A DNA stretch of 64,000 nucleotides, taken from positions 5,146,001 through 5,210,000 of the forward strand of contig NZ_CP070969.1 of the NCBI RefSeq assembly GCF_017086365.1. Reading direction: 5' to 3'. The notes below the pieces were generated by a model that did no database searches, was not told where the DNA came from, and saw nothing but the letters and a program-made list of their open reading frames with translations. This document shows positions 1-64,000 of the stretch, one piece after another. The position numbers and the translations under genes are program-made. The stretch is from Paenibacillus tianjinensis. Its GTDB lineage: Bacteria > Bacillota > Bacilli > Paenibacillales > Paenibacillaceae. Position 1 is the stretch's first letter. Each line of letters opens with the position of its first letter.

Positions 1-154
1 CAATCCGGTCTGCATGAACCGTAGATCCGTCATCGACTACGATGATCTCATAAGGCTGCCAGGATTGGGATAAGGCGCTTTGCAGCGCCTGTTCGATATA
101 CGGGCAATTATAAAAAGGAATAATAACCGAGACCTTCGGATAATTCATGTTCAT
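1..154 (-). CDS. glycosyltransferase family 2 (N-terminal fragment)
   Basis: Only the first 51 residues are inside the window; the rest runs off the left edge. They read as the start of a GT-A fold: strand VSVIIPFYN (residues 8-16) followed by the nucleotide-binding segment EIIVVDDGST (36-45). GT2 enzymes of this kind transfer a sugar from a nucleotide-sugar to a surface glycan on the cytoplasmic side of the membrane. The ATG overlaps the stop of the upstream epimerase gene by 4 bp (ATGA), so it belongs to the operon starting near 5611. Donor and acceptor cannot be told from this fragment. Confidence 0.85.
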   Translation of the reverse strand, partial: MNMNYPKVSVIIPFYNCPYIEQALQSALSQSWQPYEIIVVDDGSTVHADRI

Positions 155-1119
155 GACAAACTTCCTCCCCTGCCGGAACGGTAATAGTCGACAATATCCT
201 GTATGGAATGCTCAAGGCTGATTTCCGGTTTCCAGCCAAGGATAGCGGCATTCTTTTCCGGCCCGTCAGCAGCATCCGGCTCACCGGAGTCTGCCGGCTT
301 CACCGGCTGCACTTCCGCAGTATCCGTCCCCCAGTCCATGAAGACCGGTGCCTTCGCATGAGCCAGCAGCTTCCCGGCAATATCCCCCAGACTCCGCTGA
401 GTTCCCGAATCAATGCGGTAGACAGCTCCGGCCTTGCCCTGGCGCAGAATGTAGTCGTAGGCCCGCACGGCATCACGCACATCCAAAAAGTCCCGCAGCA
501 CATGCCTTGAAGAGAGCCTGAACGTCTGCGGCTCTGTAGTCCTTCCTGCCGCAGCTTCTTCACTGCGCACAATATGCTGCGCCAAGAGCGAACAGAAGCC
601 GGTCGAAGGGCCGGGGCCGATCAGGTTGCAGGGCTCAGCCAGCAGCACGGGCTGTTTGAACAGCGTCCCCCAGGCCAGTGACACCAGCTCCTCCAGCGTT
701 TTGCTGAAGCTGTACGGGTGGGGCGGCCCGTCGGCCGTTCCAGGTCTGTATTTGAGCCTGGAGCCGGCCACCAGAATCCGGCCTGCCGGCCGGGCACGCA
801 GCGCTTCAAGCAAATACAGGGTAGCCATTACATTGGTCTCCATGTAGAGCAGCGGATCCCGCCAGGATTCCGGAACGGAATTCTTGCCCGCCAGGTGCAG
901 CACCTCGTCCGGCGCTGCTTCTGCAATCATAGCAGCAACAGCCTTCCGGTCGCTGAGGTCGCATTCCTGCACCCTTACACCCTCCGGGAAGCCTGCGGAT
1001 AAGGCGGCCGGACGGCGTACCACCGCTGTAACCTCCGCTCCTGCAGCATGGAAATAAGCTACAGCATGCCGTCCGGTAAAGCCGCCGGCTCCAGTAATCA
1101 GCAGCCTCCGCCCCTTCAT
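151..1119 (-). CDS. NAD-dependent epimerase/dehydratase (extended SDR)
   Basis: Extended short-chain dehydrogenase of about 322 residues, acting on a nucleotide-sugar in the cytoplasm. The Rossmann dinucleotide motif ITGAGGFTGRH lies at residues ~8-18, a catalytic Ser in VAGSR, and the catalytic YxxxK as YSFSK in mid-protein. The chosen ATG (1119) overlaps the stop of the preceding reductase gene by 4 bp; an upstream ATG at 1146 would add nine residues before the Rossmann strand and is preceded by a GGCGGAG-like site at short spacing, so it is not excluded. Family resemblance is to UDP-glucose 4-epimerase and GDP-mannose dehydratase, but the substrate is not determined. Part of the polysaccharide operon. 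Confidence 0.85.
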   Translation of the reverse strand: MKGRRLLITGAGGFTGRHAVAYFHAAGAEVTAVVRRPAALSAGFPEGVRVQECDLSDRKAVAAMIAEAAPDEVLHLAGKNSVPESWRDPLLYMETNVMATLYLLEALRARPAGRILVAGSRLKYRPGTADGPPHPYSFSKTLEELVSLAWGTLFKQPVLLAEPCNLIGPGPSTGFCSLLAQHIVRSEEAAAGRTTEPQTFRLSSRHVLRDFLDVRDAVRAYDYILRQGKAGAVYRIDSGTQRSLGDIAGKLLAHAKAPVFMDWGTDTAEVQPVKPADSGEPDAADGPEKNAAILGWKPEISLEHSIQDIVDYYRSGRGGSLS

Positions 1120-1955
1120 GTGGACATCGCTGACTGGTTCATCCACTCCGCCAGCTCTGAGAGCATTACCGGATAGGAAGGAAGCTCGAAATGAACATCG
1201 GTTCTCGTACTAACAAGAGTACGATTCTGAACATGAACAGAATCCGGCATGATCTCGACATCCTGTTTGTGAAATGCATGCTGCATATGAAGCAGCAGCT
1301 CGTATTTGCTAAGCGGCTCGGGGTGGGCCAGATGGATCAGGCCGGACACCTCCGAATCCAGCATCTTGTCAACCGCTTTGGCCAGCTCAAGCGTGGTCAC
1401 TCCATTCCACATGACCCGTTCATAACCGGAGACCAGGCCCTTCTGGGCCAAGAACCATTCCATCAGCCCGATTCCGCCGCTCCGGATTTCCGGACCGATG
1501 ATAGAGGTGCGGATCGTCAGATGGCCGGGTGCTCTGACTTCACCCAGACTTTTGGTAATGGCATAGACGGAAGTGCCGTCGGGCGTATCCTCTTCCGTAT
1601 AACCGCCGCGTGTTCCTTCGAACACGCAGTCGGTGCTGATATGAATCAGCCGGGCATGCACGGCGTCCGCAACCCGGCGCAGCCGGTGGGGCAGAAAACC
1701 GTTCACATGATATGCACCGATCCGGTCACGCTCGGCAAATTGATTAAGGACCCCGAGTGCATTGATAATGCAATGGGGGGAGACCATTTCGACCAGTTTC
1801 TCTACGCCGGCAATATCGTCGGCATCCACATACAGCCCGCCAAGATCGCTTTTATCCCGGGTTGTATGGAAGACGTGATGTTTGCCCTGGCGGCGAAAAT
1901 ACGCCGCCAGCATATGACCCGCCATACCGTTTCCGCCGAGGATAAGGAGTTTCAC
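1116..1955 (-). CDS. RmlD-like sugar-nucleotide reductase
   Basis: 279-residue SDR of the dTDP-4-dehydrorhamnose reductase (RmlD) type. GGNGMAGHM (residues ~7-15) is the NAD(P) motif, HISTDCVFEG carries the catalytic Ser/Thr, and VYAITKS the YxxxK pair. It sits directly between an FnlA/CapE-type dehydratase and a WecB-type 2-epimerase, the arrangement known for UDP-L-FucNAc and UDP-L-QuiNAc synthesis. CapF/FnlB reductases of the FucNAc route carry an extra C-terminal cupin domain (~370 residues); this protein is short and lacks it, which favours the RmlD-like reductase of the L-QuiNAc/L-RhaNAc route. That assignment is inference. ATGA overlaps at both ends. Confidence 0.85.
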   Translation of the reverse strand: MKLLILGGNGMAGHMLAAYFRRQGKHHVFHTTRDKSDLGGLYVDADDIAGVEKLVEMVSPHCIINALGVLNQFAERDRIGAYHVNGFLPHRLRRVADAVHARLIHISTDCVFEGTRGGYTEEDTPDGTSVYAITKSLGEVRAPGHLTIRTSIIGPEIRSGGIGLMEWFLAQKGLVSGYERVMWNGVTTLELAKAVDKMLDSEVSGLIHLAHPEPLSKYELLLHMQHAFHKQDVEIMPDSVHVQNRTLVSTRTDVHFELPSYPVMLSELAEWMNQSAMST

Positions 1956-2938
1956 TCTAGGAACCCTCCCCGGATCAGGATGCTCTTGATCTCCTCCTGA
2001 TCCATCAGATTATTCTCCGAGCTGAAGCTGTTGAAGGACACATGCGGATAATTCCGGTAATGCTCTTTCAGCTCCGGCATATCCAGCGTCGGGAGAATGA
2101 CCAGGTACTGCTCATCGTAGACAACAGTAGTCAGACTCTCGAAATCGCTCATCAGAATTTCATGAATTTTCTCCCCGGGACGGATGCCGGCTTCAATAAT
2201 GCTGACATCGCTTTTTCCGGAGGCTTCGATCAGCACCTCGGCCAGATCGACGATCCGGCAGGTCGGCATCGTCATGACGAAGATTTCCCCGCCGATGCTG
2301 ACCTCGGAAGCTTTGAACAGCAGGGTAATCGCATCACGGAGCGTGAAGAAGAAGCGGGTCATTTTCATATCGGTAATGCGCACCTGTCCCTTATCCTTGA
2401 TCTGCTTCATGAACAGATGCACCACACTGCCGTTGGTGCCCAGCACATTGCCGCCGCGTACGGTTACGAACCGGGTGCCTGAGCCGAGCAGATTGGCATA
2501 CACGAACAGCTTTTCGCCGATGGCTTTGGTCATGCCGTAGAAGTTAGACGGATTCGCAGCTTTATCGGTGGAGATGTAGATCGCTTTCTCTACGTTGTTG
2601 GCAATGGCTGCTTCAATGACATTCTGGGTGCCGACCACATTCGTTTTGAGGGCTTCATACGGCTGATCTTCGCACACCGGAACATGCTTCAGTGCAGCCA
2701 GATGGAACACATAGTCCACACCGCGGCACGCAGCCACCAGCGCATCCTTGTCTCGGATATCTCCGATAATGAAGCTTAGCCGGTTATCTTCGTATTCCCT
2801 GCTCATCGCTACCTGGGCAGACTCGCTGCGGGAGAAGATAATGATCTCTTTAGGATTTTGCGGCAGAAGCTGCCGGATAAGTTCATGCCCCCAGGAACCC
2901 GTTCCGCCGGTGACCATAATCCGTTTATTATTAAACAT
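1952..2938 (-). CDS. UDP-GlcNAc 4,6-dehydratase/epimerase, FnlA/CapE type
   Basis: 328-residue extended SDR of the polysaccharide-biosynthesis CapD/CapE class. GGTGSWGHE near the N-terminus is the characteristic nucleotide motif; ISTDKAANPSNFYGMTK holds the catalytic Thr/Asp and the YxxxK pair. Such enzymes convert UDP-GlcNAc to a 4-keto-6-deoxy-L-sugar by dehydration plus epimerisation. The start at 2938 is chosen because GGAGGG sits about 7-8 bases upstream; an ATG at 2953 falls inside that ribosome-binding site. It overlaps the wecB stop by 8 bp and the next gene by 4 bp, so the three enzymes are translationally coupled. Confidence 0.88.
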   Translation of the reverse strand: MFNNKRIMVTGGTGSWGHELIRQLLPQNPKEIIIFSRSESAQVAMSREYEDNRLSFIIGDIRDKDALVAACRGVDYVFHLAALKHVPVCEDQPYEALKTNVVGTQNVIEAAIANNVEKAIYISTDKAANPSNFYGMTKAIGEKLFVYANLLGSGTRFVTVRGGNVLGTNGSVVHLFMKQIKDKGQVRITDMKMTRFFFTLRDAITLLFKASEVSIGGEIFVMTMPTCRIVDLAEVLIEASGKSDVSIIEAGIRPGEKIHEILMSDFESLTTVVYDEQYLVILPTLDMPELKEHYRNYPHVSFNSFSSENNLMDQEEIKSILIRGGFLE

Positions 2939-4022
2939 GCAGGTTCCCTCCAAGCAAAAATTTAACTACTTTAGCCGAGACATCCGGTGTCAAATATCCT
3001 TCCGGTGCCTCCCATTCTGGACTCAGTGACGTCATCAGCCGGGTACAGCGCAGAATGCTGTTCTGCTCCACACCTGACACTACATTACTTCCGCAATCCA
3101 CCGTCTCCGGACGTTCAGTCGTCCTGCGGATCGTTACGGTTGGCACGCCCATCAGGCAGCATTCCTCCTGGACAGTTCCGCTGTCGGTAATCGCACAGAG
3201 GGCATACTGTTCCAGATGGACAAAATCAAAAAATCCGAAAGGCTCATGGAATTCCACCAGCGGGTTCATGGTCAGCGGGAATTGCTCCGTCAGCTTGGAG
3301 CGGGTGCGGGGATGGATACTGCAGATCAGGCGGATTCCAAAATGCTCAGCCACCAGATTGAGGCCTGACATGATCTGCAGCAGTGCCTCAGGATCATCCA
3401 CATTCTCCGCCCGGTGTGCGGTCACGAGAAAATACTGGCCTGCCGTCAGATTCAGGCGGGATAGAATATCACTGCTGTTTATTTGCGCCTGATAATGCGT
3501 AATGACTTCATGGATCGGGTTGCCGGTGAGCACGATACGCTGGCTGGGAAAGCCTTCACTGACCAGATGCCGCTTGCTCTGCTGCGTATATGGCATATTA
3601 ATGGTGGAAACGGCATCTATGACACGGCGGTTTTTCTCTTCCGGCACTTTTAAATCGTAGCAGCGGTTGCCCGCCTCCATATGCACTACCGGAATGCCCA
3701 TCCGCTCTGCGAGAATGGCACACAGCGCACTGTTCGTATCCCCGAGGAGCAGAATGCGGTCCGGCTGCTCCTGCAGCAGGATGCCCTCCAGGCTTCCGAA
3801 CATGGCGGCCAGCTGCCCGCCCAGTCCCGCCTGCTTATCCTGCAGCACATAATCCGGTGCCCGCAGCCCCAGCTCCGCGAAGAAAATCCCGCTGAGACTG
3901 GCCGTGAAGTTCTGGCCCGTATGCACCAGCACATGCCGCTCCGCATGCTCGTCGAGCAGCGGAATGATTACGCTGAGGCGGATGATCTCGGGCCGTGTGC
4001 CCAAAATCGTCATGATCTTCAT
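2931..4022 (-). CDS. wecB: non-hydrolysing UDP-N-acetylglucosamine 2-epimerase
   Basis: 363 residues, the usual length for WecB/MnaA/FnlC. Visible family motifs are GTRPEII at the N-terminus, GDTNSAL, HMEAGNR, TAHRAENVDD, and ITDSGTVQEE with the UDP-binding Ser-Gly-Thr. The family inverts C2 of UDP-HexNAc. Placed just upstream of the FnlA-like and RmlD-like genes, it more likely acts as the last epimerase of a UDP-L-deoxyaminosugar route than as a supplier of UDP-ManNAc, though both are possible. A GGGGAG site sits 7 bases before the ATG. A 110-bp gap separates it from the GT4 gene. Confidence 0.9.
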   Translation of the reverse strand: MKIMTILGTRPEIIRLSVIIPLLDEHAERHVLVHTGQNFTASLSGIFFAELGLRAPDYVLQDKQAGLGGQLAAMFGSLEGILLQEQPDRILLLGDTNSALCAILAERMGIPVVHMEAGNRCYDLKVPEEKNRRVIDAVSTINMPYTQQSKRHLVSEGFPSQRIVLTGNPIHEVITHYQAQINSSDILSRLNLTAGQYFLVTAHRAENVDDPEALLQIMSGLNLVAEHFGIRLICSIHPRTRSKLTEQFPLTMNPLVEFHEPFGFFDFVHLEQYALCAITDSGTVQEECCLMGVPTVTIRRTTERPETVDCGSNVVSGVEQNSILRCTRLMTSLSPEWEAPEGYLTPDVSAKVVKFLLGGNLHV

Positions 4023-4132
4023 GGGTTCACTCCCCTTTGTGGTTAACCCGCCTTATGAATAGGGCAGGGTGGATTGATGTCTGTTGCAGCTTCAGCAGCC
4101 TGGCTGGCGGCCGCGCCTTACCTGCGGCGCGG

Positions 4133-4440
4133 CTACCGGCGGCTCTTCGCGCGCCGCCCGGTCCGTCTGCCGCGGTGCTTCCGCCCGTGGCTGCTCTTGC
4201 GGCGCGCCTTGCCTACGGCGCGCCGCCCCGTCCCCCGGCGCTTGCTGCGGCGCGCCCGGGCCTTGGCGCGGCTCAGCTTGCCGCGCCGGAGCTTCGCGCG
4301 CCGCAGCCGTGCAGCGCGGCGTGCCTTACCGCGCGGCGGCTGCGCAGCCGCCGCCGGTTCGACGCCCCCCGGTGCCGGCGGCACGGGCGGGGCGGGTTCG
4401 GCGCCGCCGGACTCAGGCGGCGCGGGGTAGTAGCGGAGCT
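4133..4440 (-). other. GC-extreme segment coding the basic tail of the GT4
   Basis: This stretch is far richer in G+C than its surroundings and encodes almost only Arg, Lys, Ala, Gly, Pro and Ser. Similar basic tracts occur in the proteins at 28545-28949, 32351-33253 and 33250-34098. It has no recognisable fold and is probably disordered. Confidence 0.7.
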
Positions 4441-5611
4441 GCCAGCGCTCCGCAAGCCCCTGCAGGCGCGTGCGGTAAGCCGCCGGTCCGTAGACGGCGT
4501 CGATGCGCTCGCGCGCCTGGCTGCCGATGGCGGCGGCCAGATGCGGCTCCGCCAGCAGGCTGTTCACGCGCTCGGCCAGTGCGCCGATGTCCGCCGCCGG
4601 GGCGAGCAGCCCGCCGCAGCCGGCGGCGTGCAGCACTTCATACAGTCCGCCGGAGTCATAGGCGACAACCGGCTTGCCGAAGGCCATTCCTTCCAGCGCC
4701 GTCATGCCGAAGCCTTCGCGGATCAGGCTGGGAACAACCAGCAGATCCATCGCACAATAGGCGGAAGGAAGGGATTCTTCATACCCGTAGAATTTAAACC
4801 GGGAGGTCAGCCCCTCGAGCTTTACCTTGCGGACGCAGCGTTCATAATAGCTTTTGTCTCCCGGAGTGCCGATGACGAGAAACTTAGCGTCCGGATGCTG
4901 CGCGCTCACCAGGACCGCCATTTTGACGAAATGCTCAAGTCCTTTTTCTTTATTAATGAAAGAAGAAATATAGCCGATGAGCGGTTCTCCGGGCGCTACC
5001 CGCAGTTCCCGCCGCCGTTCGCTTCGGAGCGTACTCCAGGCTTCCACCATCATTTCTTGGTCATTCCAGGACGGCGGAATCTGTGTCACCTTGCCCTCAC
5101 GGATATCCTCGGGAAAACAAGCCGCTGCCGTATGGGAAATGGCCAGTATCTCATCGCTGTTCCTGTGGATCAGCTCCACGCTGATTCCGGTGTAATCGTT
5201 GTCGGTGATCGTCTCGGAGATCTTCCATACGACTGGAATGCCCAGTGACTTCGCCGCCATCGCCGGCAAAGCATGCACACAGGTGCTTGAAATAATGAAT
5301 GCCGGCCGGAGCGCGGCAAGCCAGTCTGTCAGCTCGTGGTATTCCCGGCTCTCCTGAAGCTTGCGGATATCCGCCTCAAGTCCCGCATAAGGGGTATACA
5401 TTCCGTAGACCAGAGGAATCGGGATCACCTGTACACTCAGCCCGGAGCTGCGCGCCTTACGGGTAAGCTTCCCATCCTGGGGGGCTACGAGAATACAGTT
5501 GAAATAGGAAGACAGCTCCCGGGCGAAGAACAGCAGCAGCTTCTCTGCACCCGTTATACTGCGTGTATTGGAAACGTGGGAAAAGAGGACAATTGTAGCT
5601 TTGTCGGCCAT
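4133..5611 (-). CDS. glycosyltransferase family 4 with Arg-rich C-terminal tail
   Basis: About 492 residues. Residues ~1-400 are a GT-B glycosyltransferase: ITGAEKLLL near the N-terminus, and EGFGMTALEGMAFGKPVVAYDSGG with the GT4 E-x7-E donor-site pattern. The last ~100 residues are a Pro/Ala linker followed by a very basic, low-complexity tail of Arg/Lys/Ala/Gly, encoded by DNA of very high GC (roughly 4133-4440). GT4 enzymes use nucleotide-sugars in the cytoplasm. The start is uncertain: ATG 5611 has AGGGAG 12 bases upstream, while a TTG at 5665 lies within an AAGGAGG sequence. First gene of the operon running to the left edge. Confidence 0.85.
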   Translation of the reverse strand: MADKATIVLFSHVSNTRSITGAEKLLLFFARELSSYFNCILVAPQDGKLTRKARSSGLSVQVIPIPLVYGMYTPYAGLEADIRKLQESREYHELTDWLAALRPAFIISSTCVHALPAMAAKSLGIPVVWKISETITDNDYTGISVELIHRNSDEILAISHTAAACFPEDIREGKVTQIPPSWNDQEMMVEAWSTLRSERRRELRVAPGEPLIGYISSFINKEKGLEHFVKMAVLVSAQHPDAKFLVIGTPGDKSYYERCVRKVKLEGLTSRFKFYGYEESLPSAYCAMDLLVVPSLIREGFGMTALEGMAFGKPVVAYDSGGLYEVLHAAGCGGLLAPAADIGALAERVNSLLAEPHLAAAIGSQARERIDAVYGPAAYRTRLQGLAERWQLRYYPAPPESGGAEPAPPVPPAPGGVEPAAAAQPPRGKARRAARLRRAKLRRGKLSRAKARARRSKRRGTGRRAVGKARRKSSHGRKHRGRRTGRRAKSRR

Positions 5612-5666
5612 GGTGTTTCGGCGCTCCCTGGCAAAGGGCCTCGAGCGACCATTCACCTCCTTCAAA

Positions 5667-5805
5667 GTTTTACGAAGCTCAGGCTACGAAGCACTTCTCC
5701 GCAGTAAAACTCGCTTCGGAAGCATTCCCTTTGTTTTATGAAGCATCAGCTACAGGATAATTCTTCGCAGTAAAACCCGCTTCGGAAGCATTCCCTTTGT
5801 TTTAC
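5667..5805. repeat. 66-bp tandem palindromic intergenic element, two copies
   Basis: Two copies with a 66-bp period (starting 5667 and 5733) plus the first bases of a third at 5799. Each copy runs from GTTTTA(C/T)GAAG to GTAAAAC, imperfectly inverted, then a 22-nt spacer containing CTTCGGAAGCAT. The same architecture with a different arm sequence occurs at 48641-48754. Confidence 0.75.
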
Positions 5806-5959
5806 TTGACTCTTGTTTCAGTTGAAGCTGGCCCTGACTGCGTCTGGCAAGGGGGCGAACGCCAAGGTCCAGTACACAGTATATTGAGGGGGAACAGATG
5901 CCGGCACGACACCTGTCCCCTGGTAAGCGCACATTTTCACGTTTTGCCTCCGCTGCCGG
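5806..5959. other. intergenic gap
   Basis: No gene seen between the 66-bp repeats and the CgeB-like gene ending at 5960. An imperfect hairpin around 5891-5922 (GGGGGAACAG against CCTGTCCCC) is the only structure noticed; it may end the CgeB-like transcript. Confidence 0.4.
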
Positions 5960-7093
5960 TTAGCCGTAGATTATGGTTAACAGCTGGTTCAGGCGTTTAG
6001 TGTAGGTATGATCCTTCAACGTCCGTTCAAAGGCGCGCAGCGCCATATCCCGCCGCTGCTCCTCATGGGTCAGGTAATAACGGATTTTATCCATCATCTC
6101 CTGCGGGCTTGAGAAGGTATCAATTTCTTCACCGACCTTGTAGAAGGTGCCCATATCATCTCTGGCATCGCTCAGCTGCAGCGTACCGCTGGCTGCGATT
6201 TCGAAGGTGCGGGGATTGGGTGAGGCAGCCGGAATATACAGCTTATTGTTATTGTCCATTTCATCCACATGGGCACGGTGAAGATTAATAACAATCTTGG
6301 AGCCGCTATAGGTGACCGCAGTCTCCTGGGGAGTCATCCACTTGCCGATTTCAATACGCTCCCCGTATAGCGGAGCCTCAGGCAGACGGTCCCACCAAAT
6401 GCCGTTAATGACCGTGTTGTAGCTCATCAGCTCCGGCATAATGTCACGGAAGAAATTGATCCGGTTCCAGTAGGCAGAGCCGATGAAGCTGACATCCCGT
6501 TGTACCGGTGAACGCCCTGTCGTCGGGCGATAATGCTCCCGGTGGGCGGCAAAAGGCAGGTAATGTACCTCAGTGCAGCCAAGGCCGCGGTAAATTTCCA
6601 CGCAATTGCGCTCCAGTGTGAACACATAGTCATAATGGGCTACGATATTAACCGTGAAATCTGTATAATACGGATCATCCGTCAGCCAGATCGCGGTCTT
6701 AATGCCCCTGCCCCGCAGCTGGGCAACCTGATCAAGCGGCAATTCAAGGCCGTCCAGCACCAGTACCAGATCCGGCCGCTGCGCGTCTGCGAGCCCCACC
6801 AGATTCTGGCGGACATCGGTAATTGTGACTTGAGTCGTCAGTTTTTGCAGCGCATAAAGAACGGCTTCATCCAGCGGAGAATAAGGATAGCCTTTGCCCG
6901 AAGCTACATACATCACATGAAGGTTCCGCACCGGAATCGGCTCCTCCGGACGGCCGTCCAGAATGGCGAGCCTTCCCCGTAAATATCCCTCATCGTAGCC
7001 TATCTTGAAGCCGGTCAGGCGTCCGCGCAGCTTTTCTTCTTCCGCCGGTGTCCGCGGCAGCGGAGGTGCGGGCATTATAAATTCATTGTTCAT
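5960..7093 (-). CDS. CgeB-like glycosyltransferase
   Basis: 377 residues resembling the spore-maturation CgeB family (DUF3880 N-terminal half plus a GT1-like C-terminal half). Recognisable segments are AIWLTDDPYYTDF, VSFIGSAYWNR and SPNPRTFEIAASGTLQL, the last matching the C-terminal GT signature. Near the N-terminus, residues ~26-39 form a tetrad tract GFKIGYDEGYLRGR. The start at 7093 has AAGGAG nine bases upstream; ATG 7111 lies across that site and is rejected. It follows the paralogue at 7124 by 30 bp and is probably co-transcribed. In Bacillus, CgeB is linked to the glycan of the spore crust; a similar role here is inference. Confidence 0.8.
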   Translation of the reverse strand: MNNEFIMPAPPLPRTPAEEEKLRGRLTGFKIGYDEGYLRGRLAILDGRPEEPIPVRNLHVMYVASGKGYPYSPLDEAVLYALQKLTTQVTITDVRQNLVGLADAQRPDLVLVLDGLELPLDQVAQLRGRGIKTAIWLTDDPYYTDFTVNIVAHYDYVFTLERNCVEIYRGLGCTEVHYLPFAAHREHYRPTTGRSPVQRDVSFIGSAYWNRINFFRDIMPELMSYNTVINGIWWDRLPEAPLYGERIEIGKWMTPQETAVTYSGSKIVINLHRAHVDEMDNNNKLYIPAASPNPRTFEIAASGTLQLSDARDDMGTFYKVGEEIDTFSSPQEMMDKIRYYLTHEEQRRDMALRAFERTLKDHTYTKRLNQLLTIIYG

Positions 7094-7123
7094 GAGTAAT
7101 CGCTCCTTCATCCCATTCTGATT

Positions 7124-8212
7124 TCACAGTTGTGAAGTAATCACATTCAACAATTGAGGCAGCCTTGCGGTGAATGTATGATGACGCAGTGTTGTCTGCA
7201 GCCCCCGGAGGGCAAACTTCCGGCGCTCTTTCTCATGCTTCAGGTAATAGTCGATTTTGCGTTTCAGCTCTTCGGTGGAGGCGAAGGTCTCTAAGTCATG
7301 GCCCGGGCGGTAATAGCTTCCTAAATCCTCACGGATATCTGTCAGCTGCATGGTTCCGCAGGCACTGATTTCATAGGTTCGGGGATTAATAGAGCGTGAC
7401 GGCAGCTGAAAGGTGTTGCGGTTATCCTGCCCGCCTTCCCACGGCCGGTGGATATTAATGACCAGCTTAGCACCGCTGTAATAATTTGCCGTTTCCTCCG
7501 GCGGGATAAAGCCGCTTTTAATGAAAGGAGACAGCTCTTCGAACTGGCTCAGCCGCTCCCAGAAGCCGCCGGCGATCAGCACTTTCTTGCCCTTAAGATA
7601 GGGCGCCAGCTCGTCGAACAGTGCAGTACGGTTGCGGAAGGCGTTGCCGATGAACACAATATCAAACTTATGCTGCGGTCCTGTCCTGCGCGGATAGAAC
7701 ATTTGGGGATTCACGCAGAGTGGAAGGTAATGAACGGAGCCCGCCCCGAGCGAGCGGTAAAACTCCACACATCCCAGCTCATGCGTAAACACGTGATCAT
7801 AATGCAGGCAGATGACGGAGGTATCTTCGGTAAAATAAGGGTCATCTGCAAACCAGATTGCTGTAGGAATCCCGAGCTTTTTGATTTCATCAATTTGTTC
7901 CAGGTGGTTCTCCGGAAACACATGCAGCCCGTTCATGACGAGGACTGCTCCCGGCATTTCCCGCGCCGCAACCTCCAGCATCGTCTCAGGTGTGCTGAGC
8001 ACCAGCTCACTTACCAGCAGCCTGAGTGCTTCTGTGATCCCTGTGTCTATCGCCTCAAAGCCTTGGGGCACATACATCAGCTTGAACGGCCGGCATGCTG
8101 CCACCTCTGGAGAATTCAGGCGTTTCACAGCTTCACATAAGCCGAGACGGTATCCTTCCTGATAGCCGTCCCGATAATCCCGCGGACGCGTTCTTCTCTT
8201 TTTTGCTTTCAC
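7124..8212 (-). CDS. CgeB-like glycosyltransferase (paralogue)
   Basis: About 362 residues, clearly paralogous to the next gene: AIWFADDPYFTED, DIVFIGNAFRNR and SINPRTYEISACGTMQLTD line up with its motifs. The N-terminus is Lys/Arg-rich and then has a G-aromatic tetrad tract (DGYQEGYRLG). GTG at 8212 has AGGG eight bases upstream and is preferred; GTG at 8221 is possible. Likely first gene of a two-gene unit devoted to a surface or spore glycan. No signal peptide or membrane span is visible, so it should act in the cytoplasm. Confidence 0.78.
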   Translation of the reverse strand: MKAKKRRTRPRDYRDGYQEGYRLGLCEAVKRLNSPEVAACRPFKLMYVPQGFEAIDTGITEALRLLVSELVLSTPETMLEVAAREMPGAVLVMNGLHVFPENHLEQIDEIKKLGIPTAIWFADDPYFTEDTSVICLHYDHVFTHELGCVEFYRSLGAGSVHYLPLCVNPQMFYPRRTGPQHKFDIVFIGNAFRNRTALFDELAPYLKGKKVLIAGGFWERLSQFEELSPFIKSGFIPPEETANYYSGAKLVINIHRPWEGGQDNRNTFQLPSRSINPRTYEISACGTMQLTDIREDLGSYYRPGHDLETFASTEELKRKIDYYLKHEKERRKFALRGLQTTLRHHTFTARLPQLLNVITSQL

Positions 8213-8230
8213 GGCTTTCACCCTGCCCCG

Positions 8231-8410
8231 TCATATTCTCAAGACAGTAGTACTATATGCGGAGTCAGCATCCGCCTCATGGACATCTGCCACGACTGAA
8301 CATAAATTGGCAGATGCCCCCTGTCGATCACCCGGGTTGCCCGAACCTTTGCCGATCCCTTCCACTGGGATACACTTGTACCCTGTCACAATGCCCCTCT
8401 GAAAAGTTGT
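8231..8410. other. gap upstream of the CgeB-like pair
   Basis: No convincing gene. It contains an inverted repeat near 8286-8318 (CATCTGCCA against TGGCAGATG, about 16-nt loop) in the probable leader of the CgeB-like genes, and the downstream end of a minus-strand open frame that would run through the 51-bp repeats. Confidence 0.4.
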
Positions 8411-8516
8411 AAAAATACCTTTGTTCCTGCCCTTTCCGCCCGCCAGCTCGAAATCAAAGGGAAAAATACCTTTGTTTCCGCCTTTTCCACCAGCCAGCGG
8501 GAAATCAAAGGGAAAA
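8411..8516. repeat. 51-bp tandem repeat array, left part (about 2 copies)
   Basis: Units begin AAAAATACCTTTGTT and end AAATCAAAGGGA, period 51 bp. Each junction holds the inverted pair CAAAGG/CCTTTG. The array continues at 9791 on the other side of the IS3 element; removing the element and one AAA target copy rejoins the register exactly. Confidence 0.85.
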
Positions 8517-8586
8517 TGCTGTTAGTCTTAAAAGTGGACACCCGTTAAAAGCCCAGAGATAATGAGATTAACGAGGAGGTGTCCAC

Positions 8587-8883
8587 ATGAGTGGAACACG
8601 AAAAAGCTATAACGACGAGTTTAAAAAGCAGACGGTAAAGTATATCCAAGAGCAGACCAAGACGGTGGCGGAACTGGCCCAGGAGCTCGATATCCCTGCA
8701 AAAACCCTACATCAATGGCTAGGAAAATACCGGCAGTTTCAGAGTGAGCCTGTGTCCAGTCCGGAAAAGGTTAAAGAGCTCGAGCGCCAGCTGAAAGAAC
8801 GAGATCGGCAACTGGCCGACTTGGCCGAGGAAATGGAAATTTTAAAAAAAGCAGTGCACATCTTCAGCAATCCAAAGAACTGA
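8587..8883 (+). CDS. IS3-family transposase OrfA
   Basis: 98 residues. An N-terminal helix-turn-helix (YNDEFKKQTVKYIQEQ ... VAELAQELDIPAKTLHQW) recognises the element ends, followed by a leucine-zipper-like coiled coil (VKELERQLKERDRQLADLAEE). A slippery A-AAA-AAA-G run at 8844-8851 near its end lets ribosomes shift by -1 into orfB, giving the OrfAB transposase that does the chemistry. AGGAGGTG precedes the ATG. Confidence 0.93.
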   Translation: MSGTRKSYNDEFKKQTVKYIQEQTKTVAELAQELDIPAKTLHQWLGKYRQFQSEPVSSPEKVKELERQLKERDRQLADLAEEMEILKKAVHIFSNPKN

Positions 8884-8921
8884 GATTTCAGTTTATCGAA
8901 GATCACCGCTCCCGGTATTCT

Positions 8922-9752
8922 GTGGAGAAGATGTGCAGCACCCTCGAGGTATCAAGGAGCGGGTATTACAAGTGGAGAACCGCAAAGCCAAGTCTACAAG
9001 CAGCCCGGAAAGCGCTGCTGTGCCAGCGGATTACCTATTATTTTCACGATACAAAGGGCCGCTATGGCAGTCCCAAAATCACGATTCTCCTGCAGCGTGA
9101 AGGCCATGTAGTCAGCGAGCGCACCGTAGGGAAGTACATGAGAGAGCTGGGTTTCCGGTCCTGTGTAGCAAAGAAATTCCGCGTGAATACGACCGACTCC
9201 AACCACGATTTGCCTGTTGCACCTAATTTACTGAACCAGCAATTTTTCACCGAAAAACCGAATCAGACTTGGGTCGCAGACATCACCTATATCCCCTGCC
9301 GGGAAGGGCGGATGTATCTCGCCAGCGTGCTTGACCTCTGCACCCGGGAAATCGTAGGTTGGAGGCTGGGCGACCGTATGACCACCGATCTTGTTTTAGG
9401 TGCCCTGGACGATGCTTACAAGGCTAAACGCCCCAAGAAAGACCTCATCCACCATTCGGACCGCGGATCACAATATGCCTCTGCCGACTACCGAAAACAG
9501 TTGAAGAAATACCGCATGAAGGCAAGTATGAGCCGCAAAGGCAACTGTTACGACAATGCCTGTATTGAATCTTTTCATAGCCTGTTGAAAAAAGAGTTTG
9601 TGTACTGTACTCGATTTAAAACAAAGAAACAGGCCTATGAAGAAATCTACCAGTACATTGAATTTTTCTATAACCGCAAACGAATCCACGGCGCTCTGGG
9701 CTACATATCTCCGGTCCAGTTCGCCGCGAAATTCAAGCGAAAAGCAGCTTAA
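8922..9752 (+). CDS. IS3-family transposase OrfB (DDE integrase domain)
   Basis: 276 residues from the first ATG, but its frame is open back through the slippery run at 8844-8851, so the functional product is probably an OrfAB fusion ending at 9752. Catalytic residues are visible: Asp in WVADITYIP, Asp in HHSDRGSQYAS, and Glu in CYDNACIESFHSLLKKE. The N-terminal YSVEKMCSTLEVSRSGYYKW is the usual HTH-like start of rve-type IS3 transposases. No inactivating lesion seen, so the element may be active. Confidence 0.94.
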   Translation: MEKMCSTLEVSRSGYYKWRTAKPSLQAARKALLCQRITYYFHDTKGRYGSPKITILLQREGHVVSERTVGKYMRELGFRSCVAKKFRVNTTDSNHDLPVAPNLLNQQFFTEKPNQTWVADITYIPCREGRMYLASVLDLCTREIVGWRLGDRMTTDLVLGALDDAYKAKRPKKDLIHHSDRGSQYASADYRKQLKKYRMKASMSRKGNCYDNACIESFHSLLKKEFVYCTRFKTKKQAYEEIYQYIEFFYNRKRIHGALGYISPVQFAAKFKRKAA

Positions 9753-9790
9753 TTTTGTCTTTTGGTGTCCACTTTCTTGACGGAGGTCCA

Positions 9791-10015
9791 AAAATACCTT
9801 TGTTTCCACCCTTCCCGCCCACCAGCGGGAAATCAAAGGGAAAAATACCTTTATTTCTACCACTCCCGCCCGCCAGCGGGAATTCAAAGGGAAAAATACC
9901 TTTGTTTCCACCCTTCCCGCCCGCCAGCGAGAAATCAAAGGGAAAAATACCTTTATTTCTACCCCTCCCGCCCGCCAGCGAGAAATCAAAGGGAAAAATA
10001 CCTTTGTTTCCACCT
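9791..10015. repeat. 51-bp tandem repeat array, right part (about 4.4 copies)
   Basis: TACCTT landmarks fall at 9795, 9846, 9897, 9948 and 9999, an exact 51-bp period. Units contain the inverted pair CAAAGG/CCTTTG and a GC-rich segment CCCGCCxGCCAGCGGG. Several frames on both strands stay open because the period is a multiple of three and the unit has few stops, so open frames here are weak evidence for a protein. Confidence 0.88.
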
Positions 10016-10071
10016 TTTCCACCTTTTCCACCCTTCTTGCCGTGACCATCCCGCCACCAAACACACAAAAA

Positions 10072-10104
10072 AGACATCCGGGCGGGATAACCGTCCAGAT
10101 GTCT
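10072..10104 (-). terminator. intrinsic terminator of the Spo0E-like gene
   Basis: Stem AGACATC/GATGTCT with an inner GGCGG-type helix, followed on the minus strand by a T6 run. It lies 31 bp after the stop of the small gene at 10135. Confidence 0.8.
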
Positions 10105-10134
10105 AAGATATACAGCTCTCTATTCTATTATTTC

Positions 10135-10308
10135 CTAATAAGGCACATCGTCTTTGTCCGTGAGGCAGTCGGTATATTCATTCAACAGTGCATCCAGCTT
10201 CACGGATTGGCGGAGTACTCTTATATCCTGCATTCCAAATTCCAGGGCTAGTCTGTTCAGCTCCTGCCTTGCCTGCTCAATTCTGTCCCTATGATCATCA
10301 TTCCCCAT
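10135..10308 (-). CDS. Spo0E-like aspartyl-phosphate phosphatase
   Basis: 57-residue protein. Two helices are predicted from IEQARQELNRLALEFG (residues ~10-25) and the segment LRQSVKLDALLNEY (~32-45), which matches the Spo0E-family SxxLD signature. These small phosphatases dephosphorylate Spo0A~P or related response regulators and delay sporulation. AGGAGG sits 5 bases before the ATG, and a terminator follows at 10072-10104, so it is a stand-alone gene. Short length makes a named orthologue uncertain. Confidence 0.82.
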   Translation of the reverse strand: MGNDDHRDRIEQARQELNRLALEFGMQDIRVLRQSVKLDALLNEYTDCLTDKDDVPY

Positions 10309-10399
10309 AGCGGCCTCCTAACTCAGATGAGGCTGTACAGCCATTTGTTAAACTTTTACTAAAGTTCCAAACACATTGTATTCGAAAATGAACCGTGGG

Positions 10400-11839
10400 T
10401 CAATTCCTAGATATTCCAAAGATGCGTCTTCCCATACTTACGGCCATGTGCACAAGCCCGCCGAACATGATCACGGCCATCAGATCAAAACTCACATTGA
10501 ACAGAAACAGATGCTTGCCGATATCCGCCCTGCCGTCGCCAAGGACCGGGACCAGGAATGAGAACAGTCCGATCAGCCCGATCAGCAGCAGCAGTTCTCC
10601 CGCGATCCGCCCCGCCAGCTCTTTTGTACGGAAATAATGGAACAGCACTCCCGCGTAATACACCAGGTAGAATAGAATGAGGAAGCCGAGGGTGTGAGGA
10701 ATATGCTTGTCTTTAAACTGGCTCCAGACACTGTAGGTATGGCTCAGCGCTCCAGCCGGTTTCCCCTCCGCCTTCTCATAGTTTCCCAGATACTGCGGGC
10801 GGATGTCCATACTGTTCTTGGCTGCATATTTCATATGCTCTATCAGCCGTCCGGGATGCTTAATATAGAAGAAGAGCACATCCTTGTGGGAGACCCGGTC
10901 ATAGAAATCCGGCGTAAGCGACGGATCATCCTGTTTGATGGCGGTGTCCTTCTGGAAATAATTCGTTCCCGCCAGCACCTCAAGGTGTTCCGGCAGTCCC
11001 AGATCGCGCAGATCTCCGCGTACATCCGGTGATTCATTCAGAATCCCGAAAAACACAGTCTGATACAGATTGATATGCTTGAGTTCCTTGGGGGCTGCCA
11101 TATACAGCACTACCGAGACCAGAGCCACTGCCACCGCGAACCGGCGGGCCAGCCTCCGGAAGTTCCCCTCCCCGGGAAGTGCTCCAAGCCGCAAAAAAAT
11201 CAACGAGAAGACAAGCCCGACCGGAGCATTCTGGATTTTGGAGCAGATCAGGAACAGTACAGCTATAAAGAACAGCGTGAGCCCTTTCCGGGTGGGCCTT
11301 TCCTGTACCGTCAGCCTCAGACCAAGCGCAAACGTAAGCAGCATCGATACCATGGACACCGGTTCGCCGAAGAGCGAATTGAAATAAGCCAAATATCCGA
11401 TATCATAAAAGACAAATAACATCCCGGCCCCCAGCAGCAATCCTGTCACCACAGAGTACTTAGCTCCGAGCTTCACAATCAGCCAGGTCGCGGCAAGCAG
11501 CAGCAGCGCATACACCGCTCCCAGCAGGCGGATATCAAAATAACTGCCATGAAATACTCCGGAGAGGAGTCTCGGGACCAGTACCAGCAGAATCTGTGAG
11601 GAAGGATAGAAGCCTTGAAACAGATTTTCATAGGAAAACCTTGCATGGCTGAAGCTGAAAAAACGGTCAGCATAACTCTCTGCAGCATTATAGTAATTCA
11701 GCCCGACGGTATCCATCATCCGCTTGAAATCCCCGTTGTCAGCTACCCCGATAAAAGGCTGCAGGAACAACAGGTAGAGAATTAGGCCGCAGCCGGCAAA
11801 AGCTACCAGATACTCGGGTTTCAATATTCTTTTTTTCAT
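10400..11839 (-). CDS. multi-span membrane protein, WsfD-like glycan hexosyltransferase
   Basis: 479 residues with about ten hydrophobic segments. The N-terminus KPEYLVAFAGCGLILYLLFLQPF is a first span followed by an extracytoplasmic FIGVADNGDFKRMMD loop. The Asp-rich first loop and overall layout suit a GT-C enzyme using lipid-linked sugars, and I associate this sequence type with WsfD from S-layer glycan loci; that is recall, not a search. It lies 8 bp after the LTA-synthase-like gene and has AGGAGG upstream of the ATG, so the two form an operon acting at the cell envelope. Confidence 0.6.
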   Translation of the reverse strand: MKKRILKPEYLVAFAGCGLILYLLFLQPFIGVADNGDFKRMMDTVGLNYYNAAESYADRFFSFSHARFSYENLFQGFYPSSQILLVLVPRLLSGVFHGSYFDIRLLGAVYALLLLAATWLIVKLGAKYSVVTGLLLGAGMLFVFYDIGYLAYFNSLFGEPVSMVSMLLTFALGLRLTVQERPTRKGLTLFFIAVLFLICSKIQNAPVGLVFSLIFLRLGALPGEGNFRRLARRFAVAVALVSVVLYMAAPKELKHINLYQTVFFGILNESPDVRGDLRDLGLPEHLEVLAGTNYFQKDTAIKQDDPSLTPDFYDRVSHKDVLFFYIKHPGRLIEHMKYAAKNSMDIRPQYLGNYEKAEGKPAGALSHTYSVWSQFKDKHIPHTLGFLILFYLVYYAGVLFHYFRTKELAGRIAGELLLLIGLIGLFSFLVPVLGDGRADIGKHLFLFNVSFDLMAVIMFGGLVHMAVSMGRRIFGISRN

Positions 11840-11847
11840 AGCTCCTC

Positions 11848-13746
11848 CTAGCGCTGCGGCAGCAGCTTCACGTATTCATCAGACAGGCCCATCAGCTGCA
11901 GAATATAGTTGTAGTCGCCCTCATATGGGCTGAAATCTGCCACCGGCTGGAGCGTATCCAGTGAAACGGCAGTACCGTCAGCGAATCCTTTGCCCGGAAC
12001 GAACATAATCTCATCATTAAAAAAGGATCCTGTAGGCAGATAATAACGCATGCCCACGACATTGCGGCCGATATTCAGCAGATCATGCCCGAATGCTGTA
12101 AACCCTTCGTCCTTGAGCGAGACCCCCAGCAGATTAGCCACAGTCGGAAGAATGTCCAGCTGGCCCCCGGTGCGTTCCACCGTCTGCCCCTGGGTCATGC
12201 CCGGTACATGCACGATCAGCGGGATATTGAAGCGGCTGATCCGGGAATCATACGGCGTACCGAGTGCTTCCTCCACCTGCTCCGGCGGCACATCCTGCGG
12301 CTGTAACCCGAAATGGTCGCCGTACAACACAAGCACCGTATTATCCCATAGTCCCTGCTGCTTAAGCCCGTCAATCAGAGTGCCGATAGCATAGTCCGTA
12401 TAGTTAATCGCCGTCAGATAATCTCCAAGCATCGTACCCTTCAGATTATCCGGCAATGTAATTCTTTTGTAGTCATCCGGAATCTTGAACGGGTGATGGC
12501 TGGAGGCCGTCACCAGCTGGGCATAGAATGGCGTACCTTTTTGCTTCAGCTCTGCGAGCTTCTCTACAGCGGTGATATATAGCTGCTCGTCCGAGGCGCC
12601 GAAGGCGTTGAAATGATCATTTTTGAAGGAACCTTTATCATAATAGCCGTTAAAACCCAGGGCGGGATACAGCTCATTGCGGTTCCAGAAGCCAACCTTA
12701 TTCACATGAAACGTGTAGGCCTCATAGCCTTTATCCCGCAACAGCCGCGGCAGGCTCGGCAGCTCCCGGTCTCCAAAGCCGGTGGACATCGCCAGCGTGC
12801 CGATCGGATAGATCGACGTATTGCTCATAAATTCGGCATCGGAAGTATTACCCGGGCCAATCTGCTGGTAAACATGGGGAAAATAAAAGCCTTCTCCGGC
12901 CAGGCTATTCAGCACCGGTGTCAGCTCCTGCCCGTCAAGCGATTGATGCAGCGGAAAGTTCTGAAAGGCCTCCATTTGAATCACGATTACATTCTTGCCC
13001 TTTTGCGAACCGAAATACTCCGGCAATGTACCGGCAGGCTTATTACTGTACGGGTAGCCAGCCTCCAGCTGCTCTACCTTGGCAATTGTCTCCTTAATAT
13101 CGCCCGTGCCGATTAAGCCGTTATCCTCCTGTGCCTTAATCGCTGCAACCACCTCATAATTCAGGAACCCGGCGCTCTCTGCCTGTACCAGCTCATTCGT
13201 AATGCTGCGAGCCGCGTGAACGGAGTAGGCTGACAGCGAGCCGCCGCCGAGAATCGCCACCAGAATGACAACCAGCTGGGCTCTTGTCGCCCGGCCGGCG
13301 GTGTAGCTGCGGACCGGGTGGGCCGGGCCCCGCTGCCATCTGCGGATCAGTGCATACAGCATCATCACCACAAGATCGGCGAAGAACAGGTAATCAATAG
13401 ATTGAATCGTCGATTCCACACTCTCTTTGACCTGAAAGACCTGATTCAATTCATAGAAGGCCAGATAGGTCGGAACCGAGCCGAAATGATTGAAATACAC
13501 ACTGGCTGAGAACAGCAGCAGCGATAGAATGGTGTTGAAGATCCAATAGGCAGCCGTCTTCATACGCCGCGGAAGAATAATGCTCAGAACGCCCATAATC
13601 AGCAACACCGGCGCCAGATCGGCAGCAATCCACTCCCAGGCGATCCGGTCAAAAAATAGTCCTCTCAACAGCAGCAGCTTCAGCCAGATGAGTCCGGCTA
13701 CAATATAGAACTGCACCGGCAGCAGCTTGGCTTTATTCTCGTTCAT
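11848..13746 (-). CDS. LTA synthase family phosphoglycerol transferase
   Basis: 632 residues. An N-terminal domain of about five membrane spans (residues ~8-190) is followed by an extracellular sulfatase-fold domain. Key metal and catalytic elements are visible: VIQMEAFQNF, the catalytic-Thr motif NTSDAEFMSNTSIYP, and YGDHFG. The family moves glycerol-phosphate from phosphatidylglycerol to lipoteichoic acid or a related polymer. The ATG at 13746 is chosen because GAGGGG lies five bases upstream; the longer frame to 13851 starts within the promoter region. Two direct repeats lie just upstream (13775-13810). Confidence 0.9.
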   Translation of the reverse strand: MNENKAKLLPVQFYIVAGLIWLKLLLLRGLFFDRIAWEWIAADLAPVLLIMGVLSIILPRRMKTAAYWIFNTILSLLLFSASVYFNHFGSVPTYLAFYELNQVFQVKESVESTIQSIDYLFFADLVVMMLYALIRRWQRGPAHPVRSYTAGRATRAQLVVILVAILGGGSLSAYSVHAARSITNELVQAESAGFLNYEVVAAIKAQEDNGLIGTGDIKETIAKVEQLEAGYPYSNKPAGTLPEYFGSQKGKNVIVIQMEAFQNFPLHQSLDGQELTPVLNSLAGEGFYFPHVYQQIGPGNTSDAEFMSNTSIYPIGTLAMSTGFGDRELPSLPRLLRDKGYEAYTFHVNKVGFWNRNELYPALGFNGYYDKGSFKNDHFNAFGASDEQLYITAVEKLAELKQKGTPFYAQLVTASSHHPFKIPDDYKRITLPDNLKGTMLGDYLTAINYTDYAIGTLIDGLKQQGLWDNTVLVLYGDHFGLQPQDVPPEQVEEALGTPYDSRISRFNIPLIVHVPGMTQGQTVERTGGQLDILPTVANLLGVSLKDEGFTAFGHDLLNIGRNVVGMRYYLPTGSFFNDEIMFVPGKGFADGTAVSLDTLQPVADFSPYEGDYNYILQLMGLSDEYVKLLPQR

Positions 13747-13774
13747 CTTATCCCCTCTTACTTCTATTCCGTAT

Positions 13775-13810
13775 TTTTCTGTAAAATAACTTCCACTTTT
13801 CTGTAAAATA
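13775..13810 (-). promoter_or_regulatory. pair of direct repeats upstream of the LTA synthase gene
   Basis: TATTTTACAGAAAA occurs twice on the minus strand (13775-13788 and 13797-13810), spaced 22 bp, about two helical turns, 30-60 bp before the start codon. A regulator site is possible; no known motif is recognised. Confidence 0.4.
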
Positions 13811-13853
13811 TCAGATTTCTCTAGTATAGCAATACTTGTTTTGTTAATCAAAA

Positions 13854-13885
13854 AGAGACGCCGCCCGGTATGGGTGTACGTCTCT
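13854..13885 (-). terminator. terminator of the sigma/anti-sigma operon
   Basis: Stem AGAGACG/CGTCTCT with a GC-rich loop, followed on the minus strand by T5. It lies 24 bp past the anti-sigma stop. Confidence 0.75.
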
Positions 13886-13908
13886 ATCCTGCCTGCTTCA
13901 TTGCTTCA

Positions 13909-15111
13909 TTAATATAGCAGCGTATTACTCTCCCGCTTCACTCTGAAGCTGTACATTACACCGTCCAGATTATAGGAGGCCTCAATGGCTGGTGCCCCCC
14001 AGCTGCTCTCAAAGGTAATGACACCCGGCCTTGGCCCGTTCTTGTCCAGCATATAATCCTCCAGCCGGATACCATACAGCTTATCGGCAATGGCAGCGGC
14101 TGCGCTCTGCAGCTCGGCGTTATCCATCTCCAGCAGCTGCTGATCAAATTCGGCTTGTCTCTTAGGATCAACTGACGGAATCACATTCAGCGAATAATCG
14201 GACACGTCCAGGACGGCATGTGTAGCATAATCCAAAGTAACAGATCTGGGAGAACCTGCAGCCGGGCCATAAATCAGAGTGATTTCATCGCCTGCGCCTT
14301 CTATGGTGGAACGGAGGATTTTAGTCAAAGCCTCTTCCCCTCCGCTTCTGAGCAGCCTGATCGCCTGTACTCCGGCTTGCTTCAATTCCTGGCTGACCTC
14401 GTTCTGGTCCACAGCGAAGTTCGCCCGTATATAAACTCCGTTCGTAAAGTTAATGTCCGCATCTTCCGCATGTACAACATTCTGAATCTCAACAGTCTTA
14501 TCTGCCGTACGCCCATATACGGCGTAACGCGTTAAGCCTGTAGCCTGAAAGTCCCGCGTATAGCCAAGTTCCCGCAATTTTTGCCGGGCCTCATCGATCA
14601 GCTTGCTGCCGATTTCTTCCGGCCCATACGAAGCGCTCATGCTGAACAGAGTGACTTCCCCCGTCTCCATACTGATCTGGAAGAATGCGAAGGATTCCGA
14701 CTGTTCATTTTCTCTGTAAACGAGATTTGCCTGGCCCGTATTTTCCTGCCGCAGCAGCTTTTCAAAAGGAAGCGTCTTGCCAAGCTGCTCCCGCATCAGC
14801 TGTTCCGCAATCTTTTTTAGCGCTTCATCGGTAAGCACAGGGTCACTCTCCACAGGAAGGGTGATGCCTGCCGAATTGCCTTCTTTTGCAGGTATACTGT
14901 TCAAGTACAACGCCCCTGCTCCTGCCAGCACCAGGACAACGGCAGCCGCTGCCAGCAAGCCCCGGAACCTGTATCCGGCTCTGGCTTGGCCCGGCCTGCC
15001 CTGCTGTACACGCCGGATCACCTTTTCAGCAGAGGAATCTGTAAATTTCGGCTCCTGGAACGGCCCTTTGCGTGCCTGTTCATACCACTGCGGCTCATGC
15101 TCCTCCATCAC
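13909..15111 (-). CDS. putative membrane-anchored anti-sigma factor
   Basis: 400 residues with a cytoplasmic N-terminus of ~45 residues, one transmembrane segment (GLLAAAAVVLVLAGAGALYL, ~48-67) and a large extracytoplasmic domain. No zinc-binding HxxxCxxC motif is present. The role is inferred from topology and from the 4-bp overlap (GTGA) with the ECF sigma gene, the usual pairing for sigma/anti-sigma modules. The outer domain would sense an envelope signal. GTG 15111 and ATG 15108 are both possible starts. A terminator at 13854 closes the operon. Confidence 0.68.
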   Translation of the reverse strand: MMEEHEPQWYEQARKGPFQEPKFTDSSAEKVIRRVQQGRPGQARAGYRFRGLLAAAAVVLVLAGAGALYLNSIPAKEGNSAGITLPVESDPVLTDEALKKIAEQLMREQLGKTLPFEKLLRQENTGQANLVYRENEQSESFAFFQISMETGEVTLFSMSASYGPEEIGSKLIDEARQKLRELGYTRDFQATGLTRYAVYGRTADKTVEIQNVVHAEDADINFTNGVYIRANFAVDQNEVSQELKQAGVQAIRLLRSGGEEALTKILRSTIEGAGDEITLIYGPAAGSPRSVTLDYATHAVLDVSDYSLNVIPSVDPKRQAEFDQQLLEMDNAELQSAAAAIADKLYGIRLEDYMLDKNGPRPGVITFESSWGAPAIEASYNLDGVMYSFRVKRESNTLLY

Positions 15112-15734
15112 TTCATCCCCCTTAGTTTGTCCTGGACTTTATGCCGCGCACGGTGCAGCCTTGACTTGACGGTTCCCGGAGGCAGCCCGGTCAGGCCGGC
15201 GATTTCATTAACTGACAGCTCTGCCTTCAGGTCCAGTACCAGCACCTCGCGCAGCTTCTCCGGCAGCTTCATGATGATGTCCCAGATATCCCTCGTCTGT
15301 TGGTTCCCTAGATATTCCATCTCTGCGGAACGCGAAGTGCCAAGCTGCTCCACCAAGGTGCCATGCTGTCCATGATCTGCCCCTTGCCGCTCCGCGTACA
15401 CAGGCGAAAGACTCTGAACCCCTCCGCCCCACAGGCCTGTGCGGAAAAAACGTGATTTCCGGTAAGAGAAAACCGTGTTGCGCGCGATCGTAAACAGCCA
15501 GGCCTTCAGGTTGGATGTTCCCTTATACGTACCAATCCGGTAAAAACATTTCACGAACACTTCCTGCGTGAGATCATCCGCCTGCCCGGCATTTTTGGTC
15601 AGATAGTAGATATAGTTCCAGATATCATTTCCGTACAGACTCATTACCTGCCGCAGCTGATCTTCATCCATGGTTTCAGCATCCTTCAGCTCATCCAGCT
15701 CCAGCTTTAGCTTCCACTCCAGCTCCAATTGCAC
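15108..15734 (-). CDS. ECF-type RNA polymerase sigma factor
   Basis: 208 residues. Region 2 appears as ADDLTQEVFVKCFYRIGTY and NLKAWLFTIARN; region 4 as LPEKLREVLVLDLKAELS followed by the HTH EIAGLTGLPPGTVKSRLHRAR. A variable linker with a short Gly-rich tract joins them. It would direct RNA polymerase to a small regulon in response to the signal sensed by the anti-sigma factor. The start is uncertain: GTG 15734 has GAGGTGA just upstream, while ATG 15671 has AAGGA at ~10 bases and would remove a 21-residue charged extension. Confidence 0.9.
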   Translation of the reverse strand: MQLELEWKLKLELDELKDAETMDEDQLRQVMSLYGNDIWNYIYYLTKNAGQADDLTQEVFVKCFYRIGTYKGTSNLKAWLFTIARNTVFSYRKSRFFRTGLWGGGVQSLSPVYAERQGADHGQHGTLVEQLGTSRSAEMEYLGNQQTRDIWDIIMKLPEKLREVLVLDLKAELSVNEIAGLTGLPPGTVKSRLHRARHKVQDKLRGMK

Positions 15735-15860
15735 TCACCTCACTTCATACGACCCCGTTATCAGATAAAAGGTTCCCTTTATTTTCTATTTTATGGTTTG
15801 GTAAAACTGCCACAGATTGATTGCAGGAAAAGCAACCCTTTTAACAACCTTCACACTTTC

Positions 15861-16000
15861 GGCTTTAAGTGTATTCCCTGCAGTTAAAACAAAGAAAGCG
15901 CCCATATATGTGGCTTTAATGGTATTCTGTACAGTTAGAATTAGGTCAAACCCCACTTTCGCTTCCTTACTGCCGATTTAATTGTACAGAGTACAGCTAC
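15861..16000. repeat. degenerate short intergenic repeats
   Basis: GGCTTTAA-x-TGTATTC-type copies at 15861-15890 and 15912-15941 (51 bp apart), each followed by (T/A)(G/A)CAGTTA(A/G)AA, plus a weaker third copy near 15972-16000. They fill most of the 384-bp gap upstream of the sigma gene; no gene is seen there. Confidence 0.5.
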
Positions 16001-16080
16001 ATCAGTTTCAGCGCACAAACCGGCCTCTCCAGTTGTATTAAATACATTTAGAGCCAGTTAGAGCCAATATAACAGAAAAA

Positions 16081-16108
16081 AATGACCTCCGTATCTCCGG
16101 AGATCATT
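16081..16108 (-). terminator. terminator of the GntR/ABC operon
   Basis: Stem AATGACCTCCG/CGGAGATCATT with one mismatched pair, short loop, then a T7 run on the minus strand, ten bases after the permease stop. Confidence 0.8.
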
Positions 16109-16117
16109 TCAAGATTA

Positions 16118-16756
16118 CTAGATATCCTTGGCAGTAAACACACGCAGCGAAATCAGATAGGAGCTGAATAGAACCAGAACATAGCCAATTCCCGCAATAA
16201 CCGGAAGCAGAATGCTGTCCGTCTTGCCTGTGCTGATCCAGCCCGACAGTCCAGGCATCCATTCTATCAGCTTAGACGCCGCGTTAAAACTTAGCATGAT
16301 CAGCATGATGAAGATAAAATTGACCACCTGCGTCCCCTTCCGGCCCAGCCAGTAGTGGAGGGGAAGATAGAAGGATGCAAGCAGCGGAAAAGCGGCAAGG
16401 CACAGAGCCAGCTCTCTCCAGGCTACAGGGCCGGTTGTCCGCCCAGACAGGTTGACGATCAGGTACAGCAGCAGTGTGCATACGAAGCTGAGCAGGCCGT
16501 AAGGCAGGATTGCCAAATATTTGGCCAGCACCAGCTGCTGTCTGGGAACCGGAAGGCTGATCAGAAATTTCTGATTATTATGCTGCACATCGAGTGTGCA
16601 GGAATTGATCAGCAGAATCATGGCAGGGAACAGGGCGAACACGGTGTAGCCTTCGAAATTCGTATAGCCCATAACCAGATAATAAGGGATAAGGAGCAGC
16701 ATAAACTTTTGCACTAGGATGATGTCTTTACGGATCAGATGCAGCGAATTATACAC
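16118..16756 (-). CDS. ABC-2 type permease
   Basis: About 212 residues with roughly six hydrophobic spans; the N-terminus is a short cytoplasmic stretch leading to FMLLLIPYYLVMGY. It forms the membrane half of the transporter encoded with the preceding ATPase. GTG 16756 is chosen because AAGGAAG lies at good spacing; GTG 16765 directly abuts it. It overlaps the ATPase gene by 8 bp. Substrate unknown. In YtrA-type operons such transporters often respond to cell-wall-active compounds, which is family knowledge, not shown here. Confidence 0.78.
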   Translation of the reverse strand: MYNSLHLIRKDIILVQKFMLLLIPYYLVMGYTNFEGYTVFALFPAMILLINSCTLDVQHNNQKFLISLPVPRQQLVLAKYLAILPYGLLSFVCTLLLYLIVNLSGRTTGPVAWRELALCLAAFPLLASFYLPLHYWLGRKGTQVVNFIFIMLIMLSFNAASKLIEWMPGLSGWISTGKTDSILLPVIAGIGYVLVLFSSYLISLRVFTAKDI

Positions 16757-17618
16757 GTATATCACTTCCTTTTACGGAAAAATACATTATTTCCTCTAAG
16801 CTCGGCGTCTCGCAAATGGCCGTTTCCTTGAAATAACGCTCCCCCTCTGCCCGGTTCCCGGTCAGCCCCTCGAAGCCGTGCGCGCTCTCCCGGATACCGA
16901 GAAACAAGCGGCGGACGTCACGGTCGAGCAGTTCTTTGCCGCCTTTGACCAACAGATATTTTTCCGCCAGCGCCTCCTTCATCTCATGGAACACGATTCG
17001 TCCGTCGTTAATGAACACAATATAATCGGCAATCCGGTCCAGATCCGTTGTGTTATGCGTTGAGAAAATAATCGACTTCCGCTCATCCTGAATATGCTCC
17101 GTAAGCAAATCCAGCAGCTCTCTGCGGAACACCGGATCAAGTCCAGACGTAGGTTCGTCCATAATAAGCAGATCAGCACCATGCGACAAGGCTACCGCCA
17201 GCGAGAACTTTATTTTCATCCCCTTGGACAGATCCTTGATCTTCTTGCCTGGGGGCAGCTTGAACAGCTCCTGGTATTTCCCGTATGTATCCTCATCCCA
17301 GCGGCTATAGAAGGGGGCGATCACCTTTTTCATCTGCTTAACCGTAAGCTGCTCATAGTATATATTCTCGTCGGACACGTAGCCGATCCGGTCTTTATTC
17401 GCCGGCAGATGCTCCTTGTGGTCCAGCCCGAACAGCTGAATCTCCCCCTGGTCGGGATGAACCATGCCCATGATCATCTTGATCAGCGTCGTTTTGCCTG
17501 CCCCGTTCGGGCCGATCAGTCCGGTAATATACCCTTCCTTCACCCCCAGTGAAATATCCTGCAGCTGAAAATGACCGTAGCTCTTATACAGATGATCCAG
17601 CCTGATGCAATCACTCAT
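16749..17618 (-). CDS. ABC transporter ATP-binding protein (YtrB-like)
   Basis: 289 residues. Walker A is GPNGAGKTTL, the signature is LSKGMKIKFSLA, and Walker B is LLIMDEPTSGLD. The C-terminal ~70 residues extend past the nucleotide-binding domain, as in drug or lantibiotic-type exporters. It overlaps the GntR gene by ATGA and the permease by 8 bp, giving one regulator-ATPase-permease operon under the promoter at 18044-18072. Confidence 0.92.
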   Translation of the reverse strand: MSDCIRLDHLYKSYGHFQLQDISLGVKEGYITGLIGPNGAGKTTLIKMIMGMVHPDQGEIQLFGLDHKEHLPANKDRIGYVSDENIYYEQLTVKQMKKVIAPFYSRWDEDTYGKYQELFKLPPGKKIKDLSKGMKIKFSLAVALSHGADLLIMDEPTSGLDPVFRRELLDLLTEHIQDERKSIIFSTHNTTDLDRIADYIVFINDGRIVFHEMKEALAEKYLLVKGGKELLDRDVRRLFLGIRESAHGFEGLTGNRAEGERYFKETAICETPSLEEIMYFSVKGSDIRV

Positions 17619-17995
17619 TCCTGTTCCTCCTCGTATAGCAGCTTCAGCATATCTGTAAGCTCAGCATAATTGAGACCCAGCATTCTGCTCTCGTCAATGA
17701 TCTCCTTCAGCTTCAGCTCCAGCATCCGCAGACGCTGCTCTTTGATAAATTCCTGATCCGCCCCGGACACAAAGGAACCCTTGCCCACGATCGAGTTGAT
17801 AAGACCTTCCCGCTCCAGTTCCTCGTAAGCCCGCTTCGTCGTGATCACACTGATCTGCAGCTCCTTGGCCAGCTGGCGGATGGATGGCAGGGGCGTTCCC
17901 GATACAAGCTCCCCCTGCAGGATCAGCTGGCGGATCTGGGCCACAATCTGGGCATATATTGGCTCTCCGGAAGTACTTGATATCAATATGTTCAT
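17615..17995 (-). CDS. GntR-family repressor, YtrA subfamily
   Basis: 126 residues, the length expected for YtrA-type regulators, which have a winged helix and only a short C-terminal helical part. The HTH reads PLPSIRQLAKELQISVITTKRAYEEL and the wing GLINSIVGKGSFV. It should bind the palindrome at 18033-18053, which overlaps its own -10 box, and so control itself and the ABC genes. First gene of the operon; ATGA overlap with the ATPase gene. Confidence 0.92.
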   Translation of the reverse strand: MNILISSTSGEPIYAQIVAQIRQLILQGELVSGTPLPSIRQLAKELQISVITTKRAYEELEREGLINSIVGKGSFVSGADQEFIKEQRLRMLELKLKEIIDESRMLGLNYAELTDMLKLLYEEEQE

Positions 17996-18032
17996 CCTGC
18001 GGCACCATCATCCTTACGTTAATTGTATTTAG

Positions 18033-18053
18033 TGTATATATTAAATATATACA
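18033..18053. promoter_or_regulatory. operator of the YtrA-type regulator
   Basis: Perfect 21-bp palindrome made of TGTATATATT, a central A, and AATATATACA. It covers the -10 box and the likely start point of the GntR operon, the right place for repression. YtrA-family operators are known to be GTGTA/TACAC-type palindromes. Confidence 0.75.
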
Positions 18054-18072
18054 TTATATGAGGACGTGTCAA
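18044..18072 (-). promoter_or_regulatory. promoter of the GntR/ABC operon
   Basis: Minus-strand TTGACA (18067-18072), 17-bp spacer, TATATT (18044-18049). The -10 box lies inside the palindromic operator. Confidence 0.75.
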
Positions 18073-18118
18073 TTCCAAAAAAATAAGGGCTGCGATAACT
18101 CGCACCCTTGATCTCTAT

Positions 18119-18532
18119 TCAATATAAAAACGCTAAAATCCCTATTCCTCCCACCAACAAGGCGATAATAATCAGTCCACCGCCCGCAATCACCACTGAT
18201 TTTCTCTTTTCCGGGTCATCGGCTGTATTCTTATAGGCACTGATAATTATTAGTGGTAACCCTATTAAACCAAGCATAGCCCAATTTCCAATGTTTTCTC
18301 TTTGCTGACTATATAAAGAATATCTTTCAAAAAATTTAACCAAACCAAGCATAATAGACATTGATGCAATTAAACTCATACCCAGAGACAGAAACAGATC
18401 ATATTTGTGCCGGTTCTTTACGATATGAAAAATAAAAGGGATCGCTATTCCAATAGATACAAATAAATATACCGGCAACGGAAGACTCTCGTAAAAGCTT
18501 ATTATAGTGAACACTCCCACCCCAAAAATCAT
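18119..18532 (-). CDS. small membrane protein, function unknown
   Basis: 137 residues with four predicted spans, roughly residues 1-14, 20-38, 48-66 plus 85-100, and 112-136. The hydrophilic loops carry Arg/Lys and KNTADDPEKRKS before the last span. I do not recognise the family. GGAAAGAT lies next to the ATG. It lies between the GntR operon promoter and the amidohydrolase terminator and is probably transcribed alone. Its codon use is more AT-rich than most genes in the window. Confidence 0.65.
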   Translation of the reverse strand: MIFGVGVFTIISFYESLPLPVYLFVSIGIAIPFIFHIVKNRHKYDLFLSLGMSLIASMSIMLGLVKFFERYSLYSQQRENIGNWAMLGLIGLPLIIISAYKNTADDPEKRKSVVIAGGGLIIIALLVGGIGILAFLY

Positions 18533-18580
18533 ATCTTTCCGATTGTGAGGTTATTCCATCTTTATGTCAACACAGAAAAA

Positions 18581-18609
18581 AAGCCCACACAATAGTTAGT
18601 CGTGGGCTT
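18581..18609 (-). terminator. terminator of the amidohydrolase gene
   Basis: AAGCCCAC/GTGGGCTT stem, 13-nt loop, T7 run on the minus strand, 39 bp past the stop at 18648. Confidence 0.85.
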
Positions 18610-18647
18610 AATTCGTATATTTATATATTCGTATAAACAGTAATGTT

Positions 18648-19985
18648 TCAGCTAATCTTCGAATGAACCAGCAGGCGTTTGATCGAGCGGTTGGCCTCCT
18701 GCAGCACGGTGTCTTTATCCACGGTCTTCAGCAGTCCTTTATCCATCAGGATTTTACCATCGACAATCGTCGTTTCCACATCCGCGCGGGTGGCGGAATA
18801 GACGATGCGGGAGATCGGGTCGATATCATAGGAAGGGAAGGTGTGGAAGTTGTAGAGGTTCAAGATGGCCAGGTCGGCTTTTTTGCCGACTTCGATGCTG
18901 CCGATCTTGTCTTCCATACCCACTGCCTTGGCACCGCCGATGGTTGCCATACGGAACACGCTGCGCGCATCCATGGTCGTCGGGCCATGATGCGGTTTCT
19001 GGATGATCGCCGCCAGCCGCATTTCGTTGAACATATCCAGGTTATTGTTGCACGGTGCGCCGTCAGCTCCCAGACTGAGGTGAACGTGGTCATGCAGCAT
19101 ACCCGGCGTATCCGCAATACCTGAAGCCAGCTTCAGATTGGAGCCCGGACAGTGGCTGACATGCACTCCGCGGTCCCGCAAAATCCGCTTCTCCTCCGCA
19201 TCCAGCCACACGCAGTGCGCCAGAATCAGGCGTTCATTCGCCAGCCCCAAGTGATCCAGATACACAACGTTGCGCATGCCGGTCATCGCCTGGACGATTT
19301 CGATTTCACCCTGGTTCTCGGAGGCGTGGGTGTGTACTTTGACGTTATACCGCGCCGACAGGTCGCGGACCTCCTTCAGCAGCGGCTCGGTGCAGGAGAT
19401 GACAAAACGCGGCGAGAACGCGTACTGAATACGCCCGTTGTCATAGCCGTTCCATTTCTCCAGCAGATCCACACTCTCCTGGAGGGATGCCGCCGTATCC
19501 TCCTGCAGCGCTTCAGGAACATCGCCGCCCTTCTGATCCATCATCACCTTGCCGGAGAGGGCGCGGATGCCGCTTTTGGCTATCGCCTGAAACGCAAAAT
19601 CCGTATGGTTGACCGTCTCCATATCAACAATCGTCGTCGTGCCGCTGGAGATCAGCTCTCCAATCCCCAGCATGGCGGAATAGTACAGCGAATCCTCATC
19701 ATGCGCCGCCTCCAGCGGCCAGATCCGTTTACGCAGCCAGTCCATCAGCTCTAAGTCATCCCCTTTGCCGCGGAACAGCGTCTGGCAGAGATGGATGTGC
19801 GTCTGTACAAAGCCGGGAATGACTGTACGGTTCGTCGCGTCGATTACCCGTTCATCCCCCTGTGCCGTAAGGCCGCTGCCGATTTCAACAATCAGGCTGT
19901 CTTTAATCCGGATATCACCATGAAAGATTTCTTCCTGTTTATTCATCGTAATAATCTCCGCATTTTTGATCAGAATGTTCGCCAT
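18648..19985 (-). CDS. amidohydrolase, purine/adenosine-type deaminase family
   Basis: 445 residues of the metal-dependent cytosine/adenosine deaminase-like family. Metal ligands are visible as HIHLCQ, HTHASEN, HCVWLD and the Asp in LGADGAPCNNN. The family includes 5'-deoxyadenosine/S-adenosylhomocysteine deaminase (MtaD/DadD) and guanine deaminase-type enzymes; the motif set looks closer to the former. The leader, however, holds a purine riboswitch with a guanine-type specificity base arranged to turn expression on, which suggests a guanine-related substrate. Sequence alone does not settle the substrate. It is a single-gene transcript with its own promoter, riboswitch and terminator. Confidence 0.85.
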   Translation of the reverse strand: MANILIKNAEIITMNKQEEIFHGDIRIKDSLIVEIGSGLTAQGDERVIDATNRTVIPGFVQTHIHLCQTLFRGKGDDLELMDWLRKRIWPLEAAHDEDSLYYSAMLGIGELISSGTTTIVDMETVNHTDFAFQAIAKSGIRALSGKVMMDQKGGDVPEALQEDTAASLQESVDLLEKWNGYDNGRIQYAFSPRFVISCTEPLLKEVRDLSARYNVKVHTHASENQGEIEIVQAMTGMRNVVYLDHLGLANERLILAHCVWLDAEEKRILRDRGVHVSHCPGSNLKLASGIADTPGMLHDHVHLSLGADGAPCNNNLDMFNEMRLAAIIQKPHHGPTTMDARSVFRMATIGGAKAVGMEDKIGSIEVGKKADLAILNLYNFHTFPSYDIDPISRIVYSATRADVETTIVDGKILMDKGLLKTVDKDTVLQEANRSIKRLLVHSKIS

Positions 19986-20040
19986 AACCCGATTCCCCCT
20001 CGTTCAATTCACAGTTTGCTTTATGCAGATAACACAAAAA

Positions 20041-20076
20041 GGCTACAAAAATATGCCTCAGCATATTTTCGTAGCC
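20041..20076 (-). terminator. riboswitch-controlled terminator
   Basis: GGCTACGAAAATATGC pairs with GCATATTTTTGTAGCC (one G-T-type pair) with a 4-nt loop, followed by T5. Its 5' arm contains the 3' strand of aptamer stem P1, so terminator and ligand-bound aptamer exclude each other. Confidence 0.88.
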
Positions 20077-20133
20077 AGAAATTTACGGTTCCCGGTAGAG
20101 ACCCTTAAACCAATTATTAAGGATATACGAAAA
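20066..20133 (-). promoter_or_regulatory. purine riboswitch aptamer, C74 (guanine-type), ON architecture
   Basis: Minus-strand leader. P1 is TTTTCGTA/TACGAAAA, P2 is CCTTAA/TTAAGG, and the core GTCTCTACC ... AACCGTAAAT matches the purine-riboswitch consensus. The base before the 3' P1 strand (position 74 in xpt numbering) is C, which selects guanine-like ligands; position 73 is G where A is usual. Ligand binding closes P1 and removes the 5' arm of the terminator at 20041-20076, so ligand should increase expression of the amidohydrolase. Confidence 0.9.
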
Positions 20134-20164
20134 AAAGGATTATTCAATTGCCTTGAATAACCTC

Positions 20165-20194
20165 ATGATAAACGAAAGACAAAATCAATGTCAA
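20165..20194 (-). promoter_or_regulatory. promoter of the riboswitch/amidohydrolase transcript
   Basis: Minus-strand TTGACA at 20189-20194, 17-bp spacer, TTATCA at 20166-20171, about 30 bp before aptamer stem P1. Confidence 0.7.
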
Positions 20195-20290
20195 TATAAT
20201 TAACATTAAATATTTATATTAATGAAAAACAAAGCACTTACTCTAATGAAAACCAATATTAATGTTATATTACACTACATGAAATTTGCT

Positions 20291-20794
20291 TTATTCATCT
20301 TCAAAAAATCCGCCTTCAAATAAGTCCGTTTGAGGATCTGCTACTAATCCTTGCGGTGGGTCAAACTGAAGTTTTATCTTCCCAGCTGCTTTTTTGCCGA
20401 CCCATTTCAGCGCACTTTTCCCTTTAGGGATTTCCAGTGTAATATTTCCTTCCTTGTCTCCAATCCAAATCGTGCTTAATTGATGATCTTCTGTTGTTTG
20501 AATCAATTTAAATTTGCCCCGGTTAATAGAACCTTCTATCTTAATTGTTATTGTTTCATTATTTTGGCTGTTTATTTTCCAAACCGTAAAAACACCTGAG
20601 AATCCGCTAAATTTAAAATCCGCCTCCTTACTGCTAATTTCACCCACCTTGTTCTCAAACGTAAAGCTGTCCCCCGATTCCAATAGACGATTCTCATTAT
20701 TAAAAAGTTTCTCTTGTTTATTCACAAACACACCACATCCCCCAATCCATAAAACTGTGCACATTATAAGAACTAAATTTAGAGTACGCTTCAA
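20291..20794 (-). CDS. putative lipoprotein
   Basis: 167 residues with a lipoprotein signal: MKRTLNLVLIMCTVLWIGGC, lipobox IGGC, so Cys20 would be lipidated and the protein anchored outside the membrane. The mature part is hydrophilic and beta-rich with no family I recognise. The start is TTG with GAGGGGG upstream, overlapping the acetyltransferase stop (TTGA). It is the last gene of the AT-rich island downstream of the RiPP exporter. It could be an accessory or immunity factor, which is inference from position only. Confidence 0.72.
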   Translation of the reverse strand: MKRTLNLVLIMCTVLWIGGCGVFVNKQEKLFNNENRLLESGDSFTFENKVGEISSKEADFKFSGFSGVFTVWKINSQNNETITIKIEGSINRGKFKLIQTTEDHQLSTIWIGDKEGNITLEIPKGKSALKWVGKKAAGKIKLQFDPPQGLVADPQTDLFEGGFFEDE

Positions 20795-21306
20795 TAATTA
20801 GCCCCCTCGTCTAACTTTTTAACTAGTTTATGACGATATAACTCCATTTTGCATAAATGTCCTAATAATTTGGCTACTTTGTTGTTATGCTCAAAGACAT
20901 CTGCCACGATGTACAACAATTTTTTTTCGCTTGCCCATTTCTCGACGCAATTATACAGTTGATGGAAATAATATAGGGATTGTGGTGAATTCCGAAAGCT
21001 TTCTTCAATGTAATAATGGAGGATATAAGCATGGTCATCTATAAAGAAATGGAAATCCTTTGCACTTCTCCATACCTCGATATAACCATAAACAGAATTT
21101 TCATTCTCAAGTATAAATATTCCACAATTCTCATTTTCTAATAACTCAGTATAGTGTTCTATTGATTCATTGACACTGTCAGGTATTTCTCCGGTATAAA
21201 ACTTATCTTTTTGAAGCTGATCAGCGGATAATTTAATCCACATTAAGGCGATATCTGAAACATCCTTAAACTCAGCTCTTCTAACAATATTTTTAATTGG
21301 ATCCAT
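20791..21306 (-). CDS. GNAT-like acetyltransferase (probable)
   Basis: 171 residues with the strand-helix pattern of a GNAT fold: RRAEFKDVSDIALMWIKLS at the start, IFILENENSVYGYIEVWRS as strands 2-4, and LLYIVADVFEHNNKVAKLLGHL near the end. The acetyl-CoA loop (Q/RxxGxG/A) is not clear, as EESFRNSPQSLYYF occupies its place, so activity is uncertain. AAGGTG precedes the ATG. It lies 28 bp after the ABC exporter and overlaps the lipoprotein gene, so it is in the RiPP-cluster transcript. Peptide modification or self-protection is speculative. Confidence 0.6.
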   Translation of the reverse strand: MDPIKNIVRRAEFKDVSDIALMWIKLSADQLQKDKFYTGEIPDSVNESIEHYTELLENENCGIFILENENSVYGYIEVWRSAKDFHFFIDDHAYILHYYIEESFRNSPQSLYYFHQLYNCVEKWASEKKLLYIVADVFEHNNKVAKLLGHLCKMELYRHKLVKKLDEGANY

Positions 21307-21334
21307 AACTTCACCTTCTTCTCAATAGAGTTAA

Positions 21335-23047
21335 TTATACATACTCCATTAACATTCCATTATTAAGTATCTTCTCTGTGAATAATTTATCTTTTTCCGT
21401 TTCTACAACTTCTTGTACTTGACCATTGTGAAAGCTATAAATTTTATTCGCATCAGCAATAGTTGTTAACCGATGAGCAATTACGATCACCAAGCATTCC
21501 CTTGATATCTCTTCAATAATATCTTTGATGCGGATTTCATTATCTATATCTAAAAACGAAGTTGGTTCATCCAAAATAAAAATTTTCGGTCTCTTTAGTA
21601 GCGCTCTAGCAATAGCTAATCGTTGCATTTCTCCACCTGATAAATTCACTCTTTCAGTTATTAAAGTGTCATAAGAATCCGCTAAAGAAATGATTTTTTC
21701 ATGAAGTCCAAGTTTTTTACAAACATCTGTAATTTCATCCGTTGTAGCTAGTTCGTTGCCACAATGTAGATTTTCTATTATGCTCATATTGAATAAGTTA
21801 ATATCCTGAGAGACATAACTAATATTTTGGCGAAGAGTCTCCACGCCTATTCCCAACATGTCGGAGTTGTTTAAAAAGATTTCCCCCTGCTCTGGCCTAT
21901 AGAAACCAAGTATTATTTTTACCAACGTACTTTTACCTGAGCCTGATTGTCCAATAAATGCGATTAAGCCTTTGCTCGGAAATTGCATATTTACACCAGA
22001 TAGTGCCTTTGTTCCATCGCTATAGGAAAAACTTATATCCTTAATTGTCATTCCATCAAAAACTTCCGGAAAAGCTAAATTTACTAATGTTTCTGCCTCC
22101 ATATCGAAGTACTCATAAATACGATCAAATACAGGTATCGTTTTGCGCAAACTGGTCTGGCTTCCAACTAATTCATATAAAGGCTGTACCAATAATTGGA
22201 AATATAGGCCTAATGCAACCACCTCTCCTAATGTCAATTCACCCCTCATAACACCTATACTTCCCATCCCATATATAATTCCCAATGATAAGACAACGAC
22301 AACTGTGGACAGGTTGTTTAATAATGTACTTAAATATCCGATACTCTTATTATCCTTAAATGTTTTTTTTATCACTTCATTATATTTGTTAATAGTAGCT
22401 TTTTCCGCTGAAAAAGCTTTGATTGTAACAACGGAATCTGCCATTTGGTTCACAGTAGTGCAAATGGCATCCGAGTTTATTTGAGAACGTTGGGAAAGAG
22501 CAATAAAGCGTCTGCCTATTTTCCAATTCAAAAAAAGAAAACATACTACCATTAGAAGTATAATTAAAGTTATTACAGGAGATATGTAAAACATACCTCC
22601 AATTACTAAAATAATCAGTAATAGATTTTTTATTATTAAAACAAAAAAATTGGTAATAAAATCACTTGCCGCACGCCCATCCGATAGAATTCTAGAAATA
22701 ATTTCTCCTTTTTTCGCCTGTTCGAAGAAAGAAATAGGTGCATAAATGACTTTTTCAAACATAGTGTTTCTTATCCCTAAGGTAATAGATTCAGAGATAT
22801 GTAAAAAAATAATGTCTTTAAAATATCCAAAAACAGGTTGCATTACACAAACTAATGTAAATAAAAAAATCCCAAAGTATAATTTATGCATAGATTCAGT
22901 AGGTATAACTTCGTCGACCAAGTATTGAGAAACTAAGGGAGAAGAAAAAACAGCCAATGTATATATTAGAGTCAGACAGAATCCCGCTATTTGGGAAAAA
23001 ACGTATGGCTTAGTTAACCATATAATTCTCTTGAAAAATATTTTCAT
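21335..23047 (-). CDS. ABC exporter (fused permease and ATPase) of the RiPP cluster
   Basis: 570 residues. Six spans occupy ~1-300, then a nucleotide-binding domain: Walker A IGQSGSGKST, signature LSGGEMQRLAIARALL, Walker B IFILDEPTSFLD, H-loop AHRLTT. There is no N-terminal C39 peptidase, so leader removal would need a separate enzyme, and the gene just upstream encodes a candidate. ATG 23047 has GGGAGG 6-7 bases upstream and is preferred over 23068. The likely cargo is the modified Cys-rich peptides encoded at 26490-27366, by position. Confidence 0.9.
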   Translation of the reverse strand: MKIFFKRIIWLTKPYVFSQIAGFCLTLIYTLAVFSSPLVSQYLVDEVIPTESMHKLYFGIFLFTLVCVMQPVFGYFKDIIFLHISESITLGIRNTMFEKVIYAPISFFEQAKKGEIISRILSDGRAASDFITNFFVLIIKNLLLIILVIGGMFYISPVITLIILLMVVCFLFLNWKIGRRFIALSQRSQINSDAICTTVNQMADSVVTIKAFSAEKATINKYNEVIKKTFKDNKSIGYLSTLLNNLSTVVVVLSLGIIYGMGSIGVMRGELTLGEVVALGLYFQLLVQPLYELVGSQTSLRKTIPVFDRIYEYFDMEAETLVNLAFPEVFDGMTIKDISFSYSDGTKALSGVNMQFPSKGLIAFIGQSGSGKSTLVKIILGFYRPEQGEIFLNNSDMLGIGVETLRQNISYVSQDINLFNMSIIENLHCGNELATTDEITDVCKKLGLHEKIISLADSYDTLITERVNLSGGEMQRLAIARALLKRPKIFILDEPTSFLDIDNEIRIKDIIEEISRECLVIVIAHRLTTIADANKIYSFHNGQVQEVVETEKDKLFTEKILNNGMLMEYV

Positions 23048-23067
23048 TATAGTCCTCCCTGAAAACA

Positions 23068-23694
23068 TTATCTCTCTAGCAGCGCCTTCACCTGTTGTCG
23101 CCCAAAAATAGCATCGTTTTCAAATGACTCTAAAATTAGCATTCTATCGATAATTGAGTTTACTCCGAAAGAGTCCACTAATTTTTTGACTGCTTTTGCG
23201 CTACTAATATAGAATACCTCATCATCGTAATTTAAATTGTATACATCAGTTTTAACATGATTGAATGCATCTAAAGCAAAGTTATTGATCTGGCCAGATA
23301 GATACACTGCCAACCCTTCATCTAACCATAAAGGACAACTAGACCTCAACTTACTATGAAGAACTATATGAGAGAATTCATGAATAATTAGTTCTTCTAA
23401 AGTACCAATGTTTTTATGTTTCCATCTTTCGTAGTTAACAATAAGTATATCTTTACCATAAATAGTACCTATAACCCATGATGGTATGGGAACTCCAACA
23501 TATCGCTGGAGCTCCTCTACAGAATCAAACCATTTTATCCAAACCTTACTCCTAAATCCGAATAAGAAACGAATGTATAATATACTCTCGTTTAAAACAT
23601 CAAAGTTCTGTAATTGATTTATGAAGATTAAATTATCCGTTAAAATGTTTAAATTATTTCGCCACAACATATTCGGACACACTATGTAAATCAT
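23068..23694 (-). CDS. zinc metallopeptidase (peptidase MA-like)
   Basis: 208 residues. The zinc motif HEFSHIVLHS and the downstream LWLDEGLAVYLSGQ (third ligand Glu) match the gluzincin/peptidase MA pattern. No signal peptide is clear; the N-terminus MIYIVCPNMLWRN could be weakly hydrophobic. It overlaps the maturase gene by 41 bp if the first ATG is used; ATG 23667 is an alternative. Between a radical SAM maturase and an exporter lacking a C39 domain, it is the likely leader peptidase. That role is inference. Confidence 0.8.
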   Translation of the reverse strand: MIYIVCPNMLWRNNLNILTDNLIFINQLQNFDVLNESILYIRFLFGFRSKVWIKWFDSVEELQRYVGVPIPSWVIGTIYGKDILIVNYERWKHKNIGTLEELIIHEFSHIVLHSKLRSSCPLWLDEGLAVYLSGQINNFALDAFNHVKTDVYNLNYDDEVFYISSAKAVKKLVDSFGVNSIIDRMLILESFENDAIFGRQQVKALLER

Positions 23695-24738
23695 TCCTTC
23701 TTTGGAGGTACGTTAATTTTAAAACATCGTCAAGATTGTATCTCCATTTTTCACAATCTGGTTCATTACCTAGCATTTCTCCGTTATACGGACACCCTCC
23801 CATACAAATCGGTAAAACGTCACAATTGGTACATTTATCAAAGTTGAACGGTGACCACAGTAAATAATCAGCATTTCTCATAAACATTTTCTCATTTGTT
23901 GGCTCATGAATTGTGTTCACATTCCCCACTGCGCGCTCCTTATTCCCCACATCGTTCCAACATTTATACATAAATCCATTAGGATCAAGAACATACGAAT
24001 CAACTGCATCAGCACAACAATAATTAGCCTTAACACCTGGATAGTATGGATAGTTCCCCACATTAAATCCTTTTGCAAATAATATCGCCTGCTGAACAAC
24101 ATTCTCTTTGGCATATTCTTCTGTATTTAGACAGGATTCTGCAATCGACATACAAGCTTCTGTATAGGCAGTTACTTGTCCTAAATTAATAGATAACCCC
24201 TGCAAATTATGAGCGACTAAAATATCAAGTAGCTCTTCTACATTAGCGACATTAGTTTTATCGACATTAATTCTAATAGAAACATTTATATCGTTTTCTA
24301 ATAATTTTTTTATATTATTAAGAATGACAAAAAAGGTGTCTTTGTCACTTCCTTTAAGTCTTCTTCTAGAATTATGGATCTCTGGCGGGCCATCCATTGT
24401 AATTTGGGCTCCGTCTATTTTATATTTTTTGAAGTGCTCGATAACCTCATCATTGATAAGATATCCATTGGTAACAATATAAGAATTGTATGATACACTG
24501 TATTTCTCACAAATTGAAATAATGCGTTCCGATAAAGAGTAAATCACTTTCTTAGCTGTCAAAGGTTCGCCACCGTACCAGGTAATATGAATATCATTTC
24601 CTTTTTTCGCAGCATCATTCACGAGATTTATAACCGCATCCATAGTTGATTGATCCATTACCCCTTGTTTCGGATCTTCATAACAGTAGGGGCAAGCAAA
24701 GTTACAGCTTAGTGTTGGAGCAATTGTTAAACCTAAAG

Positions 24739-26098
24739 GGGTCTGTCAATAATTTTGTGTAAACTCTTTTAAGCACAGATTCCCCCGAGGGGGAAGTCGC
24801 GAATCTAACGCAAGTGTTGACCGACCCGGTCTGGGAAAAATACCGAAAGCTGGAGCAGCATTTGGCCCCAGTTTTGGACACGTCCAGTCCATTTTCGAGT
24901 GACATCGACGGTGGCCAGATAGAGCATTTTTAGCAGAGCTTCATCGGTAGGAAAGATGCTCTTTCCTTTGGTTACTTTACGAAGCTGACGGTGGTAACTC
25001 TCAATCATATTGGTGGTGTAAATCAGTTTACGTATCTCAGGCGGGTACTTGAAAAAAGTAGCAAGTTCGTCCCAATTCGTCCGCCACGAACGGATAATGA
25101 GGGGATATTTCGCCCCCCAGACTTCCTCAAAACGGTCGAGTTCAAGCAAGGCACCTTCCTCGGTAGCTGCCTTGTATATAGGCTTTAAGTCGGCGGTCAC
25201 CTTCTTAATATCCTTGTAAGACACGTACCGTGTAGAGCTGCGGATTTGGTGAATAATACACTTCTGGATTTCAGTTTGGGGATAGCAGGCCGCAATCGCT
25301 TGAGAGAACCCGGACAGGTTATCCACACAGATAATGAGAATGTCCCCCACTCCACGATTCTTGAGTTCATTCAGCACGCTGAGCCAGAACTTGGAGGACT
25401 CGTTCTCACCAATCCACATGCCCAGCACGTCTTTGTTTCCGTCCAGATCAATGCCAATGACCATGTAGGCAGCCTTGTTGATAATGGCCCCGTCTTGCTT
25501 GACTTTGAAGTGGATCGCATCCAGATAGACAACAGCGTAAACGCCTTGCAGAGGCCGATTCTGCCATTCTTTAATGAGAGGAACAATCTTATTTGTGACA
25601 TTGGAAATGAGCGTAGGCGACACCTCAATGCCATACATCTGCCCCAGGTGATCCTGAATTTCTCGGGTACTAATCCCTTTGGCGTACAGAGCGATGATTT
25701 GCTCTTCGATGCCGGTTACGTTCGACTGATGCTTCTTGACGACAAGTGGCTCAAACTCACCCAGACGGTCACGAGGGATAGCGATTTCCTGTTCCCCGTA
25801 CTCACTGACAACCGTTTTACGGCTCTTTCCGTTACGGCTGTTTGGCGTGAGCTTCGCCTTCACTTCATGCTTTCCGTAGCCTAAATGAGTGTCCATTTCG
25901 GCTTCCAGCATCTCCTGAATCGTCTCCGCAAATAGCTCTTTTAGAGCATTCTGCGCATCCTGTGCGCTTACCAAGTTGTTTTCCTTAATAAATTCCCGTA
26001 ACTGTTGTTTTGTCCAAAGTCCCATGTGTTCTCCCCAACCTTTCTCTTACTTCCATTTTAATGGGTTTGAGAGTTTACACAATATATTTTACAGACTC
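24739..26098 (-). mobile_element. IS256-family (Mutator-like) element, 1360 bp
   Basis: Imperfect ~29-bp inverted ends starting G(G/A)GTCTGT and sharing TTGTGTAAACTCT. An 8-bp target duplication ACCTAAAG (24731-24738 and 26099-26106) lies inside the radical SAM gene. Perfect duplication and an intact transposase suggest a recent insertion. Confidence 0.95.
24805..26025 (-). CDS. IS256-family transposase
   Basis: 406 residues, the standard length. N-terminal LKELFAETIQEMLEAEMDTHLGYGKHE and the IPRDRLGEFEP segment are family hallmarks. The DDE set is visible as VVYLDAIHFKVK, IICVDNLSGFSQAI and TTNMIESYHRQLRK. It cuts and pastes the element with an 8-9 bp target duplication. No frame damage seen. 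The gene runs in the same direction as the maturase it interrupts. Confidence 0.95.
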   Translation of the reverse strand: MGLWTKQQLREFIKENNLVSAQDAQNALKELFAETIQEMLEAEMDTHLGYGKHEVKAKLTPNSRNGKSRKTVVSEYGEQEIAIPRDRLGEFEPLVVKKHQSNVTGIEEQIIALYAKGISTREIQDHLGQMYGIEVSPTLISNVTNKIVPLIKEWQNRPLQGVYAVVYLDAIHFKVKQDGAIINKAAYMVIGIDLDGNKDVLGMWIGENESSKFWLSVLNELKNRGVGDILIICVDNLSGFSQAIAACYPQTEIQKCIIHQIRSSTRYVSYKDIKKVTADLKPIYKAATEEGALLELDRFEEVWGAKYPLIIRSWRTNWDELATFFKYPPEIRKLIYTTNMIESYHRQLRKVTKGKSIFPTDEALLKMLYLATVDVTRKWTGRVQNWGQMLLQLSVFFPDRVGQHLR

Positions 26099-26416
26099 AC
26101 CTAAAGAACCACCGTTATATTTACCATTAAAGTGTCTGAATTTGATTGACTTTAATTCGTCAAAATCATCATTAATGATGTAATTGCCTTCAAGCATCAT
26201 ATCTACCAATTCTTTTTTTTCCCCTGTAAGATTTTCATAATCAATTTCAGAAATATGGTTAAGAATATCAAAAAAGCTATCATCAACAGCTGCCAAACCG
26301 CATGTCATAGCATTAAAAGCAATTTTAGTTTCATCTTGCATTGTCAAAATTCTATTATACTTCGATACTTTCATACTTAAGTCTCTCCTCTATTGTCTGT
26401 CTTTTCATAATTAAAT

Positions 26417-26459
26417 GTCATTATGATGTGACAGAGTTACTGAGTCGCATCATAATGAC
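26417..26459. promoter_or_regulatory. hairpin between precursor genes and maturase
   Basis: Perfect 12-bp arms GTCATTATGATG/CATCATAATGAC with a 19-nt loop, lying between the last precursor peptide (ends 26490) and the maturase start (26374). There is no strong T run, so it may be a leaky terminator or an mRNA-stabilising element that keeps precursor mRNA in excess. Confidence 0.6.
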
Positions 26460-26489
26460 TTCGTATTATTTATAAGGTGATTAGATATA

Positions 26490-26612
26490 CTATTTGCTAA
26501 TACATAATGTGGTGCATCCTACTTGGTCATCACATCTATTGTTGCATTGCTTTGCACAGCCATAACAATAAGCACCAACATTTATCTTACTTGGAGTGAT
26601 TAAATATTTCAT
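26490..26612 (-). CDS. Cys-rich RiPP precursor peptide 6
   Basis: 40 residues. A short leader beginning MKYLITPSK is followed by a Cys-rich core with spacing C-x2-C-x3-C-x3-C-x5-C-x3-C (YCYGC ... CTTLC, ending ISK). It is nearly a duplicate of precursor 5: the last half (QCNN-C--DQVGC-TLCISK) is almost the same. AAGGTGG lies upstream of the ATG. Presumed substrate of the radical SAM/SPASM enzyme encoded next; the peptides resemble the small tandem Cys-rich peptides I know as Clo7bot-type from Clostridium botulinum (recall). Confidence 0.85.
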   Translation of the reverse strand: MKYLITPSKINVGAYCYGCAKQCNNRCDDQVGCTTLCISK

Positions 26613-26631
26613 ATCTCATTCCACCTTTTCA

Positions 26632-26754
26632 TTATTTACTAATGCATAATGTGCTACATCCTACTTGATCATTACATTTGTTGTTACATTGTTTAGAACA
26701 GGCAAAGCAATAAGTCAGTTCATAACCAACTTTTGGATCTATGATATATTTCAT
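26632..26754 (-). CDS. Cys-rich RiPP precursor peptide 5
   Basis: 40 residues: leader MKYIIDPKVGYELTY, then core with C-x2-C-x3-C-x3-C-x5-C-x3-C, ending LCISK. GGGAGG is 5 bases before the ATG. With precursor 6 it forms the most similar pair of the six, probably from a tandem duplication. All six share an M-(K/R/D)-(Y/F)-(I/V/L)-(I/V)-x-P N-terminus, probably the maturase recognition sequence. Confidence 0.87.
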   Translation of the reverse strand: MKYIIDPKVGYELTYCFACSKQCNNKCNDQVGCSTLCISK

Positions 26755-26781
26755 AGTACCTCCCACATTATAAATACCTAT

Positions 26782-26892
26782 TTATACCTTTTTATCCAAA
26801 CATTGTTTTATGCAATCGTTTTGGCATTGGTTTTTGCATCCTAAGCAATATCCCTCTACCCATCTCTGACCAGGCTTTACCACAAACTTCAT
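26782..26892 (-). CDS. Cys-rich RiPP precursor peptide 4
   Basis: 36 residues: leader MKFVVKPGQRWVEGY, core C-x2-C-x3-C-x3-C-x3-C, the most regular CXXX repeat of the set, with a short DKKV tail. AAGGAGG lies eight bases before the ATG. Five cysteines, so at least one cannot form a simple Cys-Cys pair. Confidence 0.87.
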   Translation of the reverse strand: MKFVVKPGQRWVEGYCLGCKNQCQNDCIKQCLDKKV

Positions 26893-26918
26893 AGTGTTTA
26901 CCTCCTTAATTGAAATGA

Positions 26919-27068
26919 TTATGTTACTGCTCCACACATGTTTGGACAATTACCTTGACATGGATAATTCGTTCTACATTCGTTGCAGTTAGGTGTACAT
27001 TTGTTACAATTTGTACAGTAACAGTAAGAAGTGAAATTTTTCACTAAAGGCTTCACTATATAATCCAC
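26919..27068 (-). CDS. Cys-rich RiPP precursor peptide 3
   Basis: 49 residues from a GTG start (27068) chosen because AGGAGG sits nine bases upstream and the product then begins MDYIVKP like its neighbours. It is the longest core, with nine cysteines: C-x-C-x2-C-x2-C-x3-C-x2-C-x5-C-x3-C-x3-C. The frame is open further upstream, but that would overlap precursor 2 and lose the shared leader start. Confidence 0.85.
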   Translation of the reverse strand: MDYIVKPLVKNFTSYCYCTNCNKCTPNCNECRTNYPCQGNCPNMCGAVT

Positions 27069-27081
27069 TCTGCACATCCTC

Positions 27082-27219
27082 CTAGACGAATACCGTATAT
27101 CCAAGGCAATTATTCTTGTAGCTGCCACACTTACTGCTACACTGATCACAATGATCACATTGTGAACAAAGACAGTATCCCAGAGTATCTTTTTTTGTGG
27201 GTTTGACTACATACCTCAA
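27082..27219 (-). CDS. Cys-rich RiPP precursor peptide 2
   Basis: 45 residues from a TTG start with AAGGAGG nine bases upstream. Leader MRYVVKPTKKDTLGY, core C-x-C-x2-C-x2-C-x2-C-x3-C-x6-C, and a hydrophobic tail LGYTVFV not seen in the others. The stop lies 13 bp before the next start. Confidence 0.85.
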   Translation of the reverse strand: MRYVVKPTKKDTLGYCLCSQCDHCDQCSSKCGSYKNNCLGYTVFV

Positions 27220-27255
27220 AACCGATCACCTCCTTTCTGAATAAATCCATTCTCT

Positions 27256-27366
27256 TTAACTAAAGGAATCACACCTTGAGCTACATCTGTCTCCACATTT
27301 ATTACAGTTAATGCAATAACAATATGAATATTGATTATGGTTCAAAGGAAGAATTATATATCTCAT
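27256..27366 (-). CDS. Cys-rich RiPP precursor peptide 1
   Basis: 36 residues, first of the array. Leader MRYIILPLNHNQYSY, core C-x-C-x2-C-x2-C-x3-C-x3-C, ending DSFS. GGAG is six bases before the ATG. The AT-rich 270 bp upstream (27367-27640) has no gene and presumably holds the cluster promoter. Confidence 0.87.
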   Translation of the reverse strand: MRYIILPLNHNQYSYCYCINCNKCGDRCSSRCDSFS

Positions 27367-27640
27367 TAGCCACTCCTTTATTCATTTTTTGTAAGCAAAT
27401 CACTGATATAAAAATATTTTTTTAACATTAATGCCTTTCAATACTATAAATATCCTTATTAAGTAATTTCTTAACCTAATTTACACAACTAAACATCATC
27501 CTTCTATTAAATTTGTCATATAATGGATCTATTATCTCTCATAAAAGTAATTATGGGATTATTATCCACTTTGAAATCAGAGAATTTAATTATTTGAGCT
27601 GTACACGGAAGGATAAATCCAAAAAAATGCCACAAAAAAA
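27367..27640. other. AT-rich gap upstream of the precursor array
   Basis: No gene seen. It is very AT-rich and is the only place for a promoter of the precursor peptides, but no -35/-10 pair stands out clearly enough to call. Confidence 0.4.
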
Positions 27641-27790
27641 CTAGGCCGGTTCTACAAAGAAGTCATACACGCTTTCGCTAACAAACTCAGCGACACGCGA
27701 ATGGTTTCCTAGTAAGAACCAGCCCTGTTTTTCGTCTAAAACTTTCATCTGGTGATTAACATTTTGAACAACACTATATCTTTTACACAT
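27641..27790 (-). CDS. 49-residue protein coupled to a GNAT gene, unknown
   Basis: 49 residues, MCKRYSVVQN ... VYDFFVEPA. Its ATG overlaps the end of the acetyltransferase gene by 8 bp and AAGG lies six bases upstream, so it would be made by translational coupling. The sequence looks protein-like, with mixed hydrophobic and charged residues. I do not recognise a family. Confidence 0.5.
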   Translation of the reverse strand: MCKRYSVVQNVNHQMKVLDEKQGWFLLGNHSRVAEFVSESVYDFFVEPA

Positions 27791-28298
27791 TAAGCACCTT
27801 CTCAAACACCGGAAAACTCACTGCCCGGTGAGGAAAAAACAGTTCGCCCCTGCGTTCATAGCCGAGACTCGGATATAAGGCCAGCGCCCGGGTATTCTTC
27901 GAATAGGTATCCAGCCGGATGCTGCTGTAGCCTTCCCTGCGTGCATGCTCTTCGGAAAAAGCGATCAGCTTGCGTGCAATGCCCTTGCCCTGCACCTCGG
28001 GATGAACCGCCAGCCGGTGCATGATCAGATGCCGCCCCTGCTCCTGTGACCAATGAATGCTCTGATAGAGCTCACTCGGATGCTCGTCCAATACGATAAT
28101 GCCGGCAATAGCTTCATTATCTATGTAGGCGTATAATGTCCCCCGTTCAATGTCCTGTCCGATGACTTCCCGGTTAGGATAGCTGTCATCCCATTGGTCG
28201 CTTCCGCCAGCCTGCATGGCTTGTACGCATTTGGCAATCAGCTCCATAATCTCCCCGGTTTCCTCTGCCAGTGCCTTGCGAATCTCGTTACTGTTCAT
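27783..28298 (-). CDS. GNAT N-acetyltransferase
   Basis: 171 residues. The acetyl-CoA loop is clear in HRLAVHPEVQGKGIARKLIAF (Q-G-K-G-I-A), preceded by the strand AIAGIIVLDE and followed by the C-terminal helix/strand RREGYSSIRLDTYSKNTRALALYPSLGYERRG. Transfers an acetyl group from acetyl-CoA to an amine; the acceptor is unknown. AGGG lies near the ATG. The small frame at 27641 overlaps its 3' end. Confidence 0.9.
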   Translation of the reverse strand: MNSNEIRKALAEETGEIMELIAKCVQAMQAGGSDQWDDSYPNREVIGQDIERGTLYAYIDNEAIAGIIVLDEHPSELYQSIHWSQEQGRHLIMHRLAVHPEVQGKGIARKLIAFSEEHARREGYSSIRLDTYSKNTRALALYPSLGYERRGELFFPHRAVSFPVFEKVLNV

Positions 28299-28544
28299 GG
28301 TATCCCTGCTTTCCTGCCCTAAGATTTGAACCCGTCAAAGATTCTTTAGAGAAGTCTATCATATCTGGGAGCAGATTCAATAGAGGGCCTGCTATCTTAG
28401 CATCGCAAGCCCCCGGTTTGTTTAGCAGGCACAAAGGAAAGAGCGGGGATAAGCGGCCTACAAAGGAAGCCAGGACATATCACCTGAAACGCCCCCTCTA
28501 TAGACCTGCTTTATATACCCCTTACCTGTTGACCCTCGTGCTGA
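28299..28544. other. intergenic gap
   Basis: No gene, terminator or repeat that I can support between the GNAT gene and the small basic-protein gene ending at 28545. Confidence 0.4.
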
Positions 28545-28949
28545 TCAGCCCAGCTCCAGCTTATGCCCGTCCTCGAAGCCCTTGGCGAAACCGGCGTCGA
28601 ATCCCACGTTGTATGCTTCGGTGTAGCCCTGCTGAAAGGCGTCTCCCGGCGGCGTTTCCGGAGGGACGCCCAGGTCCGGGGGGAGCGGAACTACCTGCGG
28701 TACCGGTGGAGCCTCGATGACCGGCACGACCTGTACCGGCGGCTGCACCACCACCTGCACCCTCCGGGCAAGCCGGCGGCGGAGTCTTCTTTTCTTGCGC
28801 AGCAGAAGCCCTCTCTTCGTAGTCTTGCCATAACGGAGCTTACGGGTTTTACGGCCGGCACCTCTGCGGATTTTGGTCTTCCTGGTCAACAGCAGGACTC
28901 GTCTGCGGGCTGCCTTGCCTGAACGCTTGATCGCTTTCTTTCTCTTCAT
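28545..28949 (-). CDS. basic protein with G-aromatic tetrad tail, unknown
   Basis: 134 residues in three parts: a very basic Arg/Lys N-terminal half (~1-63), a Pro/Val linker (~64-100), and a C-terminal tract built from G-(F/Y)-x-x tetrads (GYTEAYNVGFDAGFAKGFEDG). The tetrad tract recalls the N-termini of the CgeB-like enzymes at 5960 and 7124; the basic part recalls the tails of the GT4 and GT2 enzymes. AGGAGG is nine bases upstream of ATG 28949. Last gene of a four-gene unit. A structural or targeting role at the spore or cell surface is conjecture. Confidence 0.65.
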   Translation of the reverse strand: MKRKKAIKRSGKAARRRVLLLTRKTKIRRGAGRKTRKLRYGKTTKRGLLLRKKRRLRRRLARRVQVVVQPPVQVVPVIEAPPVPQVVPLPPDLGVPPETPPGDAFQQGYTEAYNVGFDAGFAKGFEDGHKLELG

Positions 28950-28953
28950 CCTT

Positions 28954-29256
28954 CTACTCCTCCTGTACTCCATGTACTTTGGAGGTTCCGTTTGCGCATG
29001 CCGTGCTTAGCCATGGCGCAGCAGGAATTCCCCGTTTGGGCTGATGCAGCGAAATACCGGACATCATCCGGCACATGGCGCTTTGATATTGGCTTAGGAT
29101 TCTGATATTGTCACTCAGCTTGCGGGCCGTCAGCTCCGATTGCCCCGTAATTTCGGCGATACTCTCCAGAATCGCAGCGAGTGCGGCCTGGCTGCGGGCG
29201 ATGGAGCGGATCATCTCCAGCTTGACGGCGTGTTCGGAGAGAAGCCCGCCGCTCAT
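28954..29256 (-). CDS. small helical protein, unknown
   Basis: 100 residues, mostly amphipathic helix from ~8 to 70 (AVKLEMIRSIARSQAALAAI, LTARKLSDNIRILSQYQSAM), then a Pro/Gly-containing C-terminal tail. Overlaps the upstream gene by 4 bp (ATGA) and ends 4 bp before the basic-protein gene. I do not recognise a function. Confidence 0.65.
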   Translation of the reverse strand: MSGGLLSEHAVKLEMIRSIARSQAALAAILESIAEITGQSELTARKLSDNIRILSQYQSAMCRMMSGISLHQPKRGIPAAPWLSTACANGTSKVHGVQEE

Positions 29257-29594
29257 TTGCTGTCGTCCCCGAAATCGAAGCCGTCACCGGACATTCCGCC
29301 GAAGCCTTCGCCGCTTTCCTCTTCACCACTGCCCAGTACCGCTTTTAAGTTGCTGTACAGCCCGTTTTCCAGCTTGGTCAGCCCCTCTACCATTTCCACA
29401 ATCACCTCATGGATGGAGAGGGATTCCTTCAGCTGCTCTTCATGGCTGTCGAACGATCTAGCATGGATATGATGCTGTGTCCACTGCTTTACCTTTTCCG
29501 CTTCCACCGCTTTGGCCTCGAGAATCATCGCGATGTTCCACTGGATCGTAGCGGTTGACTCCAGCATTTGCAGAAAAGCCTTTTCTCTGCTCAT
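29253..29594 (-). CDS. small helical protein with acidic tail, unknown
   Basis: 113 residues. Helical body (ATIQWNIAMILEAKAVEAEK, HEVIVEMVEGLTKLENGLYS) and a Gly/Glu/Asp-rich tail (GSGEEESGEGFGG ... DFGDD). The acidic tail could pair with the basic protein encoded two genes downstream. AGGAGG precedes the ATG. Family unknown to me; functional names I remember for such sequences look like annotation errors, so none is given. Confidence 0.68.
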   Translation of the reverse strand: MSREKAFLQMLESTATIQWNIAMILEAKAVEAEKVKQWTQHHIHARSFDSHEEQLKESLSIHEVIVEMVEGLTKLENGLYSNLKAVLGSGEEESGEGFGGMSGDGFDFGDDSK

Positions 29595-29619
29595 TTTCCG
29601 CCTCCTGCCTGCTTAAGCG

Positions 29620-29913
29620 CTACTCTTCTTCCTGACCGCTTAATTCTTTGATTACCCGGCCTACCCCTTCAGCCATTGCTTCTTCCAGATCGGCAATAGC
29701 ATTTAAATAGGCAATGATATTCTTGTTGACCTGACCGTGGCTTTCGACCAGTCCGCTGAATCCGCCGAAATCAGGCTCCGCATCCGGCAGATCATGGACT
29801 ATTTGTGACATACGGACGGCTACGTGGCGTTCGGCGTCAAGAATCCGCGCCATTTGTTCGTGCGTATGGGCCATGTGCTGCAGCACCTTGGTTAATTTAT
29901 TCTGCACCTTCAT
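29620..29913 (-). CDS. small helical protein, unknown
   Basis: 97 residues, almost entirely helical: MKVQNKLTKVLQHMAHTHEQ, ILDAERHVAVRMSQIVHDL, NKNIIAYLNAIADLEEAMAE, ending acidic. AAGGAG lies 2-3 bases before ATG 29913 and eight before GTG 29907, so either may be used. First gene of the four-gene unit running to 28545. No known domain recognised. Confidence 0.65.
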   Translation of the reverse strand: MKVQNKLTKVLQHMAHTHEQMARILDAERHVAVRMSQIVHDLPDAEPDFGGFSGLVESHGQVNKNIIAYLNAIADLEEAMAEGVGRVIKELSGQEEE

Positions 29914-30119
29914 GTCTCCTTTGCTCAAACGCCCTGCTACAGCATATGCGGCAGAAGCCCTGACGGTGCCGGGAACCGCTATGCTTGCAGACCGGATCAT
30001 ACAGCGCAGATATTGACAGGTTATAGCAGTCAGGAATATGCTGGATGCTGAAATTGAACTTTTTTCCAGCCGGACATCCGGCGGTAAGAGTTACCTGGAT
30101 TGGGGGAATTGTGAGAGAT

Positions 30120-30644
30120 ATGAAACTATCCGGCAAACGTTTGGATTTGCAGCCTTTAACCGCCTTAGAGCTGTCCGCAAGCGTAGGTCGCTATACTGCG
30201 GCCGCACTGGAGCAGTCGCTCGGGCTAAAGCTTGCAGCTTCTATACTTGATGAAGAAATGCTATATGCGATGAAGGTCCGCTATTCCAAAGTGCTGCAGA
30301 ATGAAGACAATTATTTGTGGTTTACTTGCTGGGCGGTGATCCATCGCGCGGAGCAGCAGGTGATTGGATTCCTTATCCTGAAAGGACAGCCCAATGAACG
30401 GGGCGAGGTAATCATCGGCTACATCATAGACGAGGATCACTGGGGCCAAGGATATGCGACAGAAGCGGTGGGGTGTGTGAACGAATGGATCTTCAGCCAT
30501 CCTGAAGCCTGCTGGGTCATCGCCGATACGGAGCCGGATAATTTTGCATCCCACAAAGTGCTTAAACATCTAGGCGCCGAGCAATACCGTGAAACGGAAG
30601 AGCTTCTCTGGTGGCGGATTGCCCGGCCACAAACGCAAAAATGA
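30120..30644 (+). CDS. GNAT N-acetyltransferase, RimJ/RimL-like
   Basis: 174 residues. The acetyl-CoA loop is DEDHWGQGYATEAV, preceded by EVIIGYII, with EPDNFASHKVLKHLGAEQY at the end, the RimJ/L-type layout. ATG 30120 follows GTGAGAGAT; a longer frame to 30045 is open but adds sequence that does not fit the fold. Divergent from the small helical-protein operon. Acceptor unknown. Confidence 0.85.
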   Translation: MKLSGKRLDLQPLTALELSASVGRYTAAALEQSLGLKLAASILDEEMLYAMKVRYSKVLQNEDNYLWFTCWAVIHRAEQQVIGFLILKGQPNERGEVIIGYIIDEDHWGQGYATEAVGCVNEWIFSHPEACWVIADTEPDNFASHKVLKHLGAEQYRETEELLWWRIARPQTQK

Positions 30645-30826
30645 CTTCCGGCCAATCCGGAAGCCATGCCGTGCAAATCATTCTCCAGTCCACAATTCAA
30701 AAAAAAGATCAAAATGCAGACGCCCTTCATCTTCCACGAGCCGCTTATTTTCCGACTCCTATCATATGCAGTGCACCTAAACTTTGGATAAGGGTCACTA
30801 GACGTGGAATGGGGCTACAGCCAAAA

Positions 30827-30852
30827 AACACGCCGCCTTACGGCAGCGTGTT
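30827..30852 (-). terminator. terminator of the GT2/nucleotidyltransferase operon
   Basis: AACACGC/GCGTGTT stem with an inner GCCG/CGGC helix, then T6 on the minus strand. The stop codon of the nucleotidyltransferase gene lies in the loop region. Confidence 0.85.
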
Positions 30853-31569
30853 CTTCAGCTTCTCTCCGGCCTCCTGCAGCGACTGGAAGGTGCCGGCATC
30901 GCTCCACCATTCCTTAAGCACATCATAGGTAAGCTTGCGCTCTCCGGCATAAATGTTGTTCACATCGGTAATTTCCAGCTCTCCTCTTCGCGAAGGGGCA
31001 ATGCGGCGGATGATATCAAACACGGCTTCATCATACATATAAATACCGGTTACACAGAACCCGGTCTTCGGCTGCTCCGGCTTTTCTTCGATGTAGGCGA
31101 TCAAGGAAGCATCCTCACTGTCGAATACGGGAACCCCGTATCTCCGTGCATCTTCCACCGGCTTGAGCAATACTTTTGCCGTCCCCTGTGGCTGCTCCTG
31201 ATATTTCTCCATATAGGCGCCCAGATCATCCATGAACAGATTGTCACCCAGCAGGACAACAAACCGTTCTCCAGGGAGAATGAACCCTTCTGCCAGTTCC
31301 AGCGCTTCCGCAATCCCTCCTGCCTCTTCCTGGATTTTATAGGTCAGAGATACGCCGAATTCTGCACCGCTGCCCAAAAAATCCGTATACTGCCCCGCAG
31401 ACTGCTTGCTGATAACCAGGAGAATATCGGTGATCCCGCCCCGGCGCAACCGGTCTATACCGTAACACACCATAGGATATTTGCCGACCGGAAGCAAATG
31501 TTTGTTCATAAGCCGGGTCAGCGGATATAGCCTGGTTCCTTTTCCGCCCGCCAGTATGACTCCTTTCAC
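30838..31569 (-). CDS. sugar-1-phosphate nucleotidyltransferase, RfbA/SpsI-like
   Basis: 243 residues. The N-terminal MKGVILAGGKGTRLYPLTR is the nucleotide-binding signature; LLGDNLFMDD gives the metal Asp, YIEEKPEQPKTGFCVTGIY the sugar-binding part, and EITDVNNIY the second metal site. It makes an NDP-sugar, probably dTDP-glucose, for the glycosyltransferases encoded upstream. The start is GTG with GGGAGG upstream. Shorter than RmlA (~290), closer to spore-polysaccharide SpsI-type enzymes. Confidence 0.9.
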   Translation of the reverse strand: MKGVILAGGKGTRLYPLTRLMNKHLLPVGKYPMVCYGIDRLRRGGITDILLVISKQSAGQYTDFLGSGAEFGVSLTYKIQEEAGGIAEALELAEGFILPGERFVVLLGDNLFMDDLGAYMEKYQEQPQGTAKVLLKPVEDARRYGVPVFDSEDASLIAYIEEKPEQPKTGFCVTGIYMYDEAVFDIIRRIAPSRRGELEITDVNNIYAGERKLTYDVLKEWWSDAGTFQSLQEAGEKLKNTLP

Positions 31570-31616
31570 TTACTTTCCTCCCTTTTATCTGTGTCTTTAG
31601 CCTTCGAGTCAGCATT

Positions 31617-32354
31617 TTAGATGAAATGTGCCGGATCCAAATGCCATTTACTCATAAAAAGCTTACGGTTACGCTCCACCAGCTCCTGAAGCTCAGTGGG
31701 ATAAACTTGCTTGAAGCTGGCGCTTCCTTCATGATGCACCAGACAATCGCCGGCAATCAGCAGCTTGAAACCCTTCAGCCGGGCACGATAGCAATAGTCA
31801 TCATCCTCATAATGGCCCGGTGAATACCGCTCATCGAGCAGGCCTACCGTATCAAGCACTGTTCGTTTGAACAAGAAGCACAGTCCTACAAGCCGCACCG
31901 TTTCCATCCATTTCAGAGGATTCCGGATATTCGCCGCGAGCGCCTCACTATGAAAACCGGGCATATCTGTATAAGCAGTCCTTACCTGCTGCCGCCCGCT
32001 GGCATAATTCGTCACAGGGCCAACGATACCGATATCCGATGAACTATACAGGGCGGCTTTCAGATTGGAGAGCCAGTTATGCGAGACGATCACGTCGTTG
32101 TTCAGCAGCAGGAGCTCATCGCCTGAGGCCAGCTGCAGCCCCATATTGCAGGCAAGCGGAAAGCCGCGGTTCTCCGGAAGAGAAATAAACATCAGCTGCT
32201 GATTGCGGCAGTAGGCATCCGTGCCGTCGGTCGAAGCATTGTCGACAACAATAATTTCATAGGGAGTATCCGTGTACTGCCTGATCGATTCGACACAGGC
32301 CTGCAGCAGATGCCGCCCGTTATAAGTCGGAATAATAATGCTGGTAAGCGTCAT
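31617..32354 (-). CDS. glycosyltransferase family 2
   Basis: 245 residues. GT-A motifs: TSIIIPTYNG (4-13), EIIVVDNASTDGT, the metal-binding LLLNNDV, and ERYSPGHYEDDDYCYR with the catalytic-base ED. Resembles rhamnosyl- or GlcNAc-transferase-type GT2 enzymes acting on surface glycans. ATGA overlap with the upstream GT2 and a 47-bp gap to the nucleotidyltransferase gene place it in a four-gene operon. Specificity unknown. Confidence 0.9.
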   Translation of the reverse strand: MTLTSIIIPTYNGRHLLQACVESIRQYTDTPYEIIVVDNASTDGTDAYCRNQQLMFISLPENRGFPLACNMGLQLASGDELLLLNNDVIVSHNWLSNLKAALYSSSDIGIVGPVTNYASGRQQVRTAYTDMPGFHSEALAANIRNPLKWMETVRLVGLCFLFKRTVLDTVGLLDERYSPGHYEDDDYCYRARLKGFKLLIAGDCLVHHEGSASFKQVYPTELQELVERNRKLFMSKWHLDPAHFI

Positions 32355-33253
32355 ATGCCATTCCTCCAGGCCGCCAGCTGGCGCCGCTGCTCCAGCAGAC
32401 TCTCACCGGAATGCATCCGGCGCTGTGAAAGCACCTCAAGCAGCGCTTCTGCATGATCACCGGCTATCAGCTGCTCTACCTTATTCCCGGCGCCTGTATT
32501 GCCTTGCCGCAGCCGGTTCTGCTTGAACACATTGACTGTCCCCGCCTTCTCCACCCGCAGCTGCTTCATTAGCGAGATCGCCTGTGCTTTGGGCGGAACC
32601 ATCAGTTCACGGCAGCCGATCACTTCCAGCGCACGCCGCGACAAAGCATGGGGCACCGCAGTCATAGAGCTAACCCCGAGATCGCTCCGGCCAAGAACGG
32701 CATTCAGGTACAGCTTACAGCGGGTAACATCATCACTGAGTCCAAACGGCGGCAGCAGGTGATCCAGATCATTCAGCGCCACATCCACTCCTCCGTCTAC
32801 AGCGGCAGCAAACCCGGCTAGCTGCGAAGCGGAGATAACCATATCTCCATCCAGGAACAGCAGGATATCCCCGCGGCTAAGCTTGGCACCAAGCGCCCGC
32901 CCCACATCATGCCCCGCCGTTTCCGGACAATGCACGATCATCGCCTGCGGACACAATCTGGTGCGCTGAAAGCTGTTATCGGTGCACCCGTTAAGCACAA
33001 CGATGATTTCCAGCGGATGCAGGCGCATTACCTGCTTCAGCAGCGGCGGAAGGGTACGTGCTTCATTCTTTGCCGAGATGATCACTGACAGCGATCCGCG
33101 AAGCCCCCGGAGCAGCCGTTGCGGCTGACGGCCTGCAGGCTTGCGGCCAGCCCACCGTGCTGTACCGGCTGCGTTCCGGCGGATGGAAGTGCTGGCAGGA
33201 CTCCGCCGTTTCTGCTTCGGGCGGATTACCGCCTTAGTGCTGGTGGCCTTCAT
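32351..33253 (-). CDS. glycosyltransferase family 2 with basic N-terminal extension
   Basis: 300 residues. Residues 1-50 are Arg/Lys/Ala-rich and probably disordered; the GT-A domain then starts LSVIISAKNEARTLPPLL, with EIIVVLNGCTDNS and DILLFLDGDMVI (DxD). Paralogous to the next gene upstream in motif order and C-terminal part (ALNDLDHLLPPF, VPHALSRRALEVIG). Overlaps both neighbours by ATGA. The basic extension echoes tails on the GT4 at 4133 and the small protein at 28545. Confidence 0.88.
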   Translation of the reverse strand: MKATSTKAVIRPKQKRRSPASTSIRRNAAGTARWAGRKPAGRQPQRLLRGLRGSLSVIISAKNEARTLPPLLKQVMRLHPLEIIVVLNGCTDNSFQRTRLCPQAMIVHCPETAGHDVGRALGAKLSRGDILLFLDGDMVISASQLAGFAAAVDGGVDVALNDLDHLLPPFGLSDDVTRCKLYLNAVLGRSDLGVSSMTAVPHALSRRALEVIGCRELMVPPKAQAISLMKQLRVEKAGTVNVFKQNRLRQGNTGAGNKVEQLIAGDHAEALLEVLSQRRMHSGESLLEQRRQLAAWRNGI

Positions 33254-34098
33254 CTCACCATCTCCCTTCGCCGTCCGGCATCGCCATACCCAGCCCGTTT
33301 CCCCCTGCGCGCAAGCAGCAGCGCGACCGCCTCCAGGTGATCCCTGAGGATAACCTCCTGTAAGGGATCTTTGCCTTCCGCTTTACGGCGGACAGCGTTC
33401 ATCCGGCCAACAGGCACCTTGTGCACCGCCTTCACCTTCAGCCCATCCAGTACTGCACGTGCATAGGCCAGCGGCGGCCTGGACAGAGAGGCGCTCCCCA
33501 TAGCCGTAAGCGCCGCGCGGCTGAGCGCATGGGGAACTGCTGTCAGGGAATATCCCTGCAGATCCGGCCGTCCAAGCATAATATTGAGCGCATACTTGGA
33601 GAGCACCACGGGATGCGGAAACCTGCTGCGGACCGGACCGGAGTAATTATTCAAAGCCACATCCTCCCCGCCGCTGATCGCTTCCACGAACGGACGCAGT
33701 TCCGCTGCGGGAATAACAAGATCCCCGTCAGTAAACAGCAGGATTTCCCCCCTGGCTGCTTCCGCTCCAACACTTCGGCCTACGTCGTGCCCGAGCGGCT
33801 GTGTGAAGGAGATGACCTTCGCACCCATACTGGACGCAATTTCCGCCGTATTATCGGCAGAGCCGTTGACAATCACTATAACCTCACAACGCGGATGAAC
33901 ACCTCTGGCTTCAGCAATGACTGCGGCAATCGTCCGCGCCTCATTCATAGCCGGAATAATCACCGACACATAGGGCTCCGGATGATTCACGGCAGGCAGT
34001 ACTGCCGCGGGCCGCGGCCGGGAGTTTCTTCGCGCTGCTTGAGAAGCCCGCCGCCCCGAGCGGCGGGCAGATGTTCGTCTATGCTGTTTCAAGCTCAT
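33250..34098 (-). CDS. glycosyltransferase family 2 with basic N-terminal extension (paralogue)
   Basis: 282 residues from ATG 34098, which has AAGGAAGG just upstream; a frame extending to 34341 is open but runs through a terminator hairpin and is not used. N-terminal ~35 residues are Arg/Ser/Ala-rich. GT-A motifs: VSVIIPAMNEARTIAAVI, EVIVIVNGSADNT, GEILLFTDGDLVIP. First gene of the operon. The pair of paralogues may add successive sugars of one glycan. Confidence 0.88.
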   Translation of the reverse strand: MSLKQHRRTSARRSGRRASQAARRNSRPRPAAVLPAVNHPEPYVSVIIPAMNEARTIAAVIAEARGVHPRCEVIVIVNGSADNTAEIASSMGAKVISFTQPLGHDVGRSVGAEAARGEILLFTDGDLVIPAAELRPFVEAISGGEDVALNNYSGPVRSRFPHPVVLSKYALNIMLGRPDLQGYSLTAVPHALSRAALTAMGSASLSRPPLAYARAVLDGLKVKAVHKVPVGRMNAVRRKAEGKDPLQEVILRDHLEAVALLLARRGKRAGYGDAGRRREMVR

Positions 34099-34274
34099 CC
34101 ACCTTCCTTCGGAGGGCATACTCCCGGGCTGAGGGTTACAACACAGTCTATGTAATCCGCTGTCCCTCGTAACGGCACATGTCTCCCTTCGCACAGAAAA
34201 TTGGACAAATGCCGTCCCTCCCGGCTGCAGATGAAATCCCTTTAATTTCCCGGATCTGCCCGGGACAACAAAAA
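34099..34274. other. probable leader of the GT2 operon
   Basis: About 175 nt between the hairpin at 34275-34303 and the first GT2 start. Open in the GT2 frame but not protein-like (mixed Arg/Pro/Cys sequence without a start). No other structure called. Confidence 0.4.
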
Positions 34275-34303
34275 AACCACGGATCAATGGATCATCCGTG
34301 GTT
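34275..34303 (-). terminator. intrinsic terminator in the leader of the GT2 operon
   Basis: Perfect 10-bp stem AACCACGGAT/ATCCGTGGTT, 9-nt loop, then T6-7 on the minus strand. There is no minus-strand gene upstream of it, so it either attenuates the GT2 operon or ends a short RNA. Confidence 0.75.
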
Positions 34304-34336
34304 CGTATGACAATTTTTTTCAAGAGCTTATTCAAC

Positions 34337-34365
34337 ATCATACCAAAATTTTAATTATAAGTCTA
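34337..34365 (-). promoter_or_regulatory. candidate promoter upstream of the leader terminator
   Basis: Minus-strand TAGACT (34360-34365), 17-bp spacer, TATGAT (34337-34342). Weak -35. If real, it would give a ~60-nt leader ending at 34275 unless readthrough occurs. Confidence 0.35.
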
Positions 34366-34474
34366 TATTTTTCCAATGGTATAATTTACGCTATTGTTAT
34401 AAGACGATGCTTGAGCTGCTGGCCACCACATCCTTAAGAGGAAGGAAAGCCGGGGAAGAAAACCAAGCAAACTT

Positions 34475-34493
34475 CTTATAACATAGTTATAAG
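34475..34493. promoter_or_regulatory. palindrome upstream of the ABC-2 transporter operon
   Basis: CTTATAAC, ATA, GTTATAAG: perfect 8-bp arms, 27 bp before the GTG start of the ATPase. Likely an operator for an unidentified regulator. Confidence 0.55.
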
Positions 34494-34519
34494 TACATAA
34501 GTATAGGGGTGAAGACATT

Positions 34520-35323
34520 GTGACTGAGATCATTTCAGTGAATGACGTTTCAAAGGTATACAAAATCACAAAAAAGGAGCCCGGATTGTTAGCCGGGATT
34601 AAAAATCTATTTTTAAAAAAATTCGAGGAAAAGGTGGCTGTTGATCACATTAACTTCTCGATCCAGGAGGGGGAGTTTGTTGGTTTCATTGGCCCTAATG
34701 GTGCAGGAAAAACGACAACCATAAAAATGCTGTCGGGAATCATACATCCTTCAGAAGGTGCAATTAACGTAATGGGATATATCCCGCACCGGTTAGAGCA
34801 TAGCTTCAAGAAAAACTTCTCAATCACGATGGGACAAAAAAATCAGCTGTGGTGGGACCTTCCGGCTATAGATTCGTTTCAGTTAATTAAAGAAATTTAC
34901 GAAATCACGGAGGCTGATTATACGCGTACGCTTCAGGAATTAACGGAACTATTAGAGGTACAATCTATCCTTAATACACCTTTAAGAAATCTGTCTTTAG
35001 GTGAAAGAATGAAATTCGAACTCATCGGCGCTCTCCTGCATGGCCCAAAAGTATTATTTTTAGATGAGCCTACGATTGGGCTGGACGTTTCATCCAGGCG
35101 CAGGATCAGGGAATTTTTAAAGTATATCAATATGGAAAAGAAGGTTACGGTCATTTTGACCAGTCATTATCTGGAGGATATAGAAGAGCTGTGTAATCGC
35201 ATTATTGCGATCTCCCACGGGAACATCATTTACGATGGAACTTTGCATGATATGACGACCGGAGAGCGGCCTATCAATGATATTTTCGAAAGCTTATTCA
35301 AAATGGATGGGTGTACACGATGA
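34520..35323 (+). CDS. ABC-2 transporter ATP-binding protein
   Basis: 267 residues from a GTG start with GGGGTGAAG upstream. Walker A is GPNGAGKTTT, the signature LSLGERMKFELI, Walker B VLFLDEPTIGLD, H-loop TSHYLEDI. The N-terminal MTEIISVNDVSKVYKITKKEPG and the short insert before Walker A fit the group that pairs with two different small permeases. First of three co-directional genes with ATGA overlap to the next. Cargo unknown, possibly a drug or polysaccharide. Confidence 0.92.
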   Translation: MTEIISVNDVSKVYKITKKEPGLLAGIKNLFLKKFEEKVAVDHINFSIQEGEFVGFIGPNGAGKTTTIKMLSGIIHPSEGAINVMGYIPHRLEHSFKKNFSITMGQKNQLWWDLPAIDSFQLIKEIYEITEADYTRTLQELTELLEVQSILNTPLRNLSLGERMKFELIGALLHGPKVLFLDEPTIGLDVSSRRRIREFLKYINMEKKVTVILTSHYLEDIEELCNRIIAISHGNIIYDGTLHDMTTGERPINDIFESLFKMDGCTR

Positions 35324-36123
35324 GAAAATATGTTCAGGTACTGAAACTTAATCTGCAGACCTCCCTTGCTTATAAAGGAAATTTTATTTTCACTTCATTG
35401 ATGGATGTATTCAGGGTAATCGCGGAAATTGCTTTCTGGAAAGTATTATTCGACAATGCTCAAGGCAGTGAGATTAACGGGTACAATTTCAATTCCATCA
35501 TCACCTACTACATTTTCATGTTTATTATTGCTTCTTTCACGAATGTTGGAAGTATCGGTTACAAGGTTGCTAATGAGATCAAAGACGGGGGTTTAAATAA
35601 TTTACTGGTCAGGCCCATCAATTATGTGGGGTATTGCTTCACTGAAATTGTATCCCAGAAGCTGCTTAACCTGATCATCGCCATATTGATGTTTATACCG
35701 GTGATCATTTTCCGGTTTGGGAATTTTCAGGTAGGAATTTCTGCAGCGCAATTCTATTTACTCCCGTTGGTGGTCCTATGCTCTCTGATCTTGAGCTTTT
35801 TAATCCATATCATCCTCAGTTTGTTTGTATTTTGGATGACAGAGGCGGCCTCATTATTCCTTCTAAAAGACATTCTTCTTGATCTTGCCTCAGGCAGAGT
35901 GTTTCCGTTAGATCTGTTCCCGGGATCCTTGCTTAACGCATTTTCGGTGCTTCCCTTTATGTATTGCACATATTTTCCGGCCGTAATTATTACGAAGGGA
36001 TTGTCTGCTGCGGAATTTTACCGCGGTCTGGGGATACAGCTGGTGTGGATTCTAGTGCTTTGCGGCTTGATAAGGATCATTTGGAGATTGGGTCTAAAAA
36101 AATATACGGGAACAGGCGCGTGA
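35320..36123 (+). CDS. ABC-2 family permease 1
   Basis: 267 residues with six hydrophobic spans, cytoplasmic basic N-terminus MRKYVQVLKLNLQTSLAYKGNF. The motif GGLNNLLVRPINYVGYCF and a following membrane pair match the ABC2_membrane_6 type. ATG 35320 overlaps the ATPase stop (ATGA) and is preferred over GTG 35311. Forms a heterodimer with the next gene product, by analogy. Confidence 0.85.
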   Translation: MRKYVQVLKLNLQTSLAYKGNFIFTSLMDVFRVIAEIAFWKVLFDNAQGSEINGYNFNSIITYYIFMFIIASFTNVGSIGYKVANEIKDGGLNNLLVRPINYVGYCFTEIVSQKLLNLIIAILMFIPVIIFRFGNFQVGISAAQFYLLPLVVLCSLILSFLIHIILSLFVFWMTEAASLFLLKDILLDLASGRVFPLDLFPGSLLNAFSVLPFMYCTYFPAVIITKGLSAAEFYRGLGIQLVWILVLCGLIRIIWRLGLKKYTGTGA

Positions 36124-36130
36124 GGCTGAT

Positions 36131-36916
36131 ATGAGATACGTGAGATTATACCGGGTATTTATCAGGCAGAGTCTGTTGAAAATGGCGGCCTACAAAGTTA
36201 ATTTTATATTAGTGTTCGTTACAAATGCCGCATTTTTTTCGGTACAGCTAATCTTTATGCATCTTGTTTACTCGAATGTAGATACACTGGCCGGCTGGAC
36301 AAAATACGAAATGTTTTTCTATATCGGCACTTTTAATATTATCGATTCGCTATGGACGTTTGGTCCATTTTTTAACCTTTTGGCAATTCCGGGCATGATT
36401 AGGAGCGGGGCACTGGACTATTATCTCACCAAGCCGGTGAACGCCCAGTTTCTGATCAGTCTCAGAAATATAGATCCTGGTTCATTAATAAGCGCGCTGA
36501 CAGGCATTATACTGATTTCATTTGCGCTTATCCAGGGAGGAATGGAGTTAACCTTTGGAAGAGCTGTACTCTACGTTGTTTCCGTCTTTCACGCTTTAAT
36601 GATTCAATACTCCGTCTATTTCATCCTTACGTGCTCATCGTTTTGGCTGGTAAAAGCAGACTTTGTAGACTCCATACACGGAATTCTCTGTTACTTTTCA
36701 ACCCGGCCGGTAGATATATATAAAGGCTTTATCCGTTTTGTACTCAGCTATGTTTTGCCGTATGGATTAGCCTTAACGGTTGCCTCCAAAGCAGCTATAA
36801 AAACGATTCATTCTCCGGAGTATACTCTATTCCTTGTACTCAGCTGGTCCATTTTTGCAGTTTCGATCGGCGTATGGAGGTTTTCTTTAAAACACTACAG
36901 TTCTGCAAGCTCCTAG
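36131..36916 (+). CDS. ABC-2 family permease 2
   Basis: 261 residues, six spans, paralogous in layout to permease 1: RVFIRQSLLKMAAYKVNFI at the N-terminus and IRSGALDYYLTKPVNAQFL in the first cytoplasmic loop. GAGGCTGAT precedes the ATG. Last gene of the operon; its terminator (once at about 36936-36953 joined to 38612) has been split by the IS4-family element. Confidence 0.85.
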   Translation: MRYVRLYRVFIRQSLLKMAAYKVNFILVFVTNAAFFSVQLIFMHLVYSNVDTLAGWTKYEMFFYIGTFNIIDSLWTFGPFFNLLAIPGMIRSGALDYYLTKPVNAQFLISLRNIDPGSLISALTGIILISFALIQGGMELTFGRAVLYVVSVFHALMIQYSVYFILTCSSFWLVKADFVDSIHGILCYFSTRPVDIYKGFIRFVLSYVLPYGLALTVASKAAIKTIHSPEYTLFLVLSWSIFAVSIGVWRFSLKHYSSASS

Positions 36917-36953
36917 AAGCACATACTTCCCGCAAAAAAGCGCAGCCACCGGC

Positions 36954-38601
36954 CAATGTCATTAAGATAAGCTCAAAGATAAGACTCGCAATAAAATGGA
37001 ATCCAAAACGGCATGGGGAAAAGCCCTGTGTCGTTTGTTTTTTGTGCAAACAAGGAAAAAAGCGTACAACAAACAAAGCGCATAAAATATCCGCTTAAAA
37101 AATGTTCATATGAAATGAATTATGCTACTCTGTAGACGAAGCTAACGACTGATTTCCAGCGGATTTTGCGCGTATTCTGCTGTCCTGGGCGAAGGGATCG
37201 AATCGGCAAAATGTTTTTTCGAATCAGTGCTTCGACATCGGGCGGGGGTTCATCGTCCCGTGAGCGCAAGAAATGTCTACAAACATGAACGGCAACCGTG
37301 AAGTTGACTTGGTAAGGGTGGCGTTTATCCGTTTGGGAAATGACTACGTGCGAGGTAGTCATTTCAACGAAATTGTACAGGATCATTCTTGCGAATATCT
37401 CTTGGGCGATGGACTCTTGTTTCTTTGCGTGAAAACTCGTCAGTCCGACGGTATATTTTAAGGCCCTAAAAGAGGTTTCAATACCCCATCGCATGTTATA
37501 AATCGATTTGATCTCACCGGGTGGAAAATCAGCGGCAGAAAGATTCGTAATGACCGTTTCATAAACGCCGCTCGGCAGGATGAAACGAACTACCCGAAAG
37601 GAAATCGGGTAAAACAAGTTCTCCCGCAAATCCAAAAAATCAAAGGTAGATGTGGAAGGGACGAACTTGTATATTTCGGGAAGAGCCTTGACTTCTTTGG
37701 TTTGTTTTTTGGTAAGTGTCAGATGAATGTCAATATCAAACGCTCCACCAGAGGGCAGGCACAATCCGGATAGAATACCATTCGAACTCAAATCCTTAAC
37801 CCGGACAACATAGTTCCACCCTTTGCGTTCCATATGCGCAAAATTGTTGTAACTTTCATACCCTCGATCGGCGATAACAATCGTTTTTCCTTGAATCGGG
37901 GAACGGTCAACCATAGCAGCCAGCGCCTTTCCCTCGTTACACAATCTTCGTGGCTGAACGATGGCATCTACGTAAAGTCTGTTGCATAAGTCATAGGCTG
38001 CGTTCAAATGCAGAAGGTTGTAGCCTTTCATATTCGGTTGACTTTGGAAATAGGTGTCCGTATCCGACCGGTCCGTTGCGATATGCAAATCCGAACCGTC
38101 AATGGCCAGTAATTGATACCCTCGGTAGCGCTTGATATCCGTATAGGACTCTGTAAATTTGTGAAACAAGAATTCTACAGCAGAGGGCAGGATTTTATTC
38201 CTCTGCTGGACAAAAGCAGAAGTGGTTGCGGTGGATACGTCGTAGCCCTGCGATTCCAAGAGTTCCTTATATAGGCTGTTTCCTCCCATAGAAATCAGGA
38301 GGTGCATAACCGTTTCAAAGGGCAGCTTTTTCTTTCGGGTAAAATCTTTTTCTGGGTTTTTGACAAAAGGTGCGGGTTCGGCTGACATTTCTCGGATGAG
38401 GGATGTCAGCGTTTCTTTTAGCGCATTTGCGTACTCATTCATTGGCGTAACCTCCTTGTTGTTTCAAGGGGCTTCGCCACACATTTTTATTTTTTTGTCA
38501 AGTCTTATTCTTCTTTTTGTGCAAAAAAAGAGCGGGCTATCTTTTCGATAACCTGCTCTTTTTCATAATTTTTGGCTCTATGCTTTAACTTAATGACATT
38601 G
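36954..38601 (-). mobile_element. IS4-family element, 1648 bp
   Basis: Perfect terminal repeats CAATGTCATTAAG at both ends and a 10-bp target duplication AGCCACCGGC (36944-36953 and 38602-38611), the size expected for IS4-type elements. It contains one intact transposase gene. An internal imperfect hairpin near 38526-38563 may shield the transposase from outside transcription. Confidence 0.95.
37120..38442 (-). CDS. IS4-family transposase
   Basis: 440 residues. DDE residues appear in LLAIDGSDLHI, VIADRGYESYN, and the IS4 signature Y-x2-R-x3-E-x6-K as YNMRWGIETSFRALK. N-terminal PFETVMHLLISMGG and QQRNKILPSAVEFLF are family features. GGAGG lies eight bases before the ATG. No damage seen; the element may be mobile. 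Confidence 0.95.
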   Translation of the reverse strand: MNEYANALKETLTSLIREMSAEPAPFVKNPEKDFTRKKKLPFETVMHLLISMGGNSLYKELLESQGYDVSTATTSAFVQQRNKILPSAVEFLFHKFTESYTDIKRYRGYQLLAIDGSDLHIATDRSDTDTYFQSQPNMKGYNLLHLNAAYDLCNRLYVDAIVQPRRLCNEGKALAAMVDRSPIQGKTIVIADRGYESYNNFAHMERKGWNYVVRVKDLSSNGILSGLCLPSGGAFDIDIHLTLTKKQTKEVKALPEIYKFVPSTSTFDFLDLRENLFYPISFRVVRFILPSGVYETVITNLSAADFPPGEIKSIYNMRWGIETSFRALKYTVGLTSFHAKKQESIAQEIFARMILYNFVEMTTSHVVISQTDKRHPYQVNFTVAVHVCRHFLRSRDDEPPPDVEALIRKNILPIRSLRPGQQNTRKIRWKSVVSFVYRVA

Positions 38602-38631
38602 AGCCACCGGCTGCGCTTTTCCCCCTTCTAT

Positions 38632-41600
38632 TCAATCAAATGCCTGGTGTTCTGCCGCCGGTTTAGCCTGCGGGGCGCCAAGGGCAATCCACGACAATAC
38701 GCCATAGAAATGCGGAGTTTCGCGTAAACGGTCTACGACGACCACTGCTTCCCCGCTGGCTCTGCTCTTCAGTGAAACATGGAAGAACGGCTGGTTCGTC
38801 ATCGCCACGAGCACATAACCGGTATGGCCAAAGGCTTCATCGAAAGGCACAGTAACTTCCACGCTCTCTGCATTGCCGTTGAACATGAATGCCGTCATCC
38901 CAAACTGCTGCAGCACCTCCCGGTTTCCGGCACTCTGTACCGGACTGAAGGACAGATGTTCTGCACTGACTGCGCCGTGGGCCAGATGGTCTCCGGTGAC
39001 TGCGCCGGGCGCGATATGGTAGCTCTGCACGCTCTCTTCTTCCAGATGCCGGGATTGAACAGCGAAGGAAGCGAGTTTAGCAGCATCCACCGCTTCATCC
39101 TGAAGCGCGGAAGTATTAACGGCACCATCTGCCAGATGCTCCTCGCCAACACTGCCGGCTGCGAGCTTACTGCTGGTAATACTGCCGTCCGGGAGCAGCT
39201 CGGCACTACGGACTTCCTCGGCCAGATGCGTCAGTTTAATGACTTCCGGAAGCAAATGCCGCTCTTCCAGAATGCCGTCGGCGAGATGCTCACCGTATAC
39301 ACTTTCCTGCTGGAGATGGTGTGAATGCACCGCTCCGGCTGCAAGCTTCTCAGCGCCGATGCTGCTGTCCGGCAGCATCTCAGCATTCAGTGTCCCTTCA
39401 GCGAGATGATCGGCCGTTATGCTGCCACGCTGGATGTGACTGCTTTCTACCGCATCTGCAGCCAAGTGGCCTCCATATACACTGCCGGGAGCCAGCTGGA
39501 AGGAGCCGACAGCGCCCTCCGCCAGCTTTGCAGCGCCGATACTGCCGTCCGGCAGCAGATCAGGGGTCAGCGTTTCCCCGGACAGATGCTTCAGCGTAAT
39601 GCTGCCGCTCCGGATATGGCGGCTATCCACCGCCTCTGATGCTAAGTGGCCTCCATATATACTGCCGGGGGCCAGCTGGAAGGAGCCGATAGAGCCTTCT
39701 GCCAGCTTCTTCGAGGTTATGCTGCCATCAGGCAGCAGCTCAGAAGTCAGCACTTCCTTGGACAGGTGCTTCAAGGTAATGCTGCTGTTCCGGATATGGC
39801 GGCTATCCACCGCTTCCGGAGCCAGGTGACTTCCATATACGCTGCCGGCTGCCAGCTTCCTTGAGCCGACAGAGCCGTCTGCCAGCTTATCTGTACTGAT
39901 GCTGCCGTCCGGCAGCAGCTCGGAAGTCAGTGTCTCTTCAGCCAGATGCTTCAGCGTAATGCTGCCGTTCCGGATATGATGGCTATCCACCGCTTCCGGT
40001 GTAAGGTGGTCTGCATTTACACTGCCTGGAGCCAGTTGGGATGAGCCAACGGAGCCGTCTGCCAGCTTATCTGCACCGATGCTGCCGTCCGGCAGAATAT
40101 CTGGGCTGAGAACTTCTTCGGCCAGATGGGCCAGCGTAATCTCGCCTGCACCGATATGCCGGCTCTCTACTGCGGCTTCCGCCAGATGGCTGCCCTCAAT
40201 GCTGCCAGCCGACAAATGGCGGGATGCTATAGCAGCATCAGCCAGTTTAGCGCCGCCGACACTGCCATCCGGCAGCAGATCGGAAGTCAGTGTCTCCTCG
40301 GACAGATGGCTCAAGGTAATGCTGCCGCTCCGGATATGGCGGCCATCCACCGCTTCCGGTGTAATATGGCCTGCATATACACTGCCGGGAGCCAGCTGGG
40401 AGGAACCAACGGAGCCGTCTGCCAGCTTATCTGCACCGATGCTGCCGTCCGGCAGAATGTCCGTGCTGCGGACTTCTTCGGCCAGATGGGCCAGTGTAAT
40501 CTCGCCTGCGCCGATATGCCGGCTCTCCACTGCGGCTTCCGCCAGATGGCTGCCGTCAATGCTGCCCGGCGACAGATGCTCGGAGCCTATAGAAGCGTCA
40601 GCCAGTTTAGCACCGCCGACACTGCCGTCCGGCAGCAGATCGGAGGTCAGTGCCTCCTTGGACAGATGCTTCAAGGTAATGCTGCCGCTCCGGATATGGC
40701 GGCTATCCACCGCTTCCGGTGTAATATGGCCTCCATATACACTGCCGGGAGCCAGCTGGGATGAGCCAACAGAGCCGTCTGCCAGCTTATCTGCACCGAT
40801 GCTGCCGTCCGGCAGAATGTCCGCGCTGCGGACTTCTTCGGCCAGATGGGCCAGCGTAATCTCGCCTTCGCCGATATGCCGGCTCTCCACTGCGGCTTCC
40901 GCCAGATGGCTGCCGTCAATGCTGCCGGGTGACAGATGCTCGGAGCCTATAGAAGCGTCAGCCAGTTTAGCGCCGCCGACACTGCCGTCCGGCAGCAGAT
41001 CGGAAGTCAGTGCCTCCTTGGACAGATGCTTCAAGGTAATGCTGCCGCTCCGGATATGGCGGCTATCCACTGCTCCCGGTGTAATATGGCCTGCATATAC
41101 ACTGCCGGGAGCCAACTGGGAGGAGCCAACAGAGCTGTCAGCCAGCTTATCTGCACCGATGCTGCCATCCGGCAGAATGTCCGCGCTGCGGACTTCTTCG
41201 GCCAGATGGGCCAACGTAATCTCGCCTTCGCCGATATGCCGGCTCTCCACTGCGGCTTCCGCCAGATGGCTGCCGTCAATGCTGCCGGGTGACAGGTGGC
41301 GGGAGCTTACAGCTTCATCTGCCAGCTTGGAGCTGACGATACTGCCTTCCTGCACTTGTATAGAAGAGACCGAGCTTGGGAGCAGATGTCCGTTTCCGAT
41401 CGACATCGGACGGATATGCGCTCCGCCGATGCTTCCCGGCGCCAGATGTCTTCCCTGTACAGCAGTATCGCTGATGGAGGCAGGAACGACCGCTCCCGGT
41501 GCTAAATGCTCTGTGGTCACTGCAGCAGACGCCAGTTTGGGAGAACTCACACTGCCATCAGCCAGCTTGATGGACGTAACGGACAAATCGTTCAGCTTAT

Positions 41601-43512
41601 CGGTCGAGATGCTTTCCGGCGATATTTTCAATGAAGTCACAGCATGATCTGCCAAGTGATGCGGCTGCACCGCCCCTGCAGCCAGATGGACTTCCTTCAC
41701 GGCACCGGAGGCCAGCTTATCGCCGGTCACCGCTCCGGCCTGCAGAGCTGTGCTGCTGACACTGTTCTCGGAGAGATGTTTGCGCTCAACGGCGCCCGGA
41801 GCCAGATGTTCGGTATCTACCACCGCATTTTGCAGCACACGGCCGCTGATGCTGGCATCTGCCAGATGTTTTTCCTCCACCGCACAGAAAGCGATATGCT
41901 CCCCGCTCACGGCTTCACGGACAATGGTATTGCTGTTCACGGAACCGGGAGCCAGCTTCGCGCCGGTAACCGCCCCGTCTGCCAATTTGGCAGTAGTTAC
42001 ACTATGCGGAAGGAGATGATCTGCCGTGACTGACTCATGCGCCAGCTGTTTGCCGGTTACTGCACCGGAAGCCAGGTGGGTGTTCAGCACTGCACCTGCC
42101 TGCAGCTGCTCTGAACCCACGGATTCAGTGCTCAAGTGAGATTGATCTACTGCTTCACGTTGGATGTGAGCGGAGGTCACCGCCTGCATGGCAATCTGCG
42201 GACTGCGGACTGCCGACTTCGCCAGATGGCGGGTCGTCACTGCTTCATCCGCCAGCTTATGCGTGAGGATGCTTTGGTCGGCGATTTTGGAGGAGGTGAC
42301 CGCCTGCTCAACAATCTGCGCCGTCCCCACAGCCCCTTCCGCCAGTTTTACAAAAGAAATACTCCGGTCAGCCAGATGATTCCCCCTGATTTCCCCATCA
42401 CCGATATGGGTCCCGTTTACGCTCTCGGGACTCAGGTGCTGGCTGCGTACTGCCTTCTCCCCGAGCTGCCGTGAGCCAACCGAACCATCTGCCATATGCC
42501 CGCTGTCAATCACGCCGGAGCCCAGCTGCTCTTTGCCGATCAGCTTGCCGGCCAGCTGCTCGCGCCCGATCGCACCCGGAGCCAGATGCTTCGCGGTCAC
42601 TGCCCCTTCCTTCAGATGGCGGCTGTCGATGCTGCCATCAGCCAGCTTGGCACCGCTGATTTCGCCATCGGCGATTTTATCACCGGATACCGCTTCATCC
42701 GCCAGCTTGGAGCGGTCAATAACCCCGTTTGCCAGGTGACGGCTGACAATGCTGCTGCTTAGAATTTTCTCGCCGCTAACGGCACCATCCTCCAGCAGCT
42801 CGGAGGTAATCAGCAGCTCGCTCAAATGGCGTCCGGCGATCGAGCGGTCGGCGATCTGCTCTCCTCCGATCGTGCGGTCAGCCAGCTTTTCAGGGCCGAT
42901 ACTGCCGTTCTTCAGCTTCTCGCCGCCGATCGAATGATCCAGCAGCTTGCCGCCGCTGATACTGCCTTCCGCCAAATGCTCTCCTGAAATGGATTCATGG
43001 GCGATTTTGGAGGAGGTAACCGCCTTTTCGGCAATGTTGATGCTCTGTACCGCATAATCCTGCAGCCACGGTGTACCGATAATGCCGAACTTCAGCTTGG
43101 ACCCGTCAATGGTTCGGGGGGCGATTTTGGAGCCGGTAACCGCCGCTTCGGAAATGTCATCGGTATAGACCTTCTGCAGACGTTCCTTCTCTGTCATAAG
43201 CGGTACCACCGGCACATTTACTGGAGCAGCCGCCTCAATCTCAAGCGCTTCTTCCACTGCAGGCTTCAGCAGCTGATTCGTTTCAAGGGCGGCCGGCTGT
43301 GCCGGAAGCTCCGCCGTGCCTACGCCGCTTACCTGCAGAGTCTGGTCTGGTGTACTAACCTCCGCCACCGTTTCTGTGCCTTCGGCTGACGCTTCCCCCT
43401 CCTGTACCTTTGGACCGCTTCGCAGCATGCTCAGTTCTGTTAAATTGGGATTATCTACATAATAGAGTCGTTTTTTAGAGCTGGTATGCCGGTTCTTTCT
43501 GGAGCTCTTCAC
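38632..43512 (-). CDS. giant decapeptide-repeat surface protein (WIAG-tail-like)
   Basis: 1626 residues from GTG with GGAGG nine bases upstream. Basic N-terminus (~1-20), an Ala/Glu/Pro linker to ~115, about 140 uninterrupted 10-residue repeats of pattern x-(L/I)-A-x-x-(S/A)-(V/I)-x-(S/G)-x to ~1520, and a ~105-residue C-terminal domain ending near LSWIALGAPQ. The 30-bp register is kept without indels over ~4.2 kb. There is no signal peptide or membrane span. Similar SV..KLADG repeats occur in phage tail fibres, suggesting a beta-helical or trimeric fibre; I recall a WIAG-tail domain in Paenibacillus proteins ending like this. Next to a YheC/D gene, a spore-surface role is plausible but inferred. 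Confidence 0.85.
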   Translation of the reverse strand: MKSSRKNRHTSSKKRLYYVDNPNLTELSMLRSGPKVQEGEASAEGTETVAEVSTPDQTLQVSGVGTAELPAQPAALETNQLLKPAVEEALEIEAAAPVNVPVVPLMTEKERLQKVYTDDISEAAVTGSKIAPRTIDGSKLKFGIIGTPWLQDYAVQSINIAEKAVTSSKIAHESISGEHLAEGSISGGKLLDHSIGGEKLKNGSIGPEKLADRTIGGEQIADRSIAGRHLSELLITSELLEDGAVSGEKILSSSIVSRHLANGVIDRSKLADEAVSGDKIADGEISGAKLADGSIDSRHLKEGAVTAKHLAPGAIGREQLAGKLIGKEQLGSGVIDSGHMADGSVGSRQLGEKAVRSQHLSPESVNGTHIGDGEIRGNHLADRSISFVKLAEGAVGTAQIVEQAVTSSKIADQSILTHKLADEAVTTRHLAKSAVRSPQIAMQAVTSAHIQREAVDQSHLSTESVGSEQLQAGAVLNTHLASGAVTGKQLAHESVTADHLLPHSVTTAKLADGAVTGAKLAPGSVNSNTIVREAVSGEHIAFCAVEEKHLADASISGRVLQNAVVDTEHLAPGAVERKHLSENSVSSTALQAGAVTGDKLASGAVKEVHLAAGAVQPHHLADHAVTSLKISPESISTDKLNDLSVTSIKLADGSVSSPKLASAAVTTEHLAPGAVVPASISDTAVQGRHLAPGSIGGAHIRPMSIGNGHLLPSSVSSIQVQEGSIVSSKLADEAVSSRHLSPGSIDGSHLAEAAVESRHIGEGEITLAHLAEEVRSADILPDGSIGADKLADSSVGSSQLAPGSVYAGHITPGAVDSRHIRSGSITLKHLSKEALTSDLLPDGSVGGAKLADASIGSEHLSPGSIDGSHLAEAAVESRHIGEGEITLAHLAEEVRSADILPDGSIGADKLADGSVGSSQLAPGSVYGGHITPEAVDSRHIRSGSITLKHLSKEALTSDLLPDGSVGGAKLADASIGSEHLSPGSIDGSHLAEAAVESRHIGAGEITLAHLAEEVRSTDILPDGSIGADKLADGSVGSSQLAPGSVYAGHITPEAVDGRHIRSGSITLSHLSEETLTSDLLPDGSVGGAKLADAAIASRHLSAGSIEGSHLAEAAVESRHIGAGEITLAHLAEEVLSPDILPDGSIGADKLADGSVGSSQLAPGSVNADHLTPEAVDSHHIRNGSITLKHLAEETLTSELLPDGSISTDKLADGSVGSRKLAAGSVYGSHLAPEAVDSRHIRNSSITLKHLSKEVLTSELLPDGSITSKKLAEGSIGSFQLAPGSIYGGHLASEAVDSRHIRSGSITLKHLSGETLTPDLLPDGSIGAAKLAEGAVGSFQLAPGSVYGGHLAADAVESSHIQRGSITADHLAEGTLNAEMLPDSSIGAEKLAAGAVHSHHLQQESVYGEHLADGILEERHLLPEVIKLTHLAEEVRSAELLPDGSITSSKLAAGSVGEEHLADGAVNTSALQDEAVDAAKLASFAVQSRHLEEESVQSYHIAPGAVTGDHLAHGAVSAEHLSFSPVQSAGNREVLQQFGMTAFMFNGNAESVEVTVPFDEAFGHTGYVLVAMTNQPFFHVSLKSRASGEAVVVVDRLRETPHFYGVLSWIALGAPQAKPAAEHQAFD
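39241..41300. repeat. 180/360-bp higher-order DNA repeats inside the decapeptide gene
   Basis: Within the 30-bp repeats, near-identical blocks recur every 360 bp (for example at 40141, 40501, 40861 and 41221), and related blocks every 180 bp downstream in the gene (39601, 39781, 39961). This is 12 or 6 decapeptides per block and indicates recent expansion by slippage or unequal recombination. Confidence 0.85.
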
Positions 43513-43682
43513 AAGCAGTCTCCTCCTTCCATCGAATGTTTCTCCTAGGCATCATATGCAGTAAGGTAGGCGGATGACACCCTTTTGCAGCATGCCTGCC
43601 ATTCTTTACACCCTTAAACTCCTGGTTCAAAAAAGGGCATCTGCCGCCGCGCATTCGTCCATCCCCCGAGGCCCCGTACAAA

Positions 43683-43690
43683 CATACAAT
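43683..43690 (+). promoter_or_regulatory. possible mother-cell sigma -10 box of the YheC/D-like gene
   Basis: CATACAAT, the SigE-type -10 consensus, about 50 bp before the ATG. The -35 is unclear. The same octamer precedes the YjcZ-type gene at 52691. Confidence 0.35.
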
Positions 43691-43741
43691 GCTAAAGAAG
43701 GGGAACCGCCGTAACTACAGAAGATAACGGGAGGAACGAAC

Positions 43742-44836
43742 ATGGGGCAAAAGCTCGTGGGAATACTGCTGAATGCCGCTATGCACCGGGGCGTTCCCCG
43801 GTTAAAAACGGGACAGGAGTCGCTGGAAAGCTATGAGGAGGCTGCCGCCGCATACGGAATGATCCCCGGCTTTCTGCAGCTCTCCGACATCAATCCGGAA
43901 TCAGGGTTCAGCATCGCTTACGTGAAAGGAAGTCAGGGATACGTCAGAACCGTCATCCCGACACCGGGCGTAATTCATAACAGGGCGATCTACAGCCAGG
44001 GCAGCACCGGGATCGACCGGCTGCTGCGGCAGGGCCTCCTGATATTCAATACATGTAACCGCTACGGAAAAGATCAGATTCACGGGCTGCTGGAGCAGAA
44101 TGAAGCACTGCAGTGCTTTTTGCCTGACTCTAGGACCGGAATGTCCGGGCTTAAGGAAATGATGGACCGCTATTCTGACCTCATTCTCAAACCGTGTCGC
44201 GGCAGTGTCGGCAAGGGCGTCATGCGCCTCTCCCGGATCAGTGCGCGCCGCTGGACCTGGAGTTACCTCCCCTCCGGTTCGCGCCGCTGGCTGAGCAGCA
44301 CGGTGGACCCGCAGGCTTTGCCCAGGGCACTGCGGCTACGCTTCGCGTCAGTACCCTATCTGGTGCAGGAGCGCATTCCGCTGGCTGAGGTCAGCGGCCG
44401 GCCCTTTGATCTGCGGGTCACCGTGCAGCGCGGCTGGGGCGGAGAGTGGCAGGTAACCGGCATGTTCGCCAAACTTGCGGCACCCGGGGGCTTTGTCTCG
44501 AACATCGCCAGAGGCGGAGAAGCGTTAAACGCATCCGCTGTTCTGAATCAGGTCTTCACCGGTAGTGCAGCGGCACACATCCGCATGTCCGTCACAGCGC
44601 TTAGTCTCTCCATCGCACACCAGCTGGAGAACCATCTGCCCGGTCTGGCCGACATCGGCCTCGATATTGGAATCACCCGGGACCAGCGCCTGTATTTCAT
44701 TGAATGCAACGGGCGCGACCAGCGCTATGGATTCCAGAAAGCAGGGCTGAGCGGAACCTGGAAAGACAGCTACCGCAGGCCGATGGGCTATGCCCGTTTC
44801 CTGCTTGAAGATCCCGCAAGGTATATCCGTTATTGA
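43742..44836 (+). CDS. YheC/YheD family ATP-grasp protein
   Basis: 364 residues resembling the spore-coat-associated YheC/YheD family. ATP-grasp elements: LILKPCRGSVGKGVMRLS (Lys and Gly-rich loop), VQERIPLAEVSGRPFDLRV, and IGLDIGITRDQRLYFIECNGRDQRY with the metal-binding Glu/Asn. ATP-grasp enzymes form C-N bonds using ATP; the substrate of this family is not known to me. GGGAGG is seven bases upstream. It is divergent from the 1626-residue gene and 90 bp upstream of the PSD gene. Confidence 0.85.
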   Translation: MGQKLVGILLNAAMHRGVPRLKTGQESLESYEEAAAAYGMIPGFLQLSDINPESGFSIAYVKGSQGYVRTVIPTPGVIHNRAIYSQGSTGIDRLLRQGLLIFNTCNRYGKDQIHGLLEQNEALQCFLPDSRTGMSGLKEMMDRYSDLILKPCRGSVGKGVMRLSRISARRWTWSYLPSGSRRWLSSTVDPQALPRALRLRFASVPYLVQERIPLAEVSGRPFDLRVTVQRGWGGEWQVTGMFAKLAAPGGFVSNIARGGEALNASAVLNQVFTGSAAAHIRMSVTALSLSIAHQLENHLPGLADIGLDIGITRDQRLYFIECNGRDQRYGFQKAGLSGTWKDSYRRPMGYARFLLEDPARYIRY

Positions 44837-44864
44837 TTTGTCTCTTATTCTATGTCAATATAAT

Positions 44865-44905
44865 GCAGAGCGGTAACGGTCCCGGAAGCGGGACCGTTAC
44901 TCTGC
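44865..44905 (+). promoter_or_regulatory. strong hairpin before the PSD gene
   Basis: GTAACGGTCCC/GGGACCGTTAC with flanking GCAGA/TCTGC (3-nt bulge) and a 6-nt loop. It ends 20 bp before the PSD start and has no T run, so it may be an mRNA-structure element or a weak terminator of the YheC/D-like gene. Confidence 0.55.
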
Positions 44906-44925
44906 ATGATGGAAGGGAGATAATC

Positions 44926-45717
44926 ATGGTTAAACAATTGCTGCGGCTGATGACTGAGCTGTCCTCACGAAGATGGCTTTCCCGGTTAATGGGAGCTTTT
45001 TCCCATAGCAGACTCAGCCGTTTTTTGATCCCGGTATTTATTCGGACTTATCATATTCCTGCCGCCGAAGCGGAGAAGCCGTCCGGGGAATACCACACGC
45101 TAAATGAATTTTTCAGCCGCCGGCTGAAGCCTGGAATGCGCACGGTAGCGGATGGGGCTGATGTTGTCGCCAGTCCGGTAGACGCTTTGATTACCGCCAT
45201 GGGTGAGATTCAAGCCGGAACTATTATGAATGTGAAAGGGCAGGATTACCTGCTGGAAGATTTGCTTAATCATTCTCCGCATATGGAGCTGTACAAAAAG
45301 GGCTTTTTCTTCGTATTGTACTTAAGCCCGACGGATTATCACCGGATTCACGCGCCGCTTACCGGACGCAGGATTGAGAGCGACTACATCCGCGGCCGGG
45401 CTTACCCCGTCAACGAATTCGGCATGAGACATATGAAGAGTGTGCTGAGCCGCAATGAACGGCTCATTACTTATATTGCCGGAGCAAACGGGGAAGCCGC
45501 CGTTGTGAAGGTAGGTGCGATGAATGTCAGCAGCATCCATTATTCGCATCCTGAAGCGGATCAGTGGCAGATCGGAGAGGACCTCGCTTACTTCGAATTC
45601 GGCTCCACTGTCGTGCTGCTTCTTGAGAACGGCACCTTTACTCCGCGGCCCGGACTCACAACCGAGACCAAGGTTAAGATGGGGGAACTGCTGGGGACAC
45701 TGCGGCGCCCTACTTGA
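44926..45717 (+). CDS. psd: phosphatidylserine decarboxylase
   Basis: 263 residues. The self-cleavage site FGST (FEFGSTVVLLLENG, near 228) yields the pyruvoyl cofactor; SPVDALI and DYHRIHAPLTG hold the conserved Asp and His of the decarboxylase. It makes phosphatidylethanolamine from phosphatidylserine at the inner membrane face. ATG 44926 has AGGGAG six bases upstream and is preferred over 44833. A strong terminator follows at 45736. Confidence 0.93.
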   Translation: MVKQLLRLMTELSSRRWLSRLMGAFSHSRLSRFLIPVFIRTYHIPAAEAEKPSGEYHTLNEFFSRRLKPGMRTVADGADVVASPVDALITAMGEIQAGTIMNVKGQDYLLEDLLNHSPHMELYKKGFFFVLYLSPTDYHRIHAPLTGRRIESDYIRGRAYPVNEFGMRHMKSVLSRNERLITYIAGANGEAAVVKVGAMNVSSIHYSHPEADQWQIGEDLAYFEFGSTVVLLLENGTFTPRPGLTTETKVKMGELLGTLRRPT

Positions 45718-45735
45718 ACCGCCAACACATACTAC

Positions 45736-45781
45736 AAAGCCCCGTCCAAGGGAGCGCAGGCACGCCTTTGGACGGGGCTTT
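45736..45781 (+). terminator. terminator of psd
   Basis: AAAGCCCCGTCCAA/TTGGACGGGGCTTT, perfect 14-bp arms around an 18-nt loop. It may serve both strands, since the DUF2569-like gene converges on it. Confidence 0.85.
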
Positions 45782-45821
45782 GATTTGTATTAAAACTCTC
45801 AACCAAGATATATATGTACTT

Positions 45822-46328
45822 TTACCGCACAAAAGTGTTGGCTACCCGCTCGGATTTTAGAAAGTAAGACACCCAAATCATGCAGGTAAAGCCTGTTCTT
45901 ATAAGATCACGAAGGTTGCTGCCTTGACCCGTCTCTCTGATCAGCGGTATGTTCAGCTGCAGAATATAATCAATAATAGCGATTAGCAGATTGCAGCAGT
46001 AGAGCAGAATGATGATGCGGGGTAATATCGATTTTTTCCGGTAAAACAACACCAAAGTAACGACATTGAAGAGCAGCAGCAGCAGATTTGCCGAAGCCTC
46101 GAATACAAGCAGGGTAGCCCACAGCGGATGATATAATTCTCCCTGTTTGGATGTGGCTATGTCCCAGTACTCCGATTGAAAGCTTGGAAGGTTATAGTTC
46201 AGCAGCTGTGCCGCGACCAATACCAGCGTTGCAATCAGTCCAATCTGTACCAGAATCAGCCAGCTCCCCAGACCAGACGGCCCTAGCGGCCTGTATGCTT
46301 GCGTTTACTGTTGAATCTCCGTTTCCAT
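45822..46328 (-). pseudogene. DUF2569-like membrane protein with an early stop codon
   Basis: A well-placed start (ATG 46328, AGGAGG seven bases upstream) reads METEIQQ then TAA at 46305-46307. The same frame continues without further stops to 45822 and, after the stop, reads as a typical DUF2569 N-terminus (GPSGLGSWLILVQIGLIATL), then YHPLWATLLVFEASANLLLL and further spans. The gene therefore looks inactivated by one nonsense change, or is read from a non-canonical internal start; the first ATG after the stop is at 46220, which would lose the first span. About 160 residues if restored. Function of the family unknown. Confidence 0.75.
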
Positions 46329-46555
46329 ACATTTTCCTCCTAATTATTGTAGTGTCGGGCGCTTGCTCCATATCATGTTTCATTCTCCGAATCTTCTTAA
46401 TCATTATAAGGAACTAAAATATTTTCAATCATATCGTAAAATCATCATAATAAGATCTACTATGTGATCCTGTGTATGTAGAAATTGTGTACTCAGGCGG
46501 TAAAAAGAATGCGTTGGCTGATGAATTAAGATCAACACTGCTCTTAACCCATAAC

Positions 46556-46583
46556 AAAAACCCCGCAGATTTCATCTGCAGGG
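46556..46583 (-). terminator. terminator of gpmA
   Basis: CCCCGCAGAT/ATCTGCAGGG with a 3-nt loop and T5 on the minus strand, 41 bp after the gpmA stop. Confidence 0.85.
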
Positions 46584-46623
46584 CAGCTCCGTTCTCTTCG
46601 TTCGTACAGGTTATTGCTTAAGC

Positions 46624-47373
46624 TTATTCCGTCACCTTGCTCGGGTTCGCCACCTCACGGGCCTTCTCCTGCACTTCTTCAGGGACCCCGAGATAAAAGC
46701 GGCTGATCGGCTTCACGTCATCATCCAGCTTATAAACAAGCGGAACACCGGTGGGAACATTCAGCTCAAGCAATGTCGGTTCATCCAAATCCTCCATGAA
46801 TTTAATCAGCGCCCGCAGCGTATTTCCGTGCGCCGAGATTAGCACCCGCTCCTTCTTGCGGATCAGCGGCACAATCCGTTTGCCCCAGAAATCGCCGACA
46901 CGGGCGACCGTATCCTCCAGGCTCTCCCCTCGCGGAATATCGCCCGGACGCACCTCCTTGTAGCGGATGTCGTTTCTGGCATAGCGCGGGTCATCCGGCG
47001 TAAGCAAAGGGGGGCGGACCGACAGGCTGCGCCGCCAGATATGCAGCTGCTCCTCGCCGTATTTAACGGCGGTTTCACTTTTGCTCAGACCCTGCAATGC
47101 CCCGTAATGGCGCTCGTTCAGCTTCCATGATTTCTGTACAGGAATCCACAGCAGATCCATTTCCTCCAGCACATAGTTAAGCGTCTTAATCGAACGCTTC
47201 AGCACAGAGGCAAAGGCCAGATCGAAGGAGTAGCCTGCTTCTTTCAACAGCTTGCCGGCGGCCTTGGCCTCATCAATTCCTTTGTCCGTCAGATCGGGAT
47301 CGCTCCAGCCTGTAAACAGATTCTGACGGTTGTATTCACTCTCTCCATGCCGGATCAACACCACTTCGTACAT
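46624..47373 (-). CDS. gpmA: 2,3-bisphosphoglycerate-dependent phosphoglycerate mutase
   Basis: 249 residues, the usual dPGM length. LIRHGESEYNRQNLFTGW holds the phosphohistidine, ERHYGALQG the substrate-binding part, and LISAHGNTLRALIKFMED the second catalytic His. Interconverts 3- and 2-phosphoglycerate in glycolysis. GAGAGA precedes the ATG and a terminator follows; single-gene transcript. Confidence 0.95.
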   Translation of the reverse strand: MYEVVLIRHGESEYNRQNLFTGWSDPDLTDKGIDEAKAAGKLLKEAGYSFDLAFASVLKRSIKTLNYVLEEMDLLWIPVQKSWKLNERHYGALQGLSKSETAVKYGEEQLHIWRRSLSVRPPLLTPDDPRYARNDIRYKEVRPGDIPRGESLEDTVARVGDFWGKRIVPLIRKKERVLISAHGNTLRALIKFMEDLDEPTLLELNVPTGVPLVYKLDDDVKPISRFYLGVPEEVQEKAREVANPSKVTE

Positions 47374-47837
47374 TCTCTCTCACCTCTAACCTTTGGTTTC
47401 AGTTTCTTTCTGCTCCGCTTAAGTATATGTCATCTCTAGCCGCCAATCCTCTTTATCCTTATACCCCGGCAAGTCCATGCGGATACGCCAGAAGCTGAGA
47501 GGCCGGCCCGTCTCACTCAAATTCTAAAAAACCGGATGCCTTCCGGCCCCGGTTCTCTTACATCTATCGCTGTATCCTTGCGTCTTAGTCTGCTTGCTTT
47601 AGAACCACTGGTCTGTGGTCATGCCGCTATTCTGCTTCAAGCGTCTCCAGCGGTTCCGGCATAATCCGGCGCTCCCGCACTTGAGAGCATTGTTTGAAAT
47701 CCGGCGTCCTCTTGTCATACCTGTGTTCTCCCCTTCCAGGCTGTATGTAAATCTTCTGTAAACCAGGTTGCAACGTATTTACCCCTGGAGTAAAAAGCTG
47801 AAACAAAGCAGCCGGAAGAGGGAGGACGGGACAACGA
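47374..47837. other. 464-bp gap between gpmA and the AraC gene
   Basis: No firm gene. A 39-codon frame on the minus strand starting near 47739 (MTRGRRISNN) has GGGGAG nine bases upstream but a composition that does not look like a protein family. An imperfect CCGG-rich hairpin lies near 47530-47556. Confidence 0.4.
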
Positions 47838-48623
47838 TCAGCGGATCTCGGACGGGCTTTTCCCTGTGTGCTGCTTGAACTGGCGGCTGAAAAAGAAAAT
47901 ATCACGGTAGCCCAGCGCATCCGCCACCTCGGTGACATTCATTCCCGCGTACAGCAGCAGATGCTGGGCCCGTTCGATCCGGGCACGGATTACATACGAC
48001 TGGACCGAGGAGCCGGTAATTTCCTTAAATTTAATCGAGAAGTAACGGGGAGACAATCCCGCCCGGGCGGCCAGGTCCTCTACCCGGTGTGCAGCTCCCG
48101 GATGCTGGCTGACATAATTGGCTACCTCGTGGATAATTTCAGTCAGATGGTTGCTTGCATGCCGCTCCACCGGCATCATCCGGTCCTCACGCAGCAGATG
48201 GATCATCAGCTGCTTCAGAATCAGTTGCCCTTCCTCCTCGGCAGCAAAGGTTTTGACCAGAAATAAACGGACATAACGGGCAAGCAGATGCTCGAATTCC
48301 ACCGTTTCTGTCAGCTCACGGTATGGCTGGGGGATCTCTGACACCTCTTCGGCAACATCAAAGTGAATGTATGTAATTACCAGCGGCTTTTGCGGATTAT
48401 GTGTCGCATAAGTAGAGTCACCCGGGCGGAACAGGAAGCAGCTTCCCTTGCCCACCTGAAAAGGCACACCGCTGCGTACAACCGTACCTTCCCCGCTCCA
48501 GACATAAAATAAATCATAATTTTGCAGCGGCTTCTCTCTTTTCTGCCATCTCCAGCCCGGTTCGCAGACAATCTTCGCCAGGGCCGGCAGAATTACAAAA
48601 GAGGATGGCGATGCATGCAGCAT
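47838..48623 (-). CDS. AraC-family transcriptional regulator
   Basis: 261 residues. N-terminal cupin-like ligand domain (~1-140, with FLFRPGDSTYATHNPQKPLVITYIHFD) and C-terminal double HTH: VEDLAARAGLSPRYFSIKFKEITG and MNVTEVADALGYRDIFFFSRQFKQHTGKSPSEIR. Such proteins usually activate sugar or metabolite genes. AGGAGGG lies 7 bases before the ATG. Downstream neighbours give no clear target. The palindromic repeats at 48641-48754 lie immediately upstream. Confidence 0.92.
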   Translation of the reverse strand: MLHASPSSFVILPALAKIVCEPGWRWQKREKPLQNYDLFYVWSGEGTVVRSGVPFQVGKGSCFLFRPGDSTYATHNPQKPLVITYIHFDVAEEVSEIPQPYRELTETVEFEHLLARYVRLFLVKTFAAEEEGQLILKQLMIHLLREDRMMPVERHASNHLTEIIHEVANYVSQHPGAAHRVEDLAARAGLSPRYFSIKFKEITGSSVQSYVIRARIERAQHLLLYAGMNVTEVADALGYRDIFFFSRQFKQHTGKSPSEIR

Positions 48624-48640
48624 AATATTCCCTCCTAAAA

Positions 48641-48754
48641 GTTTTGTTCAGCATAATCTTCTATGAAATTACTTCGTGAACAAAACTATCTTCGTAAGCA
48701 TCAGCTTAGTTTTGTTCAGCATAATCTTCTATGAAATTACTTCGTGAACAAAAC
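48641..48754. repeat. 68-bp tandem palindromic intergenic element, two copies
   Basis: Each copy runs from GTTTTGTTCA to its perfect complement TGAACAAAAC (46 bp), and the copies are joined by a 22-nt spacer containing CTTCGTAAGCAT. Period 68 bp (48641 and 48709). Same design as the 66-bp element at 5667. Confidence 0.85.
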
Positions 48755-48794
48755 TATCTCCGTAAGCATTTTCCTTACAATACATAATACCTTG

Positions 48795-50408
48795 TCACGT
48801 TCCATTTTGCACATCGTTCCAGGCTAACAGCAGGCGGTTCACGCCCTCCTCCAGCGCCTCAGCATCGAGGTGGGCAAAAGAAAAGCAGGCCGCTGCGCTC
48901 CCCGGCCTGATCCGGTACAGCGCGGCGTCACGGAAGTCCGTGCCGCGCCGCCGTGCCGCCGCCCGGAAGGCGGCGAACTCCGCATCAGTGCGCAGCCAGC
49001 GCGCATAGATATGCAGGCCAGCATCGCCCGGCAGCGCCTGGAAGATCGTCCCGAGCCGCGCGGCCAGCAAGGCGCGGAAGATCCGTGCGCGCTCGCCATA
49101 GATGCGCGTCATGCGCCGCAGGTGGCGGCTGTACCCGCCGGTGCCCATGAACCGCGCCAAGGCCCGCTGTTCCAGCTGGCCCGCCGGGAGCGGCTCATAC
49201 AAGGCTTTGGCCTCAGTGACCGGCTCTGCCAGTGAAGACGGCAGCACGGCGTAACCGAGCCGCAGCCCGAAGAACATGCTGTTGGAAAAGGAGCCGACAT
49301 AAACAACCCGCTCCTCCCGGTCAAGCGCTTTGAGCGGCTCTATGGGCCGGCCGCCCCAGCGGAACTCGCTGTCATAATCATCCTCGATGATGACCGCCTG
49401 GTGCCGCCGTGCCCATTCCAGCAGGCTGCGGCGCCGGTCCAGCGGCAGCACCGCGCCGGTGGGGAACTGGCGGCTCGGTGTGACGAACAGCAGCCGTGCC
49501 TCCCAATTCTCCGGGACAAGTCCGGCCTCGTCCACCCGGCCCGGCAGCAGCCTGCCGCCGCCAATCTCCACCGCCCTCCGGATGCCGTGAAATCCGGGAT
49601 CCTCGACCACAGCGCTGCTCCCCTGCTCCAGCAGAAGCTGCGTTAGAATAACGATACCCTGCATCGAGCCGCTGAACAGCACGATCTGCCCCGCATCAGT
49701 GCGGATTCCCCGGGTCATCCGCAAATGGGCGGCAATCGCCCGCCGCAGGCCTTCATCACCCTGGGGAGGACAATAGCTCTCCAGCAGTCCGCCTTGTTTG
49801 CCTCCCGCATAGTTGAGTGCACTCCGCCATTCGGCATACGGAAAGTGCTCCATCTGCATTCCGCTGCTGCGGAAGCTGATAAAGTCCGCACCGGCCCGTT
49901 CATAGACAGAGAGCTTCCGCTTCATCAGGCGTTCCCCCCAGGCCGTGAGCCTAATCGGCGCTACGGCAGAAGATGCTGAGCGGGAGGTCCTGTTTACACC
50001 CGCTGCATACCCGCTGTATCCCCCGTTTGCAGCTTCTTCCTCATGTTCTGGTGATACAGCCAGAAGGCTAACGGAACCATCGCCCGCTGCACGCGGTTCA
50101 CCGGATTCCGGCTTACTAGCTCCAGCTCCGCTGCTTCCTTCCGTTCCGGTAAAGAAGCCGTCAACCGAAACAAATGTGCCGCGCCCCCGCTCCGTTTTGA
50201 TATATCCGTCTGCCAGCAGCATATCGTATACCTGCGAGGCCGACCCGCGTGATAGCAGGTACAGCCCGGCCAGCTTCCTTGTGGAAGGCAGCCGGGCCCC
50301 TCCCGGCAGGGTCCCGTCAAGAATCGCTGCACGGAGCGCATGATATAACGCCAGATATTTGTAGCGGTACATGTCCAGATACTGGTCATACGGCAGCGTA
50401 AAATTCAT
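48795..50408 (-). CDS. MocR-type (GntR/aminotransferase) regulator lacking the PLP lysine
   Basis: 537 residues. N-terminal winged helix (GTLPGGARLPSTRKLAGLYL ... GSASQVYDMLLADGYIKTERGRGTFV), a ~100-residue linker, then a fold-type-I aminotransferase domain with VIIEDDYDSEFRWGG (the Asp that meets the pyridine N). The segment where MocR proteins have GTFSK reads GSFSNSMFFGLRLGY: the Schiff-base Lys is Asn (codon AAC). PLP could not bind covalently in the usual way. GAGGG precedes the ATG. It is divergent from a pyridoxamine-phosphate-oxidase-like gene, a likely target. Confidence 0.9.
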   Translation of the reverse strand: MNFTLPYDQYLDMYRYKYLALYHALRAAILDGTLPGGARLPSTRKLAGLYLLSRGSASQVYDMLLADGYIKTERGRGTFVSVDGFFTGTEGSSGAGASKPESGEPRAAGDGSVSLLAVSPEHEEEAANGGYSGYAAGVNRTSRSASSAVAPIRLTAWGERLMKRKLSVYERAGADFISFRSSGMQMEHFPYAEWRSALNYAGGKQGGLLESYCPPQGDEGLRRAIAAHLRMTRGIRTDAGQIVLFSGSMQGIVILTQLLLEQGSSAVVEDPGFHGIRRAVEIGGGRLLPGRVDEAGLVPENWEARLLFVTPSRQFPTGAVLPLDRRRSLLEWARRHQAVIIEDDYDSEFRWGGRPIEPLKALDREERVVYVGSFSNSMFFGLRLGYAVLPSSLAEPVTEAKALYEPLPAGQLEQRALARFMGTGGYSRHLRRMTRIYGERARIFRALLAARLGTIFQALPGDAGLHIYARWLRTDAEFAAFRAAARRRGTDFRDAALYRIRPGSAAACFSFAHLDAEALEEGVNRLLLAWNDVQNGT

Positions 50409-50424
50409 GTTTTTCCCTCATTTC

Positions 50425-50463
50425 AAAAGTGGACCATTAAAATTAATGTAAACCGGTACTTTT
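50425..50463. promoter_or_regulatory. probable MocR operator in the divergent promoter region
   Basis: Inverted pair AAAAGTGGACC ... CCGGTACTTTT separated by 17 bp between the MocR and oxidase-like genes. AAGTGG-type half-sites are familiar from MocR/PdxR sites (recall). Confidence 0.5.
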
Positions 50464-50540
50464 TCATTGTCAATTCCTCCTCTATGCTAAATAAAATTCC
50501 ATGGAGCATACGCTTCACATCAAGTGAGAGGATGAGCAGG

Positions 50541-51155
50541 ATGCGCAGAAAAGAGTTTAAGATTGAGCAGGAAGAGGAAATCAGGGAATTTTTACAGGGG
50601 ATGAGCTTTGGGTTTCTGGGAACCAGTGACGAACAAGGAGCCCCTAGGGTAACCCCGCTGAACTTTGTCTACGATCAGGGCAATTTTTATTTTCACGGCA
50701 GTCATGCTGGCGGCAAAATGGAGAGCATCCGGCAGCAGAAGAAGGTCTGCTTCACAGTAGCGGATGAATATGCACTTATTCCCTCCTACTTCAGCGACCC
50801 CGAGCTGGCCTGCCCTGCTACCGCTTACTTCAAAAGCGTAACCGCCTACGGACAAGCTGAAATTGTTGAAGATAGTAATGAGAAGGCCGCCGTATTGTCG
50901 CTTTTCATGCAGAAGCTTCAGCCGCAGGGCGGCTATGCGCCAATTGTTGCTGATGACCCAAGGTACCGTTCACGGTTAAAGGGGGTTGCCGTCGTGCGGA
51001 TCGTGCCTGAGGAATTAACGGCCAAATTTAAATTCGGCCAGAATCTGAAGGAGGATGAACGGGCGGGGGTCACCCGGGGGCTTGCCGAGCGGAATGGGGA
51101 GCGCGATGCTGAAACGCTGGAAATGATGAAAAAATATTGCCCTTACCACAGTTAG
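50541..51155 (+). CDS. pyridoxamine 5'-phosphate oxidase-like flavin-binding protein
   Basis: 204 residues of the split-barrel FMN-binding type. REFLQGMSFGFLGTSDEQGAPRVTPLNFVY and NFYFHGSHAGGKMESIRQQKKVCFTV are the typical first barrel strands. The C-terminal part is longer than the smallest family members. ATG 50541 has AGAGG nine bases upstream; ATG 50532 and a longer frame from 50484 are possible. Probably controlled by the divergent MocR protein. Substrate unknown; true PNPOx activity is not implied. Confidence 0.85.
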   Translation: MRRKEFKIEQEEEIREFLQGMSFGFLGTSDEQGAPRVTPLNFVYDQGNFYFHGSHAGGKMESIRQQKKVCFTVADEYALIPSYFSDPELACPATAYFKSVTAYGQAEIVEDSNEKAAVLSLFMQKLQPQGGYAPIVADDPRYRSRLKGVAVVRIVPEELTAKFKFGQNLKEDERAGVTRGLAERNGERDAETLEMMKKYCPYHS

Positions 51156-51212
51156 GGTGGCAGATTCCTCGGAAATTTTTCGAAAAGTATTCAAAAAATG
51201 CGGCTTTCTTAA

Positions 51213-51241
51213 GTGACGACAGCAAACCGCGGTGATATAAT
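51213..51241 (+). promoter_or_regulatory. promoter of the aminotransferase gene
   Basis: GTGACG, 17-bp spacer, perfect TATAAT (51236-51241), about 50 bp before the start codon. Confidence 0.55.
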
Positions 51242-51292
51242 GTTAGGCAATGTTAACGTATATCCCAGAAGAATACCGGAAGGATGAAACTG

Positions 51293-52597
51293 ATGAATCC
51301 ACTGGCTGGACAATTGAACGAAAGCATCAAGGCAGGCAATGAACATGTGTACGATATGCTCTCGGGTCTTGGCAAAGCAATCTATTTCCCGAAAGAGGGC
51401 ATCCTGAGCCAATCCGCTGAAGCGACAGCTCATGCCAAGAAATACAATGCAACCATCGGTATCGCGACGGAGAAGGGCATGCCTATGCACCTTGCCGTCA
51501 TTCAGGATAAGCTATCCTCTTACAGTCCCAAAGACCTGTACGGCTATGCTCCACCTGCCGGCAAACCGGAGCTACGCACCGTATGGCGGGAAAAGATGCT
51601 GCGCGAGAATCCGTCGCTGGAAGGCAAATCCATCAGCAACCCTATCGTGACCAATGCCCTGACACACGGGCTTAGTATTGTTGCCGACTTGTTCGCAGAA
51701 GAAGGCGATGCGATCATCTATCCGGATAAGAACTGGGAGAATTACGAGCTGACCTTCGGCATCCGCCGTCTCAGCGAAATCGTCAATTATCCGCTCTTTA
51801 CTGAAGATATGAAGTTCAACAGCGAAGGCTTGCTGGATGCGCTGCTGGCCCAGAAGGACCGCGGCAAAGCTATCGTATTGCTGAACTTCCCTAATAATCC
51901 TACCGGTTATACACCTGGCCTTGAAGAAGGGGAAGCCATTGTTGCCGCCATTCTCCGTGCGGCTGAGGAAGGCATTAATGTCGTCGTCGTCAGCGATGAT
52001 GCCTATTTCGGCCTCTTTTTCGAAAACTCACTCAAGGAATCCCTATTCGGGCGTCTGGCCAATCTGCATCCGCGCGTGCTTGCCATCAAGATTGACGGAG
52101 CTACCAAGGAAGAATTCGTATGGGGCTTCCGTGTGGGCTTCATCACTTATGCTTCCGAGGATAAGGATCTCTTGGCCGCTCTCGAACAGAAAACGCTGGG
52201 CATTATCCGTGCTACGATTTCCAGCGGGGCGCACCCGTCGCAGACGTTTGTGCTGGATGCCTTGAAATCCCCACAGTTCTTAGAGCAGAAGGAAGAGAAG
52301 TTCCAGATTATGAAAGGCCGTGCCAACAAAGTGAAGGCGCTGCTGGACAGTGGTAAGTACGGCGATGACGTCTGGACCTATTATCCATTCAATTCCGGTT
52401 ATTTCATGTGCCTGAAGCTGCACACTGTGTCAGCTGAAGACCTGCGGCTCCATCTGATCCATCAATATGGTCTGGGCACCATTGCCCTGGGTGAGACCGA
52501 TCTGCGGGTGGCCTTCTCCTGCATAGAAGAAGAACAGCTTGAGGATCTGTTTGATCTGGTATATGCAGGCGTCCGTGACTTGGAAAAAGCCGAATAA
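51293..52597 (+). CDS. class I/II pyridoxal-phosphate aminotransferase
   Basis: 434 residues. YGYAPPAGKPELRTVWREKML, NFPNNPTGYTPG, VSDDAYFGLFF, and KIDGATKEEFVWGFRVGF with the PLP Lys and phosphate Arg. Fold-type-I aspartate-aminotransferase-like; the amino acid substrate is not clear. ATG 51293 has GGAAGG nine bases upstream; ATG 51284 overlaps that site. Own promoter and terminator (52616), so a single-gene transcript. It is not visibly tied to the MocR pair. Confidence 0.92.
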   Translation: MNPLAGQLNESIKAGNEHVYDMLSGLGKAIYFPKEGILSQSAEATAHAKKYNATIGIATEKGMPMHLAVIQDKLSSYSPKDLYGYAPPAGKPELRTVWREKMLRENPSLEGKSISNPIVTNALTHGLSIVADLFAEEGDAIIYPDKNWENYELTFGIRRLSEIVNYPLFTEDMKFNSEGLLDALLAQKDRGKAIVLLNFPNNPTGYTPGLEEGEAIVAAILRAAEEGINVVVVSDDAYFGLFFENSLKESLFGRLANLHPRVLAIKIDGATKEEFVWGFRVGFITYASEDKDLLAALEQKTLGIIRATISSGAHPSQTFVLDALKSPQFLEQKEEKFQIMKGRANKVKALLDSGKYGDDVWTYYPFNSGYFMCLKLHTVSAEDLRLHLIHQYGLGTIALGETDLRVAFSCIEEEQLEDLFDLVYAGVRDLEKAE

Positions 52598-52615
52598 CGA
52601 ATTAGAGTACAGCGA

Positions 52616-52646
52616 ACAGCTCCGGGATAACCGGAGCTGTTTTTTT
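52616..52646 (+). terminator. terminator of the aminotransferase gene
   Basis: ACAGCTCCGG/CCGGAGCTGT with a 5-nt loop and T7. Confidence 0.92.
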
Positions 52647-52671
52647 GACGAATCTCACGGCATTGGCCTAT

Positions 52672-52699
52672 ACACGTTCTTCCCCCGGCACATACAATA
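52672..52699 (+). promoter_or_regulatory. possible sporulation sigma (SigK/SigE-type) promoter of yjcZ-like gene
   Basis: CATACAATA (52691-52699) fits CATAnnnTA; ACAC 15-16 bp upstream (52672-52675) is a possible SigK -35. It precedes a sporulation-type gene by ~43 bp. Confidence 0.4.
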
Positions 52700-52741
52700 C
52701 GATGTACACAAGTACAACACACATTCGAAAGGGGAATGAAC

Positions 52742-52855
52742 ATGAGCGAAGAAGTAAGAGGCGGCGGATACGGATACCCTGGATTTACAAGCACTGGTGC
52801 AATTCTTGTTCTCTTTATCCTGCTGGTTATCATCAGCCGTTCACTCTTTGTCTAA
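52742..52855 (+). CDS. YjcZ-family small sporulation protein
   Basis: 37 residues: a Gly/Tyr-rich start (VRGGGYGYPGF) and one C-terminal membrane segment (AILVLFILLVIISRSLFV). This is the YjcZ pattern found in Bacillales; members are small spore-associated membrane peptides of unknown role. AAGGGG precedes the ATG, and a possible mother-cell promoter lies upstream. Confidence 0.85.
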   Translation: MSEEVRGGGYGYPGFTSTGAILVLFILLVIISRSLFV

Positions 52856-52965
52856 CCGGGAATGATGATCCCGGGAGGGAGCCCCTGGCTCTCTCCCCTC
52901 TCCCGTGTTATACGCCATTCCCTATCAGGCGGAAGCTACGAGGGTATGTGAAACTTTCCTGATAT

Positions 52966-53020
52966 ACAGCAAAGAGGCCTTAAATGAGAGCTTTTGCTCT
53001 TCTCAAGGCCTCTTTGCTGT
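52966..53020 (-). terminator. terminator of the ecs operon
   Basis: ACAGCAAAGAGGCCTT/AAGGCCTCTTTGCTGT, perfect 16-bp arms with a small inner hairpin, immediately after the ecsB stop. T runs are weak, so it is called on stem strength. Confidence 0.75.
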
Positions 53021-54237
53021 TATAAATCGTCGTCCTGATCCAATGCTTTGCGCTCCATATAGACCTTGAAGAAATAAGCCAGCAGCGTACCGGCAAGTAA
53101 ACTGCCGATTGCGGGCAGCGGACGTTCTCCCAAAGTAAACAGAAAAGGCCATCCCAGTACCAATACCAGTACCAACTGGGTACGGAAAATAAATTGTGTT
53201 GTGTTATCTCCCTTGCTGCCTGCAGGCAGCGGATAGACGGTCAGCCAGAACGACTCACTGTGCAGCTTGCGCAGCGCCGACAGCTGGATGCCGATAAGGA
53301 ACAGGAAGAGCAGATAGATGCCGCTGCCGGCATAGCTGGCGCGGTTCCACCAGACCAGCAGCAGCGCCAGGACAGCAATCCGCATAACAATACCGAAGAT
53401 ATCGCCCCTGGCAAAGCTTTTAGTTAGCAAAAAGCGGTATGCGCTGTCCCTGCGCCAGGCGATGCCTCCGCCCCAGCGGGACAGGTAACGCCGCGAATAG
53501 ACCCGCTGCTCGCGGCCCGGAACATCCACGAACCAGCCGAGCATCATCAGGGCTCTTGTCCCCTGATTCCGCTCCGTGGCAATCAGCCGCTCCCACGGTA
53601 CGCTATGACGGTTCGGTACGCTGAGTGCTGCCAGATAAGCCGCAGCCAGAATGACGATAAAGATTAATGCCTGCAGCGATGGCTGCCACAGCCATGCTGC
53701 AATCATCAGCCCGAGGGCTGCCCAGCGCAGCAGTCTAAATCCGGCCGAAGCAGGACGCGAGAGCATCACGATTTCCCGCCATAGCCCGTAGCTCGACAGC
53801 AACTTCACCGCAATCAACACCACGGCTGTAAGCAGCAGCTGCTTCGGAGAATGGTCCGTACGTATGTACAAAGGCCAGAGTGTAATGAGGATAAAAGCCA
53901 ACCGCAGAATTTTCCACACATTCCCGCTCACCCAGGCCGGAGCGAAGTACTCTCTCATCCGGTGGCCTTGCGGGAGCAAAAAGACCGTATCCGGGCTCTG
54001 CAGATAGGTCCGGAAGCTGCTGTGCACTGCTGCAGGCAGCAGCAGAATCAGCATAATCCAGCGGATCGGCAGATCTGCCGGAGTATCACGGAGCAGCGCA
54101 GTGTACCAGGCGGAGAAGACTATCAGCACCAGCAGCAGCAGCATCGCTACACCGCTCTTAATGACATAGCCCACATACGGGAGCATGCTTCCCATGAATC
54201 GGCTGCGCCGCTGCCGGCGCAGCTCTTTCAAATCCAT
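53020..54237 (-). CDS. ecsB: ABC transporter permease EcsB
   Basis: 405 residues, close to Bacillus EcsB. Basic N-terminus MDLKELRRQRRSRFMGSMLPYVGYVIKSG, then about nine hydrophobic segments; the central basic loop with YSRRYLSRWGGGIAWRRDSAYRFLLTKSFARGD is typical. With EcsA it forms an exporter known in Bacillus to affect protein secretion and intramembrane proteolysis. One base after the ecsA stop. No ecsC follows. Confidence 0.9.
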   Translation of the reverse strand: MDLKELRRQRRSRFMGSMLPYVGYVIKSGVAMLLLLVLIVFSAWYTALLRDTPADLPIRWIMLILLLPAAVHSSFRTYLQSPDTVFLLPQGHRMREYFAPAWVSGNVWKILRLAFILITLWPLYIRTDHSPKQLLLTAVVLIAVKLLSSYGLWREIVMLSRPASAGFRLLRWAALGLMIAAWLWQPSLQALIFIVILAAAYLAALSVPNRHSVPWERLIATERNQGTRALMMLGWFVDVPGREQRVYSRRYLSRWGGGIAWRRDSAYRFLLTKSFARGDIFGIVMRIAVLALLLVWWNRASYAGSGIYLLFLFLIGIQLSALRKLHSESFWLTVYPLPAGSKGDNTTQFIFRTQLVLVLVLGWPFLFTLGERPLPAIGSLLAGTLLAYFFKVYMERKALDQDDDL

Positions 54238-54238
54238 A

Positions 54239-54985
54239 TCATTTCCCTCCCTGCACCAGTTCGTAGAACAGCTGCTCCAGGTTAAGGCCGCGAAGTCCGG
54301 CGGCTTCGGTCATTTCCTTAAGCGTACCCTGGGCAATAACCTTGCCGCGGTGCAGCACAATGAAGCGGTCGCAGTAATTCTCGATGGTAGAAAGAATATG
54401 AGAGCTAAGCAGGATGGAGGCCCCTGATTTCTTCAGATCCAGCATGAAATCGAGCAGGGAACGGATACCGAGCGGATCAAGTCCCAAAAAAGGCTCATCA
54501 ATCACATAGAGCGCCGGCCGTGCCACGAAGGCACACATAATCATTACCTTCTGCTTCATACCCTTGGACAAATGGGAGGACAATGTATCCATCTTGTCCT
54601 CCATATTGAACAGTGCCGCCAGCTGACCGGTGCGCGATTCATAATCGCTGCGATCCACGCCATAAGCCCTGGCTGTAAATTCGACATGCTCCCGGACCGT
54701 CATTTCCTCATACAGCAGAGGCGATTCCGGCACGAATGTCAGCGCACTGTGATACCCTTCCGGGTCGTCGCTCCGGGTCTTGCCCTGCACGGTAATTTCA
54801 CCTTTGTGGGGCGACATCAGCCCCAGAATATGCTTCATGGTCGTACTTTTGCCCGCTCCATTGAGTCCGATCAGTCCAACCATTTCACCGGGCTGTACCT
54901 GAAGGCCGATATCATGAAGTACCGGCTTGTTGAGACTATATCCTCCGCTTAAGCCCGTAATTTGCAGTACGGGGGCAGTATTCAT
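54239..54985 (-). CDS. ecsA: ABC transporter ATP-binding protein EcsA
   Basis: 248 residues. Walker A GLNGAGKSTT, signature HLSKGMKQKVMI, Walker B LYVIDEPFLGLD. Length and partner gene fit EcsA. Its ATG overlaps the DEAD-box helicase stop (ATGA), an unusual linkage that would tie ecs expression to the helicase transcript unless an internal promoter exists. Confidence 0.92.
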   Translation of the reverse strand: MNTAPVLQITGLSGGYSLNKPVLHDIGLQVQPGEMVGLIGLNGAGKSTTMKHILGLMSPHKGEITVQGKTRSDDPEGYHSALTFVPESPLLYEEMTVREHVEFTARAYGVDRSDYESRTGQLAALFNMEDKMDTLSSHLSKGMKQKVMIMCAFVARPALYVIDEPFLGLDPLGIRSLLDFMLDLKKSGASILLSSHILSTIENYCDRFIVLHRGKVIAQGTLKEMTEAAGLRGLNLEQLFYELVQGGK

Positions 54986-56469
54986 TGACCGTCACCTCTC
55001 GGGGTTTTGTCCTTGAGCCATTTCGGAGCTCCCTTATTCTTACGGTTCTTCTCACGCTCGCTACTGCTGATGCGTGCTTTGCCCGCAGGAGCGGCCGGAC
55101 TGCGTCCGCCTGCGGCTTGGCCTGCACCATGATGCGGCTCACGCCGTACCTCTCCGCCGGTACTTGGGCTACCCGACAGTCCCTGACGCGCTGTCGCCGG
55201 TCTGGCACCTGGAGCATCGGGCTGCACAGTTGCCGTCCGCACCGGCTTGCTGCTGCCCGGTGCAGCACTTTCCCGGCGCGGTGCATCAGTTCCGTCGCTT
55301 CCCCGGCTGCTGCCTGCAGGCCTGCGGACTTCATCCGCCGGCCGCGCCTTGCCGGCGGACATCGCCCGCTCATCCAGCTGGATGTCCAGCTCACGGGCAA
55401 ACTTGCGCATGATGAAGGTCTGCTGCTCGGTAACAATCGTAACCGACAGGCCGCGCTTGCCCATGCGTCCCGTACGTCCGGCCCGGTGCACATAGTGCTC
55501 GGAATCAAATGCCGGGTCGTAGCTGACCACAAGTGTCAGATTCTCAATATCCAGACCCCGGGCTGCTACATCGCTGGCTACCAGCACCCGGAACTTCCCG
55601 CTCTTGAACTTAGCCAGCACATTACTGCGCGTAACCTTGTCGGCATCGCCGTAGAGTGCCGCTGCGCTCAGGCCGAGATGGTTCAGCTTCGCCTGTACTT
55701 CGGCTATGTCCTCAGTAGCGTTAACGAATACAATCGCCCGTTCCGGGTTGTAATGGCGGATGACGCGGCGCAGCATATCTATCTTGTTACGCTCCTCGGC
55801 CACCACATAATGATGTTCCAGGGACTGTGCGGTCATAACCCCCGGATCAATCCCGACTTCGGCCGGGTCTTTCATTTCCCGGGCAGCCAATGCTTTGGTT
55901 TCCGGCCCGATGGTTGCCGACAGCATAATGAGCTGGCGTGTGCGCAAGGCGCTGCTGACGATCTTGGCTACCTCACCGGCTCCGCTAAGCTGGAACATCT
56001 GGTCCGCCTCATCGATGACAATCGTGGTGACTTCGTGCATTTTCAGCTTGCGCAGGCCAATCAGCTCCCGGATGCGGCCCGGGGTGCCGACGACAAGCTG
56101 CGGGTGTTCACGCAGCTTGTCGATCTGGCGTTTAATCGCAGCACCACCGATCAGTCCCATCACCTTGATGCCGCGATGATCTCCGTACCGTTCTGCCTCG
56201 CGGAGGATTTGCATCGCCAGTTCCTGGGTTGGGGCCAGCACCAGCTTCTGCACCACTCTCTGCTCCGGATTAATTCCTTGAAGCAGCGGCAGCAGGTATG
56301 CCAAAGTCTTGCCTGTTCCTGTCTGGGAAGCGGCCAGCACATCCCTTCCCTCCAGCAGAAGCGGGATCGTCTGCTCCTGAACAGGGGATGGGGCGGTAAT
56401 GCCGAATTCCGACAATCTGGCAACAAGGTCTTCCTGGATGCCGATGGCCGCAAAAGATGCGTTAGTCAT
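54982..56469 (-). CDS. DEAD-box RNA helicase
   Basis: 495 residues. The Q motif FGITAPSPVQEQTIPLLL, motif I ASQTGTGKT, Ia APTQELAMQ, Ib TPGRI, II IDEADQM, III LSATIG, V ASDVAARGLDI and VI HRAGRTGRMG are all present. Residues ~380-495 are a basic, Arg/Pro/Gly/Ser-rich tail suited to RNA binding. Unwinds RNA for ribosome assembly or mRNA decay. Resembles the CshB/YfmL/DbpA group; the exact orthologue is unclear. Followed by ecsA with a 4-bp overlap. Confidence 0.93.
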   Translation of the reverse strand: MTNASFAAIGIQEDLVARLSEFGITAPSPVQEQTIPLLLEGRDVLAASQTGTGKTLAYLLPLLQGINPEQRVVQKLVLAPTQELAMQILREAERYGDHRGIKVMGLIGGAAIKRQIDKLREHPQLVVGTPGRIRELIGLRKLKMHEVTTIVIDEADQMFQLSGAGEVAKIVSSALRTRQLIMLSATIGPETKALAAREMKDPAEVGIDPGVMTAQSLEHHYVVAEERNKIDMLRRVIRHYNPERAIVFVNATEDIAEVQAKLNHLGLSAAALYGDADKVTRSNVLAKFKSGKFRVLVASDVAARGLDIENLTLVVSYDPAFDSEHYVHRAGRTGRMGKRGLSVTIVTEQQTFIMRKFARELDIQLDERAMSAGKARPADEVRRPAGSSRGSDGTDAPRRESAAPGSSKPVRTATVQPDAPGARPATARQGLSGSPSTGGEVRREPHHGAGQAAGGRSPAAPAGKARISSSEREKNRKNKGAPKWLKDKTPRGDGQ

Positions 56470-56640
56470 AATTGTATTTCATCCTTTTCGCTTGAGTTAA
56501 TATCATCATTATATGCCAAAAAGGCCTCTCCACCAAATGGAAGGCCGTATCGTTAGAGTAGGGCTTATATCAGCTTAGCTCAGCCCGCAGAAAAGAGGAT
56601 GATCCGCCGGATAACAACGGGCCTCTTCTTTCCTGCATAT

Positions 56641-57417
56641 CTATTTACGGTTCATTGCGTTATAAGTCAGCTTATCCGCCAGACGGGGGAATAAGGCATA
56701 CAGGCGGATACCGAAAGCAGCAAGCCCCGGAAGATCCACTTCTTCTTTGCCCTTCTCCATCAGCTTCACGATCTTGGCGGAGACATGCTGCGGGGTCATC
56801 ATCATTCTGGCTACACTTTTCTCGTAGTTGCCGGAAGGATCCGCCGTTTTGAAGAAATCGGTGGCAATCGGTCCCGGATTGACAGCTGATACGATAATGC
56901 CGCTCTTGCGAAGCTCCTGGCGCAATGCATTCGTAAAGCCCAGTACCGCATGTTTGGTAGCCGTATAGGCAACCGCCCGGGCTGTGCCGATTTTGCCGGC
57001 CATGGAGGCCACATTCACAATCTGTCCGCTTCCCCGCTGAAGCATATGCGGAACAACAGCTTTGGTGCAGCGGACGATCCCCATATAGTTGACGTCCATC
57101 ATATCGGCAAATTCCTGCGGCTCCATCTCGGTAAATCCGGCAAATTTGCCGTAACCGGCGTTGTTCAGCAGGATATCGATTCTGCCGTAAACGTCAAGAA
57201 TTTCCGCGAAAACCTGCTCAACCTCGGCCTCTTTAGTAACATCGCAGGTGTACAGTCCAAAAACGCCCGGAATACCGGCCGCCGTTTCTTTCAGCTTATC
57301 TTCCGAACGGGCCAGCAAAATGGGAACAGCCCCCCGCTTGCTGAGCATCTGCGCCGTGATTGCACCGATCCCGCTCGAAGCTCCTGTAATAACCACAATT
57401 TTGTCTTTAAGTTGCAT
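56641..57417 (-). CDS. short-chain dehydrogenase/reductase
   Basis: 258 residues, classical SDR. TGASSGIG (~11-18) binds NAD(P); NNAG at ~88; catalytic Ser in NVASMAGKIG, YTATK gives Tyr/Lys; NPGPIATDF follows. The C-terminal LPGLAAFGIRLYALFPRLADKLTYNAMNRK is a hydrophobic stretch typical of YqjQ/DltE-like members. Substrate unknown. Stand-alone gene, 28 bp from cheX. Confidence 0.92.
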   Translation of the reverse strand: MQLKDKIVVITGASSGIGAITAQMLSKRGAVPILLARSEDKLKETAAGIPGVFGLYTCDVTKEAEVEQVFAEILDVYGRIDILLNNAGYGKFAGFTEMEPQEFADMMDVNYMGIVRCTKAVVPHMLQRGSGQIVNVASMAGKIGTARAVAYTATKHAVLGFTNALRQELRKSGIIVSAVNPGPIATDFFKTADPSGNYEKSVARMMMTPQHVSAKIVKLMEKGKEEVDLPGLAAFGIRLYALFPRLADKLTYNAMNRK

Positions 57418-57445
57418 GAATATCCGTCAGCTCCTAATGATCACC

Positions 57446-57901
57446 CTAAGAAATCATCACTTGAATATCCAGTTCCCCGATTCCATCCATTAGAAGCGGG
57501 ATACTTAGTGCTCTACGCGGAAATACCGACATACTTTCGAGCTTCATCAGCTTCGGCGGGGTAATATCCACGGTTACTCCCTGATTGGATAGAATCGTAC
57601 TGGCATTGCCGCTGATCATATTGCCCAGCTCTGAAATCGCGCTCTGCCCCATTTCGTCCATCTCTGCAATCGGATAGCCGCCCATCATTGCCGATACGAT
57701 CTTGAGTGCCACCTGTTCAGCAATTCCAAAGACGATATCTCCGCTTAACTGACCTGTCATTCCCACTTGAATCCATATATGATTATCGATCAGTTCAATA
57801 TCCTTAATTCCCAGATTACCGGTGGATGGCGAGACTTGAATCACCTGCTCAATTACAATTCGTGCAGACTCTAGAAACGGATTAATTACTTCTGCTTTCA
57901 T
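57446..57901 (-). CDS. cheX: chemotaxis protein CheX-like CheY-P phosphatase
   Basis: 151 residues. The phosphatase signature E-x2-N appears as SAISELGNMISGNA, with the second DxG-rich part QVGMTGQLSGDIVFGI. CheX dephosphorylates CheY~P in motility signalling. No other chemotaxis genes lie nearby, so it is an orphan copy here. Weak GGGGA site upstream of the ATG. Confidence 0.9.
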   Translation of the reverse strand: MKAEVINPFLESARIVIEQVIQVSPSTGNLGIKDIELIDNHIWIQVGMTGQLSGDIVFGIAEQVALKIVSAMMGGYPIAEMDEMGQSAISELGNMISGNASTILSNQGVTVDITPPKLMKLESMSVFPRRALSIPLLMDGIGELDIQVMIS

Positions 57902-58234
57902 GAAAGTGCTGTCCCCCTCTACCAGGCTTTAGTCATATACCAAAAGTCCTAAGTAATAATGTTTAATTATACTTCATATATCGGCATTATTCACCAAAAA
58001 TTAATGCCCTTGTCGAATGAATTCTCAAGATAGTTTTTGCGGTGACATTGCCCTGCAGGTTGTAATCTCCTATAATTTAATCAAATACCAACATTCCGCG
58101 TAAGATACACCTGATTATTCCGGCAAAGCATACCCAGAAACCCTGCACAATTGCGGCGGTTCAGCACGGCTTCGAATAAGAAGACAACAAGAAAAAAGTC
58201 TTATTTTCCTGAGTAAAAATCAGCTTAGCCATCC
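57902..58234. other. gap between cheX and the LysR gene
   Basis: AT-rich, no gene. It must hold the cheX promoter and the far part of the LysR promoter; nothing else seen apart from a weak AAGACaacaagaaaaaaGTCTT-type inverted repeat near 58172. Confidence 0.4.
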
Positions 58235-58257
58235 TGTGAAAACGCCCGGTTTTCACA
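58235..58257. promoter_or_regulatory. palindrome upstream of the LysR gene
   Basis: TGTGAAAAC, 5-nt centre GCCCG, GTTTTCACA: perfect 9-bp arms, 50 bp before the LysR start and just before a TTATAC-like -10. Probable autoregulatory site. Confidence 0.6.
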
Positions 58258-58307
58258 TTATACAAATAACCAGCGACACGATTCGGTAGGCCAAAGGGGG
58301 CAAGTCC

Positions 58308-59210
58308 ATGAACATTAGCCAGCTGGAAACACTGATCACGATCTCCAAAACCATGAGCTTTCGCAAGGCAGGCGAACTGCTTAATCTGACCCAGCCGGCA
58401 GTTTCGGCACAAATAAAGAGCCTTGAGGAAGAGTTCAAGACGCAGCTCGTTGACCGGAATCAGCCGGTTACCTTAACCGACAGGGGCAAAGTGTTCCTTA
58501 CGCATGCAGAGCAGATTGTAAGTATTGTGGAGGAATTGAAGCAGCGTCTGGCCGATTTGGAGGAGAACCCCCAGGGGCATATTATTCTCGGGACAACAAC
58601 CTCCATTGCCATTCAGATTCTGCCGCGCATCCTGTCTTATTTCCAGGACCAGTTCCCGCATATCAAAACTTCGATTTCATCGATGTCCTCATCGCAGATT
58701 TATCAGCATGTGGAGAATGGCCTGGTGGATGTCGGCATCGGCTATCTGATCGGGCAAAGTCCGGGTATGACTACCTCCGTCCTTTATTATGACACCTTTG
58801 AACTGGTAGTATCACCTAGGCATCCGCTGGCCCAAGTCAAATCTGCAGGCATTGAAGCCCTCGGCAAAACACCGCTCATTCTGCTGTCGCCAGACACCGT
58901 CGGCCGCAAATTTGTTGATGAGGTGCTCGCTAAGCACGGCATTCAGCCGCAGGTCATCATGGAGCTGACGAGCAGTGAGGAAGTCAAGCGGATGGTCGAG
59001 CTGGATCTTGGCGCAGCGGTAATCTCCAAGCAGTCCGTTACGGCCGAAGTCCGGAGCGGCACACTCAAAATCGTCCCGATTATCGAGCTCGAGGTCACGC
59101 ATCCTGTCGGGGTCATTACCAAATCAGGCAAATACGTCAATTCCGCCATGCGGCAGTTCCTGAGCGATCTGAAAGGCATGCCGGAGACCCAGTTTATCGG
59201 TTCTGAGTAA
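58308..59210 (+). CDS. LysR-family transcriptional regulator
   Basis: 300 residues. N-terminal winged HTH (QLETLITISKTMSFRKAGELLNLTQPAVSAQIKSLEEEF), linker helix, then the periplasmic-binding-like effector domain (GHIILGTTTSIAIQILPRIL onward). Binds a small-molecule inducer. Its own promoter carries the palindrome at 58235-58257. The next gene, hisJ, starts 56 bp later on the same strand and may be co-transcribed, but no metabolic link is evident. Confidence 0.93.
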   Translation: MNISQLETLITISKTMSFRKAGELLNLTQPAVSAQIKSLEEEFKTQLVDRNQPVTLTDRGKVFLTHAEQIVSIVEELKQRLADLEENPQGHIILGTTTSIAIQILPRILSYFQDQFPHIKTSISSMSSSQIYQHVENGLVDVGIGYLIGQSPGMTTSVLYYDTFELVVSPRHPLAQVKSAGIEALGKTPLILLSPDTVGRKFVDEVLAKHGIQPQVIMELTSSEEVKRMVELDLGAAVISKQSVTAEVRSGTLKIVPIIELEVTHPVGVITKSGKYVNSAMRQFLSDLKGMPETQFIGSE

Positions 59211-59266
59211 ACAGCATCATTTGCTGCTATCGTACACACACTATGGCCAAAGGAGATGTTCCACTC

Positions 59267-60076
59267 ATGAAGTTTGATCTGCATACCCATCATTTCCGCT
59301 GCGGCCATGCCGACGGAAGCATCCGGGATTATATAGAGGCGGGGATCGCCGCCGGTCTTAGCGTTATTGGCATTTCCGATCACACGCCTTATTTTGCCAG
59401 CCCTTCCGAGCAGGCATTTCCCCGTATTGCAATGGCCAAATCGGAAATAGCGAATTACGTAGATGAAGTATTGTCTCTGCAAAAAGAATATGCCGGCACC
59501 ATTGATGTCCTGCTTGGCATCGAATCAGACTATTTTCCCCAGCATGCTGAACTGTACCGGACCACGCTGGCCGCCTACCCCTTTGACTATATCATAGGTT
59601 CGGTACATAACGTCGAGGGTGACAGCATCTTCAATAAGAGCCGCTGGAAAAAGCTCGGGCCGAAGCAAATGCACGCGGTCAAAGCAGAGTATTACCGGCT
59701 GATCACCGAATCTGCCCGCAGCGGTATGTTCCAGATTCTCGGACATATTGATGCCATGAAGGGGAACTATCCAAACTTCTCGCAGATCCCGGCAGCCCCT
59801 GAGATTGACGAGTGCCTCCGTGTCATCGGCGAATGCGGTGTAGCGATTGAGATCAACACCTCAGGCGGTACCAAGCTGTGCGGCGGCTGGTATCCGTCTG
59901 ATGATATTCTGGAGCGCGCCCTGCATTTCGGTGTAGAGGTCAGCTTCGGCTCCGATGCGCATAAGCCTTCAAGGGTTGCAGATCAGCAGGGGGCAGTGGC
60001 CGCCCGTCTCAAGGAAATCGGGTTTACGCACTGGGTCTACTATAAGCAAAAAGAAAAACAGACTGTAGCACTCTAG
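59267..60076 (+). CDS. hisJ: histidinol-phosphatase, PHP type (HisJ/HisK family)
   Basis: 269 residues. PHP metal motif FDLHTHHFRCGHADGSIRDYI, then IGISDHTPY, LLGIESDYFP, YIIGSVHNVEGD, LGHIDAMKG and SFGSDAHKPSRV, matching the metal-ligand order of HisJ. Removes phosphate from histidinol phosphate in histidine synthesis. ATG 59267 is preferred, with AAAGGAG ~11 bases upstream; ATG 59243 lacks a site and adds eight residues. Terminator at 60088. Confidence 0.88.
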   Translation: MKFDLHTHHFRCGHADGSIRDYIEAGIAAGLSVIGISDHTPYFASPSEQAFPRIAMAKSEIANYVDEVLSLQKEYAGTIDVLLGIESDYFPQHAELYRTTLAAYPFDYIIGSVHNVEGDSIFNKSRWKKLGPKQMHAVKAEYYRLITESARSGMFQILGHIDAMKGNYPNFSQIPAAPEIDECLRVIGECGVAIEINTSGGTKLCGGWYPSDDILERALHFGVEVSFGSDAHKPSRVADQQGAVAARLKEIGFTHWVYYKQKEKQTVAL

Positions 60077-60087
60077 ATGGGAAATAC

Positions 60088-60127
60088 AAAAGCCTCCGCC
60101 TGCAGGAACTTGCAGACGGAGGCTTTT
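60088..60127. terminator. bidirectional terminator between hisJ and the nitroreductase gene
   Basis: AAAAGCCTCCG/CGGAGGCTTTT around an 18-nt loop containing a small CTGCA/TGCAG helix; T or A runs on both sides. Confidence 0.88.
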
Positions 60128-60188
60128 GTTGAGAGTAGCCCATCCATTCATATGGAATTGCGGCCGTCAACCATGGCGGTGCTTATTG

Positions 60189-60935
60189 TTATTTCTGCAG
60201 ATTATCGCTGGTAAAGCCCTGCTGCGGGAGTGTCCGCCCGGCGTCACCGTACTGCGGATTCATGGCATAGAAATGGGCGATCGTGGCACTCCAGTCCCGC
60301 TCCGTCAGGCCCAGGTCTTTAAGGTACTCCCGGTATGCCTTGTTGTATTCCTCGATGCTCCCCCGCAGGTCCGGATTGTAGTACTCCTCATGATACACCG
60401 CCTCCAGCGGAAGACGCGGCTTCTTGGGCAGCTCTTCACCAGGGTATCCGACGCACAGGCCGACTACCGGAAATACATACTCCGGCAGCTGCAGAAGCTC
60501 AATCACGCCTGCCGTATTGCGGCGGATTCCGCCGATGGGAATGATGCCAAGGCCCAGGGATTCGGCAGCGGCCACCGCACTCTCCAGCGCGATTCCCACA
60601 TCCACCGCCCCGACGAGCAGCGCATCCACATCACCGGCTGACTCGAACGGCTGCCCCTCCAGCTCGCCGGCTAATTTAGTTCGGTAAAAATCCATACAGA
60701 ACACTAAAAATACCGGTGCATCAGCCACGTGCTTCTGATTCCCGCTCAGCACCGACAGCTGTTCTTTACGCTGCTCATTCTGCACGGCAATAACCGTTAC
60801 CTGCTGCCCGTTGACCCAGGATGGGGCCGATTGCGCAGCTTCGATAATGAGTCTCAGCTTATCCGCTTCCACCGGCCGCTGCTCATATTTGCGGAACGAA
60901 CGGTGGTTGTTCAAGGTTCTTAGCACTTCATTCAA
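60189..60935 (-). CDS. nitroreductase family protein (NfsA/FRP-like)
   Basis: 248 residues from a TTG start with GGGAGG ten bases upstream; a longer frame to 60995 has no site. FMN-binding features: NHRSFRKYEQRPV at the N-terminus, QSAPSWVNGQQVTVIAV, ESLGLGIIPIGGIRRN, and VVGLCVGYPGEEL. NAD(P)H-dependent reduction of nitro compounds, quinones or flavin. No operon partner. Confidence 0.9.
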   Translation of the reverse strand: MNEVLRTLNNHRSFRKYEQRPVEADKLRLIIEAAQSAPSWVNGQQVTVIAVQNEQRKEQLSVLSGNQKHVADAPVFLVFCMDFYRTKLAGELEGQPFESAGDVDALLVGAVDVGIALESAVAAAESLGLGIIPIGGIRRNTAGVIELLQLPEYVFPVVGLCVGYPGEELPKKPRLPLEAVYHEEYYNPDLRGSIEEYNKAYREYLKDLGLTERDWSATIAHFYAMNPQYGDAGRTLPQQGFTSDNLQK

Positions 60936-61138
60936 AGTATGAATACCTCCCGAATGTGAAATAAACGTACAACATGTCCATTTATCATACCCCAATGAAC
61001 TCAGGGACCGCCAGTCTCCGGGGATATACGCAAAAAAATGGACCCGATTCCTCGGGTCCCAGCAGCAGTTATATTTTCAAAAGGGGGTCATGTACTTAGT
61101 TTAACCGGACACTGTTAGAGTTTGATAACGGCTTTATT

Positions 61139-61681
61139 TCAATTGTGTAACAAAGTGAATACTTTCATTACATCGCCGGAGCCATCGGCCATTGGCAGAA
61201 TACGCTCGAGCGCCAGCCCGTTCTTGAGCATGACCCGCTCGCTTCTCAGGTTATCGCCGCGGCAGCGTCCCTCTACCTTAGCCAGTCCAAGCTCCTGCCG
61301 TGCATAGCTCAGCAGCAGTCCGACTGCTTCGGTAGCGAGCCCTGCTCCCCAGCTGTCCGGATGCAGCATATAGCCAAGCACGGCTTTGCCTTCATGCCGG
61401 TTCCAGTTCTGCAGGGAGACCGTTCCAATCAATTCCTCCCCGCCTTTTGGATAGATGCCGGCATGCAATGCGCAAGGATCATATGCATAGATCAACCGGT
61501 GCACCAGTTTGTCCAGCACAGCCTTCTGGGAGCCGGCTCCGCAGCGCAGCACAATATGCGGCTGTACCCCGGGGTGCGAGAGAAGTTCCAGCAGCCTGCC
61601 GGCTTCGGCGGGCTGCATCGGCCTCAATTCAACCGCTGTTCCTTGTTGGGCGATCAATGATATGGATTCGTAAGTAATCAT
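61139..61681 (-). CDS. GNAT N-acetyltransferase, RimJ/RimL-like
   Basis: 180 residues from ATG 61681, which has AGAGGGG upstream; the frame extends to 61729 without a better site. GTVSLQNWNRHEGKAVLGYML, the acetyl-CoA loop HPDSWGAGLATEAVGLL, and GDNLRSERVMLKNGLALE are the RimJ/L set. Acceptor unknown. Confidence 0.9.
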   Translation of the reverse strand: MITYESISLIAQQGTAVELRPMQPAEAGRLLELLSHPGVQPHIVLRCGAGSQKAVLDKLVHRLIYAYDPCALHAGIYPKGGEELIGTVSLQNWNRHEGKAVLGYMLHPDSWGAGLATEAVGLLLSYARQELGLAKVEGRCRGDNLRSERVMLKNGLALERILPMADGSGDVMKVFTLLHN

Positions 61682-61772
61682 ATTTTCCCCTCTTCTCTGC
61701 AGCTGATGGTTGAAGTTCGTTGAGCCCATTCTGTCATCAAGCAGCGGACAGCGGATATGCTGTCACCCTCCG

Positions 61773-62705
61773 CTAGGCCCGGCGCAGGGTGAACACGGTT
61801 AGCTCCGGCCTGCACAGCAGCCTGAAAGGCATATAGGTTTCGCCGAAACCTCTGTTCACATAAACCGGCATTGCTTTTTTCGCGGTGTAATATAATCCGT
61901 TTATGTATTTCTGCGAGCCGTAAGGGGTGTATGCCGCTCCGACAAAAGGCAGGCGGATCTGGCCTCCATGGCTGTGTCCGGACAATTGCAGATGGAAGGG
62001 GTAGCTTTCCGCAGTATCCGCATAATCCGGCTCATGCATAAGCAGCACCGTGAACGTATCATCCGGTATAGCTTTCAGCGCAGCTTCAGGATCAGGAGCA
62101 CTCTTCAGCATGTCTTCAAGGCCCGCAACCGCGATCCTCGCACCGCCCTGCCGGATCAGATAGGACTGATTCCTTAGCACGACAAAACCGGCGGATTGCA
62201 ATAAGCGGGTTAACAGCTCTGTGTTTTTATAATCATGATTGCCAAAAATCGCGTATTTACCCAGCGGGGCCGTCAACTCTGCAAGCACAGCTACAGAATC
62301 CTCCAGGTCTTCGGCATTGCTGTCTACAATATCTCCGGTGAAGCAGATGATATCCGGCTTTACTTCCTTAATATGCTTCACGAGGCGTTTCACATCATGT
62401 GCATCTTTATTGAAGCCCAGATGAACATCGCTGAAATGAACCAGCCGGATCCCGGAAAAAGCGGAAGGAAGCTGCTTCAGGGCCAGCTCCAGCTTCGTAA
62501 CCTCAAGCCAGTTGGGCTCTCCCTGCCAGACATAACCGCTTGTAAGCAGCCCTGCACCAAACACTGTGGCCGCTCCCCTGGCCAGGAACTGGCGGCGGGT
62601 TATTTTGCGTCCCTTTTCCGGTACAGGAGCGCTATAACGGCCGCTTCCGTCTGCCGGATTTGTTTGTTCATGATTGGGAGAAGTCCCGGGCGATCCTGTA
62701 TTCAT
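61773..62705 (-). CDS. Tat-exported metallophosphoesterase (YkuE-like)
   Basis: 310 residues. A twin-arginine signal follows a 33-residue polar lead: ITRRQFLARGAATVFGAGLLTSG. The phosphoesterase motifs are HFSDVHLG, FTGDIVDS, FGNHDY, LLMHEPDY and LSGHSHGGQ with metal ligands intact. Close in design to Bacillus YkuE, a Tat substrate of the cell wall. AAAGGAG lies nine bases before the ATG. Thirty bp downstream of the K+ channel gene on the same strand, possibly co-transcribed. Confidence 0.92.
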   Translation of the reverse strand: MNTGSPGTSPNHEQTNPADGSGRYSAPVPEKGRKITRRQFLARGAATVFGAGLLTSGYVWQGEPNWLEVTKLELALKQLPSAFSGIRLVHFSDVHLGFNKDAHDVKRLVKHIKEVKPDIICFTGDIVDSNAEDLEDSVAVLAELTAPLGKYAIFGNHDYKNTELLTRLLQSAGFVVLRNQSYLIRQGGARIAVAGLEDMLKSAPDPEAALKAIPDDTFTVLLMHEPDYADTAESYPFHLQLSGHSHGGQIRLPFVGAAYTPYGSQKYINGLYYTAKKAMPVYVNRGFGETYMPFRLLCRPELTVFTLRRA

Positions 62706-62734
62706 AGGGAGATTCTCCTTTCTTAACTTGATTA

Positions 62735-63466
62735 TTAGTTTGTTGGATCAGACTGTGCTGACTTCTCTTTCTCTTTCTCTTCTTCTATCTCCTCCTGCTT
62801 ATTTTCAACGGCATTCTCTATATTTACTTCAATCGCAGCCTCAATCTCTTCCTCCGTGCCCGAACCGAGGATTTTGCGGAACAATCCCAGCATGGACAGG
62901 GCATAAGCCACCGTAATGAAGCTGAAGCTGATCTGCATAACGACCACCAGCCGCGAGGTATTATCCGTCGGAGCCACATCCCCATACCCCACTGTCGTAA
63001 AGGTAGCCACACTAAAGTATAGAAAGGTAATCAGCTGGCTGAGCAGATCAGCACCGAGCCCCTGCCCTTGGAAGGAAGACTGTCCAAACAGTTTATATAT
63101 GGATGTATATACAACCGTAAAAAAAATAATGCAGGTGAAGGCTGCGATGCTGATGCGGACCAGCGTTTGCTGCATTCTTACTTCTTTGCTGTTCGACTGC
63201 TTAATTTCATGGAAGATAAACAGGATATAGAACAGAACAGAGGCCAGTACAAAAAGTAAAATCAGCCCCCGCAGTCCGCGGGTACCCGGCACAATCGCCC
63301 CGAGGTCAATCCAATTCAGCAAATCCTCGACCGAAATCAGCACGTAAATCAGGATTGGCGCGAGCAGCACCGCTTTGCCCATCCAGCTTAACTTCATCCG
63401 GTAAAACCACAACGACAGCAGGATAATAATTACAGCTGCATTGAAGGTCCATATCCAAAAGTCCAT
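62735..63466 (-). CDS. two-pore-type bacterial potassium channel
   Basis: 243 residues. Four N-terminal hydrophobic segments, then a pore region with the selectivity filter TVGYGDVAP (in FSVATFTTVGYGDVAPTDN), a last span, and a highly acidic/basic C-terminal tail (EEEIEAAIEVNIEN ... EEIEEEKEKEKS). Layout of a voltage-sensor-like Kv or KvAP-type small channel, but no clear Arg-rich S4 is seen. AGGAG nine bases before the ATG. Confidence 0.88.
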   Translation of the reverse strand: MDFWIWTFNAAVIIILLSLWFYRMKLSWMGKAVLLAPILIYVLISVEDLLNWIDLGAIVPGTRGLRGLILLFVLASVLFYILFIFHEIKQSNSKEVRMQQTLVRISIAAFTCIIFFTVVYTSIYKLFGQSSFQGQGLGADLLSQLITFLYFSVATFTTVGYGDVAPTDNTSRLVVVMQISFSFITVAYALSMLGLFRKILGSGTEEEIEAAIEVNIENAVENKQEEIEEEKEKEKSAQSDPTN

Positions 63467-63534
63467 GGCTTTACACTCCTGTCCGTGTGGCCTGCGGGCT
63501 CACTTCCCATTCTCTCCGTTAGTCCCGCCGCTCG

Positions 63535-64000
63535 TTATGCGGCCTCATCCGGACGGGAGGTCACGGTGATCCGGCATTCTTCATCCGGTGTCTCATGATA
63601 CGCGCGCGCAATACCTTTATCCGCAATATCCCTACGGCTGACCCGGCGCAGACTGAAGGTCACCTCAACCGCCCGGGTGAACGGGAAGGGTTCAAGCAGC
63701 AGTGTAGATGCATCCTGCCATTCTGCCGTAATTACCCGTCCTGAGGTAAAGCTGAAATCCTCGCTGCCCGAAAAACCGTCCGTCCACCAGGGATGCTCCT
63801 CGGATTTGGGGCTCCCCGGTTCATTCAGTCCCAGATACAGCGACAAATCGTCACAGAACTGCAGCAGCCTGGCATCGTAATACAGCTCTGCCTCGCCAAT
63901 CGGATCAGCGTTCTGTTCCAGCTCCCGGTGAATGCGCGCTCTGCGTTCCGCTTCATCCTTCAGATAGTTGTTGAGCTCCGGATTATCCTCGCCGGATACC
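63535..64000 (-). CDS. DUF3891-like protein (C-terminal part, cut by the window)
   Basis: At least 154 residues; the N-terminus lies beyond the right edge. ELYYDARLLQFCDDLSLYLGLNEPG is the segment I associate with DUF3891; the rest is beta-rich (GSEDFSFTSGRVITAEW, AVEVTFSLRRVSRRDI). Function unknown. The frame is open to the edge, so no start is called. Confidence 0.65.
   Translation of the reverse strand, partial: VSGEDNPELNNYLKDEAERRARIHRELEQNADPIGEAELYYDARLLQFCDDLSLYLGLNEPGSPKSEEHPWWTDGFSGSEDFSFTSGRVITAEWQDASTLLLEPFPFTRAVEVTFSLRRVSRRDIADKGIARAYHETPDEECRITVTSRPDEAA

What the first reader, a model, noticed from the sequence alone, without database searches (positions are those of the whole stretch)
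21335..27366. Six-precursor Cys-rich RiPP cluster with radical SAM/SPASM maturase, peptidase and exporter
Six small genes in a row (36, 45, 49, 36, 40 and 40 residues) each have their own ribosome-binding site and share the start M-(K/R/D)-(Y/F)-(I/V/L)-(I/V)-x-P, followed at residue ~15 by a core with 5-9 cysteines at CxC, CxxC and CxxxC spacing. They are followed by a radical SAM/SPASM gene, a HEFSH metallopeptidase, an ABC exporter without a C39 domain, a GNAT-like gene and a lipoprotein. The arrangement recalls the Clo7bot-type peptides of Clostridium (recall, not a search). Core lengths and Cys patterns differ among the six, so one enzyme would handle several scaffolds.
Basis: partly seen in the sequence, partly recalled or inferred. 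Interest (0 to 1): 0.88.

Follow-up and report, generated by a model that had tools for sequence, protein, structure and literature searches.

The report
Cysteine-rich peptide cluster with broken maturase
A bacterium carries six small cysteine-rich peptide genes of a known but uncharacterised family, together with the genes to modify, cut and export them, but a jumping gene has split the modifying enzyme in two, so the finished peptides are probably not made in this strain.

Summary
Six peptide genes (27366 to 26490, minus strand), each with a Shine-Dalgarno-like site, share the start M-[KRD]-[YF]-[IVL]-[IV]-x-P and a first Cys at residue 16. TIGR04333 (Clo7bot Cys-rich peptide) is the best NCBIfam hit for all six; three exceed its cut-off. 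The maturase is TIGR04334-like but split by a 1,360-bp IS256-type element (24739-26098, 8-bp direct repeat). The cut falls between the leader-binding and catalytic domains; no ATG, GTG or TTG precedes the CxxxCxxC motif in the second piece, and the genome has no second TIGR04334 match. In 10 named relatives (maturase 48-61% identical to P0003), 9 carry 5-10 such peptides beside a single maturase, 9 the same HExxH peptidase, 9 the exporter and 6 the acetyltransferase. So this is a new, disrupted member of a known kind, on an AT-rich island absent from close relatives. Thioether cross-linking by a CteB-like enzyme is likely but untested; known acceptor patterns are not enriched. What goes beyond the annotated pair is the conserved peptidase and acetyltransferase, and cores that vary far more than the leader.

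The parts
27256..27366 (-). precursor 1, 36 aa, 6 Cys
   Evidence: TIGR04333 27.3 bits, below cut-off 31
27082..27219 (-). precursor 2, 45 aa, 7 Cys, TTG start
   Evidence: TIGR04333 40.2 bits
26919..27068 (-). precursor 3, 49 aa, 9 Cys, GTG start
   Evidence: TIGR04333 26.0 bits, below cut-off
26782..26892 (-). precursor 4, 36 aa, 5 Cys
   Evidence: TIGR04333 39.4 bits; also TIGR04118 at 18.3 bits, under its cut-off 35
26632..26754 (-). precursor 5, 40 aa, 6 Cys
   Evidence: TIGR04333 33.9 bits
26490..26612 (-). precursor 6, 40 aa, 6 Cys
   Evidence: TIGR04333 25.2 bits, below cut-off
26099..26374 (-). maturase, first piece: 92 native residues, the leader-binding (RRE-like) domain
   Evidence: TIGR04334 positions 1-92, 125.2 bits; strands 7-11, 17-21, 26-30 and helices 32-43, 51-62, 73-86 in the model of the intact relative P0003; boundary
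24739..26098 (.). IS256-type insertion element inside the maturase gene, flanked by ACCTAAAG at 24731-24738 and 26099-26106
   Evidence: 8 further copies at about 100% identity, 2 at 90%, 1 partial at 85% in the genome; ends from 9 copies of 1,360 bp, 7 of 9 with 8-bp direct repeats
24805..26025 (-). Mutator-family transposase of the element, 406 aa
   Evidence: PF00872 384 bits
23654..24738 (-). maturase, second piece: radical SAM core with CxxxCxxC and SPASM domain
   Evidence: TIGR04334 positions 116-438, 526.3 bits; PF04055; no ATG/GTG/TTG in frame before the motif, TGA in the IS end at 24748
23068..23694 (-). HExxH metallopeptidase, 208 aa, M1/Peptidase_MA-like; true start may lie downstream
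   Evidence: PF13485 26.6 bits, under cut-off 32.4; homologue in 9 of 10 named relatives; H105, E106, H109, E126 invariant in 10 sequences
21335..23068 (-). ABC exporter, 577 aa, no C39 domain found
   Evidence: PF00664, PF00005; strong homologue in 9 of 10 named relatives
20791..21306 (-). GNAT acetyltransferase, 171 aa, part of the cassette
   Evidence: PF00583; homologue in 6 of 10 named relatives, none in other loci held
20291..20794 (-). lipoprotein-like ORF, 167 aa, possible immunity protein
   Evidence: IGGC lipobox-like motif (sequence); no homologue at E 1e-3 in relatives; kept in strain G040 that lacks the rest

Best explanation
This is a Clo7bot-type RiPP cassette whose maturase gene has been cut by an insertion element. 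In intact relatives the likely order of events is: several precursors (5-10 per locus) are translated; the first residues of the leader dock on the maturase's N-terminal RRE; the nearly fixed 15-residue leader places Cys16 at the SPASM cluster side of the active site, as Cys21 of CteA is placed in CteB; the radical SAM/SPASM enzyme then joins some Cys sulfurs to nearby residues; the M1-like metallopeptidase removes the leader near G-Y-C; the ABC exporter secretes the cores; the GNAT and lipoprotein protect the producer or tailor the product. Shown: the gene set, its linkage, the leader/core pattern, the break. Inferred: thioether chemistry (about 0.65), cleavage site, secretion and an antibacterial role. 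In this strain modification should not occur.
For: Family hits; intact relatives in the family; the six-peptide profile hits small ORFs in 9 of 10 close named relatives and in none of the 60 more distant loci of the same scan. One maturase per locus in 10 of 10; peptidase 9 of 10, exporter 9 of 10, GNAT 6 of 10, and no peptidase or GNAT hit in the other loci held. First Cys at residue 16 in 50 of 68 precursors, P7 in 62, G and Y before the Cys in 52 and 51. The best solved match is 5wgg by sequence (94.6 bits, positions 15-412) and 5why/5wgg by fold (E 1.2e-19); that these entries are CteB is recalled. Break. CteB leader and Cys21 geometry: passages of PMC8326336.
Against: Three of six peptides and both maturase pieces fall under the curated cut-offs. 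Known thioether spacings are not enriched: D/E at +4 z 1.2, D/N at +4 z -0.2, D/N at -3 z -0.9, S/T at +5 z 0.0 and +2 z 1.4; 19 of 68 precursors hold CX3[DE] and 23 NxxC. The fold list also holds enzymes of other chemistry close behind (anaerobic sulfatase maturase, SuiB; their chemistry recalled). L043 shows no precursor by either rule. Peptidase fold matches are weak (TM 0.50-0.56). The lipoprotein has no clear homologue in other cassettes. Exporter homologues also occur in 45 other loci held, so that link is less specific.
Confidence: 0.82

Rival explanations
1. The split enzyme still works: the 92-residue RRE is made as a free protein and the catalytic part is started at the in-frame ATT just before the CxxxCxxC motif, giving a two-protein system like those with separate RREs.
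For: The cut falls in the linker between the RRE (model residues 7-86) and the barrel; the ATT-started 356-aa form is the one listed in the protein collection as P0001.
Against: ATT is a rare start (recalled) with only a short AGG upstream (sequence); no ATG/GTG/TTG; the element lies between the two parts and its end carries a TGA in frame.
Confidence: 0.04
2. The peptides are metal-binding or redox peptides rather than cross-linked RiPPs; the radical SAM enzyme makes another change, such as epimerisation or a C-C bond.
For: Dense CxC/CxxC frameworks; no conserved acceptor residue found; enzymes of other chemistry are in the structure lists.
Against: The best match in both structure searches is the thioether-forming enzyme of 5wgg/5why (94.6 bits; next, sulfatase maturase 73.4 and SkfB 49.8).
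Confidence: 0.22
3. The products are signals or housekeeping peptides, not bacteriocins.
For: No activity data; SCIFF peptides were argued not to be antimicrobial because they are so widespread in Clostridia (PMC8326336 passage).
Against: Patchy occurrence (of 394 genomes of the family held, only this one has a match that strong; two sister types at about 346 bits), variable cores, FtsX/MacB-type permease genes beside two relatives, and a lipoprotein kept where the rest is missing fit a conflict role better.
Confidence: 0.35

Closest known systems
Clo7bot family (NCBIfam TIGR04333 precursors, TIGR04334 maturase; Pfam PF27857 on collection proteins)
   Same: Leader motif, Cys-rich core, tandem precursors beside one radical SAM/SPASM enzyme
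   Different: Here the maturase is interrupted; the conserved peptidase and GNAT partners have no Clo7bot-named family
CteA/CteB (SCIFF, thermocellin; ranthipeptide)
   Same: RRE + radical SAM + SPASM build, best sequence and fold match, Cys at leader end
   Different: About 20% identity; many variable precursors here; S/T at the reported Cys-Thr distances (+5 or +2) not enriched
PapA/PapB (freyrasin, Paenibacillus polymyxa)
   Same: Cys-rich precursor and radical SAM/SPASM enzyme
   Different: CX3D rule not enriched here; PapB model 104.9 bits against cut-off 340
Cys-rich peptide maturase CcpM (TIGR04068)
   Same: Maturase of Cys-rich peptides, by its family name
   Different: Second piece scores 60.2 bits against cut-off 500

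Membership tests
Clo7bot precursor (TIGR04333) | score above curated cut-off 31 | tested here: inconclusive
   3 of 6 above (40.2, 39.4, 33.9), 3 of 6 below (27.3, 26.0, 25.2); no better family for any
Clo7bot maturase (TIGR04334) | full-length score above 600 | tested here: inconclusive
   Gene is in two pieces, 125.2 and 526.3 bits; second stretch 592.6 in the genome search, which reads into the IS end.
Clo7bot system | precursors next to the maturase | tested here: met
   Window, and 9 of 10 named relatives
Radical SAM/SPASM | CxxxCxxC and SPASM Cys set | tested here: met
   PF04055 46.3 bits over cut-off 29.5, TIGR04085 55.6 over 27; Cys set invariant in the 24 aligned relatives
Ranthipeptides | thioether to a non-alpha carbon | not testable with these tools
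   Needs mass spectrometry and NMR
Freyrasin type (PapB) | CX3D (or E) cross-link motif | tested here: not met
   1 of 6 window peptides has CX3[DE], 19 of 68 overall; D/E at +4 z 1.2
NxxC ranthipeptides | Asn three before Cys | tested here: not met
   3 of 6 window peptides hold one NxxC, 23 of 68 overall; D/N at -3 z -0.9
C39 (double-glycine) bacteriocin export | C39 peptidase domain on the exporter | tested here: not met
   No C39 domain among the 11 Pfam families listed at E up to 1

The most novel reading that the evidence does not exclude
Clo7bot arrays are a bacterial peptide-library system: one leader-guided radical SAM enzyme cross-links many cores whose Cys frameworks diversify freely behind a nearly frozen 15-residue leader, using an acceptor rule different from CX3D and NxxC, and a dedicated metallopeptidase and acetyltransferase finish and neutralise the mixture. 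This locus is a natural knock-out of the maturase within such a system.
Probability: 0.3. Interest if true: 0.7.

Novelty: new member of a known kind. Interest (0 to 1): 0.45.

Why it matters
The family has a name in NCBIfam and Pfam, but full-text searches of the held open library for Clo7bot and TIGR04334 gave 0 papers, so chemistry and function look open. The window gives six substrates of one enzyme with two core layouts (CxCxxC in three, CxxCxxxC in three), a conserved partner set, and intact relatives to supply the enzyme. If one enzyme cross-links such different cores it would be a tool for peptide engineering, and the broken copy beside intact peptides is a natural control.

Tried and rejected
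Rejected: (1) chance origin of the peptide row, by the Markov control. (2) CcpM, SCIFF-maturase and PapB membership, by scores far under cut-off (60.2 of 500, 56.5 of 425, 104.9 of 340). (3) A second Clo7bot maturase acting in trans: the TIGR04334 search of the own genome found only the two pieces at E 1e-3; a looser search with TIGR04068 shows three other radical SAM-like places at 21-27.5 bits, not followed. (4) An identifiable acceptor residue: a Cys-centred shuffle test on 60 representative cores gave N/Q at +3 (z 5.5), D/N at -2 (z 3.5), S/T at +4 (z 4.6) and Tyr at -1 (z 9.0); these are mixed and partly forced by the common G-Y-C and by Cys spacing, so none is claimed as the acceptor. 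(5) The peptidase ORF start resembles the leader (MIYIVCP); its homologues do not share it, so it is taken as coincidence. (6) The lipoprotein against relatives: best phmmer hits E 0.0036 (a lipoprotein-like ORF at L037 4944-5729) and 0.004 in the small set held; suggestive only.

Led nowhere: promoter and terminator scan (20 and 3 sites, fewer than the shuffle means 32.4 and 5.1); paper searches on family accessions, whose 20 listed rows of 384 were unrelated and held no TIGR04333, and on TigE; a homologue search with the peptidase found, beside the window's own, one protein. The Pfam copy gave no hit for the two precursors scanned.
Full report
What was checked. The window lies at G000:C1:5146001-5210000 of a single 6.27-Mb contig. 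No call names the organism; a Paenibacillus-type host is my guess. All lie on the minus strand in a row, each with a Shine-Dalgarno-like site. One search's rule finds 6 in the window, all here, against 16 in 100 Markov-1 resamples of the island (never more than 1).

Family. Against NCBIfam all six have TIGR04333 (Clo7bot family Cys-rich peptide) as best hit: 27.3, 40.2, 26.0, 39.4, 33.9 and 25.2 bits, cut-off 31, so 3 of 6 pass; peptide 4 also touches TIGR04118 at 18.3 bits, cut-off 35. The maturase pieces have TIGR04334 as best hit, 125.2 bits over positions 1-92 and 526.3 bits over 116-438, cut-off 600 for a whole protein. Of intact relatives I scanned P0003 and 7 of the 10 close named loci (not L039, L040, L042): P0003 720.6, L036 718.1, L037 774.6, L038 817.8 and L045 605.5 pass; L041 589.9, L044 574.2 and L043 539.2 do not. 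The next proteins by score in the same taxonomic family, L007 (347.1 bits) and the G165 protein (345.3 bits), are sister types, not members. A profile search with 15 rows (14 distinct precursors) returned 11 proteins, all carrying Pfam PF27857, two of them the window's own; 3 are named Clo7bot by NCBI and 1 by JGI.

The break. An element of 1,360 bp with a PF00872 transposase sits at 24739-26098. Eight further copies in the genome are about 100% identical, two 90% and one partial copy 85%; the nine near-identical copies give the ends, and 7 of 9, this one included, have 8-bp direct repeats. The first maturase piece keeps 92 native residues and then runs 7 codons into the element. The second piece begins after the element; upstream of its CxxxCxxC motif the frame holds a TGA in the element's end and no ATG, GTG or TTG, only an ATT, at which the 356-aa product P0001 of the protein collection starts. 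The first ATG comes after the motif. No other TIGR04334 match at E 1e-3 exists in this genome. Intact copies exist in relatives. I conclude that the strain most likely cannot modify these peptides.

Relatives. One scan of named genomes with a 24-protein alignment gave 70 loci; ten, L036-L045, have a maturase 48-61% identical to P0003, which itself is 77% identical to the window's second piece. A profile of the six window peptides hits small ORFs in 9 of these ten and in none of the other 60 (E up to 0.1). With a start-motif and Cys rule, limited to the arrays, I kept 62 precursors in those nine loci plus the window's six, 68 in all; other hits of the rule (for example ORFs inside the maturase gene in L038 and L040, stray ORFs in L037 and L042) were dropped before counting. 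L043 has none by either rule. The first Cys is residue 16 in 50 of 68; residue 7 is Pro in 62; residue 2 Lys or Arg in 65; G and Y precede the Cys in 52 and 51. There are 52 distinct Cys-gap patterns among 68. Within the window, residues 1-7 are 54% identical between paralogues and the non-Cys core 26%; leader above core holds in the window and all nine loci (pairs with a first Cys before residue 13 were left out). Optimal alignment of such short cores probably inflates their identity.

Partner genes. Blast with the window proteins finds one maturase in each of the ten loci, the peptidase in 9 (not L042), a strong exporter match in 9 (not L039, whose contig ends), the GNAT in 6 (L036, L037, L038, L039, L041, L045); no peptidase or GNAT hit falls in the other loci held, while exporter-like hits fall in 45 of them, as expected of a common protein. 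The peptidase keeps H105, E106, H109 and E126 in all ten sequences. Pfam gives Peptidase_MA_2 in 8 of 10 and Peptidase_M1 in 6 of 10 members at E 0.01. Its model (pLDDT 88.2) best matches clostridial collagenase peptidase domains at TM 0.50-0.56, so a gluzincin is likely and the precise fold kin is not settled. The GNAT may acetylate the product or protect the producer. FtsX/MacB-type permease genes stand downstream in L037 and L038.

Mechanism. The model of P0003 (pLDDT 83.5) starts with three strands and three helices in residues 7-86, the usual RRE order (the RRE topology is recalled), followed by the radical SAM and SPASM parts. Entry 5wgg/5why, which I recall as CteB, is first by sequence and by fold; TigE, anaerobic sulfatase maturase and SuiB follow in the fold list, so the fold alone does not fix the chemistry. 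I saw passages on CteB, ranthipeptides and PapB in PMC8326336, PMC11002830, PMC9413430 and PMC7470986, and on anaerobe RiPPs in PMC4289311. In CteB the leader lies on the RRE as a strand and Cys21 can meet the open iron of a SPASM cluster. The nearly fixed leader length here makes the same use of Cys16 plausible. The known acceptor rules do not carry over: CX3[DE] in 19 of 68, NxxC in 23 of 68, and no clear enrichment at those offsets or at the Cys-Thr distances reported for CteA. So I commit to thioether formation by a CteB-like enzyme at about 0.65, with the acceptor unknown.

Origin. GC is 31-35% over the cassette windows against 42-58% in the flanks and 46-49% in the element. The flanking amidohydrolase and acetyltransferase genes are 7.8 kb apart here, but 0.55-0.62 kb apart in G090, G029 and G006 and 1.34 kb in G040. 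Homology with G006 stops at 20212 and resumes at 27787, with about 390 bp of other sequence between, so it is not a clean empty site. G040 keeps the lipoprotein ORF (162 aa), the last residues of the cassette GNAT and a 73% similar piece of 27636-27747, but no other match to the cassette at E 1e-3. The lipoprotein copies differ more (dN 0.13, dS 0.59) than the neighbouring amidohydrolase (dS 0.23), which suggests exchange or separate acquisition of the island. A lipoprotein kept where the rest is missing is what an immunity gene would show, though it proves nothing.

Distribution. Of 394 genomes of the taxonomic family searched at E 1e-100, three match: this one and the two sister types G055 and G165. 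A protein named from Gorillibacterium (P0012, 60% identical) shows that the set held is not complete.

Novelty. Clo7bot peptides and their maturase are named families, so the finding is a new, interrupted member of a known kind. Full-text searches for Clo7bot and TIGR04334 gave 0 papers; this covers only the open library held. New, as far as these searches show, are the conserved peptidase and GNAT partners, the leader/core contrast across 68 precursors, and a natural maturase knock-out.

Noticed in passing
L129 (G040), about 1734-2423: Remnant of the same island in a close relative: intact lipoprotein ORF, last residues of the cassette GNAT and a decayed piece of 27636-27747, no other cassette match.
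   Followed up: partly
L119 8920-9081; L120 3582-3773 and 9089-9202: Loci of the same taxonomic family with a maturase about 346 bits to TIGR04334 and Cys-rich peptides starting MNFLVLP, MEFLINP, MIYLIAP that hit no NCBIfam family at E 0.1: a sister system.
   Followed up: partly
L054 3997-4932: Six tandem peptides starting M[KN]WIEKP in a Wallbacteria MAG beside a 33% identical maturase; the one scanned hits no NCBIfam family.
   Followed up: no
window 20052-20150, minus strand: Purine riboswitch aptamer (RF00167, 70.9 bits) upstream of the amidohydrolase gene 18648-19985.
   Followed up: no
L036 12362-15022; L041 5786-7252: AMP-binding enzymes, in L036 fused to carrier and KR domains, just downstream of the cassette.
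   Followed up: no
L044 9338-10159: A methyltransferase-like gene between maturase and precursors, possible further tailoring.
   Followed up: no
window 27641-27805: Small ORF at the island's upstream end (49 aa from its ATG), no Pfam or NCBIfam hit, decayed copy in G040.
   Followed up: partly
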